Of a DNA stretch of 64,000 nucleotides, positions 1 to 64,000 are shown piece by piece. The notes beneath the pieces were generated by a model. It ran no database searches. It saw nothing but the letters and a program-made list of their open reading frames with translations, and was not told where the DNA came from. Source of the stretch: Peptoniphilus sp. GNH (GTDB lineage: Bacteria; Bacillota; Clostridia; Tissierellales; Peptoniphilaceae); NCBI GenBank assembly GCA_021307325.1, contig CP089931.1, forward strand, positions 1,636,979 to 1,700,978, written 5' to 3'. Within the stretch, counting starts at the first letter, position 1, and the number at the start of each line of letters is the position of its first letter. The position numbers and the translations under genes are program-made.

Positions 1-783
1 TTGCATCTTTAAAAGTTCATCGCCTGTGAAATTGTCATAGACAAAGTAAAAGGTTGAACCAGCAACAGATTCTTTTGCCAAGATATTTTTGCCTTCAGGC
101 TTGTGGTCTTTGAATTTATAAGCCTTATCCTGAACATTTTCGACTTCATCCTCTAGGATGAAGCGACCCTTATGGATTATCTTGAGGTCTGTAAGATAAT
201 TTTCAATCTCGCCAATTATATGGGTTGAGATTATTACTGTGCGAGGATATTTTTCTATATCTTCCATGAGTAGACTATAGAATTTGTATCTATTTACTGC
301 GTCAAGACCAGATGAAGGCTCATCGAAAATAGATATGGGACTTCTAAGAGCAAGACCTATTATAAGTTCGACTATGGTTTTGTTTCCTGTTGAAAGCTTT
401 TTGTATTTTAAGTTTTTAGAAAGAGAAAATTTTTCTAAAAGCTCATTTGCATATTCTGAGTCGAATTCAGGTCTTAGGCTTTTAACATTTTTAAAAATAT
501 TTTTTATGCCGCAGTTAAGAGAGGAGTTCGATTTAGAAAATCCATCTCCAACATAGGAGATTTTTTCCAAAACAGATGTGTCGTTTGCAATCTTTTTTCC
601 ATCTAGCAAAACTTCACCCTGATATTTTCTAATATGGTTTGCGATAATTTTCATAAGAGTGGTCTTGCCAGATCCATTTTGCCCTATAAGGCCATAAATT
701 TTTCCGTCTTCAAAAACGGAGTTGATATTTTCAAGTACCTCAGTTTTACCATAGGACTTGGATAAATTTTTTAATTCAATCAT
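1..783 (-). CDS. ABC transporter ATP-binding protein (C-terminus cut by window edge)
   Basis: About 261 codons are visible, reading from a start at 783 down to base 1 without a stop, so the C-terminus lies outside the window. It has a Walker A (GQNGSGKTT, about residue 34), a signature region reading LSTGNKTIVEL and a Walker B (ISIFDEPSSGLD), followed by the H-loop STHIIGE. It is the nucleotide-binding subunit of an exporter that works at the inner face of the membrane. It starts inside the 3' end of the GntR gene (8 bp overlap), so the two are translationally coupled. A YtrA-type repressor in front of an ABC ATPase is typical of cell-envelope-stress or antibiotic-responsive exporters. The substrate cannot be read from the sequence. 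Confidence 0.93.
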   Translation of the reverse strand, partial: MIELKNLSKSYGKTEVLENINSVFEDGKIYGLIGQNGSGKTTLMKIIANHIRKYQGEVLLDGKKIANDTSVLEKISYVGDGFSKSNSSLNCGIKNIFKNVKSLRPEFDSEYANELLEKFSLSKNLKYKKLSTGNKTIVELIIGLALRSPISIFDEPSSGLDAVNRYKFYSLLMEDIEKYPRTVIISTHIIGEIENYLTDLKIIHKGRFILEDEVENVQDKAYKFKDHKPEGKNILAKESVAGSTFYFVYDNFTGDELLKMQ

Positions 784-1132
784 TGGTTAGCTCCTTTAGT
801 TTTTTTACTAATTCGTCCAAGCTAATGCCCAAGCTTTTCATCTCTTTAGATAAAAAGGGCAGATAGCTTTCATAAAAATCATTTTTCTTTATTTCCAGAG
901 CAAGTGCCTTGCCATTATCAGAAACGACCATGCCGATGCCTCTTTTTTTGTAGACGATATTTTCATCAACTAAAATATTAAGACCCTTGCCTGCCGTTGC
1001 GGGATTTATATTAAAAAGCTTTGACAACTCATTTGTAGATGGACAAAGACTACCCGGTTTAAATTTACCGGAAATTATTTCTCCCTTGATGTAATTTGCA
1101 ACTTGCACGTAAATTGGAAGACTATTTTCCAC
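776..1132 (-). CDS. GntR-family (YtrA subfamily) transcriptional regulator
   Basis: 118 residues: an N-terminal winged helix (LPIYVQVANYIKGEIISG, then PSTNELSKLFNINPATAGKGLNIL) and a short helical C-terminus instead of a ligand-binding domain, which defines the YtrA subfamily. The start is GTG at 1132, with GGAGG six bases upstream; an ATG just upstream is out of frame. The gene overlaps the downstream ABC ATPase, and members of this subfamily usually repress their own transporter operon. An inverted repeat beside its promoter (1150-1172) is a likely autoregulatory operator. Confidence 0.92.
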   Translation of the reverse strand: MENSLPIYVQVANYIKGEIISGKFKPGSLCPSTNELSKLFNINPATAGKGLNILVDENIVYKKRGIGMVVSDNGKALALEIKKNDFYESYLPFLSKEMKSLGISLDELVKKLKELTND

Positions 1133-1149
1133 ATAACCACCTCCGAGGT

Positions 1150-1172
1150 TAACTACATGACTAATGTAATTA
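1150..1172 (-). promoter_or_regulatory. Probable YtrA-type operator (inverted repeat)
   Basis: The arms TACAT (1154-1158) and ATGTA (1164-1168) are separated by five bases and extended by TAA/TTA outside one mismatch. The element begins at the promoter -10 and runs toward the GntR gene, where a bound repressor would block initiation. Operator function is inferred from symmetry and position. Confidence 0.55.
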
Positions 1173-1196
1173 TAACAAAGAATTTTTTACTTGCAA
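1169..1196 (-). promoter_or_regulatory. Promoter of the gntR-ABC operon
   Basis: On the minus strand a -35 TTGCAA (1191-1196) and a perfect -10 TATAAT (1169-1174) are separated by 16 bases, about 40 bases before the GTG start. Confidence 0.65.
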
Positions 1197-1245
1197 GTGT
1201 TTTTAAAAAAATTTTAAAAAAATCTTAAAAGACAAAAAAATTTGC

Positions 1246-1251
1246 TATAAA
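1246..1251 (+). promoter_or_regulatory. Possible -10 for the signal peptidase operon
   Basis: TATAAA is preceded by TGC, an extended -10 form, about 60 bases before the signal peptidase start. No good -35 is seen. Confidence 0.35.
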
Positions 1252-1310
1252 TAGCTAAGGCAAGTTTTTATTTGCAAGCACTTGTGATAAGATTTTGGAA
1301 GGAGGTTTAT

Positions 1311-1814
1311 ATGAAGAAAAAAGATTTTGCGATTATACTGCTGGCGTGTGGCCTTGCCATACTGATACGCAGTTTTATTTTTAATATTTCCATAGTAAGA
1401 CAATCAAGCATGTATCCGACATTACAAAGCGGGAATTTACTCTTTGTATCTAAACTTGGAGTAAGGCAAAATATAAAGAAAGGCTCAATAGTGATTTTAA
1501 AATCTCCTGCTGAAGACAAACTCTTGATAAAGAGAGTTTTAGCTTTGCCGGGTCAAGTTGTGGATATAGAAGATGGCAAGGTAATTGTAGACGGAGAAGC
1601 TCAAGAAGAGCCATACACATCTGAGCCAGAAACTTCGCCAGTCGGAGAGACTTCTCATTGGGAACTCTCAGATGATCAAGTATTTGTCCTGGGAGACAAT
1701 AGGCCCAACTCAATAGATTCTAGGATACTTGGACCGATAAAAATGAAAGATGTAAAAGGAATTGTGAAATTCAGAATTTATCCTTTTGAGAAATTGGTAA
1801 ATTATGAAAAGTAA
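1311..1814 (+). CDS. lepB: Signal peptidase I
   Basis: 167 residues, the short Gram-positive SipS type. An N-terminal membrane anchor (about residues 6-26) is followed by the catalytic serine in SSMYPT (Ser33), the general-base lysine in LIKRVLALPG (Lys74) and the conserved GDNRPNSIDSR box. It cleaves signal peptides from exported preproteins at the outer face of the membrane. The start at 1311 follows GGAGG by five bases; a longer in-frame reading from 1272 has no ribosome-binding site. Its end overlaps the MATE gene by 11 bp. Confidence 0.95.
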   Translation: MKKKDFAIILLACGLAILIRSFIFNISIVRQSSMYPTLQSGNLLFVSKLGVRQNIKKGSIVILKSPAEDKLLIKRVLALPGQVVDIEDGKVIVDGEAQEEPYTSEPETSPVGETSHWELSDDQVFVLGDNRPNSIDSRILGPIKMKDVKGIVKFRIYPFEKLVNYEK

Positions 1815-3156
1815 CAAGATGTTTAATGACTTATTGAAATTATCTTTTCCCACCATGATGGCCATGGTTTTACAGTCTGTTTATGATATAGTCGACATGG
1901 CTTGGGTGGGGAAGATTTCTTCTGAGGCCTTGGCTGGAGTCACTCTGTTTTCGACCATAATGGCAATTTTTTTATTTTTAAATGAAATAATCGGAGCATC
2001 TTCCATATCTCTTATTTCGCAAAATTATGGCAGAGGGGACTACGAAAGGACCAATAGGGTGGCAGAACAAACTATAACTTTTAAGGTTTTTGTGGCCTTG
2101 ATAGCTGCATTTCTGCTTTATTTTTTGCTAGAACCCATCTTAAAACTATATAGCAAGGATCCCAAGATTATAGAAGCGGGACTTGATTATGGGCGACTTA
2201 GAATTTATTTTCTGCCCATGTTTTTCGCTTCTTATTCAATCAACACTATTTTTAGGTGCGCAGGAGATTCAAAGACACCCTTTTATATAATGTTACTTGC
2301 AACTGTTGTAAATCTCATACTCGATCCGATTTTAATGTTTGACCAAATCCCCTATATGCCCTTTAAGGGTTTTGGTTTGGGCGTAAAAGGCGCCGCCCTT
2401 GCGACAGTGATTTCAATTTTTATTTCTTTCACAGTGGGTCTTGTGATAATTTTTAAGGGCAAGGGGATTATTAAATTATCGCTAAAAGGGCTCTTTAGAT
2501 TGGATTATGAGATAGATGAAGCCTTGATAAGAATAGGCTTTGCAAATGGAGTGCAGGTCTTATTTAGATTTTTATTTGCAGCAGTCATAATAAAATTTGT
2601 ATCTTATTATGGGGACTATGCCATATCAGCTTTTGGAGTGGGAACCAAAATTTATGGCTTTGCCTTTTTTCCAATATCGGGTCTTTCCATGGGCGGTTCT
2701 GTAATAGCAGGACAAAAACTCGGAGAAGACAATATAGAATCAGCAGAAGAGTGTGCAAGAGTTACAGGGCTTTTTGGGGCCTTTATAATGCTTGTTTTTT
2801 GTGTATATATAATGTTTAATGCACAGACACTAGTGGGACTTTTTTCTGGGGAGAAAGAGGTCTTAGAGCTTGGAGCAGGTATGATTACCTATTCCACAAT
2901 TATGTTGCCGCTTTTGGCTTATGGTTTTGGTCTTGCAGTCGTATTTTACGGTTCGGGCTACAACTTGCCAATATTTATAGCCGGCTTAGTTTCGCAGTGG
3001 TTTATTCAATTGCCCTTATTGTTTTTGACTGTAAGTGTTTTGCATCTGCCAATCAAGTTTATGTATTCGACCTATATGCTGGCAGACTTGGGGCATTTTT
3101 TGACCATGCTATTTTATTACAAGAGGGGAAAATGGAAATATTCTAGAGTTTCATAG
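1804..3156 (+). CDS. MATE-family multidrug/cation efflux transporter
   Basis: 450 residues with about twelve hydrophobic segments in two homologous halves. The start matches the family (FNDLLKLSFPTMMAMVLQSVYDIVDMAWVG), with FRCAGDSKTP before the second half. Such proteins export drugs or metabolites in exchange for Na+ or H+. The gene overlaps the signal peptidase by 11 bp and is probably co-transcribed with it. The substrate is unknown. Confidence 0.94.
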   Translation: MKSNKMFNDLLKLSFPTMMAMVLQSVYDIVDMAWVGKISSEALAGVTLFSTIMAIFLFLNEIIGASSISLISQNYGRGDYERTNRVAEQTITFKVFVALIAAFLLYFLLEPILKLYSKDPKIIEAGLDYGRLRIYFLPMFFASYSINTIFRCAGDSKTPFYIMLLATVVNLILDPILMFDQIPYMPFKGFGLGVKGAALATVISIFISFTVGLVIIFKGKGIIKLSLKGLFRLDYEIDEALIRIGFANGVQVLFRFLFAAVIIKFVSYYGDYAISAFGVGTKIYGFAFFPISGLSMGGSVIAGQKLGEDNIESAEECARVTGLFGAFIMLVFCVYIMFNAQTLVGLFSGEKEVLELGAGMITYSTIMLPLLAYGFGLAVVFYGSGYNLPIFIAGLVSQWFIQLPLLFLTVSVLHLPIKFMYSTYMLADLGHFLTMLFYYKRGKWKYSRVS

Positions 3157-3168
3157 GGGGAGATTTAA

Positions 3169-3720
3169 ATTTTATCTGTATTTGTAATTGGGGTAGGTCT
3201 TTCAATGGATGCTTTTGCAGCTGCTGTTTGCAAGGGACTTTCAATCAAAGAAAAGGCCTATAAAGATATTTTGACAGTGGGGTTTTATTTTGGATTGTTT
3301 CAGGCCTTGATGCCTATCTTGGGCTATGTTCTTGGCAAGACTTTCGAGTCCGTGATTGATAAGTATGACCACTGGGTAGCTTTTTTTCTCCTGGGTTTTA
3401 TTGGGATAAATATGATTTTGGAATCGAGAGAAAATACTTGTAAGCCTGGAGGCACAGATAGGAAGTCTATGATTATTCTTGCCATAGCAACTAGCATAGA
3501 TGCCTTTGCAGTTGGCGTTTCTTTTGCTTTTTTACATATAGATATAGTGACTTCCAGTCTTTTAATAGGAGCCACTACCTTTTTTCTTTCTCTTCTTGGG
3601 GTAAGGTTGGGAAATGCTTTTGGGATGCGCTATAAGCAAAAAGCTGAGCTTGTCGGAGGTATTATTCTAATTTTTATGGGTTTGAAAATTTTGATAGCTA
3701 ATCTGCTTTATTTGGCATAA
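3169..3720 (+). CDS. mntP: MntP-type manganese efflux pump, probable ATT start
   Basis: A small six-helix membrane protein with the two family signatures GLSMDAFAAAVCKGL and ATSIDAFAVGVSFAF, each supplying an Asp used in Mn2+ export. The first ATG in frame (3205) falls inside the first signature and would remove half of helix 1. The frame stays open upstream only to a TAA at 3166-3168. Between them there is no ATG, GTG or TTG, but ATT at 3169 lies seven bases after GGGGGAG (3155-3161). I therefore place the start at 3169, giving 183 residues. The alternative is a truncated protein from 3205. It follows the MATE gene directly. Confidence 0.85.
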   Translation: MLSVFVIGVGLSMDAFAAAVCKGLSIKEKAYKDILTVGFYFGLFQALMPILGYVLGKTFESVIDKYDHWVAFFLLGFIGINMILESRENTCKPGGTDRKSMIILAIATSIDAFAVGVSFAFLHIDIVTSSLLIGATTFFLSLLGVRLGNAFGMRYKQKAELVGGIILIFMGLKILIANLLYLA

Positions 3721-3736
3721 AACACAGGAGATTTAT

Positions 3737-5344
3737 ATGGAGATATTAAAAGAGCTTTTTCCTATATTACTTTTAATTGGCACTATTTTACTTTTGGGAT
3801 TTGTCTTTGATCTTTACAGGAGAATCAAGTACAAAAAAATCATGACAGCAAAGCTAAAACATGATTTTTACAAGATGACCCTGCATTCTAGAAGGCTGGA
3901 TCTTGTAAAGGCGCTTGAAAAAACGTCAGATAATTTAGATGACATATCCTGGAATGACATGGAGATGGATAGTCTTTTTAACTATTTGGATCAATCTTTT
4001 TGCCTAATGGGAAGTCAAGCTCTTTATCAAAAATTAAAAAAGGGCGACTATGATAAAAAAGAAGAAGAAATCATATCTGAAATTCTCTCTAATCAAAAAA
4101 AGGCTTTGGACTTGGGACTTCTTTTTATAAGCTTTGGAAGTTTAAAAGATAAAAGTCTTTTTAGAAGCCTTGCATCTGGGATAGATCTTGGAAAACTACA
4201 TAAACTAAGAGGACTCATTTATTTGTGTTCCCTTGCTCCCATTTACACAATTTTGGCTTATAAATTTTTGGGATGGGCAGGTCTTTTATCAGTCATCCCC
4301 CTTTACTATGTAAACTATCTTTTGAATATCTATCTTTCTAAAAAAAGTAAAGGGCAGTCAGCTACATTTTCCAGGATAAGAGCCTATGTCGGAATCGCCA
4401 GAAAAATCGCCATATCGGATTTGAAACTCGGACAAGACCAAGAGTGGTTAAAAGACAAGAAAAAATTCTTGGACAAGGCCTTAAAAAGCGTAGGTAAAAA
4501 CTATTCGAAAACTGGCTCTGATGCTGATTTTATGTATGACCTACTAAATGTATTTTGCCTTTTAGAAGCCAGAAACTTTTTTAAGTCAACAAAGTTTTTG
4601 AACGAAAATTTGGACAAGCTCAAAGAAACTTATCTGCACACAGGTAGAATTGATATGTATCTGGGTCTAGCCTCGCTTAGACAGATTTTAAAAGATGATA
4701 TTTGCCTTAGAGAAACTAGTGATAAGCTAGAAGGACAAGACCTCCACAATCCCCTTATGTATTTCAAGGGATATTCTGTAGCCAATTCATTTTCCTTTTC
4801 AAGACCAGTTATCTTGACAGGATCCAATGCGTCAGGCAAGTCCAGCTTTCTTAGGACAATAGGCATGAGTCAGATCATGGCACAAGGACTTGGCTTTGCC
4901 ATAGGCAAAAAATTTACAAGCAAAAGGGTAGAGCCAATAAGCTCCATAGATATATCAGATTGTTTGGATAAAAAGATTTCCTACTTTATGGCAGAGACCA
5001 TAGCCATAAAGAGAATGCTTGGAAAAGAAGGCCAGATATTTATCTTGGATGAAGTTTTCAAAGGGACCAATACTCATGACAGAATAGCCGCTGCCAAGGC
5101 CCTTTTAAACTATCTTTCAAAAGAAAATTTTGTCATTGCAGCAACCCATGATATAGAACTTACTGAAATCTTAAAAGATACTTTCGACAACTATCATTTT
5201 GAAGAAGAAATCAAAGACGGGGATATCATCTTCGACTATAAATTAAAGAAGGGGCCCACCACAAGTAGAAACGCGATAGAGATTTTGAAACTTAACAAGT
5301 ATCCAGAAGAAATAGTAGAAGAAGCACAAAAATTTAAACTCTAA
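3737..5344 (+). CDS. Membrane-anchored MutS-like ATPase (MutS domain V family)
   Basis: 535 residues. One N-terminal membrane segment (about residues 8-26) and two more near residues 160-200 precede a C-terminal MutS-type ATPase domain. That domain has Walker A GSNASGKSS (residues 362-370), the Walker B region IFILDEVFKGTN and the H-loop AATHDIELT. There is no mismatch-recognition or MutS2 Smr domain, so it is not classical MutS. The family is common in Firmicutes and Bacteroidetes and its job is unsettled. It follows mntP by 16 bases with the ribosome-binding site AGGAG, so it is likely in the same operon. Confidence 0.85.
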   Translation: MEILKELFPILLLIGTILLLGFVFDLYRRIKYKKIMTAKLKHDFYKMTLHSRRLDLVKALEKTSDNLDDISWNDMEMDSLFNYLDQSFCLMGSQALYQKLKKGDYDKKEEEIISEILSNQKKALDLGLLFISFGSLKDKSLFRSLASGIDLGKLHKLRGLIYLCSLAPIYTILAYKFLGWAGLLSVIPLYYVNYLLNIYLSKKSKGQSATFSRIRAYVGIARKIAISDLKLGQDQEWLKDKKKFLDKALKSVGKNYSKTGSDADFMYDLLNVFCLLEARNFFKSTKFLNENLDKLKETYLHTGRIDMYLGLASLRQILKDDICLRETSDKLEGQDLHNPLMYFKGYSVANSFSFSRPVILTGSNASGKSSFLRTIGMSQIMAQGLGFAIGKKFTSKRVEPISSIDISDCLDKKISYFMAETIAIKRMLGKEGQIFILDEVFKGTNTHDRIAAAKALLNYLSKENFVIAATHDIELTEILKDTFDNYHFEEEIKDGDIIFDYKLKKGPTTSRNAIEILKLNKYPEEIVEEAQKFKL

Positions 5345-5426
5345 TAATTGCAAAATAGGCAAACATTTTTTAATTAAAAGTGAAAGTCTAAATTTAAAGT
5401 TAAAATTAAATTTCATTATAAATAAA

Positions 5427-5460
5427 AATAATAAGTCCTTTGAGGCTTATTATTTTTTTA
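5427..5460 (+). terminator. Rho-independent terminator
   Basis: AATAATAAG (5427-5435) pairs with CTTATTATT (5446-5454), with extra CC/GG pairs in the loop, followed by a run of T. It ends the signal peptidase to MutS-like operon. Confidence 0.8.
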
Positions 5461-5642
5461 AAATAAAATAAAAAAAATAATAGTTAAAAAAATATAGAAA
5501 AATAAATAAAATATATAAAAATTTAAAGAATGCACAAGACGCAACAAAAGGCATATGGGCAAAATCTATTTTCATCTTTAATAAATTTAAGACCAAGATA
5601 TCGAAAAGAAAAGCTTTTCCAAATACTATTTTTTTCACGATG

Positions 5643-5651
5643 TGGTATAAT
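5643..5651 (+). promoter_or_regulatory. Extended -10 promoter of atoE
   Basis: TGGTATAAT is an extended -10 with a perfect TATAAT hexamer, 55 bases before the start. No clear -35 is seen. Confidence 0.55.
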
Positions 5652-5661
5652 AATAAAAACA

Positions 5662-5681
5662 GTTTAGTAAATGTTTAGTAA
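5662..5681 (+). repeat. Short direct repeat in the atoE leader
   Basis: GTTTAGTAA occurs at 5662 and again at 5673, an 11-base period (one helical turn), just downstream of the -10. It may be an operator for an unidentified regulator. Confidence 0.4.
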
Positions 5682-5705
5682 GTTTTTACAATGAGGAGGT
5701 ACAAT

Positions 5706-7076
5706 ATGTTTAAGAAATTTACTAACGGTTGTGTTGCATTAGTTCAAAAACTTTTGCCCGATGCATTCATATTTGCGATTATACTATCTATAGTTACATT
5801 TGTTGGGGCAATCATTGCAACAGGACAAGGCCCAATGGAAATGATAAACCACTGGGGCAAAGGAGTATGGGGACTTTTAGCGTTCACAATGCAAATGGCC
5901 CTAGTTCTAGTGCTTGGAAACGCTTTTGCATCTTCAGCACCAATAAAGAAACTTCTTGGTAAGATTGCATCAATTCCAAAGACACCAGGATCAGCAATTA
6001 TAATTACAACATTTGTTTCAGCAGTTTGCTGCTGGCTTAACTGGGGATTTGGACTAGTAGTAGGAGCTCTTCTTGCAAAGGAAGTTGCTAAAAAAGTTAA
6101 AAACGTTGACTACAGATTGCTTATTGCATCTGCTTATTCAGGATTCGTTGTATGGCATGCCGGAGCTTCAGGATCTGTTCCTCTAGCACTTGCAACAAAC
6201 GCTGAAGAAGTTACTAAGGTTACACTTGGAGCTTTGGATCACATCATTCCTGTAAAAGAAACACTTTTCTCAGTACAAAACCTTATAATGGTATGGCTTG
6301 TAATCCTTACAATTCCATTTGTAAACAAGGCAATGCATCCAGATGCAGCTCACACTGTAGCTGTTGATCCTAAGATTTTCGAAGAAGAAGACGAAATCTT
6401 GAGACTTCGTGCAGAAAAGGTTAAACCTAAGAGCGAATGGACAATTGCAGATAGACTTGAAAACTCAGTTATCCTATCTCTATTTGTAGTTGTTATAGCT
6501 GCAATATTCCTATTCAAACACTTTGCAACAAAGGGTCTTGTACTAAGCCTTGACATAGTAAACTTGATTTTCTTGACACTAGGAATCCTATTCCACAAGA
6601 CACCAATAAACTATGTAAATGCTATCAATGACTCTGCAGGAGCAGCTGGTGGTATCATCCTTCAATTCCCATTCTATGCAGGAATCATGGGTATGATGGT
6701 TGGTGCAAACGCAGACGGCGTTTCTCTAGCATCTGTTATCACAAACGGATTCTTGAGAATTGCAACTCCAAGAACATTCTCAATGATAACATTCTGGGCA
6801 GCAGGTCTTATTAACATGTTCGTTCCATCAGGCGGTGGACAATGGGCAGTACAAGGACCTATCACAATGCCAGCAGGTATCAAACTTGGCGTGGATCCAG
6901 GAAAAGTTGCAATGGCAATAGCTTGGGGAGATGCATGGACTAACATGCTTCAACCATTCTGGGCTCTTCCAGCACTTGGTATTGCAAAACTTGGAGCAAA
7001 AGATATCATGGGATATTGCGTAGTTATACTATTCTATGTAGGTATTCTAGTATCTGTCGGCTTCTTAATCTGGTAA
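5706..7076 (+). CDS. atoE: AtoE-type short-chain fatty acid transporter
   Basis: 456 residues and about twelve membrane segments. The AtoE family features visible are the opening FVALVQKLLPDAFIFAII-like run, NWGFGLVVGALLAKEVAKK, WHAGASGSVPLALAT and VPSGGGQWAVQGP. The E. coli member imports acetoacetate and butyrate; here uptake or export of butyrate or acetate is plausible. The start at 5706 follows GAGGAGG; the frame opens 15 bases earlier without a site. The gene is monocistronic between its own promoter and terminator. Codons are more uniform than in its neighbours, as in highly expressed genes. Confidence 0.92.
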   Translation: MFKKFTNGCVALVQKLLPDAFIFAIILSIVTFVGAIIATGQGPMEMINHWGKGVWGLLAFTMQMALVLVLGNAFASSAPIKKLLGKIASIPKTPGSAIIITTFVSAVCCWLNWGFGLVVGALLAKEVAKKVKNVDYRLLIASAYSGFVVWHAGASGSVPLALATNAEEVTKVTLGALDHIIPVKETLFSVQNLIMVWLVILTIPFVNKAMHPDAAHTVAVDPKIFEEEDEILRLRAEKVKPKSEWTIADRLENSVILSLFVVVIAAIFLFKHFATKGLVLSLDIVNLIFLTLGILFHKTPINYVNAINDSAGAAGGIILQFPFYAGIMGMMVGANADGVSLASVITNGFLRIATPRTFSMITFWAAGLINMFVPSGGGQWAVQGPITMPAGIKLGVDPGKVAMAIAWGDAWTNMLQPFWALPALGIAKLGAKDIMGYCVVILFYVGILVSVGFLIW

Positions 7077-7082
7077 AAATTC

Positions 7083-7109
7083 AATCCCCCTTTATGGGGG
7101 ATTTTTTTA
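7083..7109 (+). terminator. Terminator of atoE
   Basis: AATCCCCC and GGGGGATT form a strong stem with a short TTTAT-type loop, followed by seven T. Confidence 0.9.
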
Positions 7110-7238
7110 TGCTTGGGTTATTGTTGTACGCTTTTCAAAATAAAATTAAATTGATAGTCGAATAAAAGTAAAAAACAGAAGACTAATATTGAATATTATT
7201 AGAAAATAAGTTAATATAAAAGAGAAAGGAGTATTGTA

Positions 7239-7526
7239 ATGAAGAATGATTGGATCTTTAATCTCGATGATAATGAAATAGCATTTATTAAGCAGTTCAT
7301 TTTATCGTCTGGATCATTGAAGAGCATGGCTGACTATTATGATAGCTCCTACCACATAATCAGAAGTAATCTTAATCAGTTAATTGAAAAGGTAAAGCTT
7401 ATGGAGGTGGATGAAGATTCGTACGTGAAGTTCATTAAGTCTTTAGCTTTGCAAGATAAATATGATTATGAAACTACTAAGAAACTGATTGATAAATACA
7501 ATGAAAGGAGACAAGCAAATGAATAG
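7239..7526 (+). CDS. Small DUF2089-like protein (putative helix-turn-helix)
   Basis: 95 residues. The stretch LDDNEIAFIKQFILSSGSLKSMADYYDSSYHIIRSNLNQLIEKV resembles the C-terminal part of DUF2089 proteins, which looks like a helix-turn-helix; the zinc-binding N-terminus found in many relatives is absent. It is preceded by AAAGGAG and overlaps the next small membrane-protein gene by 8 bp. A pairing of this kind suggests that the soluble protein regulates or partners the membrane protein. The family assignment is from pattern only. Confidence 0.75.
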   Translation: MKNDWIFNLDDNEIAFIKQFILSSGSLKSMADYYDSSYHIIRSNLNQLIEKVKLMEVDEDSYVKFIKSLALQDKYDYETTKKLIDKYNERRQANE

Positions 7527-7788
7527 AGAGTTATTGCTTCTTTACTTGGTGATGGGCATTGTTTTAGCCGGACTTGAAATTTACGTTGGTAAAAGCAGAA
7601 AAGCAAATAAATGGATTATACCTGGTGCAGTTTGGATTATTACGATTGCTGTAGCCATCCTATTTTCAGTGAATTTTGGTGCTTTTTCTTCGTTATTGCA
7701 GGCTGTCGTTTTGGTAGGATTTTATATGGAAGATTGGCTTCATAGAAGGAATAGTGATGACGAAAAATTCAAGATAAAAAACTTATGA
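7519..7788 (+). CDS. Small membrane protein, unknown function
   Basis: 89 residues with about three hydrophobic helices (ELLLLYLVMGIVLAGLEIYV, WIIPGAVWIITIAVAILF and a third near residues 53-70) and a charged C-terminal tail. The start at 7519 follows AAAGGAG by nine bases; an upstream in-frame ATG at 7489 lies inside the previous gene without a site. It is coupled to the DUF2089-like gene. I do not recognise the family. Confidence 0.75.
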   Translation: MNRELLLLYLVMGIVLAGLEIYVGKSRKANKWIIPGAVWIITIAVAILFSVNFGAFSSLLQAVVLVGFYMEDWLHRRNSDDEKFKIKNL

Positions 7789-7826
7789 TGAATGCATCAT
7801 TCAAAAATTTATCTCGATAGGTTAAA

Positions 7827-7855
7827 GCGGCAAATCGAAGGGTTTGCTGCTTTTA
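7827..7855 (+). terminator. Terminator-like hairpin
   Basis: AGCGGCAAA pairs with TTTGCTGCT over a short loop, followed by TTTTATTT. It lies just downstream of the small membrane-protein gene. Confidence 0.6.
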
Positions 7856-7860
7856 TTTAG

Positions 7861-7888
7861 TGGACGCTATCAGGTGTCTTTTTTTATG
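7861..7888 (+). terminator. Second, weaker terminator hairpin
   Basis: GACGC and GTGTC (one G-U pair) enclose TATCAG and are followed by seven T. It forms a tandem terminator with the previous hairpin. Confidence 0.5.
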
Positions 7889-7950
7889 CCCAAAAAAAGT
7901 TTGCAAATTGTAAATAAAATTGTGATTCTCGCCCCGAGACTTACAAATTT

Positions 7951-7959
7951 TGTTACAAT
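7951..7959 (+). promoter_or_regulatory. Probable extended -10 promoter of ppk
   Basis: TGTTACAAT is an extended -10 with a five-of-six hexamer. It would start transcription near 7966, exactly at the base of the leader hairpin. There is no convincing -35. Confidence 0.45.
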
Positions 7960-7965
7960 GTAAGT

Positions 7966-8168
7966 AGATTATATCGTAGGAGAAGGAACCTTCGATTGGG
8001 GAAATATAATCTTAAATCGGCAAAACGATTTAAAAATAAAAAATTGCTAAATGAAAATAAGACAATAAAATCTGCCGAGCGTAAGAGTCAAAAAATGCGT
8101 TCATATAAAGGGGATGACGCAAAATAGAAATTAAGACTTGAAGCTTGTAAGAAAATGGAGGCCCTTTT
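7966..8168 (+). ncRNA. Candidate structured 5' leader of ppk
   Basis: About 200 untranslated bases with several pairings. AGATTATAT (7966-7974) pairs with ATATAATCT (8004-8012) and encloses the palindrome GAAGGAACCTTC (7982-7993). AAATCG/CGATTT follows near 8013-8030. TGCGTTCAT pairs with ATGACGCA (one bulge) around 8096-8121. The loop of the last hairpin, AAAGGG (8107-8112), is complementary to CCCTTT (8162-8167), between the ribosome-binding site and the ATG. It matches no riboswitch class I can name; regulation is inferred from the structure only. Confidence 0.4.
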
Positions 8169-10322
8169 ATGACCATAGAAAGCAAAGAAAACAACAATAG
8201 AGAAATGGACATATATGAGATAGCTCAAAATAGAGAATTGTCCTGGTTAAAATTTAATGAAAGAGTTCTAGAGTTGGCAATGGATCCACTTGTGCCAATA
8301 TATGAAAAATTAAAATTCATAGCTGTCTTTACCAGTAATCTTGATGAATTTTACATGGTAAGAGTGGGCTCTTTGACAGATTTAAGCCTTCTAAAAACGG
8401 ATCCGGGCGATAGTAAAACAAAAATGACTTCAAAAGAGCAACTCTATGAAATTTTCAAAAAAACAAGGGACCTTTACAGGCAAAAAGATTCAATCTATCA
8501 AAGGCTAAGCGAAGACCTTTTTGAAGAAGGAATCTGCGAAATGAAGCTACAAGATCTATCCAAAATCGACCTAAGACACATCCAGTCCTATTATAGAAAT
8601 TTTATAGAACCTATTTTATCTCCCATGGTCATAGACTCTTATCATCCCTTTCCCTTTGTTGAAAATTTGCAATCCTATCTAATAGGGGAAATTCAAAATG
8701 ACAGTGGCAAAAAAATAGGAATCCTTCCCATACCCAAGGCAGCGGATAGAATTTTTTATTTTCAAGATCCAGATAAAATCAGATACATAAGACTTGAAAA
8801 AATAATAAAATATTATTTTGAAGACGTATATAGTGATTGGAAAATCTTAAATTTCACCACTATAAGAGTCACAAGAAATGCAGATTTGACTTTGGCATCA
8901 GAAATTGCAGACCAGGATTTGGATTACAGAGACTCTATGAAAAATATTCTAAAAAAAAGAAAAAGGCTTCAAGCGGTGAGAATTGAAACGGACAAAAAGC
9001 TATCTAGTGGTCTGGAGGAGTTTCTCTGCAAAAATTTAAAAATAGAAAAAGAACAGATTTTTGACCTCAGCTCACCCATGGATATGTCCTATGTCTATGA
9101 TTTTGCAAATAAGATGGACAGTGAGCTTTTAAAGCACACTTCCTTTACAGAATTTAGCCCACAAAAAAATCCTCAGCTAGATATGTCCAAGAAACTTTTA
9201 GATCAGGTAAGAGAAAAAGACCTGCTCTTTATCTATCCTTATGAGGATATAAACCAATTCTTAGCCCTTATAGAAGAGGCTGCAACTGATAAAGATGTAG
9301 TAGCAATTCGCATAGCAATATACAGACTCTCTTCCAATTCTAAAATAGCCTATTCGCTTATGAAGGCTGCCGAAAATGGCAAAGATGTCTTGGCGCTTAT
9401 GGAGCTTAGAGCCCGTTTTGATGAGCAACACAACATAGACTATTCAGAAGCCCTAATAGAAGCTGGGGTAAAAGTCATATATGGAATAGAAAACTATAAA
9501 TGTCATTCTAAAGTTTGTCTAATAATAAAAAAGGGCAGAGAAGGCATGGAATACATCAGTCAAATAGGAACAGGCAACTACAACGAAAAGACGGCAAAAC
9601 AATACACGGATATATCACTTATCACATCGGATAAGCAAATAGCCCAGGATGAAATAGAATTTTTCAACAATATGCAAATGGGAAAACTAGATGGCAAGTA
9701 CAAAAAACTTTTACAAGCCCCAAGCAACTTAAAAGAGAAATTCCTAGAGCTTATAGACAAGGAAATAAAAAAGGGAAAAGACGGATTTATCTTTTTTAAA
9801 TTCAATGCCCTAACAGATAAAGACTTCATTTTAAAATTGGCAGAAGCCTCCCAAAAGGGAGTAGAAATAAGACTCATAATAAGGGGCATATGCTGCTTGG
9901 TACCAGGAATAGAAGGGCTGACCCAAAACATAGAGGTAAGATCTATTGTAGGAAGATTTTTGGAGCACGACAAAGTTTATATTTTTGGCAGAGAGAAAGA
10001 CTCTAAAATTTATATATCATCAGCAGATCTCATGACTAGAAATACAAGCAGAAGAGTTGAAATAGCCTGTCCAATAGAAGACAAAAATGCAAGAGAAAAA
10101 ATCCTAGACTATTTAAACATCCAGTGGCAGGACAATCAAAAATCAAGAAAGTTAGGCAAAGACAAAAATTATGAAAGAATCTATACAGAAGAAAAAAGCT
10201 TTTCATCCCAAGACTATATGATGGCAAGTGCCAAGGCAGAAGTGCTTGATTACAGAGAAATGAAAAAAGAAGAAAGCCAAAAAAGTCTATGGAAGGGCAT
10301 AAAAAAATTCTTTAAAAGTTAA
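8169..10322 (+). CDS. ppk: Polyphosphate kinase 1
   Basis: 717 residues, usual PPK1 length. It opens with RELSWLKFNERVLELA and FTSNLDEFYMVRVG. The autophosphorylated histidine lies in YKCHSKVCLI (His446) and the second conserved histidine in EHDKVYIF (His600). It makes inorganic polyphosphate from ATP reversibly, at the membrane or in the cytoplasm. Start 8169 follows GGAGG (8157-8161). It stands alone behind a long leader, a few kilobases from the phosphate regulon. Confidence 0.97.
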   Translation: MTIESKENNNREMDIYEIAQNRELSWLKFNERVLELAMDPLVPIYEKLKFIAVFTSNLDEFYMVRVGSLTDLSLLKTDPGDSKTKMTSKEQLYEIFKKTRDLYRQKDSIYQRLSEDLFEEGICEMKLQDLSKIDLRHIQSYYRNFIEPILSPMVIDSYHPFPFVENLQSYLIGEIQNDSGKKIGILPIPKAADRIFYFQDPDKIRYIRLEKIIKYYFEDVYSDWKILNFTTIRVTRNADLTLASEIADQDLDYRDSMKNILKKRKRLQAVRIETDKKLSSGLEEFLCKNLKIEKEQIFDLSSPMDMSYVYDFANKMDSELLKHTSFTEFSPQKNPQLDMSKKLLDQVREKDLLFIYPYEDINQFLALIEEAATDKDVVAIRIAIYRLSSNSKIAYSLMKAAENGKDVLALMELRARFDEQHNIDYSEALIEAGVKVIYGIENYKCHSKVCLIIKKGREGMEYISQIGTGNYNEKTAKQYTDISLITSDKQIAQDEIEFFNNMQMGKLDGKYKKLLQAPSNLKEKFLELIDKEIKKGKDGFIFFKFNALTDKDFILKLAEASQKGVEIRLIIRGICCLVPGIEGLTQNIEVRSIVGRFLEHDKVYIFGREKDSKIYISSADLMTRNTSRRVEIACPIEDKNAREKILDYLNIQWQDNQKSRKLGKDKNYERIYTEEKSFSSQDYMMASAKAEVLDYREMKKEESQKSLWKGIKKFFKS

Positions 10323-10364
10323 AAGCCGAAAAAGAATTTCTTTTTAAAATTGTACGTGAATTTG

Positions 10365-10373
10365 TGCTATAAT
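10365..10373 (+). promoter_or_regulatory. Extended -10 promoter of the CoA-transferase operon
   Basis: TGCTATAAT is an extended -10 with a perfect hexamer, about 53 bases before the TTG start. TTAAAA at 10344-10349 may act as a weak -35. Confidence 0.6.
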
Positions 10374-10425
10374 GAATTTAGGCATTTAGTTGTTAATTAT
10401 AGCTTATGCAAAAGGAGTGAAAAAA

Positions 10426-11094
10426 TTGAACAAACTAATAGGTTTACAAGAAGCCGTAAAGAAAATTAAAAACGGTGACGTAGTAATGGTGGGCGGTTTC
10501 CTAGGATGTGGAGGCCCAAACATGATACTCGACTACATAGCTGATAACACAGATTTAAAGGATCTTACCCTTATCTGTAACGATACAGCTTTTCCTGAAG
10601 TAGGTGTAGGCAAGATGGTTGTAAAGAAAATGTTTAAGAAAATCATCGCATCTCACATAGGAACAAACAAAGAGACAGGAAGACAAATGTCAGAAGAAGA
10701 AACAGAAGTTGTACTTGTACCACAAGGAACTTTAGCAGAACAAGTTAGATCCGGTGGATACGGACTTGGCGGAGTATTGACCAAGACTGGCTTAGGCAGC
10801 AAGGAAATCGAAGAAGGTAAAAAAATTATCGAAATCGATGGCGAAAAATGGTTGCTTGAAAAACCACTAAAGGCTGATGTTGCTCTATTGAACTGCGCAA
10901 AAGCAGACAAGTTTGGCAATCTTGAATTCCATGGCTCAACTCAAAACTTCAACACTCTTATGGCTTTTGCTGCAAAGACAGTTATAGTACAAGCTGACAA
11001 GGTTGTAGAAATTGGAGAATTAAATCCTGACAATATAAGAGTGCCAGGAGTACTTGTAACCGACATTGTAGATGGAGGTAAAATAAATGGATAA
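10426..11094 (+). CDS. atoD: Acyl-CoA:acetate/acetoacetate CoA-transferase, alpha subunit
   Basis: 222 residues of the class I CoA-transferase alpha family. It has the glycine-rich CoA-binding stretch MVGGFLGCGGPN, then GVGKMVVKKMF and the C-terminal DIRVPGVLVTDIVDGG-like end. With the beta subunit it moves CoA between short-chain acids, e.g. butyryl-CoA to acetate or acetoacetate. The start is a TTG at 10426 placed after AAAGGAGTGA; the frame is open from 10390, but nothing upstream has a site. It overlaps the beta-subunit gene by 8 bp. Exact substrates cannot be told. Confidence 0.92.
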   Translation: MNKLIGLQEAVKKIKNGDVVMVGGFLGCGGPNMILDYIADNTDLKDLTLICNDTAFPEVGVGKMVVKKMFKKIIASHIGTNKETGRQMSEEETEVVLVPQGTLAEQVRSGGYGLGGVLTKTGLGSKEIEEGKKIIEIDGEKWLLEKPLKADVALLNCAKADKFGNLEFHGSTQNFNTLMAFAAKTVIVQADKVVEIGELNPDNIRVPGVLVTDIVDGGKING

Positions 11095-11746
11095 GCAACA
11101 AATAAAAGAATTTATAGCAAAAAGAGTAGCAAAAGAATTAAAAGATGGTGACGTAGTTAACTTGGGAATTGGTCTTCCAACTCTAGTATCAAACTATGTA
11201 CCAGAAGGTATATTTGTAACTCTTCAAGCAGAAAATGGATATACAGGAGCTGGCCCAGCACCAGCACCAGAAGATGCAGACCCATCAGTTGTAAATGCAG
11301 GTGGTCAACCAGCATCTGTTTTAGCTCATGGAGCTTACTTTGACTCAGCAACATCCTTTGGTCTAATAAGAGGCGGTCACTTGGACATGACAGTTCTAGG
11401 AGCCCTTCAAGTAGACGAAGAAGGTAACCTTGCCAACTACATGATTCCTAAAAAAATGGTACCAGGCATGGGCGGAGCAATGGACCTTGTTTCAGGTGCA
11501 AAGAAGGTAATAGTTGCAATGGAACATACACAAAAGGGTAACCACAAGATCCTATCTGCATGCAACCTTCCATTGACAGGAGCAAAATGCGTTGACATGA
11601 TAATAACTGAAATGGGAGTAATGGAAATCACAGACAAGGGAATAAAACTAACAGAAATAAATCCCGAATATACAAAAGAACAAGTTCAAGAAGCAACAGG
11701 AGCAAAACTCATAATTGCAGACGACTTAAAAGAAATGGGAAAATAA
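11087..11746 (+). CDS. atoA: Acyl-CoA:acetate/acetoacetate CoA-transferase, beta subunit
   Basis: 219 residues. The catalytic glutamate lies in the beta-subunit motif QAENGYTGAGPAP. Further family matches are NLGIGLPTLVSNYVP near the N-terminus, GGHLDMTVLGALQVDEEGNLANY, and VAMEHTQKGNHKIL. It carries the glutamyl-CoA intermediate of the reaction. It is coupled to the alpha subunit and closed by a strong terminator. Together with the fatty-acid transporter and Bcd/Etf genes of this window it fits butyrate formation. Confidence 0.93.
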   Translation: MDKQQIKEFIAKRVAKELKDGDVVNLGIGLPTLVSNYVPEGIFVTLQAENGYTGAGPAPAPEDADPSVVNAGGQPASVLAHGAYFDSATSFGLIRGGHLDMTVLGALQVDEEGNLANYMIPKKMVPGMGGAMDLVSGAKKVIVAMEHTQKGNHKILSACNLPLTGAKCVDMIITEMGVMEITDKGIKLTEINPEYTKEQVQEATGAKLIIADDLKEMGK

Positions 11747-11756
11747 TAGACCAAAC

Positions 11757-11788
11757 AAAAAAGACTCGCAAGCCGAGTCTTTTTTTTA
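11757..11788. terminator. Bidirectional terminator between CoA-transferase and phoR
   Basis: AAGACTCG (11761-11768) and CGAGTCTT (11774-11781) pair over CAAGC. T runs lie on both sides, so it can serve the converging CoA-transferase (+) and pho (-) operons. Confidence 0.88.
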
Positions 11789-11854
11789 TTTAATACTTAC
11801 ATATTTTTAGTTTTACAATGTAGTTTTATAATAATATCTTTTGATTTTTTCTAT

Positions 11855-13519
11855 TTATTTTTTTAACTTCAACTCAATACTTGTACCTTGACCTAAATCT
11901 GAAGAAATTTTTATTTTTCCATCAATATTTTGCAAGATATGTTTTACTATTGAAAGACCAAGCCCTGTGCCACCGACTTTTCTTGTTCTAGACTTGTCCA
12001 CCCTGTAAAATCTTTCGAAAATTCTAGCGAGGTCGTCTTTTGGTATGCCAATGCCTGTATCTGATATCTCTATTAGGTAAGAAGATTCTTCTTCCGAGAT
12101 ATTTATATCAAGCTTTCCATCTTCCTTGTTGTATTTAATTGCGTTAATTATTAAGTTGGAGAAGAGCTCCCACATCATGGTCCTATTTTCAAAAACTACT
12201 CCATGACCCTCTAGATTTACTGTGATTTTTTTCTCTTTTATCAGTTTTTCATTTCCATTTAAGATTTCAGAAATTACTTCTCTTAAATCAATTTCTTCCT
12301 TGTCATAGTCTCCTGAATTTTCAAGTCCGGAAATTTTCATGATGTCTTCAACGAGATTTAGAAGTCTTTTGGAGTCCTCGTAAATTAGTTTGTAAAAACT
12401 CTCTTTGTCTTTGTCCTCTACCAAGTTGTTTGCAAGGAGTTCAGAAAAACCGGAGATTGATGTAAGGGGAGTCTTTAATTCGTGACTGACATTGGACGAG
12501 AATTCCTCACGCAGTCTAAGGGCTCTTATCTGTTCTGTCTCATCAATGAAGAGAATCAAAAGTCCTCTTACTATCTTATTTTCAAAGACAGGATTTACAT
12601 AGCACTTATACTCTCTAGTTCCTATGCTTGTTACGGCTTCAGAGCTTTTGCCCAAGAGGGCCGCATCTGCCATCTTCAAAATGGCCTCATCTCTAATGAG
12701 GTTTATTATATTTTCTCCAAGAATATTTCTTTTTGAATTAAAAACTTTTTTTGCGGAGTCATTGACTGTCAAAAGATTTTTGTTTTCATCGACAATTATA
12801 AGGACCTCTTTCATGTTTTTTAAGATTGTGTTGATGGTATCTTTTTCTTTTGCAATCTCTGTATAGCTTTGATCGATGGTCTTATTTTGTTTTTTTATCT
12901 TATTTATGAAGGGGCTTATTTCTGGGAACATATTTGTATCAAGTTTAAGCAAATCTTCATCCAAATTATTTAAGGGATCAAAGGTCTTTTTAGTTAGGCT
13001 ATCTGATACAAAGGCTGTTACTATAAAAATTATAAAAGACATTAATATGTCAAGGGGCAGCACCTTGGTAAAGGCTCCTATTAGGTTATCCATCTCTCTA
13101 GAGATTCTTATCATGTTTCCATCATCAAGCCTTAGGCTTACATAGTAGAGGTCCTTAGATAGGGTGTTGGAGTATCTTTCCACTTGGGCATAGCCAAGTC
13201 TTTTGGCTTCGATGAACTCTGGTCTATCCTTATGAGATGTCAGGAGTTTTACATCTTTTTTTGAATCGTAAAGGACTTGTCCATCTTCTCTTATTAGGGT
13301 GATTCTGTAGTCCAAATTTTTATTTGCAAGACTTTTTAAGTAGGATGTATCGTCATCATATCTATTTAGACTTTCGCCCATGGCAGTTACAATACTTCTG
13401 AGGTCATCGTTGGATCTTTTTGCATAGCCCTTGTAATAAATAAACATAGAAACAACAGTAGATAAAAATAAGGTCAAGAGAGCTACCCCAAGGAGATATC
13501 TGAAAACTCTTTTTCTCAT
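11855..13519 (-). CDS. phoR: PhoR-type phosphate sensor histidine kinase
   Basis: 554 residues. A membrane helix at residues 7-29, an extracytoplasmic sensor of about 120 residues and a second helix (about 154-172) lead to a PAS-like region. The HisKA box follows, with the phosphorylated histidine in NVSHELKTP (His346), and then the ATPase with N (NLIINAIKYN), G1 (DTGIGIP), F and G2 (GGTGLGLS) boxes. It phosphorylates the response regulator encoded one base upstream. It is the last gene of the pst-pho operon, which supports phosphate as signal. The start follows GGAGG. Confidence 0.93.
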   Translation of the reverse strand: MRKRVFRYLLGVALLTLFLSTVVSMFIYYKGYAKRSNDDLRSIVTAMGESLNRYDDDTSYLKSLANKNLDYRITLIREDGQVLYDSKKDVKLLTSHKDRPEFIEAKRLGYAQVERYSNTLSKDLYYVSLRLDDGNMIRISREMDNLIGAFTKVLPLDILMSFIIFIVTAFVSDSLTKKTFDPLNNLDEDLLKLDTNMFPEISPFINKIKKQNKTIDQSYTEIAKEKDTINTILKNMKEVLIIVDENKNLLTVNDSAKKVFNSKRNILGENIINLIRDEAILKMADAALLGKSSEAVTSIGTREYKCYVNPVFENKIVRGLLILFIDETEQIRALRLREEFSSNVSHELKTPLTSISGFSELLANNLVEDKDKESFYKLIYEDSKRLLNLVEDIMKISGLENSGDYDKEEIDLREVISEILNGNEKLIKEKKITVNLEGHGVVFENRTMMWELFSNLIINAIKYNKEDGKLDINISEEESSYLIEISDTGIGIPKDDLARIFERFYRVDKSRTRKVGGTGLGLSIVKHILQNIDGKIKISSDLGQGTSIELKLKK

Positions 13520-13520
13520 T

Positions 13521-14201
13521 CTAAACCTCCTTAGTTAACATATAGCCAACACCTCTAATTGTTTTTATATATTTTTTCTTGAACCCGAGCTTATCTCTTA
13601 TTAACTTTATGTGCATATCAACAGTCCTAGTTTCGCCTTCATAGTCATATCCCCAAATCTCTGTTAGAAGTTTTTCACGAGAGATGACTATATCCTTATT
13701 TAAAATCAAATATTTTAAAACTTCATACTCCTTCAAGCTGAAGTCAACTTGCTTTTCATCGATTATAACAGACCGATTGCTATCCCTTATTACAATTCCA
13801 TTGAAGTCTAAGATGTCATCTTCTTTTTTTCTTTGAGCTAGACGTCTTTTAACAGCTCCCACTCTTGATATTAGTTCCATAACGGAGAAGGGTTTTTTCA
13901 TGTAGTCGTCTGCTCCATGGTCAAGGGCAGAGATGACATCATATTCTGATGTCTTTGCAGTTATCATAATCACCCAAGTATCTGATAGGCATTTAATCTT
14001 TCTTAGTCTTTTTAAAATTTCGATGCCGTCCATGTCAGGAAGCATTATATCTAAAAGGACTAGGTCGGGCTTTTTATTATCAAGAGCTTTAAAAAAGTCC
14101 TCGCCTCTTTCAAAGGCCTTCACTTCATAACCTTTTGCATTTAAAGAGTATTCAATTAGTTTTAAAATTGATGTGTCATCTTCAACAAGATAAATTAGCA
14201 T
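13521..14201 (-). CDS. phoB: PhoB/PhoP-type response regulator
   Basis: 226 residues of the OmpR/PhoB class. The receiver domain has acidic residues EDD at 7-9, the phosphorylated Asp51 (LVLLDIMLPDMDG) and the lysine in MKKPFS. A C-terminal winged helix follows (EYEVLKYLILNKDIVISREKLL-like, then DMHIKLIRDKL and RGVGYML). It binds the TTTACA repeats expected at phosphate genes, and such repeats are present before pstS in this window. It is followed at one base by phoR. Confidence 0.94.
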   Translation of the reverse strand: MLIYLVEDDTSILKLIEYSLNAKGYEVKAFERGEDFFKALDNKKPDLVLLDIMLPDMDGIEILKRLRKIKCLSDTWVIMITAKTSEYDVISALDHGADDYMKKPFSVMELISRVGAVKRRLAQRKKEDDILDFNGIVIRDSNRSVIIDEKQVDFSLKEYEVLKYLILNKDIVISREKLLTEIWGYDYEGETRTVDMHIKLIRDKLGFKKKYIKTIRGVGYMLTKEV

Positions 14202-14228
14202 AAAATCATCCTTATAAATTTTGATTTT

Positions 14229-14870
14229 TTATTCTATTTTCGAACCTTCAATTGAAAAAATTACCCAATCAGCAATGTTTACACAATGATCGGATATTTT
14301 TTCTAGATACTTGGCAATCATTATAAAATCAATTGCAGCACCTGAGTCAAAATCTGATTTAATTATATCAACTAATTGCTCCCTTATCAGTAGAAAATAA
14401 TTATCTACAACGTCATCATCTCTGTTAATTTTTTTTGCAGCTTCAAGATCTAAATTTACAAAGGAATCAATAGACCTGTTTAAAAGATTTACAGTTTCAT
14501 CAGCCATCTCCTTTATAAGAGGAAATCTTGATGTGTCATAATCTGTGGGTAAGCCCATACAAATTTCTGCAATGTCTCTTGCATTGTCGCCAATTCTTTC
14601 TAGATCTGTAATCATTTTTAAGTAAGAAGAAACCTTTCTCAAATCGCTTGCTGCTGGTTGTTGCTCTACAAAAACTTTAAGACATTGGTTTTGAATAATC
14701 TTTTCATACTCATCTGTATTTTTTTCGTATTGAATTACTTCGTCTGCAATAGCTTGGTCTTTTCCATCTAAAAGTGAAATCGCCTTTTTAATTGCAGATT
14801 CATTTAAACTTGCCATCTCTAATAGCAAGTTGTTTAAGTGTCTTAATTCATCATCAAATCTCTTTCTCAT
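14229..14870 (-). CDS. phoU: Phosphate uptake regulator PhoU
   Basis: 213 residues, two repeats of a three-helix bundle with the metal-binding patterns ERIGDNARDIAE and EKISDHCVNIADW. It dampens Pst transport and PhoR signalling when phosphate is plentiful. It follows pstB with the stop and start overlapping by one base, and precedes phoB-phoR. Confidence 0.96.
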   Translation of the reverse strand: MRKRFDDELRHLNNLLLEMASLNESAIKKAISLLDGKDQAIADEVIQYEKNTDEYEKIIQNQCLKVFVEQQPAASDLRKVSSYLKMITDLERIGDNARDIAEICMGLPTDYDTSRFPLIKEMADETVNLLNRSIDSFVNLDLEAAKKINRDDDVVDNYFLLIREQLVDIIKSDFDSGAAIDFIMIAKYLEKISDHCVNIADWVIFSIEGSKIE

Positions 14871-15625
14871 TAGCCAAACCTTCCTGTTACATATAATTCT
14901 GTTTTTTCTTTTCTTGGATTTGTAAAGATATCCACAGTCTTTGCATGTTCAACGATCATTCCATTTAGAAAAAAGGCAGTCTTGTCTGAAATTCTTGAAG
15001 CCTGCTGCATGTTGTGAGTTACAATGACAATCGTATATTTGTCCTTTAGGTCTTGGGCAAGGTCTTCAATTTTTCCTGTGGAAATGGGGTCAAGGGCAGA
15101 TGTGGGTTCGTCCATTAAGATAACTTCCGGATTAACTGCAAGTGCCCTTGCTATACAAAGCCTTTGCTGCTGACCACCTGATATGGACAGGGCAGATTTT
15201 TTCAAATCATTTTTCACTTCGTCCCAAATAGCAGCTTGTTTAAGTGATGACTCAACAATTTCATCAAGCTGAGCCTTGTTTTTAATACCATGAGTTCTTG
15301 GACCGTAGGCAATATTTTCGTAGATACTCATGGGAAAGGGATTGGGTTGTTGGAAGACCATCCCAACTCTTTTTCTAAGTTTATTAACATCATAATTCTT
15401 CGCATAGATATCCTCGTCATCGAGTTTTATTTCGCCATCAATCTTGCAGCCGACGACTAGGTCGTTCATCCTATTTAAACATTTTAATAGGGTGGATTTG
15501 CCGCAACCTGATGGGCCAATAAAGGAAAGGATCTCCCCTTCTTTTATGTCTATGTTTATATTGTTAAGGGCCTTAAAGTTTCCATAGTAGAGATCTAAGT
15601 CCCTTACACTCATTTTATTATTCAT
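14870..15625 (-). CDS. pstB: Phosphate ABC transporter ATP-binding protein PstB
   Basis: 251 residues. Walker [11 protein letters not shown]-loop [15 protein letters not shown], signature [10 protein letters not shown] and Walker [13 protein letters not shown] are all intact, and the Q-loop with NPFPMS is characteristic of PstB. It drives phosphate import through PstC-PstA at the inner membrane face. It overlaps pstA by one base. Confidence 0.97.
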
Positions 15626-16506
15626 TATCTAACCTCACTAAATTTGTTTGCAAGTTTTGTCGAAGACCAGTTTATTATTAGGACTAAAATTAATAAGACC
15701 ATGCCGGTTGCGTAAGCTTCACCCACGTGTTTTCCTTCTGATGAAAGCACATACATATGAAGGGCAAGTGTCCTTGAAGAAGATGTTATTGATGTTGGAA
15801 GTGTCGTGGCTGTTCCAAGTGTGTACATTAGGGCAGCAGTTTCTCCCACTACACGACCAATTGATAAAATTATTCCGGATAAAATGCCTGGAATACAAAT
15901 TGGAAGGACTACCTTAAATATTGTCCTAAGTTTGCCGGCACCAAGGGCAAAGGAACCCTGTCTTATAGATAGATGGACTGACTTTAAGGCCTCTTCAGTG
16001 GCTCTTATTATAATTGGAAGTATCATAATTGACACTGTTAGGACACCGGAAATAATAGAAAATCCCATTTTTAATTTTAGCCCAAAGAATATCATCCCAA
16101 AAAGTCCGTAGACAATTGAAGGGATGCCTGCAAGAGTTTCTGTTGCAAGTCTTATAGATTTTATAAGTCTGTTTTCAACGTTTGTATATTCTACTAAGAA
16201 TATGGCTGTGAAAATCCCGATAGGTGAGGCAAATAAAATCGAAAGAATAACTGTTATAAGTGTTGTTACAATAGCAGGGCCCATGGAAAGATTTTCTGTT
16301 GTATAGTTAAGGGATAACATGCCAGGTCTAAAGGACAAGGCCCCTTTAATCACAACAAATAAAACTATAAAAATAAGGATAGCAAAAGTCATAGCTGAAA
16401 AAAGTCTTGTCGTTATTTTGTAAAAGGACATCTTGCCTACAAAGTGAAGGCCGAGAATTGATATTATAAATAGGGCCAAGAGACTTAGGACAATTATTTT
16501 AGTCAT
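15625..16506 (-). CDS. pstA: Phosphate ABC transporter permease PstA
   Basis: 293 residues with six membrane segments and the permease loop [31 protein letters not shown]-type EAA motif. It forms the channel with PstC. It overlaps pstC by 8 bp and pstB by one base. Confidence 0.96.
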
Positions 16507-17407
16507 TTTTTCCTCTCCTATTCTTAATTATGAAAAAGGCGCAATTTATAATTAGGATAAATATAAATAGGATGCCTGTTGTAGCTATAAGAGCCTGTCT
16601 ATGTTCTCCAGCAGCATAAGCCATTTCAAGAACGATGTTTGTAGTCATAGTCCTAATTCCCTTTAGGGGATTAAGAGTAAGCCTTGTTTGGTTACCAGCA
16701 ACGAGAATTACCGCCATAGTTTCACCGATAGCCCGTCCAATACCAAGGATTATTCCTGCAAAGATACCAGATCTTGCAGCAGGAATCATAACTCTTGTTA
16801 TCGTCTCATCATGACTTGCTCCGAGCGAAAGCGAACCCGAGTAATAAGACTTTGGCACAGTCCTAAGTGAAGCCTCTGCCATAGAAATTATTGTTGGCAA
16901 TATCATTATTAAAAGCAGGATTGATGCACTTAGTATATTCATCCCGTCGCCGCCAAAAAGGCTCTTGTTAATGGGTACTATGATTGTTAGGGCAAAGAAA
17001 CCATAGACAATAGATGGTATTGCTGTCATTAGATTTAAAGCTGGTTTTAAAAATTTGTAGATGTTTTTTGGGCAATCAAATGTCAAGTAAGAGGCTACCA
17101 TGATGGCAATACCTATCGCTCCCATACATGATATGGCTGTGATGATTATTGAGCCAAGTACCATGGATAGGATACCGTAAGTTGGAGGCTTATTCATAGG
17201 AGCCCAAGCGTCACTAAAAATAAAATCCTTTACTCCCACCCTTGCCATAAAGGCTAGGGAGTCTTTAAAGATAAAGATACAAATTAGGAGCAAAAAGAAA
17301 ATGGATAAGACGGAGCAAAATAAGAAGAAATATCTAGATATTTCTTCCCATGAAAATGCTCTTAGCTTTTTATTATCCTTAGAATCTTTTATATTGATAT
17401 TTTCCAT
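16499..17407 (-). CDS. pstC: Phosphate ABC transporter permease PstC
   Basis: 302 residues and six membrane helices, with TAIPSIVYGFFAL and the EAA loop SYYSGSLSLGASHDETI. A short N-terminal cytoplasmic stretch precedes helix 1. It partners PstA. It lies 15 bases after pstS, preceded by AAGGGG. Confidence 0.96.
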   Translation of the reverse strand: MENINIKDSKDNKKLRAFSWEEISRYFFLFCSVLSIFFLLLICIFIFKDSLAFMARVGVKDFIFSDAWAPMNKPPTYGILSMVLGSIIITAISCMGAIGIAIMVASYLTFDCPKNIYKFLKPALNLMTAIPSIVYGFFALTIIVPINKSLFGGDGMNILSASILLLIMILPTIISMAEASLRTVPKSYYSGSLSLGASHDETITRVMIPAARSGIFAGIILGIGRAIGETMAVILVAGNQTRLTLNPLKGIRTMTTNIVLEMAYAAGEHRQALIATTGILFIFILIINCAFFIIKNRRGKND

Positions 17408-17422
17408 TTTTCCCCTTCAAAC

Positions 17423-18310
17423 TTATTTCACAAGTGCTGACCAGTCTGTTAATTCTCCTGTAAAGATTTGTCTTAGATTTTCAATAGTTACATTTTCAGC
17501 TGTATTTTCTTTATTTACAATAACTGCTATACCATCTCTTGCTATTACAGTAAAATCCAGAGCATTTTTTTCCTCATCATTAAGTTCTCTTGATGCCATA
17601 CCAATTTGTGCTGTTCCTTCCATTGCAGCAGTCATGCCAGCAGATGATCCATTAGATTGGATGTTGATTTCCACCTTGGGATTTTTAACCTTATAGGCTT
17701 CGACCAGCTTTTCCATAAGAGGGGTGATTGAAGTTGAGCCTGCAACAGTTAATTTTGCATCATTATCAATTGCTTGGTAAGCAATTTTATTTTTATTCGC
17801 AACATATCCTTGCGCTTCGCAAATCTTTTGACCTTCATCAGACATAATAAAGTTTACAAGGTCTTTTGTTTTTTCATCAACATCTTTCTTGTAAGCGAGG
17901 TTAAAGGGTCTTGCAAGTTTATAAGCATTTGACTTGATGTTTTCAGCAGTAGCCTCAATGCCTTCAACCTTTAAGGCCTTAACATCGTCATTTAATGAGC
18001 CAAGAGAAATGTAGCCAATAGCTGCGGCATCATTTTGTACAGTGGTTAGAACTGCATCAGTAGAAGATTGAACAGCTGCTTCAGCATAAGTCTTATCTGT
18101 TTTAGTATTTCCATCTTTAACAAGGACTCCTGTGAGTTCTGTAAAAGCTGATCTTGTACCTGAGCCTTGTTCTCTTGTAATAACATTGATTGAGGAGCTA
18201 GCCTTGGTTTCTTTAGCTGTAGAATTTTCTTTTTTGTCATCTCCACAAGCCACAAGGCTTGCTCCGAGACATAAAATTAAAGCGACCTTTCCAAAATTTT
18301 TTAACTTCAT
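17423..18310 (-). CDS. pstS: Phosphate-binding lipoprotein PstS
   Basis: 295 residues. A lipoprotein signal ends in LVAC with the lipidated Cys22, and two periplasmic-binding-type lobes follow. TVAGSTSITPLMEKL and the NGSSAGMTAAMEGTAQIGMASREL stretch form the phosphate pocket; GSGTRSAFTEL lies in the first half. The family's usual order of these two halves appears swapped: the N-terminal stretch (TREQGSGTRSAFTELTG) reads like the second half of typical PstS, which may be a circularly permuted arrangement. It captures phosphate outside the cell for PstCAB. It is the first gene of the pst-pho operon. Confidence 0.92.
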   Translation of the reverse strand: MKLKNFGKVALILCLGASLVACGDDKKENSTAKETKASSSINVITREQGSGTRSAFTELTGVLVKDGNTKTDKTYAEAAVQSSTDAVLTTVQNDAAAIGYISLGSLNDDVKALKVEGIEATAENIKSNAYKLARPFNLAYKKDVDEKTKDLVNFIMSDEGQKICEAQGYVANKNKIAYQAIDNDAKLTVAGSTSITPLMEKLVEAYKVKNPKVEINIQSNGSSAGMTAAMEGTAQIGMASRELNDEEKNALDFTVIARDGIAVIVNKENTAENVTIENLRQIFTGELTDWSALVK

Positions 18311-18355
18311 TAATTTTCATCCTTTCAAAATATAATAGAATTTAATTTCAAGGTC

Positions 18356-18409
18356 ATTATAATTTTCATTTGTAAATTGAATATAGATCTTTTGTAAATT
18401 TTGTGTAAA
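18356..18409 (-). promoter_or_regulatory. Phosphate-regulated promoter of pst-pho operon (PhoB/PhoP box)
   Basis: On the minus strand TTTACA occurs three times (18404-18409, 18393-18398, 18371-18376), spaced by 11 and 22 bases, i.e. in helical phase. Nine bases after the last copy comes TATAAT (18356-18361). No normal -35 is present; the boxes occupy its place, as in activated Pho promoters. Confidence 0.75.
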
Positions 18410-18512
18410 CTTTTTTGCTTTTTTATTTAATGAAAAAGATAAAAAAAAGACATATAGAATGAAGACATAGCATAAGTAAAGCTTTAAAATAATAGAATCA
18501 CTTATTTTATTA

Positions 18513-18534
18513 TGTATTTACATGAAAGTGTAAA
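18513..18534. repeat. Inverted repeat between etfA and the pst promoter
   Basis: TATTTACA and TGTAAATA flank a six-base loop. It contains TTTACA in both orientations, like the pst boxes, but no -10 lies at a suitable distance. It may be a chance hairpin or a secondary binding site. Confidence 0.35.
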
Positions 18535-18535
18535 T

Positions 18536-18572
18536 AAAAAACACCACCTTCACAAAAGAGGTGGTGTTTTTA
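18536..18572 (-). terminator. Terminator of the first etfBA operon
   Basis: ACACCACCT (18541-18549) and AGGTGGTGT (18559-18567) form a nine-pair GC-rich stem flanked by A and T runs. It lies just beyond the etfA stop on the minus strand. Confidence 0.9.
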
Positions 18573-18577
18573 AAAAC

Positions 18578-19567
18578 TTACATATTTTTTAATTTTTCAG
18601 TGAGTTTTGGAACAAATTCAAAAAGGTCTGCGACCACATTGTAGTGGGCGACATCAAATATGGCTGCGTCTTTGTCATTATTTACTGCGATTATTACATC
18701 TACATCTTTTAGACCTGCTGTGTGCTGCCTTGCTCCAGATATGCCAAGGGCAAAGTAGAGTTTAGATTTTAGTTTTTTGCCAGTTACACCAACTTGCATT
18801 TGGCTCGGCTCCCAACCCTTATCAATAATTGGCTTTGAAAATCCAACAGATGCGCCCAATTCTTTTGCCAAGGCCTGACCGATTTTGAAGTTTTCCGGGT
18901 CTTTTAGTCCCATACCCATGCCTATAACTTTTTTGGCTTGGCTCAAATCTTTTTCTCTCGGGATCTTCTTTTCTACATGTTCTATGATACTGTATCCAGA
19001 AGCTGGACCTTCATAAGAAATTTGTTCTTCAAAGATTTCAGTCTTAGGATTTTCTATTAATCTCTTTTTAAAGACACCAAGGCCTATTGTGCCAACTTGC
19101 GGCAGGGTGGATATTCTTATTGTTGAAATCAATTTGCCGTCAAAAGTAGGTCTTACCCAGTCTATAGTCTTGGAATCTTTTGCGCTTTTAACATCTATGC
19201 AGTCGGCTACAAGTCCTAGGCTTCTTCTAGCAGATATTCTGCCGCCGAGATCTCTTCCATTTGCTGTTGCCGGGATAAATACTGCTAGGGGAGCGTATTT
19301 TTCTATCATCGTATCAAGCACATTAGTAAAGGGTAGAGTCTTGTAGTGGTCATATTCTTCTCCTTTTACAAGACACACCTTATCTGCGCCATAAGATAAA
19401 GCTTCTTTTGCAAGTTCTTCTGTATTTTCATTTGCAATTACAAGGGCAACGACTTCTTCTTTCATTTCTTTACCAAGAGATCTTGCCATTGATATGATTT
19501 CGGCACTTACATCTAATAGTTTTCCTTTTTCAGATAAGGCAAGAACCCATAAATTTTTATTTTCCAT
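18578..19567 (-). CDS. etfA: Electron transfer flavoprotein alpha subunit (stand-alone pair)
   Basis: 329 residues. The C-terminal FAD domain has LGISGARQHTAGLKDVDVIIAVNNDKDAAIF and the closing DLFEFVPKLTEKL; usual Etf alpha has AIQH where this has ARQH. It has no N-terminal ferredoxin domain. With the beta subunit encoded just upstream it carries electrons between an unidentified flavin dehydrogenase and another carrier. It differs clearly in sequence from the second EtfA at 55098-56105, so the two pairs are probably not redundant. Confidence 0.93.
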   Translation of the reverse strand: MENKNLWVLALSEKGKLLDVSAEIISMARSLGKEMKEEVVALVIANENTEELAKEALSYGADKVCLVKGEEYDHYKTLPFTNVLDTMIEKYAPLAVFIPATANGRDLGGRISARRSLGLVADCIDVKSAKDSKTIDWVRPTFDGKLISTIRISTLPQVGTIGLGVFKKRLIENPKTEIFEEQISYEGPASGYSIIEHVEKKIPREKDLSQAKKVIGMGMGLKDPENFKIGQALAKELGASVGFSKPIIDKGWEPSQMQVGVTGKKLKSKLYFALGISGARQHTAGLKDVDVIIAVNNDKDAAIFDVAHYNVVADLFEFVPKLTEKLKNM

Positions 19568-19576
19568 TATTGCCTC

Positions 19577-20371
19577 CTACTTAATAAGTTCATGATTTGC
19601 AAGGATTTCGATTACCTTGTCTACTTGTTCGTCTACGCTTCCTTCGACAAATTGACCCTTTTCAACTTCTTCTGGTGGATAAATTTCAGAAACGACAGTT
19701 GCAGAGCCTTTCATCCCAATTCTATTTTCATCGCAATCTAAATCCTTGGCAGTCAAAATTTTAATTTCTTCTTTTTTTAACTGAATCAATTTTTTTCTGG
19801 AAGGAGAATTTACAAAGTTGGAATCTCTAATTATTGAGAAAAGAGCGGGAAGTTGGACGTAGGCCTTTTCTTCCATAAATTCCAAATCTCTTGTAACACT
19901 TACGCTTCTATTTTCTTCATTGATTTCTAAACTTTTTACATAGGTGGCTTGGTTGATTCCCAAAAGTTCAGCCAATTCAGGACCTACCTGTCCAGTGTCT
20001 CCATCGATTGAATTTGTGCCTGTAAAGACCAAATCAAAATCTCCGAGTTTCTTTGCCGCTTGACTAAGTACATATGATGTTGCAAGGGTATCGCTTCCTA
20101 TAAAGGCTTGGTCGCAAATCACATAGCCATCATCGGCTCCTATTGCAAGACATTCTTTTATAGCTTCGTCAGCTTGGGGTGGACCCATGCTTATAACTGT
20201 TACCTTTCCTTCTGTGACACGTTTGATTTCAAGAGCAGCTTGGAGAGCGTTTAAATCACTAGGATTTACTATACTTTTTACTCCGTCCCTTTTGAGGTTG
20301 TTGGTTTCTCTATCAATTTCTACTTGTGAAACATCTGGAACTTGTTTTACGCAAACTAAAATGTTCATCAA
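19577..20371 (-). CDS. etfB: Electron transfer flavoprotein beta subunit (stand-alone pair)
   Basis: 264 residues with VCVKQVPDVSQVEID at the start, VISMGPPQADEAIKECLAIGADDGYV, and FTGTNSIDGDTGQVGPELAEL at the nucleotide site. The second beta subunit in this window reads LCGKQAIDGDTAQVGPEIAEQ at that position. It precedes etfA by nine bases; no dehydrogenase gene is adjacent. Confidence 0.94.
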   Translation of the reverse strand: MMNILVCVKQVPDVSQVEIDRETNNLKRDGVKSIVNPSDLNALQAALEIKRVTEGKVTVISMGPPQADEAIKECLAIGADDGYVICDQAFIGSDTLATSYVLSQAAKKLGDFDLVFTGTNSIDGDTGQVGPELAELLGINQATYVKSLEINEENRSVSVTRDLEFMEEKAYVQLPALFSIIRDSNFVNSPSRKKLIQLKKEEIKILTAKDLDCDENRIGMKGSATVVSEIYPPEEVEKGQFVEGSVDEQVDKVIEILANHELIK

Positions 20372-20572
20372 ATACCTCCAAAATAATAAATATTTTATTT
20401 CCCAAATAATAAAAAATAAAATTGCAATCGTCAGATTGTCTTCACGTTTTTCTTTATACCCTAAAATTATATTAATTATCTATATTTTAATTCTAAGCCT
20501 TTAAAATATATATTTTTGGGGCTTTAAAGTCTAAGAAATCACCGCAAGTTAAAACTGATATACCAAGACTTG

Positions 20573-20581
20573 TGATATAAT
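20573..20581 (+). promoter_or_regulatory. Extended -10 promoter of the SLH-tcdA operon
   Basis: TGATATAAT is an extended -10 with a perfect hexamer, 35 bases before the SLH gene start; the -35 is weak. Confidence 0.5.
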
Positions 20582-20615
20582 AAACTCTAAATGAAGAAAA
20601 ATTTTTGGAGGAATT

Positions 20616-21605
20616 ATGGACTTTAATATAAGCAAAAAATTAAAAAAGATATTAACTCTTTCTTTCTGCGGATTTTTATTTTTAAATATCCTGCCTAAGA
20701 AGGTTGAGGCAAAAACTTTTGAAGATGTAGAAACTGAAGGTGGCTTTGGCTGGGTTTATAAGGACGTGGATTATTTGTCAAATCTCAATATAATTGATGG
20801 TTATCCTGACGGGACTTTTAAGCCAAAGAAGCCTGTTTCTTTTTTGGAAGTTGCTCAAATTCTTTACAAGAGCTTAAATCCTAGTGAAAAAGAAAAAGAA
20901 GCTAGCCTACAAAAATATGGACCCGTCTGTGAAAATTTGGGAGTGCCTTCGTGGGCAAGACCTGCAGTTTCTTTTATATTGGCAAGAGGTGGTTTTACTG
21001 AAAAAACTTTAAACAATGCCAAAAGCCTTGGCATGTTAAAGGACAAAAATCCAACCTACCCAGATAGAAACTCCGTAAGCGTATATATAGCTAGAAGTCT
21101 CGGATTTAATAATGAAGGAGATTTGGCTCTATTAAAACACAAGGATGTAGCCAATATACCCGACTCTGTAAAGGGATATCTAGCCAATTTAATAAGAGAA
21201 AATATATTTGCTCCGACTGGTTCTGATGGATTTTTTAATGGTAGCAAGTTTATAAGAAGAGCCGAGATGGCAAGTGCTACTAGCAAAATTTTATTTTACA
21301 TCCAAAATGAGGTAAAGCAAGAAGAAGCTGAGGCCAACAAAGAGGATTTTGAAATCCAATGTGAAGTTTTGAGTGCTAAGTTGGATGAAAATTCTCACAT
21401 TTATGATATGCAAGTAAAGATAAAAAAATCCAACAACATATCTTTGCCTGAAGGCAGTATCCAAGACTTTAAGTATTTTGAAAAGAGTTTTTATGATTTA
21501 GGATATAGCTTTAACTTAAACGAAGTATATAGCTTTAGAGGAAAGCTCATTGATGGCAAACTTGTCGACATGAGTATGGTAAATATAAATGGATCCGCTA
21601 ATTAG
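20616..21605 (+). CDS. Secreted S-layer homology (SLH) domain protein
   Basis: 329 residues. A signal peptide (about residues 9-31, ending near VEA) precedes three SLH repeats: FEDVETEGGFGWVYKDVDY with IIDGYPDGTFKPKKPVS (about 36-90), a degenerate second (about 110-160) and a third (about 170-225, KDVANIPDSVKGYLANL). About 90 residues of unknown fold follow. SLH repeats hold proteins to pyruvylated wall polymers. The gene ends inside the start of tcdA (17 bp overlap), an odd partner for a surface protein. Its exact role is unknown. Confidence 0.88.
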   Translation: MDFNISKKLKKILTLSFCGFLFLNILPKKVEAKTFEDVETEGGFGWVYKDVDYLSNLNIIDGYPDGTFKPKKPVSFLEVAQILYKSLNPSEKEKEASLQKYGPVCENLGVPSWARPAVSFILARGGFTEKTLNNAKSLGMLKDKNPTYPDRNSVSVYIARSLGFNNEGDLALLKHKDVANIPDSVKGYLANLIRENIFAPTGSDGFFNGSKFIRRAEMASATSKILFYIQNEVKQEEAEANKEDFEIQCEVLSAKLDENSHIYDMQVKIKKSNNISLPEGSIQDFKYFEKSFYDLGYSFNLNEVYSFRGKLIDGKLVDMSMVNINGSAN

Positions 21606-22283
21606 ATCTAAAATGGTTGTGGGCGAGGAAAAAATATCAGCCTTAAGCTCCAAGGCAGTCATTGTTTTTGGACTTGGAGGAGTGGGCGGACCCGTCTGCG
21701 AGGCCCTTATAAGGTCTGGACTTGGAAGGATATGCCTTGTTGATGGAGATGTTGTTGATTATTCAAATCTCAACAGGCAGATAATAGCAACTCTTGATGC
21801 AATTGGAAGACCCAAGGTCCAAGTCATGCAAGAGAGATTGCAAAAGATAAATTCAAAGGCTCAGATAAAAGCGATTGAAAAGTTTTACAATAAGGACACG
21901 GCTGATGATTTTGATTTGAAATCTTATGATTACATCGTGGATTGTATAGACATGATAAGCTCCAAGTTGCTTTTGGCTGAAAATGCAAAAAAGGCTTGCA
22001 AGAAGATAATATCTTCTATGGGAACAGGCAACAAACTCGATCCCAGTCTTTTTGAGGTGGCTGATATAAAAGACACCAGTATTTGCCCCCTAGCTCGTGT
22101 GATGAGAAGAGAGCTTAAAAAGAGAAATATAGAAAATTTGAAAGTGGTTTATTCTAAGGAAGCTCCAAGAAAGCCTTTAATAGAGTTAGATGACAAGTCG
22201 ACACCGGGATCTATGTCTTTTGTTCCGCCGGTGGCAGGCTATATTCTTGCAGGAGAAGTCCTTAAAGATTTGATGGAGATAAG

Positions 22284-22287
<4 letters not shown>
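21589..22287 (+). CDS. tcdA: tRNA threonylcarbamoyladenosine dehydratase TcdA
   Basis: 232 residues of the ThiF/E1-like family. The nucleotide loop is FGLGGVGGPVCEALIRSG, then DGDVVDYSNLNRQ. The family-specific DTSICPLARVMRRELKKR contains the conserved cysteine region. It cyclises t6A37 in tRNAs using ATP. It overlaps the SLH gene and pcrA (4 bp). Confidence 0.92.
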
Positions 22288-26735
<4,448 letters not shown>

Positions 26736-26737
26736 GT

Positions 26738-28183
26738 ATGGATTTATTAAATTTAGATGCAAAAGAAATAAGAAAAAAGCTTATAGATGGTGAAATCAAA
26801 GCTAAAGACCTGCTACTAGCTTATATTAAAAGAGCAAAAGAAAACAAATACAACTCTTTCATAAGCCTTTGCCAAGATGAAGCCATAAAAAAAGCTGATG
26901 AAATCGACAAGAAAATTTCAGAAGGAAAAGAAATTGGAAGCTTGGCTGGACTTGTGATATCTATAAAAGACAACATAGCCTTAAAAGGAGTAAGACAGAC
27001 TTGCGCCTCGAAAATGTTGGAAAATTATATCGCACCCTATGATGCTACTCTTATAGAAAAAATAAAAGCTGAAGATGGAATAATTATAGGAAAAGTAAAC
27101 ATGGACGAATTTGCCATGGGAGCATCTACAAAGACGTCATATTTTGGCCCCAGCAAAAATCCTCTAAATCCAGATTTGAGTCCGGGTGGTTCTTCGGGTG
27201 GGTCTGCATCATCTGTGGCAGCAAAAGAAGCTATACTTTCTGTCGGCACAGACACTGGAGGATCTGTTAGACAACCTTCAAGCTTTTGTGGTCTTGTAGG
27301 CTACAAGCCAACCTATGCCAGCATATCCAGATATGGAGTCACTTCAATGGCAAATACTTTTGATTCGCCAGGAGTGATAGGAAGAAATGTAGAAGATGTT
27401 CTCTTACTTTCTAAAGTCCTTGTCGATAAGGATCCAAGGGATGCTTCTTCAATCGGAAATAGCAAAATTAAAAACTTGAATTTAGATGAAGAAGAATCTT
27501 TGAAGATGTTACAAGGTTTAAAAATTGCCATGCCAGATATCCTAAAGCACGCCCAGTTAAATAAAAGAGTCGAGGAAGATTTTCAAAAGGTTCTCGAAAT
27601 TTTAAAGAGCAAGGGCGCTCAAGTTGAATATGTTTCCATGCCGAGTTTGGACTATGGGATAGAAACTTATCACATCTTGGTAAATGGAGAGATTTCTTCT
27701 AATCTGGCTCGCTTTGACGGCTTGAGATATGGACATCGCACTAAGGATTATGATGACATAAATGCCATGTATATAAAGAGCAGATCCGAAGGATTTGGAG
27801 ACGAAGTCAAAAGAAGAATAATGATAGGTACCCATATTATGTCTTTGGAGTTTGCAAAAGACTACTATGAAAAAGCGCAAAAAGTCAGAACACTTATAAT
27901 AAAAGACTTTGAAAGGGCCTTCGAAAAATTCGACCTCGTAATGTGTCCTACAAGCCCAGTTTTACCATTTAGACTTGACTATGACATGAGTGCTGTGGAA
28001 ATGTATCTTCAAGATTTATTTACGGTGTCTGCAAACTTGGCAGGCATACCAGGCATTTCACTTCCCATGCCTTTAGGAAGCGATGGATTATCTGTCGGCA
28101 TTTCGCTTATGTCAAGAGCTTTTTGCGATGACGACTTGCTAAAAGCCGCATTTGGTCTTGAAAGGAGTATAAATGAAATATAA
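26738..28183 (+). CDS. gatA: Asp/Glu-tRNA amidotransferase subunit GatA
   Basis: 481 residues of the amidase signature family. The Ser-cisSer-Lys triad comes from VISIKDN (Lys), GGSSGGSAS (cis-Ser) and GTDTGGSVRQP (Ser nucleophile). It releases ammonia from glutamine for GatB. The ATG at 26738 lies five bases after GGAG; a GTG at 26732 is the alternative. Confidence 0.96.
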   Translation: MDLLNLDAKEIRKKLIDGEIKAKDLLLAYIKRAKENKYNSFISLCQDEAIKKADEIDKKISEGKEIGSLAGLVISIKDNIALKGVRQTCASKMLENYIAPYDATLIEKIKAEDGIIIGKVNMDEFAMGASTKTSYFGPSKNPLNPDLSPGGSSGGSASSVAAKEAILSVGTDTGGSVRQPSSFCGLVGYKPTYASISRYGVTSMANTFDSPGVIGRNVEDVLLLSKVLVDKDPRDASSIGNSKIKNLNLDEEESLKMLQGLKIAMPDILKHAQLNKRVEEDFQKVLEILKSKGAQVEYVSMPSLDYGIETYHILVNGEISSNLARFDGLRYGHRTKDYDDINAMYIKSRSEGFGDEVKRRIMIGTHIMSLEFAKDYYEKAQKVRTLIIKDFERAFEKFDLVMCPTSPVLPFRLDYDMSAVEMYLQDLFTVSANLAGIPGISLPMPLGSDGLSVGISLMSRAFCDDDLLKAAFGLERSINEI

Positions 28184-29606
28184 ATCAATTATAGGATTAG
28201 AAATTCACGTGGAACTTGCCACAGAAACAAAGGCATTTTGCTCCTGCAAGAATGAATTTGGAGCAGAGCCAAACACAAGGACTTGTCCAGTTTGTCTTGC
28301 CTTGCCAGGAGCCATGCCAGTTTTGAATAAAAAGGTCTTGGAGTATTCAGTTATGGCAGGTCTTGCCTTTTCATCAAAAATAAATAATATCTCAAGATTT
28401 ATGAGAAAAAATTACTTTTACCCCGACCTCACCAAGGGCTTTCAAATAAGTCAAACGGATAAGGCCATATGCAAGGGAGGTCATATAAGTATAGATACTG
28501 ATGATGGTCCCAAGGACATAAGACTAATTCAAGTTCAAATGGAAGAAGATACTGGCAAGTCCATGCACATGGATGAGGACACTCTTTTAAATTACAATAG
28601 AGCTGGAGTGCCTCTTATAGAAATAGTCACAGAGCCTGATTTGTCATCTGGAAAAGAGGCTAGAGCTTTTCTAGAAAAACTCAAGGCCACTTTAAAATAT
28701 CTGGGGATATCTGACTGCAGAATGGAAGAAGGCTCTCTGAGGTGTGATGTCAATGTAAACGTAAAAGACTTAGAGACTGGAGAAAGAACTGCCATCACAG
28801 AAGTGAAGAATCTAAACTCTTTTAGGGGAGTGGAAAAGGCGATTGACTATGAAATAAATAGGCAAATAGACCTTTTAAAGAATAATAAAAAAGAACTTAG
28901 GACAACAAGGCGTTGGGATGATCAAAAAGAAGAGACTCTTATCATGAGAATAAAATACACGGAATCAGATTATAGATTTGCACCAGAAGGCGACTTGCCA
29001 CCTGTCATGATAAGTAATTCTGAAATAGAAGCAATAAAAAACAAAATGCCGGAGCTACCTTGGGAAAAGAAAATCAGGTTTAAAAACACCTATGGACTTT
29101 CAGACTATGATGCTTCAGTCTTGACATCGACTAAGGATTTTGCAGATTATTTCGAAGACCTTGCCAAGAATTTTAAGGATTATAATTTGCTTAGCAATTG
29201 GCTCTTGGGAGAAGTCCTAAGAAGGGCAGAAAAGGACGAAGATCAAAACCCAATTTTGGATTTCAAATTCGAAAAAGAAGCCCTTTTGAATCTTTTAAAG
29301 ATGATATCCGATAAAAAGATAAGCATAGGAACAGGCAAGAATGTCTTTAGAAAAATGTTTGAAGAAGGCAAGGACCCTATAGCAATAGTTGAAGAAGAAG
29401 GACTAATTCAAGTTTCAGATCAAGATGAAATAGAAAAAATTGTAGATCAAGTCTTGGCAGAAAATCCATCCAGCATAGAAGACTTTAAAAATGGCAAGAC
29501 TAGGGTTTTGGGATTTTTAGTGGGGCTTGTTATGAAGAGTTCAAAGGGCAAGGCCAACCCGCAAATCGCAAATGAACTTATAACAGAAAAACTCAAAAAT
29601 TTTTAA
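28173..29606 (+). CDS. gatB: Asp/Glu-tRNA amidotransferase subunit GatB
   Basis: 477 residues. It has GLEIHVELATETKAFC and CPVCLALPGAMPVLN with the zinc-binding cysteines, YPDLTKGFQISQ, EEGSLRCDVNV, the KNLNSFRG loop and the C-terminal YqeY-like tail. It amidates Glu-tRNA(Gln) and Asp-tRNA(Asn), implying that this organism may lack glutaminyl- or asparaginyl-tRNA synthetase. It overlaps gatA by 11 bp and closes the operon. Confidence 0.97.
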   Translation: MKYKSIIGLEIHVELATETKAFCSCKNEFGAEPNTRTCPVCLALPGAMPVLNKKVLEYSVMAGLAFSSKINNISRFMRKNYFYPDLTKGFQISQTDKAICKGGHISIDTDDGPKDIRLIQVQMEEDTGKSMHMDEDTLLNYNRAGVPLIEIVTEPDLSSGKEARAFLEKLKATLKYLGISDCRMEEGSLRCDVNVNVKDLETGERTAITEVKNLNSFRGVEKAIDYEINRQIDLLKNNKKELRTTRRWDDQKEETLIMRIKYTESDYRFAPEGDLPPVMISNSEIEAIKNKMPELPWEKKIRFKNTYGLSDYDASVLTSTKDFADYFEDLAKNFKDYNLLSNWLLGEVLRRAEKDEDQNPILDFKFEKEALLNLLKMISDKKISIGTGKNVFRKMFEEGKDPIAIVEEEGLIQVSDQDEIEKIVDQVLAENPSSIEDFKNGKTRVLGFLVGLVMKSSKGKANPQIANELITEKLKNF

Positions 29607-29607
29607 A

Positions 29608-29637
29608 TAAAAAGGATCACTTTTGATCCTTTTTTTA
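29608..29637 (+). terminator. Terminator of pcrA-ligA-gatCAB
   Basis: AAAAAGGATC and GATCCTTTTT pair over a short ACTTTT loop, with more T following. Confidence 0.88.
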
Positions 29638-29638
29638 A

Positions 29639-29667
29639 TTGCATAATGAAAATCTATTAAATATAAT
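29639..29667 (+). promoter_or_regulatory. Promoter of gdhA
   Basis: TTGCAT (29639-29644) and TATAAT (29662-29667) are separated by exactly 17 bases and sit 20 bases before the start. Confidence 0.75.
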
Positions 29668-29686
29668 AAAAAAAAGGAGGAATAAA

Positions 29687-31021
29687 ATGGGATATATAGA
29701 AGAAATAATAGATAAAGTAGAAAAATCAGCTCCCCAAGAAAAAGAATTTCACCAAGCTGTAAGAGAAGTCTTGGGTTCCTTAAGAGGAGTCATAGAAGAA
29801 AATGAAGAAGAGTACAGAAAGCAAGCTCTTTTAGAAAGACTTGTGACACCAGAAAGAGTTATCATGTTTAGGGTGCCCTGGCTAGATCGCAACCAAAAGG
29901 TTCATGTGAATACAGGTTACAGAGTGCAATTTAGTTCAGCCATAGGACCTTACAAGGGGGGACTTAGATTTCACCCTTCTGTAAATCTTTCAATAATAAA
30001 ATTTTTGGCATTTGAACAAACTTTTAAAAACTCTCTAACTGGCATAGCCATGGGGGGAGGCAAGGGTGGCTCAGACTTCGATCCCAAGGGTAAAAATGAC
30101 TTTGAAATTATGAATTTCTGTCAAAGTTTTGTAAATGAATTATATAGACACATAGGAAATAGATTGGATGTGCCAGCAGGAGATATAGGAGTAGGAGCTA
30201 GAGAAGTCGGTTATATGTTCGGCCAATACAAAAAACTTGCCAACTCTTATGAAGGAGTTTTCACTGGCAAGGGACTTAGCTATGGAGGCTCTCTAGCTAG
30301 AAAAGAAGCAACTGGCTATGGACTTTTGTATTTTGTAGAAAGACTTTTAAAGCATTATAAGGACGACTTGAAAGGCAAAAGAGTGGTAGTCAGTGGAGCT
30401 GGCAATGTTGCGATTTATGCAATTGAAAAAGCCCAGGAGCTAGGAGCAAAAGTCTTGACAGCATCTGACTCTAATGGTTTCATATATGATGAAGAAGGGA
30501 TAGATCTTGACATCCTAAAGGATATCAAAGAAGTGAAAAAGGGAAGAGTAAAGGACTATCTTAAATACAGACCTAAAGCTCACTACTATGAAAACGAAAA
30601 AATATATAAGGTAAAGGCTGATATAGCCTTGCCATGTGCAACTCAAAACGAAATAGACTTAAATGATGCCAAAACTATAGTGGCAAATGGCTACAAGATG
30701 GTTTGCGAAGGCTCAAATATGTCAACAGAACTTGATGCCATAGAATATTTGCAAAAATCCGGTATAATATTTGGACCTGCCAAGGCTTGCAATGCTGGTG
30801 GAGTTGCCACATCAGGTTTGGAAATGAGTCAAAATTATGCTGGCATTTCTTGGAGCTTTGAAGAAGTGGATAAAAAGCTAAAAGATATAATGGTAAGGAT
30901 TTGTGAAACTTGTCTAAAAGCAGCCAAGGACAATGGACAAGAAGGGAACCTTGTGGTTGGTGCCAACATAGCAGGATTTTCAAAAGTTGCAGAAGCGATG
31001 CAGGCTCAAGGAATTTGCTAA
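29687..31021 (+). CDS. gdhA: Glutamate dehydrogenase
   Basis: 444 residues, the small hexameric type. The active-site lysine lies in GIAMGGGKGGSDFDPKG, with RFHPSVNLS and DVPAGDIGVGAREVGYMFG, and the nucleotide fold VVSGAGNVAIYA. It interconverts glutamate and 2-oxoglutarate plus ammonia; in amino-acid-fermenting anaerobes it often runs in the degradative direction. It has its own promoter and a start after AAGGAGG at 29687; the frame opens earlier (29639), within the promoter itself. Cofactor preference is not certain from the sequence. Confidence 0.96.
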   Translation: MGYIEEIIDKVEKSAPQEKEFHQAVREVLGSLRGVIEENEEEYRKQALLERLVTPERVIMFRVPWLDRNQKVHVNTGYRVQFSSAIGPYKGGLRFHPSVNLSIIKFLAFEQTFKNSLTGIAMGGGKGGSDFDPKGKNDFEIMNFCQSFVNELYRHIGNRLDVPAGDIGVGAREVGYMFGQYKKLANSYEGVFTGKGLSYGGSLARKEATGYGLLYFVERLLKHYKDDLKGKRVVVSGAGNVAIYAIEKAQELGAKVLTASDSNGFIYDEEGIDLDILKDIKEVKKGRVKDYLKYRPKAHYYENEKIYKVKADIALPCATQNEIDLNDAKTIVANGYKMVCEGSNMSTELDAIEYLQKSGIIFGPAKACNAGGVATSGLEMSQNYAGISWSFEEVDKKLKDIMVRICETCLKAAKDNGQEGNLVVGANIAGFSKVAEAMQAQGIC

Positions 31022-31100
31022 AAAATTTTTCAAATAAATATAATTAATAAAAATAAATTGCAAAAATAAGCTGTTAAAATCTCTTTATGAGAAGATGAAA

Positions 31101-31133
31101 AATGTATAAGGACCTAAGCCTTATACATTTTTT
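31101..31133 (+). terminator. Terminator of gdhA
   Basis: AATGTATAAGG (31101-31111) and CCTTATACATT (31119-31129) form an 11-pair stem followed by six T. Confidence 0.88.
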
Positions 31134-31208
31134 ATTTGGAAAAATTAAAAATTCTTGCAAGAAAATTCAAATAGGAAAAATCAAAAAATTAAAAGAACAT
31201 AGGCAAAT

Positions 31209-31237
31209 AAATAATGACCCCTTTAGTGGGGTCAGTT
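31209..31237 (-). terminator. Terminator of the MoxR-VWA operon
   Basis: TGACCCC and GGGGTCA form a GC-rich stem over a five-to-six-base loop, 15 bases beyond the VWA stop. The T tract on the minus side is interrupted. Confidence 0.75.
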
Positions 31238-31247
31238 TTAAATAAAT

Positions 31248-32843
31248 TTATGCCTTATTGGCAAAGACCTGTTTGAAGAAATTGCCAACTATTTTGTGGA
31301 AATTTTCTATATTTTTTATATAGGCAAAATCTTGACCGAAGATATATTTTTCCTTGGGAAGATCTTTTTCCTTGCCGGCATATACTCCGAGGACTTGGAT
31401 ACCTGTAAGCCTTGCTCTTAGAACTTCCTTGGCTGTATCTTCGACAGCGATTTTTTCTGTGTAGGCCTTAGCATTGTTTTCCAAGAGGGCTATATTCATC
31501 TCGTCGTTTGGACTGGCATCTGATAGGACTATGAAGATGTTTTTGCAACTTGGATCTGTAATTTCTTTTATAGCTTTTATGGCATAGCCATCACGATTGG
31601 CTCCAAGGGCTTGGTAGGAGAATATTTTATCTAGCCCATTTTGGTCGAAGTCTTTTAGAACATCAACTATTTGGTAGTTAAAAAAGTTTTTGAAGCCGAG
31701 GACTCTTACTGGAATTTGTGCCATGCTTATAGCCTTTGCGATGATGTAGGCTGAACTTGCTATTTGGGCTTCCTTTTCTTTTAAAGATGCAGATGAGTCT
31801 AGGATGAGGGTAATTTTGTAGCTTGTGTGGTCTTTTTTTATGTCTTTTATAAAGAGCTTAGTTTCACCGAGTTTACTTCGCCAAATTTTTGAGGGTATCA
31901 CCTTGCCGCTGTTTTTTCTTTCTATATCATCATCCACTTGCTTGATAAGCAAATTTTTTATGAGGTCGCAGAGAAAACGAGCCTGGCGATTTATTGCAAT
32001 TTTATTTTTTTCGTAGTAGTTTTTGTTGACATTTTTTGTTTTTTCTAGTTTTTCCTTGGAATATTCACCCTTGGGGCTTTGGGGGTAGTCGTTTTTGGTA
32101 AAATGAAGTTTGATATTTTGATGGATACCAGATGAGATGGCTTGCTCTATTTTGCCTGTAAGAGAAGAGGGATAGGCAGATTTACCAAACTTGTCTTCGA
32201 CTGATTTTTTGCGGATTTTCTCCGCCTTGGTAAGAGCATCGGCATTTTCTAAACTCTCATCGCCCAAGAGATGCTCTGTAAATTCTGCAGAACCAAGTGT
32301 GTATTTTTCCAAGTCGTAAAGGTTTAAAAATTGTTGTTCTCTGCTGGAAAAATTTTTTCTTTTTTTCTTTTTATCTTTAAAGTCTTTTATATATTCTCTG
32401 TCTTCTGTTTGCCTACCAAGGCTTTGCAAGCTCTGCAAAAAGTATTCAAGAGCCTGGTCAAAATCTTTTGGCTTTTTAATTTCTAGCTTGGGTAGACTTT
32501 CCAAGTAGGCCTTTCTTTTGGCATATATACCAGGTCTTTCTTTTAAAAGTTTATCTTTGTAGATGCAATCTAGCAGATATGAAAGTTCTGCTAATAGGTG
32601 TTTGTTTTCCGCTTTGATTTGGTTTTCCTTTTTTCCATAGGGATCTTGACCTTGGGGTTTTTCTTTTGCCATTTCTTCTAGGAGAAATGTTAAGATTTCA
32701 TATGAATTTTCCCTTTGCGAAAGACCTAGCAGCCCAAGGAAATAAAGGTCTGTTTCAATAAGAGTTGATGGAGCTTTTCTCTCATATTTTCCCGAGATTG
32801 TCCAGAGGATATTTTCCAGTCTATAAGGGTCTAAAATTTTCAT
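31248..32843 (-). CDS. VWA-domain protein, partner of the MoxR-type ATPase
   Basis: 531 residues. The N-terminal two thirds is helical, highly charged and lysine-rich. The C-terminal von Willebrand A domain has the metal site DSSAS in TLILDSSASLKE (about residue 347). MoxR/VWA pairs act as chaperones that insert cofactors or assemble complexes, as NorQ/NorD and CbbQ/CbbO do. It overlaps the ATPase gene by 4 bp. The client is not identified; the nearest plus-strand gene is gdhA, but no link is shown. Confidence 0.82.
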   Translation of the reverse strand: MKILDPYRLENILWTISGKYERKAPSTLIETDLYFLGLLGLSQRENSYEILTFLLEEMAKEKPQGQDPYGKKENQIKAENKHLLAELSYLLDCIYKDKLLKERPGIYAKRKAYLESLPKLEIKKPKDFDQALEYFLQSLQSLGRQTEDREYIKDFKDKKKKRKNFSSREQQFLNLYDLEKYTLGSAEFTEHLLGDESLENADALTKAEKIRKKSVEDKFGKSAYPSSLTGKIEQAISSGIHQNIKLHFTKNDYPQSPKGEYSKEKLEKTKNVNKNYYEKNKIAINRQARFLCDLIKNLLIKQVDDDIERKNSGKVIPSKIWRSKLGETKLFIKDIKKDHTSYKITLILDSSASLKEKEAQIASSAYIIAKAISMAQIPVRVLGFKNFFNYQIVDVLKDFDQNGLDKIFSYQALGANRDGYAIKAIKEITDPSCKNIFIVLSDASPNDEMNIALLENNAKAYTEKIAVEDTAKEVLRARLTGIQVLGVYAGKEKDLPKEKYIFGQDFAYIKNIENFHKIVGNFFKQVFANKA

Positions 32844-33754
32844 TTGAAAATCTCTTCTGCTTTTGTAGTCTTTGGGATTAGAGTTTTTATTACATCTTCT
32901 ACAACTTGATTTTCATATTTATCAAAAGACTTATGGACAAGGCCCATTTCAAGAGCAGGATAAATTCCAAGTCCTTTTTTCATAAGTTTTAGAGCCTCTA
33001 TTAGGCCTCTTAAATCTATCGGACGGGATGAAATTTCTGATTTTAGAGATTTTTCTTCCAAGTCCTTGAAAAGACGGGAGAAAATTTTTACATAGTCCTC
33101 TTTTAGTGGCAGGACTTCTCTTAAAAGGTCTTTAAGATCTTCTTCACTAATTAGCTCTAGATTTATAACCATGAATCGGGAAACCAGGGCCTCGTTTAAT
33201 TCTCTAGTACCCATATAGCCGTAGTTCATCGTGCCTATAAAGCGGGCGGCCTTATTAATTTCAACAATTTCTCCACCAGGAAGATCTAGAATGCGTCTGA
33301 AATCCAAGAGGGAGTGCAGGACGCTCAAGGCTTCATTTCTTGCCATATTTATTTCATCAAAAATTAAAAAACCACCTTCTTTTGCAGCTCTTAGAACGGG
33401 GCCTTCTCTAAATACAACTTCATTATTTTTAAAAGTGTCTGCTCCTATTAAAGCTTCTGAGTCCGAGTTTATATTTAGACTGACAGTGTAGATGGGTCTT
33501 GCAAAGATGTATGCGAGATTTTGGGCGAGTACATTTTTCCCAGTAGCCTTGGGACCTTGGATTAGAATATTAGATCCGTTTAGAAGGGCTATGATTGCCT
33601 TTTCAAGAGATGCTTTCCCCCTGTATCTAAAACTGGGGACCGGGATTTTTCTTTCCAAATCGGGTCTTAGATGCATTTTTTTTCTAAAGTCTAGAATTTC
33701 TTTTTTTAAATTATCATCCAAATTTTGAATGTTTAAATATTCTTCTATTTGCAT
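32840..33754 (-). CDS. MoxR-type AAA+ ATPase
   Basis: 304 residues. The P-loop reads GPKATGKN (residues 67-74), with Asn where Ser/Thr is normal. Walker B is GGFLIFDEIN, the sensor is FIGTMNYGYMGTRELNEALVSRF, and the fold continues with SRPIDLRGLIEAL. It likely remodels the complex bound by its VWA partner, encoded next on the same strand. The start follows GGAG at 33754. Confidence 0.9.
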   Translation of the reverse strand: MQIEEYLNIQNLDDNLKKEILDFRKKMHLRPDLERKIPVPSFRYRGKASLEKAIIALLNGSNILIQGPKATGKNVLAQNLAYIFARPIYTVSLNINSDSEALIGADTFKNNEVVFREGPVLRAAKEGGFLIFDEINMARNEALSVLHSLLDFRRILDLPGGEIVEINKAARFIGTMNYGYMGTRELNEALVSRFMVINLELISEEDLKDLLREVLPLKEDYVKIFSRLFKDLEEKSLKSEISSRPIDLRGLIEALKLMKKGLGIYPALEMGLVHKSFDKYENQVVEDVIKTLIPKTTKAEEIFK

Positions 33755-33928
33755 TTTTTACTCCTTTATGATTTTATATGAGGTCTTATATTTATATTTA
33801 TCTAACAATTCTATCACATTTAAAATGGTATTTTCTATTAATTGAAAGAGGATTGATAATTCTTTCTAACTTAATTCTTTTATAAATGGTCTTTTTATGA
33901 TAGTATTCTATCTTGAAGGGGTGATGAA

Positions 33929-35293
33929 ATGGATCATAAGGAATACCAAGAATACCGGGAGTATTTCAACAAACTCATTAAAGAAAAACAACTTAAAGAA
34001 CTAAAGGACGCCATAGAGGATTTAAACGTCGTTGATTTAGCTGAAATTATTGAGGACCTTGACGACAAAAATATGCTTATTGTCTTTAGGCTGATTCCAA
34101 AACTTAAGGGTTCGGAAGTATTTTCTTATATGGAAACTTTCAACCAACTTCGTATCATAAATTCTATAAATGATACTGAAATTTTAAACATATTAAAGGA
34201 ATTGGACTTTGACGATAGAATAGACATTTTGGAAGAGATGCCAGCCAATGTTGTAACCAAACTTTTGGCTTCATCTACACCAGAAGAAAGAAAGGTAATC
34301 AATGAATTCTTGAGATATCCGGAAGATTCTGCCGGATCTATCATGACAATAGAATATGTGCATTTAAAGCCGGATATGACTGTAAGGCAGGCTTTGGATT
34401 ACATTAAAAAAACTGGGGTTGACAAGGAAACCATCTATACTTGCTATGTTGAAAATGAGTATAAGATGCTAATAGGTTTTGTTTCGCTTAGGACCATAGT
34501 TGTGTCTAACGAAGACCTTTTAATCAAGGACATCATGGAAGAGGATGTAATCTTTGTAAATACTACTGACGACCAAGAAAAGGTAGCAGATATGTTTGTG
34601 AGATATGGTTACATTGCATTGCCAGTTGTGGATTCAGAACACAGGCTCTGTGGTATCATAACTTTTGACGATATCATGGATGTAGTAGAAGAAGAAACAA
34701 CAGAAGACTTTCACAAGATGGCTGCAGTCAATCCATCTGATGACGAATACCTGGACCAAACTCCATGGCAACTTGCCAAGAACAGGATTCCATGGCTTTT
34801 GATTTTGATGATTTCTGCTACCTTGACTTCTGGAATTATAGACAATTATTCATATATTATAAGTCAGTATATAATTTTAACTACCTTCATACCCATGATT
34901 ACAGATACAGGTGGTAACTCTGGCTCTCAAGCCTCAACTGTTGTAATCCGTGCCATGGCCACTGGAGAAATTAGCCTTTCAGATGCTCTCAAGGTAATTT
35001 TTAAGGAGATGAGTGTAGGTCTTATTGCAGGGGCTGTTTTGGGATGTGTAAACTTTGTTAGGATGATGATATTTACAAAGGCTGGAGTTGTAGTATCTGC
35101 CCTTGTTTCTTTTACAGTTATCATAACCGTCATTCTTTCCAAGCTTTTGGGAGCAGCGCTTCCCATGCTTGCTAAGAGAGTCCATATAGACCCAGCCATT
35201 ATGGCATCGGCTGTAATAACGACTATTATAGACTCGGTTGTGCTTATAATTTATTTTAACCTCGCATCTTTTTTGCTTGGTATATTAATATAG
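33929..35293 (+). CDS. mgtE: Magnesium transporter MgtE
   Basis: 454 residues. An N-terminal superhelical domain (about 1-130) is followed by tandem CBS domains (about 130-255, ending TFDDIMDVVEEETTEDFHK) and five membrane helices with PMITDTGGNSGSQASTVVIRA, the conserved PxxxDxxGNxG Mg site. Mg2+ enters through a gated channel. No M-box-like leader is visible in the 174 bases upstream. Confidence 0.96.
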   Translation: MDHKEYQEYREYFNKLIKEKQLKELKDAIEDLNVVDLAEIIEDLDDKNMLIVFRLIPKLKGSEVFSYMETFNQLRIINSINDTEILNILKELDFDDRIDILEEMPANVVTKLLASSTPEERKVINEFLRYPEDSAGSIMTIEYVHLKPDMTVRQALDYIKKTGVDKETIYTCYVENEYKMLIGFVSLRTIVVSNEDLLIKDIMEEDVIFVNTTDDQEKVADMFVRYGYIALPVVDSEHRLCGIITFDDIMDVVEEETTEDFHKMAAVNPSDDEYLDQTPWQLAKNRIPWLLILMISATLTSGIIDNYSYIISQYIILTTFIPMITDTGGNSGSQASTVVIRAMATGEISLSDALKVIFKEMSVGLIAGAVLGCVNFVRMMIFTKAGVVVSALVSFTVIITVILSKLLGAALPMLAKRVHIDPAIMASAVITTIIDSVVLIIYFNLASFLLGILI

Positions 35294-35303
35294 GTAATTC
35301 ATT

Positions 35304-35332
35304 TAAAGGAGTTCTTGGGAACTCCTTTTTTA
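35304..35332 (+). terminator. Terminator of mgtE
   Basis: AAAGGAGTTC and GAACTCCTTT pair over TTGG and are followed by T residues. Confidence 0.88.
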
Positions 35333-35377
35333 ATGCGATAGAGGGCTGCTTTTATTCTTATTTTGAGGGCTATATAG

Positions 35378-35383
35378 TATAAT
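35378..35383 (+). promoter_or_regulatory. -10 of the murB operon
   Basis: TATAAT lies 16 bases before the murB start. The ATG at 35382 overlaps this box and cannot be the start if the promoter is real. The -35 is weak. Confidence 0.5.
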
Positions 35384-35399
35384 GAATATGAGGTGGAGT

Positions 35400-36302
35400 A
35401 TGGATTTACATAAAATTTTCAAAGATTTTAATGATATAGATATTTTTTATAATAGAGATTTAAAAGCTTATACTAATTTCAAGTTAGGAGGCCCGGCTGA
35501 TGCCATGGCTTTTCCAAAAAGTGAAAAGGATATTGTGAGTCTCTTGGAAATTTGTTTTAAGCATAATGTTTCCTATGTGATTTTAGGCAAGGCGTCTAAT
35601 CTCATTGTAAGAGATGGCGGAGTTGAAGGCTTGGTAATTTTTTTAAGAGAAAATTTTTCAAAAATTGAGCATGAAAAAAACATAATAAATGCACAAGCTG
35701 GCATTTCTATGCAAGCTCTTGCAAATTATGCAAGAGACCTTTCTCTTTCGGGAGCTGAATTTATCCATGGGATACCAGGAAGCCTTGGAGGTGGCGTTTC
35801 TATGAATGCCGGAGCCTATGGAGGCGAGATTAAAGACATTATACAATCTGTAAGAGTGCTTGATAGAGATTTAAATATTAGAGAGTTTTCTAATGAGGAA
35901 ATGAATTTTAGATACAGAAATTCAAGAGTATTTGACGAGGGACTTTTGGTTTTGTCTGCCAAGCTAAAATTGCAAGAAAAAGACAAGGAAGGTATAAATG
36001 CTCTTATGAAAGATCTCATGCAAAGGAGAATCTCTAAACAACCTCTTGAATATCCATCTGCTGGTTCTACCTTTAAAAGGCCAGAAGGCTATTTTGCAGG
36101 TAAACTTATAGATGATGCGGGCCTTAGGGGATTTAGACTTGGAGATGCACAAATTTCAGAAAAGCACTGCGGATTTGTAATAAATAGAGGAGAAGCCACT
36201 GCCTCTGAGGTCATAGATCTCATAGAGACTGTGCAAAAGATAATATATGACAAATATGGTATTGAAATTGAGAGAGAAGTAAAAATTATAGGGAGGCAAT
36301 AA
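35400..36302 (+). CDS. murB: UDP-N-acetylenolpyruvoylglucosamine reductase MurB
   Basis: 300 residues. It has TNFKLGGPADAMAFPKS, the FAD-binding GKASNLIVRDGGVEG and GIPGSLGGGVSMNAGAYGGEI, plus PLEYPSAGSTFKRP with the catalytic Ser and GDAQISEKHCGFVIN. It reduces the enolpyruvyl group to UDP-MurNAc in wall synthesis. The start at 35400 follows GAGGTGGAG. The stop overlaps rapZ by one base, the conserved Firmicute order. Confidence 0.97.
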   Translation: MDLHKIFKDFNDIDIFYNRDLKAYTNFKLGGPADAMAFPKSEKDIVSLLEICFKHNVSYVILGKASNLIVRDGGVEGLVIFLRENFSKIEHEKNIINAQAGISMQALANYARDLSLSGAEFIHGIPGSLGGGVSMNAGAYGGEIKDIIQSVRVLDRDLNIREFSNEEMNFRYRNSRVFDEGLLVLSAKLKLQEKDKEGINALMKDLMQRRISKQPLEYPSAGSTFKRPEGYFAGKLIDDAGLRGFRLGDAQISEKHCGFVINRGEATASEVIDLIETVQKIIYDKYGIEIEREVKIIGRQ

Positions 36303-37138
36303 TGGAGATTTTAATTATTACCGGACTTTCGGGAGCCGGCAAGTCTCAAGCTTTAAATGTTTGTGAAGATATGGGTTATTTCGCCATGGACAATTTGCCT
36401 CCGGCTCTTTTATCTAAATTTGTGGAGCTTTCAATGGGCAGGGATGACTTGGATAGGGCTGCTGTTGTTATTGATTTAAGAGCAAGACCATTTTTTAAAG
36501 ATCTCTCCAAGGCCCTTGATGGATTAAAGACCATGGGTGTTGATTTTAGGATAATTTTTCTGGAAGCAGATGAGGATTGCATAATCAGGCGTTATAAGGA
36601 AAAGAGAAGACCCCATCCTCTATCTTCGGACATTGTAGAAGGTTATAGAAAAGAAAAACAATTGACAGAAGATTTGAGGAATAGGGCCGATTTTGTAATA
36701 AATACTAGTGATTACAAGAATAAGGACATCAAAAACAAGATGTTGGATATTCTTGGAAGTGGCGAGAAGGACATATTGATTTCTATTAATTCTTTTGGAT
36801 TCAAAAATGGAATCCTTTTAGATGCTGATTTGGTTTTTGATGTTAGATTTATAGAAAATCCATATTATATAAAAGAACTCAGAGAAGAAAATGGACTTAG
36901 CGACAAGGTAAGAGATTTTGTCTTAAAAAATGATGTGACCAAGACTTTTATTTCAAAAACTATGAATCTTTTAAACTTTCTAATACCCAACTACAAGGCT
37001 GAAGGCAAGTCAATCCTTGTCATTGGAATAGGTTGTACTGGGGGTTATCATAGGTCTGTTGCCATTGCATGCAAGCTTGCTTACGACTTGGAAAAGGCAG
37101 GTTATAAGATTTCTTTAAGGCACAGGGATTTGAAATGA
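36302..37138 (+). CDS. rapZ: RNase adapter / nucleotide-binding protein RapZ (YvcJ)
   Basis: 278 residues. The P-loop is GLSGAGKS (8-15), followed by DNLPPALLSKF, KRRPHPLS and C-terminal SFGFKNGILLDADLVFDVRF and GIGCTGGYHRSVAIA. In E. coli it guides RNase E to GlmZ; in Bacillus YvcJ binds nucleotides and affects competence. It is coupled on both sides. Confidence 0.95.
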   Translation: MEILIITGLSGAGKSQALNVCEDMGYFAMDNLPPALLSKFVELSMGRDDLDRAAVVIDLRARPFFKDLSKALDGLKTMGVDFRIIFLEADEDCIIRRYKEKRRPHPLSSDIVEGYRKEKQLTEDLRNRADFVINTSDYKNKDIKNKMLDILGSGEKDILISINSFGFKNGILLDADLVFDVRFIENPYYIKELREENGLSDKVRDFVLKNDVTKTFISKTMNLLNFLIPNYKAEGKSILVIGIGCTGGYHRSVAIACKLAYDLEKAGYKISLRHRDLK

Positions 37139-38100
37139 GAAATAAAAAATTTGTGGTGATAGGAGGAGGAACCGGAGTCTCGAATATTTTAAGAGGTCTA
37201 AAGCTTTTCACATCTGAGATTACGGCTATTGTAACTATGGCAGATGATGGTGGGGGCTCTGGACTTTTGAGAAGGGAAATGGGAATTTTGCCACCAGGAG
37301 ATCTTAGAAATGCTCTTGTAGCTCTTGCAAATTCTTCCTCTTCTATGGAAAAGCTGCTTCAATTTAGATTTAAAAGAGGCCCTCTTGAAGGGCAAAATTT
37401 CGGCAACCTCTTGATCGCCTCTTTAACTGAAATCTATCAGGATTTCGAAACTGCCATCTATGAAGCTGCCAAAGTTTTAAATATATCGGGCAGAGTTTTT
37501 CCTGTAACCTTGGATAACGTTCACCTAGAGGCTGAATTTGAAAATTCTAACAGATGTATAGGCGAGTCCAAGATTGGAGAGGTCGCTTTTAGAGAGAAAA
37601 CGAGAATTAAAAGACTTTCAAACTTCCCAAGAAGGGCCCAAATTTTTTCTAGAGCAGAAGAGGCAATTTTGGATGCTGATGCAATAATTCTAGGACCAGG
37701 TTCTCTTTATACTTCTGTAATTTCAAATCTCATAGTAAAGGGCGTACCAGAGGCAATAAGAAAATCTTCAGCCAGAGTTTATTATATAGGAAATATTATG
37801 ACTGAAAAGGGAGAGACCGACTCTTATAGCATAAGTGACCATATAAGGGCTATAAAGGATCATGGAGGAGATTTTATAGATAGGGTGCTTATAAATACAA
37901 AGGTGCCCGAGGCCGAGCTTTTAAAACGATATGAAGAAAAGAATCAGACCTATATTGATATTTCTAAGGAAGATATGGATTATTTAAAGAGTGAGAATAT
38001 GAAAGCCATAATGGGTAATTTTATCAATGACGACCAAGACTGCATTAGACATTCTTCTATAAGAATTTGTGGCAAGATTATGGAAGATCTCGACAGCTAG
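37135..38100 (+). CDS. yvcK: Gluconeogenesis factor YvcK/GlmR
   Basis: 321 residues. It has VVIGGGTGVSNILRGLK and MADDGGGSGLLRREMGILPPGDLRNALVALA typical of the CofD-like YvcK family, and GPGSLYTSVISNLIVKGVPEAI. In Firmicutes it binds UDP-sugars and stimulates GlmS, linking carbon flow to wall precursors. It overlaps rapZ by 4 bp. Confidence 0.95.
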   Translation: MRNKKFVVIGGGTGVSNILRGLKLFTSEITAIVTMADDGGGSGLLRREMGILPPGDLRNALVALANSSSSMEKLLQFRFKRGPLEGQNFGNLLIASLTEIYQDFETAIYEAAKVLNISGRVFPVTLDNVHLEAEFENSNRCIGESKIGEVAFREKTRIKRLSNFPRRAQIFSRAEEAILDADAIILGPGSLYTSVISNLIVKGVPEAIRKSSARVYYIGNIMTEKGETDSYSISDHIRAIKDHGGDFIDRVLINTKVPEAELLKRYEEKNQTYIDISKEDMDYLKSENMKAIMGNFINDDQDCIRHSSIRICGKIMEDLDS

Positions 38101-38111
38101 GAAAACATTTG

Positions 38112-38140
38112 TTTACAAGGCTTATAAGTTCTTGTATAAT
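38112..38140 (+). promoter_or_regulatory. Promoter of whiA-crh
   Basis: TTTACA (38112-38117) and TATAAT (38135-38140) are separated by 17 bases, with TG directly before the -10. It lies in the 57-base gap between yvcK and whiA. Confidence 0.7.
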
Positions 38141-38157
38141 TATAAATTAGGAGTAGT

Positions 38158-39102
38158 ATGAGCTTTTCAAATTTTGTTAAAAATGAAGCTGCAAAAGTAA
38201 AAAATGAGAAAACTTCAACTGTGGAAGCAGAGCTTGCGGGATTTATCAGGATGAATTCCAAGATTTCCTTGACTTCTAAGGGCCCCAGCATTAGGTTTGT
38301 AACTGAAAATGCCTCTGTTGCTAGGAGGATGTTCACTTTCATAAAGAGATTTTATGGAGAAAATGTGACAGCCTTTGTGTCAAGAAATACCAGTTTGAAA
38401 AAGAACAACAACTACAACATAGTCGTGGATGATTATGATGTGGTCAAGGTTTTGTTATATGATACGGATTTCATAAGAAACGATAACTATTTCATGCCCA
38501 ATTTTGATTTGCCCAGGGAGCTTTTAAACTCGATAGATTGTAAAAAAGCTTATATAAGAGGCTCTTTTTTGGGGGCTGGTTCTATAAGTAATCCGGAAAA
38601 ATCCTATCATATGGAATTTGTCATGAAAAATGAACTGCACGCTCATGGTTTGGAGCTGCTTTTGAAAGATTTTGGACTCAGACCAGGAATAACTGAAAGA
38701 AATGATTCATACGTTCTCTATTTAAAAGAAGCTGAACAGATTTCCGATCTCCTGGCTCTTATTGATGCTACTAAATCCGTTTTGGATTTTGAAAATATAC
38801 GGGTTCTCAAGGACATGAGAAATCATGTAAACCGACTTGTGAATTGTGAGACGGCAAATCTCAATAAGACAGTGAAGGCGTCTGTAAGACAGAGAGAAGA
38901 TATCTTGCTTATTGATAAAATCTTAGGCTTGAAGAAGCTCCCACAAGAGCTTTTTGAAGTTTGTGAATTGAGACTAGAAAACATGGAGGCTTCCCTTAAA
39001 GATTTGGGATCTATGTTGGATCCGCCTTTAGGTAGAAGTGGAGTAAATCACAGATTTAAAAAAATAGAGGAAATTGCTAATAACTTAAGGAGTGGAGAAT
39101 AA
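38158..39102 (+). CDS. whiA: WhiA-type DNA-binding protein
   Basis: 314 residues. The N-terminal LAGLIDADG-like homing-endonuclease fold shows AYIRGSFLGAGSISNPEKSYHMEFV, and the C-terminal helix-turn-helix shows SLKDLGSMLDPPLGRSGVNHRFKKI. In Firmicutes it affects division, chromosome segregation and metabolism. It overlaps the HPr-like gene by one base. Confidence 0.95.
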   Translation: MSFSNFVKNEAAKVKNEKTSTVEAELAGFIRMNSKISLTSKGPSIRFVTENASVARRMFTFIKRFYGENVTAFVSRNTSLKKNNNYNIVVDDYDVVKVLLYDTDFIRNDNYFMPNFDLPRELLNSIDCKKAYIRGSFLGAGSISNPEKSYHMEFVMKNELHAHGLELLLKDFGLRPGITERNDSYVLYLKEAEQISDLLALIDATKSVLDFENIRVLKDMRNHVNRLVNCETANLNKTVKASVRQREDILLIDKILGLKKLPQELFEVCELRLENMEASLKDLGSMLDPPLGRSGVNHRFKKIEEIANNLRSGE

Positions 39103-39347
39103 TGAAAGAAAAATTACTTGAGGTATCAAAGGAGGACGGTCTTCAATCTAGAGCAGCCGCCTTGTTTGTAAAGACGGCAAACCAATTTGTTTCTGAGATA
39201 ACTCTTGAAGTGGGCGATGAGAGAGTAAATGGCAAAAGTATAATAGGTATTATGAGTCTTGGCATTTTCGCTGGTGAAAAGGTGAAGATTTATTGCCAGG
39301 GCCCAGATGAGGAAGAAGCTCTCGCCTCTTTGGAAAAGATTATATAA
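39102..39347 (+). CDS. crh: Crh-like HPr-family protein (Gln15, Ser46)
   Basis: 81 residues of HPr fold. Position 15, the phosphorylated histidine in HPr, is glutamine (DGLQSRAAALFV), so it cannot take part in PTS transfer. The regulatory serine is kept at position 46 (VNGKSIIGIM). This matches Bacillus Crh, also encoded after yvcJ-yvcK-whiA, where HprK-phosphorylated Crh is a CcpA corepressor. Ala18 replaces the usual Pro. The alternative is a divergent HPr, but Gln15 and location both favour Crh. Confidence 0.85.
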   Translation: MKEKLLEVSKEDGLQSRAAALFVKTANQFVSEITLEVGDERVNGKSIIGIMSLGIFAGEKVKIYCQGPDEEEALASLEKII

Positions 39348-39357
39348 GATCTAATTT

Positions 39358-39392
39358 GCAGGAAGGGGTCCAAAGACGTCTTCCTTTTCTTA
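39358..39392 (+). terminator. Terminator after crh
   Basis: AGGAAG (39360-39365) and CTTCCT (39380-39385) form the stem, followed by TTTTCTT. The outer TTTGCA and TGCAAA can pair as well. Confidence 0.65.
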
Positions 39393-39408
39393 TGCAAATT
39401 GTGATTTC

Positions 39409-39437
39409 TTGTATTTTTTAAAGAGTATTGATAAAAT
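39409..39437 (+). promoter_or_regulatory. Promoter of tadA operon
   Basis: TTGTAT (39409-39414) and TAAAAT (39432-39437) are separated by 17 bases, 28 bases before the start. Confidence 0.6.
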
Positions 39438-39465
39438 GTAATTTAATTTAGTGTTTTGGTGAAAG

Positions 39466-39945
39466 ATGGATAGGACAAATAAAAGCGAGTATTTCATGAA
39501 AGAGGCCTTAAAAGAGGCCCTTATTGCATATGCAAATGATGATGTGCCGGTGGGATGCGTTATAGTAAAAGGAGATGAGATTGTGGCAAGAGGTCACAAT
39601 CAAAAGGTCTTTTTAAATGATCCGACTGCTCATGCCGAAATTTTAGCCATAAGAAAAGCTGCCGAGATCTTAAAGACTTGGCACATGGAGGATTGCTCAA
39701 TATATGTCAGCCTCGAGCCCTGTGCCATGTGTGCTGGCGCTCTTATCCAGGCCAGGCTAAAGAAGGCTTATATAGCTGTGATGAATGATAGAATGGGTGC
39801 TTGCGGAAGTCTTATAAATCTTTTGAACCAGGATGGTTTTAATCACAAGATTTCAGTCGAGGTAGGACTTTTAGGAAAACTTTCCTCCTACATAATATCC
39901 AGATTTTTTAAAAATCTGAGAAAGAAAAACAAGGGTGTTTTATGA
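39466..39945 (+). CDS. tadA: tRNA-specific adenosine deaminase TadA
   Basis: 159 residues of the cytidine deaminase-like fold. Zinc and proton shuttle sit in PTAHAEI (His56, Glu58) and EPCAMC (Cys86, Cys89). It makes inosine at the wobble position of tRNA-Arg(ACG). The ribosome-binding site is weak (GGTGAAAG). It overlaps the next gene by 4 bp. Confidence 0.94.
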   Translation: MDRTNKSEYFMKEALKEALIAYANDDVPVGCVIVKGDEIVARGHNQKVFLNDPTAHAEILAIRKAAEILKTWHMEDCSIYVSLEPCAMCAGALIQARLKKAYIAVMNDRMGACGSLINLLNQDGFNHKISVEVGLLGKLSSYIISRFFKNLRKKNKGVL

Positions 39946-40517
39946 AAAAGAGAAGGATTAGGCGGAAAAAATATTTAAAAAATTTTCTGACCTTTACCCT
40001 TATAATTTTTATCTGCTCTCTAATTTTGAGCTTTTGCACAAAAAATGGTCATAGAAGGGATGCAGATAGCAAAATTGATCTTGAATATTTAAAAAAACAT
40101 GAAGAAATCGCCCAAAACATAGGCAAAAAGTATGGGCTTTTTCCATCAGTAGTGCTTGCTCAATCGGCTCTTGAAAGCAATTTTGGAAAATCTAGACTAG
40201 CGACGGATTTTAACAACTATTTTGGCATCAAATCTAATGGTGATGGCGATGAGATTAAATTGGAGACGACGGAGTTTGTAGATGGAGAAAAGATTGTTGC
40301 TTACGAATCTTTTAGAGTCTACAAGAACCCTCTCGAGTCTTTTGATCATTATGGAAGGCTCATTTCAGAGGCAAAAAGATACAAGGATGTCTTGGATGCC
40401 AAGACCTATGACGGGGCTGCTGTAGCTCTGCAAAAGTGTGGCTATGCAACTGATCCAGATTATGCAAGTAAGATTATAAATATTATTGAAATTTACGAAC
40501 TAACAAGGCTCGATTAG
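39942..40517 (+). CDS. Membrane-anchored/secreted glucosaminidase (GH73-like)
   Basis: 191 residues. A basic start (KKRRIRRKK) and one hydrophobic helix (about 15-33) lead to a GH73/LytG-type domain. The catalytic Glu78 lies in AQSALESNFGKS, with FNNYFGIKS and YESFRVYKNPLESFDHYGRL downstream. It cuts N-acetylglucosamine bonds in peptidoglycan outside the membrane, in growth or autolysis. Confidence 0.9.
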   Translation: MKKRRIRRKKYLKNFLTFTLIIFICSLILSFCTKNGHRRDADSKIDLEYLKKHEEIAQNIGKKYGLFPSVVLAQSALESNFGKSRLATDFNNYFGIKSNGDGDEIKLETTEFVDGEKIVAYESFRVYKNPLESFDHYGRLISEAKRYKDVLDAKTYDGAAVALQKCGYATDPDYASKIINIIEIYELTRLD

Positions 40518-40525
40518 GAGGATAT

Positions 40526-41872
40526 ATGGACCCGTGGCCCCGATTTTTAATGCAAATTTTACTTATAGCAATTTTGACAGGTGTTAATGCTTTTTTTGCT
40601 TCGGCAGAGATGGCTATTGTATCTTGTAATAAGAATAAGCTAGAAAAGCTTGCCGAAGAAGGCAACAAAAGAGCTAAAAAGCTTATGAATTTATCTAAGG
40701 ATCAAACCAAGTTTTTGTCAACTATTCAAGTAGGCATAACACTTGCTGGATTTTTCTCGTCAGGTTCAGCATCTCAAACTGTCTCCACAAGGCTGGGCTC
40801 TTATTTGACCAACTTAGGTTTACCTTATGCTCAAGCTATAGCCTTGGTCTTTATTTTGATTGTTCTTTCTTTTATAACTCTAGTTTTTGGAGAATTAGTA
40901 CCCAAGAGGGTGGCTCTGCAAAAGCCGGAAAAAATTGCTCTTTCGAGCGTGGGCATCATTTATTTTGCATCCTTTGTATTTGCTCCTTTTGTAAAACTTC
41001 TATCACTTACTACCACTTTTGTTTTGAAGATTTTTGGTTTATATTCAGAAGATGTAGAAGAAAAAATCTCTGAGGAGGAGTTGAAGTCCTATATAAGAGT
41101 TTCCAAGGAACAAGGGGTTATAAATCTTGAGGGCGAAGAGATGATTGTAAACATCATGGATTTTGATGATAAGATGGCCTATGAGATAATGACACCAAGG
41201 ACGGATATTTTTATGGTGGACAAGGAGGACTTTGGAGTTGATTTGATTCCTAGGATTTTGGAGTCTGGATATTCTAGGGCGCCGGTCTATAATGAGAGTC
41301 CGGATGACATAATCGGAACAATTTATATAAAGGATCTCTTTATAAATTATTCTCAAAATAATTTTAAAAAGATTGATTTGAATAAGGTCTTAAAGCCTTG
41401 TTACTTTGTGCCAGAAACGAAAAAAATTGACAAGCTTTTAAAAGAACTACAAAAAAATAAAAACCATGTTGCCATTCTAATAGATGAATATGGTGGCTTT
41501 TCAGGCATAGTTACCATGGAGGATATTTTAGAGGAGATTGTCGGAGAAATCGAGGATGAATTTGACAAGGAGGATAAATTAATTGAGCCTCTTGGCAAGG
41601 GAGCCTATATAATAGAGGGCAAGGCAGAGCTGGATTTTTTATCTGATGAGTTAAATCTCAAATTGAATTCAGAAAATCATGAGAGCCTTGGAGGTCTTAT
41701 GCTAGAAATTCTCGGATATATTCCAGCGGATGGTTCGTCTGGAGATGTCGCCATCTACAAAAGTGGCGACAAAACTATAAAGATGACCACCTTGAAGGTC
41801 GACGAAAATAGGATAGAGAAGATAAGGTTGGAAGTTTTTGATGATGTAGAAAAAAATAAGATAGAAAAATAA
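40526..41872 (+). CDS. CNNM/CorC-type (hemolysin-related) CBS membrane protein
   Basis: 448 residues. An N-terminal DUF21/CNNM domain with three to four helices (FFASAEMAIVSCNKNKLEKLAEEG) is followed by two CBS domains (EIMTPRTDIFMV and EYGGFSGIVTMEDILEEIVGEIEDEFD) and a CorC/HlyC C-terminal domain. Relatives move or sense Mg2+ or Co2+. It follows the glucosaminidase by eight bases and ends at a strong terminator. Confidence 0.93.
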   Translation: MDPWPRFLMQILLIAILTGVNAFFASAEMAIVSCNKNKLEKLAEEGNKRAKKLMNLSKDQTKFLSTIQVGITLAGFFSSGSASQTVSTRLGSYLTNLGLPYAQAIALVFILIVLSFITLVFGELVPKRVALQKPEKIALSSVGIIYFASFVFAPFVKLLSLTTTFVLKIFGLYSEDVEEKISEEELKSYIRVSKEQGVINLEGEEMIVNIMDFDDKMAYEIMTPRTDIFMVDKEDFGVDLIPRILESGYSRAPVYNESPDDIIGTIYIKDLFINYSQNNFKKIDLNKVLKPCYFVPETKKIDKLLKELQKNKNHVAILIDEYGGFSGIVTMEDILEEIVGEIEDEFDKEDKLIEPLGKGAYIIEGKAELDFLSDELNLKLNSENHESLGGLMLEILGYIPADGSSGDVAIYKSGDKTIKMTTLKVDENRIEKIRLEVFDDVEKNKIEK

Positions 41873-41876
41873 ATTT

Positions 41877-41910
41877 AGCCGGCGAAGCTTGAAAGCGCCG
41901 GTTTTTTATT
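41877..41910 (+). terminator. Terminator of the tadA-corC operon
   Basis: CCGGCG (41879-41884) and CGCCGG (41896-41901) form a GC-only stem, followed by six T. Confidence 0.88.
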
Positions 41911-41953
41911 GCTAACATAAAATGCTAAGTTTTTAGTATAAGCTCCTAAAATT

Positions 41954-41962
41954 TGTTATAAT
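41954..41962 (+). promoter_or_regulatory. Extended -10 promoter of the DUF5711-like operon
   Basis: TGTTATAAT is an extended -10 with a perfect hexamer, 27 bases before the start; no good -35. Confidence 0.5.
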
Positions 41963-41988
41963 TAGTCATAGTTATAAGGATGGTTAAT

Positions 41989-43065
41989 ATGAATAAATTT
42001 ACTAAGAAATTTTTATTGGGTCTGGTCCTTTTCATTGTATTTATGGTTGGGCTTTACGGCTTTTTGCAGAACAAAAAAGAAATTGTGAGAGTAAAAGAAA
42101 TTGAACTTTCTAATGTCAAGGACTTTCACTTGGCATCTCGTACTTTGATGGCATTTAACGGAGACTACCTCTATTATTTTGGCAAAGACGGGAGAGTCTT
42201 GGACAGGATAGGCATCAATTCAAAGAATTTTAAAATTTTCTTTTCCGGAGATTATGCCTTTGTCCTAGATTTGGAAAGTGGAAAAATAAACCAATACGAT
42301 GACAGAGGGTTTTTAATAGATAGTTTTGTAAGTCCGGTGGAAGTTTTCAATATAGAAGTCCAAAATAAAAATATAATAATTCATGTCAAGGAGAAGGACA
42401 ATGAAACCTTGTATTTGAGGGACTATGAAAGAGAACTCAAAAAGATTTATAAAACGCCAAACTATATTCTATCTTTTGATGTGAAAAATAGGGAGAATTT
42501 TGCAGTTGCAGAAATTTTTGCGGATTCTACCGGCCACAAGTCCATCGTGAAACTTTTAAGATCTGGCAAAAAAATTGAAAAGACTCTTATGAATGAGGTA
42601 GTCTTTGCCTTGAAAAACTTGGGTAAGTATATGGTATTTGTAACCGACAAGGCCCTTTACAAGCTTGATGATGAGGATTTTAGCGAGGTTAAAATTCCAA
42701 ATGTGGGCGGAGTTCTCATAGATGAAAATAAAATTTACCTCTTGCACTCGGGCATTCTGTCAACCTATTCTATGGGTTTAAAGGAAACTGACAAGCTTGT
42801 GGTTGCTGCCAATGCCGACAGGATTGAAAAAATTTCTGGAGCGATTTATGTAATAGGCGGTCAAGATATAGGAGGAGAGCTTGGAAGCAGGAGGGAATAC
42901 TATACGAGATTTCCAGGCGAGGTGGACAAGGTTGAGATAAATGGTCTTTCGCTTGCTACTTTGAGAAATGAAAGATTGACCTTATACAAGGTAATAAAGA
43001 CAAGGAGCAACCCATCCAAGGGTGCCATCAAGGATATAGATGATGCGGGAGGTAAGAAAGATTAA
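41989..43065 (+). CDS. Membrane-anchored beta-propeller-like protein (DUF5711-like)
   Basis: 358 residues. A single N-terminal helix (about 8-25) anchors a long extracellular part rich in beta strands with repeated short blades (NGDYLYYFGKDGRVLDRIG, SGDYAFVLDLESGKINQYDDRGF, DENKIYLLHSGILSTYS). This resembles DUF5711, often found near cell-envelope genes. The start at 41989 lies after AAGGATG; an ATG at 41980 is alternative. The function is not known. It overlaps the MscS gene by 26 bp. Confidence 0.75.
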   Translation: MNKFTKKFLLGLVLFIVFMVGLYGFLQNKKEIVRVKEIELSNVKDFHLASRTLMAFNGDYLYYFGKDGRVLDRIGINSKNFKIFFSGDYAFVLDLESGKINQYDDRGFLIDSFVSPVEVFNIEVQNKNIIIHVKEKDNETLYLRDYERELKKIYKTPNYILSFDVKNRENFAVAEIFADSTGHKSIVKLLRSGKKIEKTLMNEVVFALKNLGKYMVFVTDKALYKLDDEDFSEVKIPNVGGVLIDENKIYLLHSGILSTYSMGLKETDKLVVAANADRIEKISGAIYVIGGQDIGGELGSRREYYTRFPGEVDKVEINGLSLATLRNERLTLYKVIKTRSNPSKGAIKDIDDAGGKKD

Positions 43066-43909
43066 GATAAAAGAGGTCATAGAACTAAGAAAGTTGATAA
43101 ATAAAAATGGAATATGGGGAAAGATTCTTGTTGTAATCTTGGTTTTGCTTTTTGCAAAATTATTGGTTCATCTTATAAAAAGGGCATTTAAGCTTTGGAA
43201 GAGCAAGGATAGAATCAAGAATTTGCCATCTTTTCCTAGAATAGACACTCTTACAGGTGGTCTAGAGAAGGGTCTCGCCTTTTTTGTATACTTTATAGGA
43301 GCAATGTTTATTTTAAACATATTTGGCTACAATACTAGAAATCTTTTTGCAACCTTGGGAATAGGCTCTTTATTAATAGGTATGGGAGCCCAATCCTTTA
43401 TAAAGGACTTGATTGGGGGTTTGCTTTTAATCACAGAGGATGTCATAAGCGTGGGCGATTATATTGTCTTGAATGAATTTGAAGGCTATGTAACCGAGAT
43501 AGGCATAAGACTTACAAAAATAAAAAATAATTCTGGTGAAATTTATATAGTGCCAAATGGGCAGATTCAAGGACTTATAAACAAGTCCAGGAGTCTACAA
43601 AGAACGCTTATAGTTCTTAGAATAAGTGCAGATGAGGATCCTAAAAAAGTCATTGACATCTTAAAAGAGAGTCTAAAGCCTTTTAAAGATAGAAAGGATA
43701 TAAAAAGCGGCCCAGATGTATGGGGTGTGACTGGAAATTTTGCCTTGAGCTATGAAATAAGTCTAGCATTTTTTACTGATTGGGGTAAGAATTGGGACTT
43801 AGACTATGAAATAAGGCAAAAGTGCATAGAAGTTTTGCAAAAAAATGGGATAAAGACCCTGAATAGGAAAAATTTGGAGGAAGAAGATGCTCTTATACAA
43901 ATTAAATGA
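43040..43909 (+). CDS. mscS: Small-conductance mechanosensitive channel (MscS family)
   Basis: 289 residues. Three membrane helices and the pore helix with GIGSLLIGMGAQSFIKDLIGGLLLITED precede the beta domain VGDYIVLNEFEGYVTEIGIRLTKI and a C-terminal cage. It opens on membrane tension to release solutes. Start 43040 lies after AAGGA and sits within the previous gene. It is coupled to the DUF951 gene by a 23-bp overlap. Confidence 0.94.
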   Translation: MMREVRKIKIKEVIELRKLINKNGIWGKILVVILVLLFAKLLVHLIKRAFKLWKSKDRIKNLPSFPRIDTLTGGLEKGLAFFVYFIGAMFILNIFGYNTRNLFATLGIGSLLIGMGAQSFIKDLIGGLLLITEDVISVGDYIVLNEFEGYVTEIGIRLTKIKNNSGEIYIVPNGQIQGLINKSRSLQRTLIVLRISADEDPKKVIDILKESLKPFKDRKDIKSGPDVWGVTGNFALSYEISLAFFTDWGKNWDLDYEIRQKCIEVLQKNGIKTLNRKNLEEEDALIQIK

Positions 43910-44111
43910 TGTAGTGACCTTAAAAAAACCTCATCCCTGCGGTGAAAATCTGTGGCAAATCACAAGAACTGGAGCTGATATAAAGCTAAAGTGTATGGGA
44001 TGTGGGAAAATGCTTTGGCTTTCTCGAATTGATTTTGAAAAAAGAGTTAGAAAAATAAAGAAGGATGATAAGTTCATAAGTATAATTCACAACAAATTAG
44101 ACGAGGACTAG
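43887..44111 (+). CDS. DUF951 family protein
   Basis: 74 residues. DVVTLKKPHPCGENLWQITRTGADIKLKCMGCGKMLWLSR contains the CGxNxW motif and a paired CMGC cysteine knuckle, typical of DUF951 (Bacillus YyzM). It is often next to MscS genes; its job is unknown. Start after GGAGGAAG. Confidence 0.92.
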   Translation: MLLYKLNDVVTLKKPHPCGENLWQITRTGADIKLKCMGCGKMLWLSRIDFEKRVRKIKKDDKFISIIHNKLDED

Positions 44112-44200
44112 GTCATCTTTTTTAATAGAATCTAGCTTGAAATTTTTCTTTATTTTGAGCTGGAATACCTTGTAGTTTGTAGAATTTTGAGGAGATTGTA

Positions 44201-44965
44201 ATGAAAAAAATAATTAAATTTATGCTTGGAATTTTTTGCTTGTGCATAGTTTTTGGGAAAGTGCAAGCAGAAGAAGCTTATGATACTAAGCTGATAAGAT
44301 CTTATACAGATCCAAGAGTTTCGAGTAAGTCTTATCCCAAGGAGGAAAAGAGACTGTGTTTTTTGACTTTTGACGATGGACCTTCCAAAAACACCTTGAA
44401 GGTTTTAGATATTTTGAAAAAAGAGAATGTTAAGGGAACTTTTTATGTGGTGGGAAGGAGTGTATCCAAGTCGACAGCTCCCATATTAAAAAGGACTCTA
44501 AGTGAGGGGCATTCTATAGGGATTCATACTTTTTCACATGATTATAAGTACCTGTACCCCAATAGAATAGCAGATCCAAATCAAATTTTATATGAATATG
44601 ACCTGACACTTGAAAGTCTTCGCAAGTATCTGGGCAAAAATTTTGATAGCAAAACCTTTAGATATCCGGGAGGACATATGTCTTGGAAGAAGATGGAAAA
44701 GGCAGATGAACTTTTGAAATCAAGAGGAGTCGAATGGATGGATTGGAATGCCTCGGTAGGGGATGCATCACCTAAATCAAGAAGACCCAAGACTAAAAAT
44801 GAGATGTTATCTTATCTGGATAAGACTATAAATGCCAACAAGAACAACAATTGCATTGTAATTTTGATGCATGATGCAAGAGGCAAGGATTTAACTGTGG
44901 AAACTTTGCCAGATATAATAAAGCATTTGAAAAAATATCAATATGAATTTGGTGTTTTAAAGTAG
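44201..44965 (+). CDS. Secreted polysaccharide deacetylase (NodB family)
   Basis: 254 residues. A signal peptide (about 1-24) precedes a NodB domain with TFDDGPS (catalytic Asp and metal Asp), HTFSHDY (metal histidines), RYPGGH and DWNASVGDA, closing with LMHDARGK. It removes acetyl groups from a wall glycan, probably peptidoglycan GlcNAc. It shares several motif blocks with the minus-strand deacetylase at 47728-48900. Start after GAGGAG. Confidence 0.93.
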   Translation: MKKIIKFMLGIFCLCIVFGKVQAEEAYDTKLIRSYTDPRVSSKSYPKEEKRLCFLTFDDGPSKNTLKVLDILKKENVKGTFYVVGRSVSKSTAPILKRTLSEGHSIGIHTFSHDYKYLYPNRIADPNQILYEYDLTLESLRKYLGKNFDSKTFRYPGGHMSWKKMEKADELLKSRGVEWMDWNASVGDASPKSRRPKTKNEMLSYLDKTINANKNNNCIVILMHDARGKDLTVETLPDIIKHLKKYQYEFGVLK

Positions 44966-44978
44966 AGGGAGGATTAGG

Positions 44979-45929
44979 ATGAAAGCTTTATTTCCTGAAA
45001 TAAGGGAAAATTTCTCAAATTATATAAAAAGAGACTCGGGGCATGAAATTTATTATGAAGAATCGGGTAACCCCAAGGGTAGACCAGTTGTATTTTTACA
45101 TGGGGGTCCGGGTTGTGGTACAAGTCCCATGTCTAGGAGATTTTTTGATCCAGATTTTTATAGGATAATTTTGTTTGACCAAAGAGGATCGGGAAAATCC
45201 AAGCCCCTTGGCTCTGTCGAAAACAACAATACAGCTGCCATAATAAGTGATATGGAAGCCATAAGAGAAGAATTGGGGATAGATAAGTGGTTAGTTTTTG
45301 GAGGCTCTTGGGGCTCTACTCTGGCTCTTTCTTATGCTATAAGTCATCCAGAAAGGGTAAGAGGACTTATCTTGAGGGGAATTTTTTTAGGACGACAAGA
45401 AGATATAGATTGGATTTATCAAGAGGGTGGAGTATCTAAAATTTTTCCTGAAGCTTTTGAAAAGTATAAAAACTATATACCAAAAGAAGAGAGAAAAGAT
45501 TTTATCGCAGCCTATTACAAAAGACTCATGTCAGATGATGAAAACATCCGCCTAGAGGCTGCTCGCATTTGGTCTTCTTGGGAGTCTTCTATCACAAGTT
45601 TAAGACCAAAAGAGGAAATAGTGATGGATGACACCTATGCTTATTCTATGGCTAGAATAGAGTGCCATTTTTGGGTCAATAAGATGTTTTGGGACAATCT
45701 AGACTACATTTTAGATCATGCCCATATAATAAAAGACATAAGGACTGTTATAGTACATGGCAGGTATGATATGGATTGCCTATTTGAGGGGGCCTATCTT
45801 CTTAGCAAGAAGCTTGAAAATGTAAAATTAATAGCTGGTCTTGCTGGGCACACTCCTTATGATGAGGAAAATCTAGATGCCTTAATTGAGGCAACCGAGG
45901 CCTTCAAGGCGAAAGAATTTTGGGATTAA
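44979..45929 (+). CDS. pip: Proline iminopeptidase (alpha/beta hydrolase)
   Basis: 316 residues. HGGPGCGTSPMSRRFFDP and FDQRGSGKS are proline-iminopeptidase hallmarks. The nucleophile is Ser110 in GGSWGSTLAL; Asp lies in HGRYDMDC and His in AGHTPYD near the end. It cleaves N-terminal proline from peptides in the cytoplasm, fitting a peptide-using organism. It follows the deacetylase by 13 bases with a GGAGG-like site. Confidence 0.93.
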   Translation: MKALFPEIRENFSNYIKRDSGHEIYYEESGNPKGRPVVFLHGGPGCGTSPMSRRFFDPDFYRIILFDQRGSGKSKPLGSVENNNTAAIISDMEAIREELGIDKWLVFGGSWGSTLALSYAISHPERVRGLILRGIFLGRQEDIDWIYQEGGVSKIFPEAFEKYKNYIPKEERKDFIAAYYKRLMSDDENIRLEAARIWSSWESSITSLRPKEEIVMDDTYAYSMARIECHFWVNKMFWDNLDYILDHAHIIKDIRTVIVHGRYDMDCLFEGAYLLSKKLENVKLIAGLAGHTPYDEENLDALIEATEAFKAKEFWD

Positions 45930-45943
45930 AAGTTTTAAATTTG

Positions 45944-45973
45944 TTGATAAAATCTAAAAATTGAGCTTATAAT
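45944..45973 (+). promoter_or_regulatory. Promoter of the CBS-pyrophosphatase
   Basis: TTGATA (45944-45949) and TATAAT (45968-45973) are separated by 18 bases, 35 bases before the start. Confidence 0.6.
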
Positions 45974-46008
45974 TTATGACGTGAAATATTTTTGGATTTG
46001 GGGGAAAT

Positions 46009-47643
46009 ATGAAAAATAAGATTTATATAACGGGTCACAAAAATCCTGACACCGATAGTATCTGCTCTGCTCTTGCTCTTGCAGAGCTGAAAAATAAAAT
46101 GGGAGAAGATGCTGAGGCAATAAGACTTGGTGAGTTAAATAAGGAGACGGAATTTGTTCTTAATTATTTTAATATTGAAAAGCCAAGGCTTAAAACATCC
46201 ATCAAGCCACAAATAAGAGATATTGAGATGGATTCTGCCTACTGCGTGAATCCGAATCTGTCTTTGGCAGCTGCTATGGATTTGATTCAAAGACACAAGA
46301 ATAGCTCTTTGCCAGTTGTAGATGATGATGAAAATCTTATTGGAATTGTCAGCCTTTCTAATATCGCCTCATCCTATATGGAGGTTTGGGATGATACGAT
46401 TATAGGCAGATCTGGCACAAGCCTTGATAATATACTTGAAGTTTTGAAGGCAGAAGTGATTTATTTGCCTGAAAATGCAAGACCGTTTTCTGGGAAAATG
46501 GCAATAAAGGCAATTAAAAATAAAGACTTTATTGACAGTGGGGACATAGTAATCTTGGGTGATGACAAAAATGACCAAGAAGCCAGCATAAAAAAAGATG
46601 TGTCTTTGTTGATTCTCACCTTGTCTACAAAATTGGATGAAAAATTGTTGGAGCTTGCAAAAAAACACAGAGTAAGCGTAATTTCAACAGGGCTTTCAAC
46701 CTTTATGGTTGCGAGGATTTTGCCCCAAGCAGTTCCTGTAGGCTATGTGATGACAAAAGATGATTTGGTTGTTTTTCACAAGGATGACTTGATAGATGAT
46801 GTGAGAGATAAGATGGCTAAATCCAGATTTAGGTCTTATCCAGTTTTGGATGATAAAAATCAAGTAATAGGCAACATTTCCAGATATCATTTGATTTCCA
46901 ATTTGAGAAAAAAGATAATTTTGGTAGATCATAATGAGAGAAATCAATCTATCGATGATTTGGATAGTGCTGAGATTTTACAAATTGTAGATCATCACAG
47001 GGTCGCCAACATAGCGACTTCTGCACCAATATTTTTTAGAAATGAACCTGTAGGTTCGACTGCTACAATTGTATCCAAGATGTTTTTTGAAAATGGAATC
47101 AAGCCATCTAGACAAATTGCTGGAATTTTGTGTGCTGCTATAATTTCAGACACTTTGCTTTTTAGATCGCCAACAGCTACTGAAACTGATCGCTATGTGC
47201 TTTCTAAAATGAGTAAGATTGCAGCTCTTGATCCAGAAGATTTTGCCATGAAGATGTTTAGAGCTGGCACTAGTCTGGAAGGCAAAAAGCCTGAAGAACT
47301 TTTAAAAACTGATGTGAAGAATTTTTCATTTGAAGGCAAAAATGTAAGGGTCTGCCAAATTTTTACTATGGATTTAGATAGTCTAGAGTCAGTTGAAAAA
47401 GACCTTAGGCTTTCTATGGAAAATTACATCAAGAGGGAAGATGTGGAATCTTTTGTTCTTATGATAACTGACATATTCAAAGAGCTTTCTGAAGTGCTTG
47501 TAGTTGGAAAGTTCAAAGAGGAGTTGGCAAGGCAGTTTGATAAAGAAAGCGTTGATGGCAAGTTTTTAGCCGAGGGACTTTTGTCTCGAAAAAAACAGCT
47601 GATTCCAAAATTGTCTATGGCAATTAGTGAAAAAAGTAAATAA
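46009..47643 (+). CDS. ppaC: Mn-dependent inorganic pyrophosphatase with CBS-DRTGG insert
   Basis: 544 residues. The family II (DHH) pyrophosphatase is split. The first metal motif GHKNPDTDS (8-16) is followed by a long insert with CBS domains (about 70-125 and 245-295) flanking a DRTGG-like region. The DHH domain continues with DHNERNQSI, VDHHRVANI and the C-terminal DHHA2 domain. Such CBS-pyrophosphatases are controlled by adenine nucleotides and remove pyrophosphate from biosynthesis. It is monocistronic. Confidence 0.95.
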   Translation: MKNKIYITGHKNPDTDSICSALALAELKNKMGEDAEAIRLGELNKETEFVLNYFNIEKPRLKTSIKPQIRDIEMDSAYCVNPNLSLAAAMDLIQRHKNSSLPVVDDDENLIGIVSLSNIASSYMEVWDDTIIGRSGTSLDNILEVLKAEVIYLPENARPFSGKMAIKAIKNKDFIDSGDIVILGDDKNDQEASIKKDVSLLILTLSTKLDEKLLELAKKHRVSVISTGLSTFMVARILPQAVPVGYVMTKDDLVVFHKDDLIDDVRDKMAKSRFRSYPVLDDKNQVIGNISRYHLISNLRKKIILVDHNERNQSIDDLDSAEILQIVDHHRVANIATSAPIFFRNEPVGSTATIVSKMFFENGIKPSRQIAGILCAAIISDTLLFRSPTATETDRYVLSKMSKIAALDPEDFAMKMFRAGTSLEGKKPEELLKTDVKNFSFEGKNVRVCQIFTMDLDSLESVEKDLRLSMENYIKREDVESFVLMITDIFKELSEVLVVGKFKEELARQFDKESVDGKFLAEGLLSRKKQLIPKLSMAISEKSK

Positions 47644-47702
47644 AAAACCGAGAGGATATCTACTAATCCCCGCAAGGATTTGTATATCTTCTCGGTTTTT
47701 TT
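47641..47702. terminator. Bidirectional terminator between the pyrophosphatase and a deacetylase
   Basis: AAAAACCGAGA (from 47643) pairs with the TCTCGGTTTTT end near 47699, continuing through GATAT/ATATC. A small inner hairpin (AATCC/GGATT) sits at the top. It serves both converging genes. Confidence 0.85.
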
Positions 47703-47727
47703 ATTTGTACATATTATTTAGCTTCTT

Positions 47728-48900
47728 CTACTTGAGGATACAGAATTTATAGTTGTTGTCCTTAAAGTATTTAATTATACCTGGGAGGGCATTCACTGTG
47801 ACTTGCTTATTTATAGCATCGTGCATAAGAACTACAGCCACATTATTGTGCACATTCTTATTTAGAGAATTAATTGTGTATTGAATCATGCCCTCTGGAG
47901 TTTCTGGTCTTAAACTTTTTATCTCTGCATCTCCTGCAAGAGAATTCCAATCTATCCATTCTATGCCCATATCTGAAAGACCCTTGTCGGCAGCTTCCAT
48001 GTCATCCCAAGACATATGACCGCCAGGATATCTCCAAACGCCTGAATGGAAATTTTCTCCAAAGATTTCTTGCAATCTTTGAGCGGATAATTTGGCTTCA
48101 CTCAAGATATCAAGTGTGGAGGCCTTTTTGTCTGGATAGAGTGAATCATAGTCATGAGAATATGAATGCAGGGCTATGGAGTTGCCATTATTTATTATGG
48201 CCTTCATGACGGGAATATTTTTATTTGTCATATTCCTACCAATGAGGAAAAAGGTTCCTCTTACTTTTTCTTTTTGCAAGATTTTTAAAACTTGAGGAGT
48301 TATTGTTCTATTAGGACCGTCATCAAAAGTTAGAAATACTAATTTGTCATCACCCGTATAAGTCTTCTCGCCCCTTATATATTCTCTGATTTCTTTAGTT
48401 TTATAGGCGTACTTGTCGGCTTTTATAAGGTGAGCGCTTCCAGGCATGAGTTTATTTTCAAAATTGACCATGGAATCTTGGGCAATAGTGGAAAGCTCCA
48501 AGGCGTTGTTGTAGAAAGTGTCTTCTTGATTAAAAATACCTCTTTTTTCCTCTAGCATTTTGCCGATGTACCAGCGCCCCAAATTTGCCTGTGGAACTTG
48601 GGCATCTTTGGCTTTGTTTGAGAAAGACAATTTTTTAAAGGCTCCAGCAAGAATTAAAATAAAGATTAAAATAAGGCCGAGCCTTGTAAAAAATCTTCTC
48701 CTTCGAAGAGCTGCTCTTCTCTTAGGATTTCTAGTTCTTCTTGGACTGCGTGGAGCTTTTTTATCATTTTCATTTCTTTCGGTCTTTTCATCTCTTCTCT
48801 GAGATTTTGCATTTGGATTGCTAGTCGCCTGTTTTTTTGTAGTTTTTTTGTGCTTTATTTCTATATTTGTGTCTATTTCAAATGGTTCAAATTTTTTCAT
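47728..48900 (-). CDS. Membrane-anchored polysaccharide deacetylase with long basic cytoplasmic tail
   Basis: 390 residues. The first about 75 are cytoplasmic and very rich in Lys/Arg (SPRRTRNPKRRAALRRRR), then one helix (about 76-92), a linker, and a NodB domain (from about 185: TFDDGPN, HSYSHDY, RYPGGH, DWNSLAGDA, LMHDA). It deacetylates a wall glycan while anchored. The nearby secreted paralog at 44201-44965 lacks the tail. Two adjacent ATGs are possible; the second (48900) is better spaced after GAGGTAGG. Confidence 0.9.
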   Translation of the reverse strand: MKKFEPFEIDTNIEIKHKKTTKKQATSNPNAKSQRRDEKTERNENDKKAPRSPRRTRNPKRRAALRRRRFFTRLGLILIFILILAGAFKKLSFSNKAKDAQVPQANLGRWYIGKMLEEKRGIFNQEDTFYNNALELSTIAQDSMVNFENKLMPGSAHLIKADKYAYKTKEIREYIRGEKTYTGDDKLVFLTFDDGPNRTITPQVLKILQKEKVRGTFFLIGRNMTNKNIPVMKAIINNGNSIALHSYSHDYDSLYPDKKASTLDILSEAKLSAQRLQEIFGENFHSGVWRYPGGHMSWDDMEAADKGLSDMGIEWIDWNSLAGDAEIKSLRPETPEGMIQYTINSLNKNVHNNVAVVLMHDAINKQVTVNALPGIIKYFKDNNYKFCILK

Positions 48901-48962
48901 CATCCTACCTCTTATTCACTAAGGGATATTGTAACACGAAATTTGAAATATGTTTTTACAAA

Positions 48963-50951
48963 TTAGTTAAGATTTATAATCAAATTGTAGAAATAGTGAA
49001 GAGCCTCCTCGGTGCTTAGATTCTTGTTAAAATCCGTAGCCCTATCTTCAAATATTTTGTAAGAATAGCTGAAGTAGACTTGAGTTATGTCATCTTTATC
49101 TAGATATTTAGAGTTTTTAAAGAGTTTTTTGTCAAAAATTTCTGGGCTCAACTCATTCGAATAATTGAAGAATGTTTCATTGGCTAAAATTTTTAGAGCC
49201 TCTTTGATTTTTAAACTTTCTCCCATTTCTTTATCTGAATAGCCATATTTCTCGCGGTAGTAGGACAAATCTCTGAAAGTAGACTCAGGATAAATGAGTT
49301 TAAATAGGTCTGAGCGACTTATTTCATCGGTTAGGACCTTTTTATTTATACCTATGGAGTAGTCCTTCAAAATAGAGATTTCATCTTTATATTTGGAATC
49401 ATCAATATTTTCATACTCAAATTCGGAAGTGAAGTTTTCGAAATATTTACTTCCATCAGATTTGAAAATTGGATTGAGATTTTCAAAAGAGTAGATTAGT
49501 CTAATTTTGTTTTGATCATAAATGTAGTAATTTTTAAAGCTGTTTTCTGAATATAGCTTTTGCTCCGCAGCTTTTATGTTGGCGCTTATTGTAGATGCTG
49601 GTGCTTGGATGTGCTTGTAATTTTTGTTGAAGTCTGTGACTTTTGCATTTTTTCTATCTATTGAAAGGCTGATAGACTTGTCAAATACAGGTCTGTTTTT
49701 TATATATAGATTAAAGGAAATGTCATAGGCATCTTTTCGGGAGTGGACAATTGCCCTATTTGGATTAAAATCGCAAGAGAGCTCGGGAGTCTTTTCTTTT
49801 ATAAATTTTTTGGCGATTTCGATAGCTTTTTCTTCAGATAAAACTTTTTTAGATGCTTGTTGAGAAGTATTTGGGTTTGAGAAAGCGACCAGATTTAAAT
49901 TTTCAGCATCAAGACTTAAGTAGGCATTATTTTTATCATAGGAAAAATTCCAAGTATAAGAGCCGTCAGCTTCTTTTATCAAACCCTTGCTAGAAGGGTT
50001 ATGTAAGTTAAATAGTTTTTCAGCCTTCTTGCTAGCTTCTTCAAAGCTTTTTAGTTTTGAGTAGGATTCAAGCTCGCGTTTTTCAAAAGGACTAAGACCA
50101 GAATCACGAGCCTCTTTAGCTTTTTCATCATTTGAGAAGTAAGAGTATTTTAGACTGGAATCTGGCAAGAAAAACTTTTTATTAATTGCATCTAAAAATA
50201 AGGCTTCATCTTCAATAGAAATTACATCTTCTAAGTTCACTTTTTTAGAAGAATAAAGTTCCTTATATCCTGCAAGCAGGGGCCTTTTTTCTTTAAAAAG
50301 CCTAATGGCTTCTTCACGAGATATCTTATTTTTTTCAGAAAAAGAAGAATCTGGATACTTTAGACTTTGACTCTCCCTTGAAAAAAATTTGAGGTCTAGA
50401 TTCTTATCAAAAGAAAGATTAAGAGTGTCGCCCAGGACATCAATACCGCCCACAGATCTTTGGTAGATAAGTTTATAAGCAAAGGGATCTTTATCAAGTC
50501 TTGCCTCTTTTAGAGTATAAGATGAGCCATCTGTTAAAAGTTTTTTGACCCACTTGTCTGCGAGCTTAATAAGACTTTCTTTGGAAACAAGCTTTATAGC
50601 TTGTTCTTCTTTTTCTTTTTTGTGAATATTTTCATTTATATTGGCATAGATAATGTTGCCCTTGCCGTCGGTGCGTATGTAAATATTGTCGTCTGTTTTA
50701 GTATTTGACCAGCTATATGACAGATTTAACTCATCGTTTTCTGAGAATGACGAGTAGTCAAAGCCGTCATAAGAATTGGAGATTGCAAAGAGGTTTTTGA
50801 GTCGAACAATATTTTTTTCGTTTAATCTTGCATCGTTTTTTGCGCTGGATGACTTAAGAGGGGACTCTTGCTTTTGAGAAGCTTGGACCTTGGTATATGT
50901 AAAAGATGAAAATAAGAGCAAGGCCGCAAGACTTATAGATAATTTCTTCAT
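48963..50951 (-). CDS. Large secreted protein with YcdB/YcdC-like repeats
   Basis: 662 residues with a signal peptide (about 1-24, ending VQAS). At least two similar regions carry the YcdB/YcdC pattern (SREEAIRLFKEKRPLL and LSEEKAIEIAKKFIKEKTP, each followed by beta-rich text of PepSY-like type, e.g. DISFNLYIKNRPVFDKSISLSID). PepSY domains often inhibit proteases or bind wall. The family match is by pattern and moderately sure. The start follows AAAGGAG. Confidence 0.7.
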   Translation of the reverse strand: MKKLSISLAALLLFSSFTYTKVQASQKQESPLKSSSAKNDARLNEKNIVRLKNLFAISNSYDGFDYSSFSENDELNLSYSWSNTKTDDNIYIRTDGKGNIIYANINENIHKKEKEEQAIKLVSKESLIKLADKWVKKLLTDGSSYTLKEARLDKDPFAYKLIYQRSVGGIDVLGDTLNLSFDKNLDLKFFSRESQSLKYPDSSFSEKNKISREEAIRLFKEKRPLLAGYKELYSSKKVNLEDVISIEDEALFLDAINKKFFLPDSSLKYSYFSNDEKAKEARDSGLSPFEKRELESYSKLKSFEEASKKAEKLFNLHNPSSKGLIKEADGSYTWNFSYDKNNAYLSLDAENLNLVAFSNPNTSQQASKKVLSEEKAIEIAKKFIKEKTPELSCDFNPNRAIVHSRKDAYDISFNLYIKNRPVFDKSISLSIDRKNAKVTDFNKNYKHIQAPASTISANIKAAEQKLYSENSFKNYYIYDQNKIRLIYSFENLNPIFKSDGSKYFENFTSEFEYENIDDSKYKDEISILKDYSIGINKKVLTDEISRSDLFKLIYPESTFRDLSYYREKYGYSDKEMGESLKIKEALKILANETFFNYSNELSPEIFDKKLFKNSKYLDKDDITQVYFSYSYKIFEDRATDFNKNLSTEEALHYFYNLIINLN

Positions 50952-51118
50952 ATTTTTACTCCTTTCTTTTAATAACTTTATAATAGCACAGCCATTTCAT
51001 GAAATCGTTACAAAAGGCTTACATAAGCAAAATTTTAATGAATTTTTATTAAATCAAGGACTGGGGCTTTTTCAAATAGAGATATTATTAAATATTAATT
51101 AGCATGAAACTTTGCTTA

Positions 51119-51127
51119 TGCTATAAT
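51119..51127 (+). promoter_or_regulatory. Extended -10 promoter of the ABC-F gene
   Basis: TGCTATAAT is an extended -10 with a perfect hexamer, 29 bases before the start; TTAGCA at 51099 may serve as weak -35. Confidence 0.55.
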
Positions 51128-51155
51128 CATTATGATTAATAAAAAGGAGAATAAA

Positions 51156-52745
51156 ATGATAAGTGTAAATGATTTGAGTGTGATTTTCCCTGACAAGGTG
51201 CTTTTTGACGATGTCAATCTCCAATTCACACCTGGCAATTGCTATGGAATTATAGGTGCTAATGGGGCGGGAAAGTCAACTTTTTTAAAAATTTTATCCA
51301 AGGAAAAGGAACCGTCTACTGGAAGCATTTCGATTTCTAAAAACTCTAGAATGTCAAAGCTAGCCCAAGACCACTATGCCTATGACAAGTATCCAGTGCT
51401 AGATACTGTTATCATGGGAAACAAGAGGTTATATGACTTGGGAAAGGAAAAAGATGCTATCTACATGAAGGAAGATTTTAATGATGAAGATGGCATGAGG
51501 GCAGCGGAGCTAGAGGCGGAGTTTGCTGAGCTTGGAGGCTGGGAAGCTGAATCAGAAGCATCATCTCTACTTCAAGGACTTGGAATCCCGACAGAAGTCC
51601 ACTATGATTTGACTGGTAGCCTTACAGAAGCAGACAAGGTAAAGGTCTTGCTTGCTCAGGCTCTTTTTGGAAGTCCTGATATCCTCTTGCTAGATGAACC
51701 GACAAATGGTTTGGATGTACGAGCTGTCAGATGGCTTGAGAATTTTCTCCTGGATTTTGAAGCTATAACGATAATAGTAAGCCATGATAGGTATTTTTTA
51801 AATGAGGTCTGCACTCATATGGTGGACATAGATTTTGGCAAGATCAATATGTTTGTGGGCAACTATGATTTTTGGTATGAGTCATCTCAACTCGCCCTGC
51901 AAATGGCAAAAGACCAAAACAAGAAAAAAGAAGAAAAAATCAAAGAACTACAAGCCTTTATTGCTAAGTTTTCAGCCAATAAATCCAAGTCCAGACAGGC
52001 TACTTCAAGAAAAAAACTTCTAGACAAGATAACCCTTGATGATATAAAGCCATCATCTAGGAGATACCCCTTTGTTGGATTTGCTCTTTCTAGAGAACCG
52101 GGCAATGAAATTTTATCTGTTGAAGACCTTTCCTATGAAAAGGATGGAAAGAAGATTTTAGACAAGATGTCTTTTAGGGTCAACAAGAATGACAAAATTG
52201 CCTTTATAGGAAACGAAATAGCAATCACAGACTTATTTGAAATTTTAGTCGGAAATATAGAAGACTATGACGGTAGTTTCAAGTGGGGTCAGACAATAAC
52301 AAAGGACTATTTTCCCAAGGACAACAACAAATTTTTTGATAAAAAGGACATCAACCTCATTGATTGGCTAAGACAATACTCGACCGAACAAAGCGAAATC
52401 TTCATAAGAGGATTTTTGGGCAAAATGCTCTTTTCAGGAGATGAAACTGGCAAAGATGCAAGCGTGCTTTCAGGAGGAGAAAGAGTCAGGATGATGTTTT
52501 CAAAAATGATGATAGAACCCACTAATCTATTAATTTTTGATCAACCAACCAACCACTTGGACTTGGAATCTATCACAGCAGTAAACAATGGACTCATATC
52601 TTACAAGGGCAACATACTCTTCACATCGCAAGACCACCAATTTATAGCCACTGTTGCCAATAGAATAATTGAAATAAAAGATGATGGCAGCTTTGTTGAC
52701 TATCTTGGAAGCTATGACGACTATGTTGAAAAATATTTGGGATGA
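51156..52745 (+). CDS. ABC-F family ATPase (YkpA-like), one composite ATP site degenerate
   Basis: 529 residues, two ATP-binding domains and no membrane part. NBD1 has an intact Walker A GANGAGKS (34-41) and Walker B LLLDEPTNGLD, but its signature reads SLTEADKVK instead of LSGGxxxR. NBD2 has a normal signature (LSGGERVRMM), but its Walker A reads GNEIAITD without Lys-Thr/Ser, and Walker B reads IFDQPTNHLD with Gln for the catalytic Glu. ABC-F proteins act on ribosomes in the cytoplasm. Start 51156 follows AAAGGAG; 51132 lacks a site. Confidence 0.93.
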   Translation: MISVNDLSVIFPDKVLFDDVNLQFTPGNCYGIIGANGAGKSTFLKILSKEKEPSTGSISISKNSRMSKLAQDHYAYDKYPVLDTVIMGNKRLYDLGKEKDAIYMKEDFNDEDGMRAAELEAEFAELGGWEAESEASSLLQGLGIPTEVHYDLTGSLTEADKVKVLLAQALFGSPDILLLDEPTNGLDVRAVRWLENFLLDFEAITIIVSHDRYFLNEVCTHMVDIDFGKINMFVGNYDFWYESSQLALQMAKDQNKKKEEKIKELQAFIAKFSANKSKSRQATSRKKLLDKITLDDIKPSSRRYPFVGFALSREPGNEILSVEDLSYEKDGKKILDKMSFRVNKNDKIAFIGNEIAITDLFEILVGNIEDYDGSFKWGQTITKDYFPKDNNKFFDKKDINLIDWLRQYSTEQSEIFIRGFLGKMLFSGDETGKDASVLSGGERVRMMFSKMMIEPTNLLIFDQPTNHLDLESITAVNNGLISYKGNILFTSQDHQFIATVANRIIEIKDDGSFVDYLGSYDDYVEKYLG

Positions 52746-52786
52746 CATAAACATAGTTATAAAAATTTTAAAAAAATTCTTATATA

Positions 52787-52820
52787 CAGAAGAGCTTTAA
52801 AAAACAAGAAAGCTCTTCTG
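52787..52820 (+). terminator. Strong hairpin downstream of the ABC-F gene (no T tract)
   Basis: CAGAAGAGCTTT (52787-52798) and AAAGCTCTTCTG (52809-52820) pair perfectly over ten bases. The following sequence ATAAGACATTTT is not a good T tract, so it may terminate poorly or protect the 3' end. Confidence 0.55.
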
Positions 52821-52906
52821 ATAAGACATTTTAAGCGGCAAAGAATGTTTTATAGAAGAAAAATAGATAAAAATATAACATTACTACTTAAATTTAAATA
52901 ATTATC

Positions 52907-52915
52907 TGATATAAT
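52907..52915 (+). promoter_or_regulatory. Extended -10 promoter of the bcd operon
   Basis: TGATATAAT is an extended -10 with a perfect hexamer, about 157 bases before the bcd start. Confidence 0.55.
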
Positions 52916-52920
52916 ATAAG

Positions 52921-53060
52921 AGGTGAGTGCATAGAAAAAATTCTTACCTTGTTTTATGTTGCCATTTTTATGCAAAGGGCAAGATAAAATATGGCTTTGG
53001 ATTTATTCTTTGCGGTAAATGAAGGCGAAGGGTTCGTCCTCATAAGTATATTATTTTGAA
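52921..53060 (+). ncRNA. Candidate structured 5' leader of bcd
   Basis: Three hairpins can form: AGGTGAG (52921-52927) with CTTACCT (52943-52949), TTGCC (52959-52963) with GGCAA (52978-52982), and GGCGAA (53024-53029) with TTCGTCC (53033-53039, one bulge). No riboswitch consensus is recognised. It could regulate the operon or be ordinary untranslated RNA. Confidence 0.3.
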
Positions 53061-53071
53061 AGGTGGAAATT

Positions 53072-54211
53072 ATGGATTTTAAATTAAGTGAAGAACAATT
53101 AGAAATGCAAGCTATGTTTAGAGAATTTGCAGAAAATGAAGTTGCTCCTATAGCAATTGAAGTTGATGAAAACCACAGATTCCCAGAAGAAAATGTAGCA
53201 AAAATGCAAGAATTGGGATTTTTCGGCTTGCCATTTTCAGAAGAAGATGGAGGAACAGGTCTGGATACACTTACATACGTGTTGGCAGTTGAAGAATTGT
53301 CAAAAGTATGCGCTACCACAGGCGTAATTCTTTCAGCACATGTTTCTCTAGGTGCAGGAGCAATTGAAAAATGGGGTTCAAAAGAACAAAAAGAAAAATA
53401 TTTAGTACCTCTTGCATCAGGACAAAAACTTGGAGCCTTTGCTTTAACTGAACCAAACGCAGGAACTGACGCAGCAGGACAAAGAACAACAGCAGTTTTG
53501 GACGGAGATCATTACGTTCTAAACGGTTCAAAGATATTTATAACAAACGGAAAGTATGCAGACACTTATGTAGTATTTGCAATGACTGATAAGAGCCAAG
53601 GTACAAAGGGTATTTCAGCATTTATAGTAGAAAAAGGAATGCCAGGATTTGAATTTGGTTCAAAAGAAAAGAAGATGGGAATCAGAGGTTCATCAACTTA
53701 CGAACTAGTATTCTCAAACTGCAAGGTACCAAAGGAAAATCTTCTTGGAAAAGAAGGCGAAGGATTCAAAATCGCTATGAATACTCTTGATGGCGGTAGA
53801 ATAGGAATCGCAGCTCAAGCTCTTGGAATTGCTGAAGGCGCTCTTGCAAAAGCAATTAAATATGTAAAAGAAAGAGAACAATTTGGAAGACCAATAGCAA
53901 AATTCCAAAACACTCAATTCAAACTAGCAGACATGGCTGCAGAAATCGAAGCAGCAAGACACCTTGTTTACAAGGCTGCAGTTAAGAAAGACAATGGAGA
54001 AAGATACACAGTAGATGCTGCAACAGCAAAACTATTTGCAGCAAAAACAGCTATGTATGTAACAACAGAAGCCGTTCAACTATTCGGTGGATATGGATAC
54101 AGCCAAGAATACGAAGTAGAAAGAATGATGAGAGATGCCAAGATAACTCAAATTTATGAAGGAACTTCAGAAGTTATGAGAATGGTAATCTCCGGAGCTC
54201 TTTTAAACTAA
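53072..54211 (+). CDS. bcd: Acyl-CoA (butyryl-CoA) dehydrogenase
   Basis: 379 residues, usual length. It has GAFALTEPNAGTDAAGQ, SKIFITNGKYADTYVVFA, GIRGSSTYELVFSNCKVPKENLLG, QLFGGYGYSQEYEVERMMRDAKI and the catalytic Glu363 in IYEGTSEV. It reduces crotonyl-CoA to butyryl-CoA with an Etf, possibly coupled to ferredoxin reduction. Genes for EtfB-EtfA follow directly. The start follows AGGTGG. Substrate length is inferred. Confidence 0.94.
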   Translation: MDFKLSEEQLEMQAMFREFAENEVAPIAIEVDENHRFPEENVAKMQELGFFGLPFSEEDGGTGLDTLTYVLAVEELSKVCATTGVILSAHVSLGAGAIEKWGSKEQKEKYLVPLASGQKLGAFALTEPNAGTDAAGQRTTAVLDGDHYVLNGSKIFITNGKYADTYVVFAMTDKSQGTKGISAFIVEKGMPGFEFGSKEKKMGIRGSSTYELVFSNCKVPKENLLGKEGEGFKIAMNTLDGGRIGIAAQALGIAEGALAKAIKYVKEREQFGRPIAKFQNTQFKLADMAAEIEAARHLVYKAAVKKDNGERYTVDAATAKLFAAKTAMYVTTEAVQLFGGYGYSQEYEVERMMRDAKITQIYEGTSEVMRMVISGALLN

Positions 54212-54226
54212 GAAAGATCAAATAAC

Positions 54227-54258
54227 CAAAAGAGGTAGGATCCTACCTCTTTTGTTTT
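54227..54258 (+). terminator. 28-base perfect palindrome between bcd and etfB
   Basis: The halves CAAAAGAGGTAGGA (54227-54240) and its exact complement (54241-54254) abut with no loop. TTTT follows partly. It may act as terminator or partial terminator lowering etf expression. Confidence 0.7.
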
Positions 54259-54282
54259 GAAAATATAAAAAAGGAGATATCT

Positions 54283-55086
54283 ATGAACATATTAGTATGC
54301 GTTAAACAGGTTCCAGATACAAGTGAAATCAAAATAGACCCTGTTAAAAACACACTTATCCGTGATGGCGTACAAAGTATTTTGAACCCATTTGATGGAT
54401 ATGCTTTAGAAGCAGCTTTGCTATTAAAGGATAAAGACCCCGAAGTAAAGGTTACAGTAGTTTCAATGGGACCACCTCAAGCAGAACCAATGCTTAAGGA
54501 TTGTATAGCTGTTGGAGCTGATAGTGCTTACTTGGTATCAGATGCTAAGTTTGGCGGATCAGATACTTTAGCAACAAGCTACATTTTGACTAATGCAATC
54601 AAAAAACTAGAAGAAGAAAAGGGCAAATTTGACCTTATACTTTGCGGAAAGCAAGCCATAGATGGAGATACTGCACAAGTAGGTCCTGAAATAGCTGAAC
54701 AATTGGATGTACCACAAGTTACTTATGCCGTAGAACTTGAAATTGCAGACGAAAAGCATGCACATGTTACAAGAGAACTTGATTTCGGAAACCAAGTTAT
54801 AGAAGCTCAAATGCCATGTCTTGTTACATTTACAAAAGCTCATGAGCTTAGATATCCTTCAATCAAGAATAAATTGAAGGCTAAAAAGGCAGAAATAGGT
54901 CGTTTAACAGTAGAATCATTCCCTGAAATTGACCTTACAAAGATTGGTCTAAAAGGTTCTCCTACACGCGTTAAGAAAACATTCACACCGTCACAAACTA
55001 AAGAGGGCGTCATAATCCAAGAAAAGGATCCTGCAGTAGCAGTTCAAAGACTTATCGAAGCTCTTGAAGACGCTAAGTTATTATAG
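54283..55086 (+). CDS. etfB: Electron transfer flavoprotein beta subunit (bcd-linked)
   Basis: 267 residues with VCVKQVPDTSEIKIDP, VVSMGPPQAEPMLKDCIAVGADSAYL and ILCGKQAIDGDTAQVGPEIAEQL. This last form resembles Etf beta of butyryl-CoA dehydrogenase complexes, including bifurcating ones; bifurcation is not shown by sequence alone. It precedes etfA by 11 bases with GGAGG between. Confidence 0.95.
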   Translation: MNILVCVKQVPDTSEIKIDPVKNTLIRDGVQSILNPFDGYALEAALLLKDKDPEVKVTVVSMGPPQAEPMLKDCIAVGADSAYLVSDAKFGGSDTLATSYILTNAIKKLEEEKGKFDLILCGKQAIDGDTAQVGPEIAEQLDVPQVTYAVELEIADEKHAHVTRELDFGNQVIEAQMPCLVTFTKAHELRYPSIKNKLKAKKAEIGRLTVESFPEIDLTKIGLKGSPTRVKKTFTPSQTKEGVIIQEKDPAVAVQRLIEALEDAKLL

Positions 55087-55097
55087 GAGGCCATACG

Positions 55098-56105
55098 ATG
55101 TTTGAAAATTATAAAAATTTTTGGGTAATAGTAGAAGTTGATGAAAATGGCAAGGCTAAGAATGTAGGCCTTGAACTGTTGACACCGGCAAAAGAAATGG
55201 CAAGCCAATCAGGAGAAGATGTTGTTGCAGTAATAATTGGCGGAAAAGTTGACCAAGCTGTAGAACAAGCTAAGCAATTTGGAGCAGATAAGATAATTAC
55301 TGTTTCAGGCCCAGTATATGAAGAATACAATACTGAAGTTTATGCAAATGCAATTGCAAAACTTGTTGAAGAATATCAACCAAATGCAATGCTAATAGGA
55401 GCAACTAACCAAGGTAGAGATTTGGGACCTAGAGTTTCTTCAAGACTTCACACAGGTTTAACAGCAGATTGTACTCATCTTGATTATGATGCTGAAAAGA
55501 GAGAAGTGCTTTGGACTCGTCCAGCATTTGGCGGTAACTTAATGGCTACAATTATTTGCCCTGACCACAGACCACAAATAGGAACTGTAAGACCAGGTGT
55601 ATTTAGAAAAGTTGAAGTTGAAGCTAAAGATGTGCCAGTAGAAGTTAAGACAATAGATTATCCACAAGAAAAGATTCGTACCAAAGTTATAAAGACTATA
55701 ATTCCTGAAGGAGAAAAGATTATAGACCTTGAAGGAGCTGAAGTTATAGTATCAGGTGGTCGTGGATTAGGAGAAGAAAGCAATCTTAAACTTGTAGAAG
55801 ATCTTGCTAATGTATTTAATGCACCAGTAGGATCATCAAGAGCCATAGTAGATGCAGGCTGGATTTCTCACCAACATCAAGTTGGTCAATCAGGAAAGAC
55901 AGTAGGACCAAAGCTTTATATAGCAATTGGTATATCTGGAGCCATCCAACATATAGCAGGTATGTCAGGCTCGGGTACAATAATAGCTGTAAACCAAGAC
56001 CCAGAAGCTCCTATCTTTGGAGTTGCCGATTATGGTCTTGTTGGCGATCTTTTCCAAATAGTTCCTATTTTAACTGAAGAACTAAAGAAGAGAAAAGAAT
56101 CTTAA
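55098..56105 (+). CDS. etfA: Electron transfer flavoprotein alpha subunit (bcd-linked)
   Basis: 335 residues. The FAD domain has GISGAIQHIAGMSGSGTIIAVNQDPEAPIFGVADYGLVGDLFQI. There is no N-terminal ferredoxin domain, unlike the LctC subunit of some bifurcating lactate dehydrogenases. It lies between etfB and a lactate/glycolate-type flavin dehydrogenase, so the Etf may serve both Bcd and that enzyme. Confidence 0.95.
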   Translation: MFENYKNFWVIVEVDENGKAKNVGLELLTPAKEMASQSGEDVVAVIIGGKVDQAVEQAKQFGADKIITVSGPVYEEYNTEVYANAIAKLVEEYQPNAMLIGATNQGRDLGPRVSSRLHTGLTADCTHLDYDAEKREVLWTRPAFGGNLMATIICPDHRPQIGTVRPGVFRKVEVEAKDVPVEVKTIDYPQEKIRTKVIKTIIPEGEKIIDLEGAEVIVSGGRGLGEESNLKLVEDLANVFNAPVGSSRAIVDAGWISHQHQVGQSGKTVGPKLYIAIGISGAIQHIAGMSGSGTIIAVNQDPEAPIFGVADYGLVGDLFQIVPILTEELKKRKES

Positions 56106-56127
56106 AATATTTACTTAAGGAGAATAT

Positions 56128-57537
56128 ATGGAATTTAATAAAATAACGCCTGAAATAATTGAACAAATAAAATCAGCCGTAAAAGGCAAAGTTTACACTG
56201 GGGACCAAATCAATGAAGACTATTTCCATGATGAGATGCCTATATATGGTTCAGGAAAACCAGATGTACTTGTAGAAGTTAGAAGCACTCAAGAAGTTGC
56301 TAACGTAGTGAAAATTTGCTATGACAATACAATACCTGTAGTAGCACGTGGTGCTGGTTCAGGTCTTGTTGGAGCGGGTGTATCTTTTGCTGGCGGAGTA
56401 ATGATTGATATGCAAACTTTCAATAAGATTTTGGATTATGATGAGGACAACTTCATCGTAACAGTTGAACCAGGTGTTCTTTTAAACGATTTGGCAGAAG
56501 CTGTAGCGGAAAAAGGATATCTATATCCACCAGATCCAGGCGAAAGATATGCAACTGTTGGTGGAAATGTATCTACAAACGCAGGTGGTATGCGTGCTGT
56601 TAAGTACGGTACAACAAGAGATTATGTAGCTAAGATGGAAGTTGTACTTCCAACAGGTGAAATAACTGAATTTGGTGCAAATGTAACTAAGACTTCAACA
56701 GGATATTCTCTAATCAATTTGATCATCGGTTCTGAAGGTACTTTGGCTATAATAACAAAACTGTATTTGAGATTTTTAGCTGCTCCAACATCTGACATAT
56801 CACTAATAGTTCCATATGAAAAGTTGGCTGATTGTATTTCAACAGTGCCGGTTTTAAAGAGAAATCACTTAGATCCTCAATCAATTGAATTTATGGAAAG
56901 AGAAATCGTAGAATCTTCTGAAAGATACATCGGAAAGAAAAACTTCCCAACTTCTATTGACGGAGTGGAAGCAGGCGCTTATCTTTTGATAAGATTTGAT
57001 GGCAATGATGAAGAAGCTCTACTTGAAACAGTAGAAAAGGCTGCTGAATTAGTGCTTGAAGAAGGAGCTCTTGATGTATTTATAGCAGATACACCAGATA
57101 AGAAAAAGGCAGCATGGTCTGCAAGAGGAGCTTTCCTTGAAGCTATAGAAGCTGAATCAAAACTTCTAGATGAATGTGACGTAGTTGTTCCAGTAAGTGA
57201 AATTGCACATTATCTTGAATATGTTAACGAAGAAGCTAAAAATTATGATTTCCAAGTTAAATCTTTTGGTCACGCAGGTGATGGAAATCTTCACATCTAC
57301 ACTGTATCAAATGATATGGAAAAAGAAGAATTCTTAAAGCAAGTTGACAAGTTTATGGAAGTCATCTATAAGAAGGCTTATGAAGTAGGCGGACAACTTT
57401 CTGGAGAACACGGCGTTGGACACGGAAAGACTAAATTCCTAGCTGAATACGAAGGATCAACAAAGATTAACCTAATGAAGGGCATAAAGCAAGTATTTGA
57501 CCCTAAGGGAATCTTGAATCCCGGCAAGGTAATCTAA
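56128..57537 (+). CDS. glcD: FAD-linked 2-hydroxyacid (lactate/glycolate) dehydrogenase, GlcD/LctD type
   Basis: 469 residues. The FAD domain is VVARGAGSGLVGAGVSFAGGVMIDMQ, GERYATVGGNVSTNAGGMRAVKYGT; the C-terminal region has FGHAGDGNLHIYTV and GGQLSGEHGVGHGKTKFL. It oxidises a 2-hydroxyacid such as D-lactate or glycolate; alongside EtfBA it resembles the LctBCD arrangement. It is followed by a hairpin and LrgAB. Substrate is inferred. Confidence 0.92.
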   Translation: MEFNKITPEIIEQIKSAVKGKVYTGDQINEDYFHDEMPIYGSGKPDVLVEVRSTQEVANVVKICYDNTIPVVARGAGSGLVGAGVSFAGGVMIDMQTFNKILDYDEDNFIVTVEPGVLLNDLAEAVAEKGYLYPPDPGERYATVGGNVSTNAGGMRAVKYGTTRDYVAKMEVVLPTGEITEFGANVTKTSTGYSLINLIIGSEGTLAIITKLYLRFLAAPTSDISLIVPYEKLADCISTVPVLKRNHLDPQSIEFMEREIVESSERYIGKKNFPTSIDGVEAGAYLLIRFDGNDEEALLETVEKAAELVLEEGALDVFIADTPDKKKAAWSARGAFLEAIEAESKLLDECDVVVPVSEIAHYLEYVNEEAKNYDFQVKSFGHAGDGNLHIYTVSNDMEKEEFLKQVDKFMEVIYKKAYEVGGQLSGEHGVGHGKTKFLAEYEGSTKINLMKGIKQVFDPKGILNPGKVI

Positions 57538-57547
57538 CATTAAATTA

Positions 57548-57577
57548 TTAGGGCGGGTTTACCGCCCTTTATTTTTT
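57548..57577 (+). terminator. Terminator/attenuator after glcD
   Basis: GGGCGG and CCGCCC pair over GTTTA (57550-57567) and are followed by TTTATTTTTT. It separates glcD and lrgA by only 55 bases. Confidence 0.85.
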
Positions 57578-57591
57578 ATAAAGGAGCTATT

Positions 57592-57942
57592 ATGAAACAT
57601 TTAAAAGGATTTGGAATCTTATTTTTGTGTCTGATGCTTGGAAGAATCTGTAGGAGCCTTATAAATTTCCCTATACCAGAAGTTGTCTATGGTATGGTAT
57701 TTTTATTAATATTTTTAGTATTAAAGGTGTTCAAGCTAGAATCTGTTGAAGACACATCAAAGGCAGTATTGGGAAATCTCGCATTTTTGTTTGTGCCACT
57801 ATCAGTATCTCTTATGGATCAAGTTGAGCTACTAGGCTCACACATTGTTACAATACTTATAACACTTATTGTATCTAATATCGCAACAATGGCTGTCACA
57901 GCCAAGGTAATATCTTTTATTCAAAAAAGGAGGATAAAATAA
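57592..57942 (+). CDS. lrgA: LrgA/CidA-family membrane protein
   Basis: 116 residues with four membrane helices and PIPEVVYGMVFLLIFLVLKVFKLESVEDTSKAVLGNLAFLFVPLSVSLMDQ, the LrgA pattern. Known roles are holin-like control of lysis and, for relatives such as YsbAB/PftAB, pyruvate transport. Beside glcD a lactate, glycolate or pyruvate transport role is attractive. It overlaps lrgB by one base. Confidence 0.9.
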   Translation: MKHLKGFGILFLCLMLGRICRSLINFPIPEVVYGMVFLLIFLVLKVFKLESVEDTSKAVLGNLAFLFVPLSVSLMDQVELLGSHIVTILITLIVSNIATMAVTAKVISFIQKRRIK

Positions 57943-58634
57943 TGGAAACTTTCATCAAAACCCCCTATTTCGGAATTTTACTGTCAATATTTACTTATAT
58001 TTTGGGTGGTTGGATTTCTAAAAAAATAAAGAATCCTCTATTCAATCCCCTTTTGCTGGCGATGTTTATGTGCATTGGAATTTTAAAAATATTCAAGATA
58101 GAATATGAAGATTTTAATGTAGGAGGTCAATATATAACCTTTTTAGTTGCACCAGCCACAGTTGCTTTGGTTGTAAATCTATACAAGAATCTAGACCTCT
58201 TAATCAAAAACATAGTACCTGTAATTATAGGTGTATTTGTTGGTGCTATGACATCAGTTTTGACCATATATGCTGGAGCTAAAATCTTTGGTTGGTCTCA
58301 AGAATTAAAATATAGCCTTGTGCCAAAATCTTTGACAACAGCAATAGGAACAGCTTTATCTGGAGAATACGGCGGCATAGTGTCAATAACAGTTGTAAGT
58401 ATAGTTTTAACTGGAATAATGGGAGCTGCAATTGCCCCAACTCTTCTAAAAATTATAAAGGTTGAAGACCCTGTTGCAAAAGGTATATCAATAGGCACGA
58501 CTGCTCACGCAGTAGGCACTTCGAGAGCCTTGCAAATGGGAGAGGTTGAAGGCGGTATGTCTGGCCTTGCAATCGCACTTGCAGGATTTATATCAGTAAT
58601 AATAATCCCAGTGATTATTAAAATTTTAGGATAA
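57942..58634 (+). CDS. lrgB: LrgB-family membrane protein
   Basis: 230 residues, about six to seven helices, with NPLLLAMFMCIGILKIF, LVPKSLTTAIGTALSGEYGG, GIMGAAIAPTLLKI and GIGTTAHAVGTSRALQMGE-type end (SIGTTAHAVGTSRAL). It works with LrgA. The plant relative PLGG1 fuses both halves and carries glycolate/glycerate. Confidence 0.92.
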   Translation: METFIKTPYFGILLSIFTYILGGWISKKIKNPLFNPLLLAMFMCIGILKIFKIEYEDFNVGGQYITFLVAPATVALVVNLYKNLDLLIKNIVPVIIGVFVGAMTSVLTIYAGAKIFGWSQELKYSLVPKSLTTAIGTALSGEYGGIVSITVVSIVLTGIMGAAIAPTLLKIIKVEDPVAKGISIGTTAHAVGTSRALQMGEVEGGMSGLAIALAGFISVIIIPVIIKILG

Positions 58635-58639
58635 AGAAA

Positions 58640-58670
58640 GAAGACTTTGTTATATAACAAGGTCTTTTTT
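58640..58670 (+). terminator. Terminator of lrgAB
   Basis: AAGACTTTGTTA and TAACAAGGTCTT pair with one U-G wobble, over a TA loop; six T follow. Confidence 0.85.
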
Positions 58671-58705
58671 ATATGCTCAAATAGCCTTGTATTACTTAGA
58701 ACATA

Positions 58706-58714
58706 TGTTATAAT
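58706..58714 (+). promoter_or_regulatory. Extended -10 promoter of pcp
   Basis: TGTTATAAT is an extended -10 with a perfect hexamer, about 92 bases before pcp. TTGTAT at 58688 is a possible -35 (short spacing). Confidence 0.5.
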
Positions 58715-58805
58715 GCAGGGTGTTATGCATTGCAAATAAATATGAAAAAGTCTCTAACATATATTTAAAATTTTTTAAAAGCAAAAAGAAAGAAGAGGAT
58801 GATAG

Positions 58806-59429
58806 ATGAATATACTTTTGACTGGATTTGAACCATTCGGAGGAGAAAAAATAAATCCGTCTTGGGAAGTCGTAAAAAAAATAAAGGGTAAGATGTATGG
58901 AGCTAACATATATCCACTTCTACTTCCAGTAGCTTTCAAAAAAGCTGCCGAGATAATTAAAAATGAAATGCAAAGACTAGACTTTGATGCAGTCTTATCC
59001 ATAGGACAAGCAGGCATACGCTCTGCTCTTAGTATTGAATACATAGGACTAAATTTAAGACACAGCAAGCAGCCAGATGAATTTTCAAATAGCCCCTATT
59101 TTGAAAAAATATCAGAAGATGGTCCTGATGCAATAGTTTCAAATCTTCCAATAGAAAAAATTTTAAAAAAGTGGGAAGAAAATATGATCCCTGCCTATCT
59201 TTCCTTCTCAGCTGGAGCCTATGTCTGCAATGACATAATGTATTCCACAGCCTTGTATTGTAAGCAAAAAAATATAAAATCAGGATTTGTTCATATACCC
59301 TACATCAAAGAGCAAGTCATCGATTCTCCACAAAATAAACCTTTTATGGAACTTGATACAATTAAGAAGGCCATAGAAGTGGCGATAGAAGAAATAATAA
59401 AAGACATAGAAGGAGGAAGAATTGATTAA
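58806..59429 (+). CDS. pcp: Pyrrolidone-carboxylate peptidase
   Basis: 207 residues, usual length. LTGFEPFGGEKINPSWE and GQAGIRSALSIEYIGLNLR (catalytic Glu region) lead to the nucleophile cysteine in GAYVCNDIMY and the histidine in FVHIPY. It removes N-terminal pyroglutamate from peptides in the cytoplasm. It overlaps the zinc-ribbon gene by 8 bp. Confidence 0.95.
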   Translation: MNILLTGFEPFGGEKINPSWEVVKKIKGKMYGANIYPLLLPVAFKKAAEIIKNEMQRLDFDAVLSIGQAGIRSALSIEYIGLNLRHSKQPDEFSNSPYFEKISEDGPDAIVSNLPIEKILKKWEENMIPAYLSFSAGAYVCNDIMYSTALYCKQKNIKSGFVHIPYIKEQVIDSPQNKPFMELDTIKKAIEVAIEEIIKDIEGGRID

Positions 59430-59742
59430 GTGTATTTATTGCGGCTCGGAATATGGTTATCCAGATGGAACTGGGTTTTCTTGCCCGGAGTGTGGGCAAT
59501 TTTGGACAGAACAATGCCTTGAGAATATGAAAACCCTAGACTCTGTTGGCAATATCCTAGAAGATGGGGACACGGTAGTTACAATCAAAGACTTAAAACT
59601 TGGAAAGCAAACCATAAAAAGAGGCACAAAAGCTGTAAATATTAAAATAATAGAGCCAGTAAATGGTCACGACATAGATGCCAAGTGCGAAGGGTTTGGG
59701 GCAATCTATCTAAAATCTTCAGTTGTAAAGAAAATAAATTAA
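59422..59742 (+). CDS. yjdM: PhnA/YjdM-family zinc-ribbon protein
   Basis: 106 residues. A zinc ribbon of CIYCGSEY and CPECGQFW precedes the YjdM domain: VGNILEDGDTVVTIKDLKLGKQTIKRGTKAVNIKII and IDAKCEGFGAIYLKSSVVKK. Despite the old name PhnA it is not phosphonoacetate hydrolase; its role is unknown. The start is TTG at 59422, seven bases after AGGAGG. Confidence 0.88.
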   Translation: MIKCIYCGSEYGYPDGTGFSCPECGQFWTEQCLENMKTLDSVGNILEDGDTVVTIKDLKLGKQTIKRGTKAVNIKIIEPVNGHDIDAKCEGFGAIYLKSSVVKKIN

Positions 59743-59768
59743 GACAATTACAAATAGAAGGACAAACT

Positions 59769-59780
59769 GCGATTAATCGC
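59769..59780. repeat. 12-base palindrome downstream of yjdM
   Basis: GCGATTAATCGC is a perfect palindrome lying between yjdM and the YheO-type regulator. It lacks a T tract, so it may be an operator or a chance feature. Confidence 0.35.
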
Positions 59781-59879
59781 CGAATTTTACTTAAAAGAAA
59801 AAGTATTTATGTTAAAATGATTATAAAAGAGTGATAGAGAAATAAGTTAATACATCATTACAGACTAGAAAGGAGAGCA

Positions 59880-60566
59880 ATGGAGTACGAATTTACCAGA
59901 AATGATTTTTTGATGGAGAATTATAAAGTTTTGGCGAGATTTTTGGGAAGCTACTTGGGCCCAGATTATGAAATAATCATACACGACCTGAGTTTGCTGC
60001 CTAATACGATTGTTGAGATAGTAAATAATAATTTGAGTGGCAGAAATATTGGCGGCCCCATAACTAAGTCAGCTTTGAAAATGATTCAGGAAAAAGTTTA
60101 TGAAAAAGAAGATTTTATCGTAAATTATAAAGGCATGTCGGGAGATAAAATTTTTAGATCAGCTACAATGTTTATTAAAAACGAACATGCTGAAGTTATT
60201 GGTCTACTTTGCATAAACTTTACAGATGAAAGATATATAAGTCTGCTCGAAAACATAACTAAATCTTTTCACCCCAAGAACTGGGAATACACAAAAATTA
60301 TAAAAGACAAAAAAGACGTGGTAGATAATAATACTGCCATAGTCGAGGAATACTATGAGAGCATGGATGAACTTATGAAAAATATATTTTCTGAAGTGAT
60401 TGCAGATATAAAGATTCCTGTGGATTATTTGAAGGCAGAAGATAGAATAAACATAGTTCACGAGCTTAGTAAAAAGGGAATGTTTAAGCTAAAAGGCGCA
60501 GTCCCTTTTGTAGCTGAAAATTTACAATGTTCACAAGCCACAATTTATAGATATTTAAACCAATAA
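59880..60566 (+). CDS. YheO/DauR-type transcriptional regulator (PAS + HTH)
   Basis: 228 residues. An N-terminal YheO-like PAS domain (FLGSYLGPDYEIIIHDLSLLPNTIVEIVNN with GRNIGGPIT) is followed by a linker and a C-terminal helix-turn-helix (FKLKGAVPFVAENLQCSQATIYRYLNQ). DauR relatives control D-arginine use in Pseudomonas. It sits before ridA-diaminopropionate lyase and is probably their regulator. Confidence 0.88.
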   Translation: MEYEFTRNDFLMENYKVLARFLGSYLGPDYEIIIHDLSLLPNTIVEIVNNNLSGRNIGGPITKSALKMIQEKVYEKEDFIVNYKGMSGDKIFRSATMFIKNEHAEVIGLLCINFTDERYISLLENITKSFHPKNWEYTKIIKDKKDVVDNNTAIVEEYYESMDELMKNIFSEVIADIKIPVDYLKAEDRINIVHELSKKGMFKLKGAVPFVAENLQCSQATIYRYLNQ

Positions 60567-60612
60567 AATAGACTCTAATTTTTCTAAATGAAAGATTAGA
60601 GTCTATTTTATT
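60562..60612 (+). terminator. Long terminator hairpin after the regulator
   Basis: AATAAAATAGACTCTAAT (60562-60579) and ATTAGAGTCTATTTTATT (60595-60612) form an 18-pair stem over 15 bases. It overlaps the last codons of the regulator. Confidence 0.8.
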
Positions 60613-60619
60613 ATTTGCA

Positions 60620-60633
60620 TGAAAATGTTTTCA
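60620..60633 (+). promoter_or_regulatory. cre-like site upstream of the ridA operon
   Basis: TGAAAATGTTTTCA is symmetric and fits the CcpA consensus except T for the central C. It lies seven bases before a TTGACA -35, a position where CcpA usually activates. Confidence 0.45.
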
Positions 60634-60640
60634 AAAAACA

Positions 60641-60669
60641 TTGACAATTAATCATCAGCATGATAATAT
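60641..60669 (+). promoter_or_regulatory. Promoter of the ridA-diaminopropionate operon
   Basis: A perfect TTGACA (60641-60646) and TAATAT (60664-60669) are separated by 17 bases. GATAAT at 60662 is an alternative -10. Confidence 0.65.
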
Positions 60670-60685
60670 TTTATTAAATTAAGAA

Positions 60686-60702
60686 TTATCTATCACAGAT
60701 AA
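60686..60702 (+). promoter_or_regulatory. Possible operator in the ridA leader
   Basis: TTATCT (60686-60691) and AGATAA (60697-60702) form an inverted repeat with five bases between, just past the transcription start. The upstream YheO-type regulator is a candidate ligand. Confidence 0.45.
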
Positions 60703-60730
60703 AGAAATATTATTGGAAAGGATGAAAAAA

Positions 60731-61108
60731 ATGAAAGAAAAAATTAAATTTTATGCAGATAAGTCTGCAGTAGGACCATATTCAAAGGCTGTGCAAGTAG
60801 GGGATTTATTGTACGTTTCGGGACAACTTCCTCTTGATAAGAATACAGGAGAAATTCCAGAGGATATAGAAAAGCAAACAGAAAATAGCTTGAATAATGT
60901 TAAAAACATTCTTGAAGAACTTGGCTCTTCTATGAATAAAGTGATAAAAACTACAGTGCTACTTTCTGATATAAAAAATTTTGCTAAAGTGAATGAAGTA
61001 TATGGAAAATTTTTCGAAGAAGGAGCCTATCCAGCAAGATCTTGCTTTGAAGTAGCTGCACTTCCTAAAGATGCTAAGGTAGAGATAGAAGTTATAGCAA
61101 TTGTATAA
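60731..61108 (+). CDS. ridA: RidA family enamine/imine deaminase
   Basis: 125 residues. GPYSKAVQVGDLLYVSGQLPLD at the start and AYPARSCFEVAALPKDAKVEIEVIAIV with the conserved substrate-binding Arg identify RidA. It hydrolyses 2-aminoacrylate and related reactive intermediates. The next gene makes exactly such an intermediate. Start 60731 follows AAAGGA. Confidence 0.93.
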   Translation: MKEKIKFYADKSAVGPYSKAVQVGDLLYVSGQLPLDKNTGEIPEDIEKQTENSLNNVKNILEELGSSMNKVIKTTVLLSDIKNFAKVNEVYGKFFEEGAYPARSCFEVAALPKDAKVEIEVIAIV

Positions 61109-61118
61109 GGAGGAAAAC

Positions 61119-62330
61119 ATGACACTGGATATTTTTAGTAGAAAGTCTGAGAATAAGCAAAAGTATGACATAAGTTTTTTGAATCATGAAGTAGCTCAAA
61201 AAATTTATAACTATCACAGAAGCTTTCCCATGTATGAAGAAACGCCATTTAGAGATTTAAAAAATCTATCTAAAAAACTCGGGGTTAAAAAAATCCTTAT
61301 AAAGGACGAATCATACAGATTTGGTCTAAATGCTTTCAAGGTGTTGGGAGGATCTTATGCAATAGGAAAGGTCATAGCTGAAAAGCTTGGATTAGAAATT
61401 GAAGACCTACCTTATGAAAGATTGGTATCAAAAGAAATAGCGGACAAGATAGGACAAGTTACATTTGTAACAGCTACGGATGGAAATCATGGCAGGGGAG
61501 TCGCTTGGGCTGCAAATCAATTAAAGCAAAAGGCGATAGTATATATGCCTTATGGAGCTGCACAAGAGAGAATAGATAATATAGAAAAAGAAGGTGCCAA
61601 GGTTATAGTAACTGATGGCAACTATGACGATGCTGTAAGACAAGCGAACAAACTAGCTGAAGACAATGGATATATCATGGTTCAAGACACTGCATGGGAC
61701 GGATATGAAGATATACCAAGATGGATTATGCAAGGCTATATGACTCTTGCTTGGGAAATGTACACATCATTAGAAAAAGAAGAAATAAAGCCAACACATG
61801 TATTTTTGCAAGCTGGAGTAGGGTCTTTTGCGGCAGCTGCGACAGGATTTTTCGCAAATATGTACAAGGGAGATGACAAGCCTGTAATTACAATAGTGGA
61901 GCCAGAAACTGTAGCCTGCATTTATGAATCGGCAAAGGCTGCAGAAAGAGTTATAGTAGGCGGAGATCACAAAACTATAATGGCAGGGCTTGCTTGCGGA
62001 GAGCCTAATACATTTGGTCTAAAGGTACTTCTAGATTATTGTGAGCATTTCATATCTGCGCCGGATGTTCTAGCAGCTTATGGAATGAGGGTGCTTGGTA
62101 ACCCCTACAAGAATGATGATAAATTAATCTCTGGAGAGAGTGGAGCTGCATCATTTGGTGTGATAAGTAAAATTTTAAGCGATTCAAATTTAGATAATTA
62201 CAAAAAACAATTGGGAATTGATGAAAATTCAGTTTTAGTATTTGTATCGACAGAGGGAGATACGGACGAGAAAAATTATTTAGACGTTGTTTGGGATGGT
62301 AAATATTCAAGTTTAGGAGAGGGAAAATGA
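61119..62330 (+). CDS. dpaL: Diaminopropionate ammonia-lyase
   Basis: 403 residues of fold-type II PLP enzymes. The PLP lysine is Lys74 in FGLNAFKVLGGSYA; substrate and PLP sites are TATDGNHGRGVAW, GVGSFAAAATGFFANMYK and SGESGAASFGV. It turns 2,3-diaminopropionate into pyruvate plus two ammonia through an aminoacrylate. Start 61119 follows AAGGAGG; the open frame runs earlier but without a site. Confidence 0.95.
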   Translation: MTLDIFSRKSENKQKYDISFLNHEVAQKIYNYHRSFPMYEETPFRDLKNLSKKLGVKKILIKDESYRFGLNAFKVLGGSYAIGKVIAEKLGLEIEDLPYERLVSKEIADKIGQVTFVTATDGNHGRGVAWAANQLKQKAIVYMPYGAAQERIDNIEKEGAKVIVTDGNYDDAVRQANKLAEDNGYIMVQDTAWDGYEDIPRWIMQGYMTLAWEMYTSLEKEEIKPTHVFLQAGVGSFAAAATGFFANMYKGDDKPVITIVEPETVACIYESAKAAERVIVGGDHKTIMAGLACGEPNTFGLKVLLDYCEHFISAPDVLAAYGMRVLGNPYKNDDKLISGESGAASFGVISKILSDSNLDNYKKQLGIDENSVLVFVSTEGDTDEKNYLDVVWDGKYSSLGEGK

Positions 62331-63502
62331 ACAAAAAAGATGCAGTTGTAGAACTTACACAAAAATTAATAAGAAGACAAAGCTACTCAGGAAATGAAAA
62401 GGGAGTTTCTGAAGAACTGACCAAGTATTTTAAAGAAAATGGATTTGACGATGTTCATGTAGACAAGTATGGAAATACAATAGGACACATAAAGGGTAAT
62501 AAGCCTGGTCCTAAGATTGTATTTGACGGACATATGGACACTGTGCCTGTTACAAATGAAAAAGAGTGGAAATATCCTCCTTTTGCAGGTGAAGTTCACG
62601 ATGGAAAGGTTCATGGACGTGGAACTAGTGACATGAAGGGCGCACTTGCAGCTATGGCTGTGGCAGCGAATGAATTTAAAAATAAGACAAATAGAGATTT
62701 TGCAGGAGAAATTTTTGTTGCTGGAATCGTTCACGAAGAGTGCTTTGAAGGTGTAGCAGCAAGAGAAGTAAGTGCATATACAAAGCCAGACTATGTAGTA
62801 ATAGGAGAAGCTTCAAGATGTAATGTCAAAATAGGACAAAGAGGAAGAGCTGAAATTAAGATTGAAATCGAAGGAAAACCAGCTCACTCTGCAAATCCTG
62901 AAAAGGGTATAAACGCAGTTTATAAGATGTGCAAAGTTGTTGAGGCTATAAGAGGATTAAAGCCGACCCATCATGAAAGATTGGGAGATGGAATATTAGA
63001 ACTTGTAGATATAAAATCTAGCCCTTATCCAGGAGCATCAGTAGTGCCAGAAAGATGTATAGCAACTTATGATAGAAGACTTTTGGTTAATGAAACTAAG
63101 GAGTCTGTAATAGCACCTATAAAAGAACTATTGGAAAAAATGATGAAGGAAGATCCTGAATTGAAGGCTAAGGCTTACTATTCAGTAGGAAAAGAAGATT
63201 GCTTTACTGGTATTGAAATTGAAGGCGAGAGATTTTTCCCAGGCTGGATATATGATGAAAATGAAGATTGGGTTCAAGCAGTTGTTAAGAAATTAAATGA
63301 AAAGGGACAAAATCCTGAAGTTACACAATATAACTTCTGCACAAACGGAAGCCACTATGCAGGAGAAGCAAAGATTAAAACTCTAGGCATAGGACCATCT
63401 CAAGAAAACTTGGCTCACACACTTGATGAGTATATAGAAATTTCAGAGCTTGAAAAGTCTGTTGAAGCATACGAAGCTGTAATGGAAGCTTTGTTGAAAT
63501 AA
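62327..63502 (+). CDS. ygeY: YgeY-type M20 metallohydrolase
   Basis: 391 residues. The dinuclear metal site comes from DGHMDTVP, HGRGTSDMKGA and VHEECFEG, plus GEASRCNVKIGQRGRAEI and the dimerisation domain with PAHSANPEKG. YgeY has been tied to selenium-dependent clusters and is beside DAPAL in E. coli (ygeX-ygeY). It overlaps dpaL by four bases and likely frees an amino acid from a conjugate. Confidence 0.9.
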   Translation: MNKKDAVVELTQKLIRRQSYSGNEKGVSEELTKYFKENGFDDVHVDKYGNTIGHIKGNKPGPKIVFDGHMDTVPVTNEKEWKYPPFAGEVHDGKVHGRGTSDMKGALAAMAVAANEFKNKTNRDFAGEIFVAGIVHEECFEGVAAREVSAYTKPDYVVIGEASRCNVKIGQRGRAEIKIEIEGKPAHSANPEKGINAVYKMCKVVEAIRGLKPTHHERLGDGILELVDIKSSPYPGASVVPERCIATYDRRLLVNETKESVIAPIKELLEKMMKEDPELKAKAYYSVGKEDCFTGIEIEGERFFPGWIYDENEDWVQAVVKKLNEKGQNPEVTQYNFCTNGSHYAGEAKIKTLGIGPSQENLAHTLDEYIEISELEKSVEAYEAVMEALLK

Positions 63503-63516
63503 AAAAGGGGGTAAGT

Positions 63517-64000
63517 ATGTACGATATTTTGATAAAAAATGGAACCATAGTTGACGGAACTGGAGAAAAGCCATTTAAAAAGAATTTAGCAATAAAAGAC
63601 GGAAAAATAACTCTTTTGGATGGAGAAGCCGAAGCAAAAAAGGTAATAGATGCTAAGGGTAAAATTGTAACACCAGGATTTATAGACACTCACTCCCATT
63701 CATCTCTTCCAGTAATAGACAACCCTTATCTTCCGGCTAAATTATTCCAAGGGATAACTACTGAAGTAGTTGCTCAAGACGGCATGGGACCAGCACCGAT
63801 TTCAGAAGAAACTATAAAACCATGGAAAAAGGCTATGGCAGGTCTTGAAGGAGAATACGACTATGAATGGACTTGGAGAAGTGTTGAGGATTATTTAAAG
63901 AAAGTTGACGAATTAGAACTGGGACCAAACATAGCTTATCTAGCTCCACATGGAAACTTGAGAATGGTTTCAATGGGACTTGAAAACAGAAAACCCACAG
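63517..64000 (+). CDS. D-aminoacylase / N-acyl-amino-acid amidohydrolase, 3' end outside window
   Basis: The first about 161 residues are visible. The start MYDILIKNGTIVDGTGEKPF and the metal-binding HSHSS in TPGFIDTHSHSSLP match the dihydroorotase-like amidohydrolases, D-aminoacylase branch. GITTEVVAQDGMGPAP agrees. It starts 15 bases after ygeY with AAGGGGG. Deacylation of D-amino acids would supply substrate to the cluster; the C-terminus is needed for certainty. Confidence 0.85.
   Translation, partial: MYDILIKNGTIVDGTGEKPFKKNLAIKDGKITLLDGEAEAKKVIDAKGKIVTPGFIDTHSHSSLPVIDNPYLPAKLFQGITTEVVAQDGMGPAPISEETIKPWKKAMAGLEGEYDYEWTWRSVEDYLKKVDELELGPNIAYLAPHGNLRMVSMGLENRKPT

Follow-up and report, generated by a model that had tools for sequence, protein, structure and literature searches.

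What does an HPr-family protein do when its residue 15 is glutamine and no Enzyme I can be found in the genome that encodes it? This question is raised by a small gene in a stretch of 64,000 nucleotides (hereafter the window) from Peptoniphilus sp. GNH (contig CP089931.1), whose 1.86-Mb genome is assembled as a single contig and is 99.6% complete. A first-pass annotation, made from the letters of the window, proposed that the gene encodes a Crh-like protein outside Bacillus, that is, a regulatory HPr paralog unable to pass phosphate in the phosphotransferase system (PTS), and associated it with catabolite control. The gene and the run that precedes it are as follows, all on the forward strand.

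35382-36302 (+): murB, first gene of the adjoining run
36302-37138 (+): rapZ/yvcJ
37135-38100 (+): yvcK/glmR
38158-39102 (+): whiA, its stop overlapping the HPr-like gene by 1 base
39102-39347 (+): gene of an HPr-family protein of 81 aa, with ATG start, Gln15, Ala18 and Ser46
39144-39146 (+): codon 15, CAA (Gln), His in relatives
39237-39239 (+): codon 46, AGT (Ser), predicted target of HprK

The protein matches the Pfam PTS-HPr family with 91 bits (cut-off 23). Residues 15-18 are Gln (CAA), Ser, Arg and Ala (GCA), and Ser46 is present together with the surrounding HprK recognition stretch, NGKSIIGIMSLG. The annotated Gln15 and Ser46 can thus be read directly from the codons, and with Gln at residue 15 the statement that phosphate cannot be passed on there stands. 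The proposed gene order upstream was also borne out: RapZ, YvcK and WhiA all score above their NCBIfam cut-offs, with MurB preceding them. The window genome belongs with the Peptoniphilaceae, because the closest named relatives of the HPr-like protein are those of Peptoniphilus species (best 64% identity).

The term paralog, on the other hand, has to be given up, since the HPr family search returns this protein as the only HPr-fold match in the genome; the true HPr expected elsewhere was not found by that search, and the protein is the only HPr-fold substrate found for the HprK of this organism. Enzyme I is likewise without a match in the window genome when searched with PF05524 (one HMM in one assembly), a search that does match 7 of 14 control genomes and 76 of 130 genomes of the family. 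Neither feature expected of a PTS HPr, His15 or a genomic Enzyme I, is therefore seen here. The annotation had named a lack of HprK or CcpA as evidence against its reading, and both HprK and a CcpA-like regulator are present. HprK scores 351.8 bits with TIGR00679 (cut-off 240) and has both of its domains, PF02603 and PF07475. B. subtilis carries hprK, and the HprK family search with PF07475 gave no match in the B. subtilis control genome, so that absences in this search have to be read with caution. The regulator is the one LacI-family protein of the genome; it is matched best in the PDB by L. lactis and B. subtilis CcpA, and TIGR01481, the strict CcpA equivalog model, is the best of 17 families at 218 bits, below its cut-off of 442. 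Judged from the sequences, these proteins quite probably constitute a module for catabolite control without a PTS: HprK would phosphorylate Ser46, and the phosphoprotein would act as the corepressor of CcpA.

A survey of 130 genomes of the family places this set in a wider context. HPr was detected in 126 of them, Enzyme I in 76, HprK in 117 and a LacI-family regulator in 117. The 54 genomes with undetected Enzyme I, several of which are incomplete assemblies, include 51 with HPr (exactly one in 50), 49 with HprK, 48 with the LacI regulator and 47 with all three, while at least two HPr were found in 67 of the 76 Enzyme-I-positive genomes. The HPr sequences read comprise 88 rows from 82 genomes: 45 rows from 45 of the 54 Enzyme-I-less genomes (of the remaining nine, three have no HPr match and six lie outside the rows read) and 43 rows from 37 of the 76 others. 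Lys45-Ser46 occurs in all 88 rows. Among the 45 Enzyme-I-less rows, 44 have His at residue 15 and only that of the window has Gln, Arg17 is present in all 45, and whiA is found in the same short stretch as the HPr gene in 43, a linkage that is kept in nearly all relatives. By position, the HPr-like gene corresponds to crh; it is the whiA-linked HPr gene of Tissierellales/Peptoniphilaceae. Ala18, which the annotation pointed out as replacing the usual Pro, is present; it was rejected as a special mark of the protein, since 33 of the 44 other Enzyme-I-less rows carry it. Ala18 occurs in 34 of 45 Enzyme-I-less rows vs none of the 43 others, clustered by descent, and this split is a pattern and not a test because the two groups also separate by descent.

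HprK and LacI-family regulators are absent together in g5, g6, g11 and g12. This joint absence concerns two genera and two single genomes (G045-G053, G061, G062), several of which retain Enzyme I and a Ser46 HPr. In Enzyme-I-positive relatives such as G019 and G033, an ortholog of the CcpA-like LacI protein is encoded just upstream of ptsH-ptsI. In the literature searched, where subscription papers were mostly outside the scope, no description of an Enzyme-I-less clade with HPr, HprK and CcpA was found, nor any paper on Peptoniphilus together with HPr/PTS or with catabolite repression.

The association with catabolite control had rested in part on a cre-like site at 60620.

60619-60634 (no strand assigned): cre-like palindrome ATGAAAATGTTTTCAA, with a single mismatch to the B. 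subtilis consensus

The palindrome is real and nearly perfect. It lies just upstream of a promoter-like pair, TTGACA / TAATAT (span 60619-60669), and the run downstream contains RidA-like, ammonia-lyase-like and peptidase-like genes, the names and the promoter being assigned by reading without a search. In Bacillus, cre sites upstream of a promoter can activate. When the window was scanned with the cre consensus allowing one mismatch, 11 matches were obtained vs 5.5 expected, and 2 of 100 shuffles scored as high. Genome-wide no cre regulon was seen, the consensus giving 1 match vs 5 in the reversed control; TGAAARYRYTTTCA has one palindromic site in the whole genome, at 60619-60634, a count equal to that of its control. 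Because the genome counts do not exceed the reversed controls, no cre regulon is shown, and the site was rejected as evidence of one on the window, genome and TGAAARYRYTTTCA counts; it adds little to the case for catabolite control.

The lack of a visible regulon would fit a different target in place of CcpA, for example methylglyoxal synthase, on which Bacillus Crh acts, or the neighbours YvcK and WhiA, with phosphorylation of Ser46 as the switch. The preservation of the whiA gene order in nearly all relatives points in the same direction, and one study describes MgsA as regulated by Crh and the B. subtilis operon as consisting of whiA, glmR and crh (PMC10714963). However, HprK and the LacI/CcpA-type regulators of the family are mostly kept and lost jointly, and the residues that contact phosphorylated Ser46 (Ser46-P) are retained in the CcpA-like protein, which makes a different target unlikely.

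The reading as a module acting through CcpA invites comparison with B. subtilis, where Crh also has Gln15 and Ser46, is encoded directly after whiA in the yvcJ-yvcK-whiA run, and is accompanied by HprK and a CcpA-type regulator. Among the PDB matches of the window protein, Crh chains (66-67 bits) exceed Bacillus HPr chains (52-59 bits), although a Thermoanaerobacter-type His15 HPr (71 bits) stands above the Crh chains. In contrast to the window genome, where neither was found, Bacillus possesses a PTS as well as a distinct HPr with His15; the window protein also lacks the Pro18 of B. subtilis Crh. With NF010354, which we take to be the Crh model, the protein scores 87.7 bits against an equivalog cut-off of 123, in a model that separates poorly outside Bacilli. 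The margins between the Crh and HPr NCBIfam models, tried on 10 proteins as a family test, do not discriminate and were dropped. Published work places Crh in Bacillus species (PMC8359418), and a match beyond Bacillus, found by BLAST, is given for Thermoanaerobacterium (PMC3526391).

Closer counterparts are the whiA-linked HPr proteins of Peptoniphilus, Aedoeadaptatus, Anaerosphaera and Tissierellaceae, which share with the window protein the gene place, Ser46 and often Ala18, at no more than 64% identity. They retain His15, whereas the window protein has Gln15 and Ser16, and its C-terminus is shorter (81 aa vs mostly 86-88 aa in the whiA-linked HPr of the family). Soehngenia longivitae and two related genomes (L100, L102, L107) carry Gln15 in the same gene place; unlike the window genome, they have Enzyme I and keep Pro18 and the Asp of CcpA discussed below. 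At the Enzyme I loci of Soehngenia-like genomes (L297, L298, L299), no HPr gene, His15 or other, is found in the surrounding 17-18 kb. The occurrence of ptsH without ptsI also extends to groups unrelated to the window lineage.

The origin of Gln15 was traced in two trees. In a tree built from 52 WhiA rows, two changes are required to account for Gln15, both forced by strongly supported branches: one in the window lineage, on a long branch inside a His15 Peptoniphilaceae group (support 85), and the other in the three Soehngenia-like genomes, which come from 77 loci, 76 of them read. In an HPr tree (102 rows, 88 columns, poorly resolved), the rows nearest to the window are whiA-linked HPr of the family, and Bacillus Crh lies across a branch whose support is 96. 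Given the two changes in the former tree and the separate position of Crh in the latter, descent of Gln15 from a Bacillus-type Crh was rejected, and convergence with Bacillus Crh is the best reading of this residue. A recent exchange of His15 for Gln among ordinary HPr proteins had been named as evidence against a Crh-like identity. The exchange did take place among His15 relatives, as the WhiA tree shows, but these relatives are not ordinary PTS HPr because their own genomes are without detectable Enzyme I. Of the designation Crh-like outside Bacillus, what remains is Gln15 with Ser46, the gene place, HprK and the CcpA-like regulator; paralogy and a shared ancestry of Gln15 with Bacillus Crh do not. 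The protein is not a Bacillus-type Crh, either by descent or as a paralog, but it probably functions in the same way.

In the CcpA-like protein, the motif that contacts Ser46-P retains Arg302 and Lys306, and the Lys of this motif is a contact residue like the Arg. Asp296 of CcpA is said, in work by Schumacher from 2004, to face His15 and Arg17 of HPr. The corresponding column, which we take to be that of the acidic residue facing HPr His15/Arg17, is occupied in the window genome by Asn295 and in the other orthologs by Asp (48 of 49) or Glu (1 of 49), in a comparison of 50 rows after removal of 9 LacI paralogs. The acidic residue is thus replaced in the window lineage; Asp is retained at this column by the Soehngenia-like genomes that carry Gln15. 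Elsewhere in the CcpA-like protein (L150:2442-3446), Gly259 occupies a position that is Asp in 49 of 49 orthologs. For B. subtilis, one report states that Arg304 of CcpA contacts Ser46-P, that HprK is stimulated by fructose bisphosphate, and that the HPr site on CcpA also accepts Crh-Ser46-P (PMC4591507). Another report ascribes to unphosphorylated His15 a direct contribution to CcpA binding (PMC3526391).

Asn295 alongside Gln15 suggests, on comparison of the residues, a matched change of the interface and does not prove one. In the CcpA-like protein of the window genome, 4 of 65 near-invariant columns (97% threshold) are changed, more than in nearly all relatives; some drift of CcpA is therefore possible, and the chance of a departure at the facing column without any link is about 6%. 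At near-invariant columns with a 95% threshold, departures number 3 of 29 in HPr, 8 of 80 in MurB, 4 of 71 in YvcK, 3 of 51 in WhiA and 1 of 66 in RapZ; L093, L111 and L117 were omitted from the comparison of neighbour genes because of the lack of whiA linkage. HprK, compared among 51 proteins, shows no departure in the 37 invariant columns and one in the 56 near-invariant ones (95% threshold); with RapZ (0 of 53 invariant columns changed), it belongs to the best-conserved proteins of the comparison. It is tentatively proposed, as a possibility still short of an even chance, that Enzyme-I-less Peptoniphilaceae keep HPr residue 15 as a contact of CcpA and not for phosphate transfer, and that the window lineage changed both sides together (His15 to Gln in HPr, Asp to Asn in CcpA), which would yield a re-tuned PTS-free catabolite switch under HprK alone.

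The same departures in CcpA (4/65) and HPr (3/29), and the long branch of the window lineage in WhiA, would also be expected of a module in decay, where His15 is free to drift without Enzyme I and the change in CcpA is part of the same drift. The conservation of HprK, however, together with the intact Ser46 and surroundings and reading frames that are all open, renders decay quite improbable. An ordinary PTS HPr whose Enzyme I was missed or whose Gln15 is a sequencing error is hardly credible: one genome of the genus was sampled and HMM searches can miss genes, as PF07475 did in the B. subtilis control, but PF05524 succeeded in the control and family genomes counted above, and with Ser for Ala at residue 16 two neighbouring codons differ.

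Under the PTS-free module preferred here, the lineage apparently lost Enzyme I together with the Enzyme-I-linked HPr and retained the regulatory half of the system. Ser46 would be phosphorylated by HprK when the cell is rich in energy or in sugar phosphates, and the Ser46-P protein would serve as corepressor on the single CcpA-like regulator. Because residue 15 is Gln, it should carry no phosphate; the brake that PTS activity exerts through His15 on Ser46-P and CcpA in other Firmicutes would be absent, and the signal would be set by HprK alone. In most Enzyme-I-less relatives His15 and Arg17 may have been retained for contact with CcpA, the window lineage having separately exchanged His15 for Gln.

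These observations are of interest mainly because His15 and HprK persist across the family where Enzyme I is missing, and because of the possible paired change with CcpA. With 54 of the 130 sampled genomes lacking detectable Enzyme I, and most of these keeping HPr, HprK and a CcpA-type regulator, the family amounts to a natural experiment in which the two roles of HPr are uncoupled. Two questions become testable: whether binding to CcpA as such is what conserves His15, and how bacteria that lack PTS sugar uptake carry out catabolite control.
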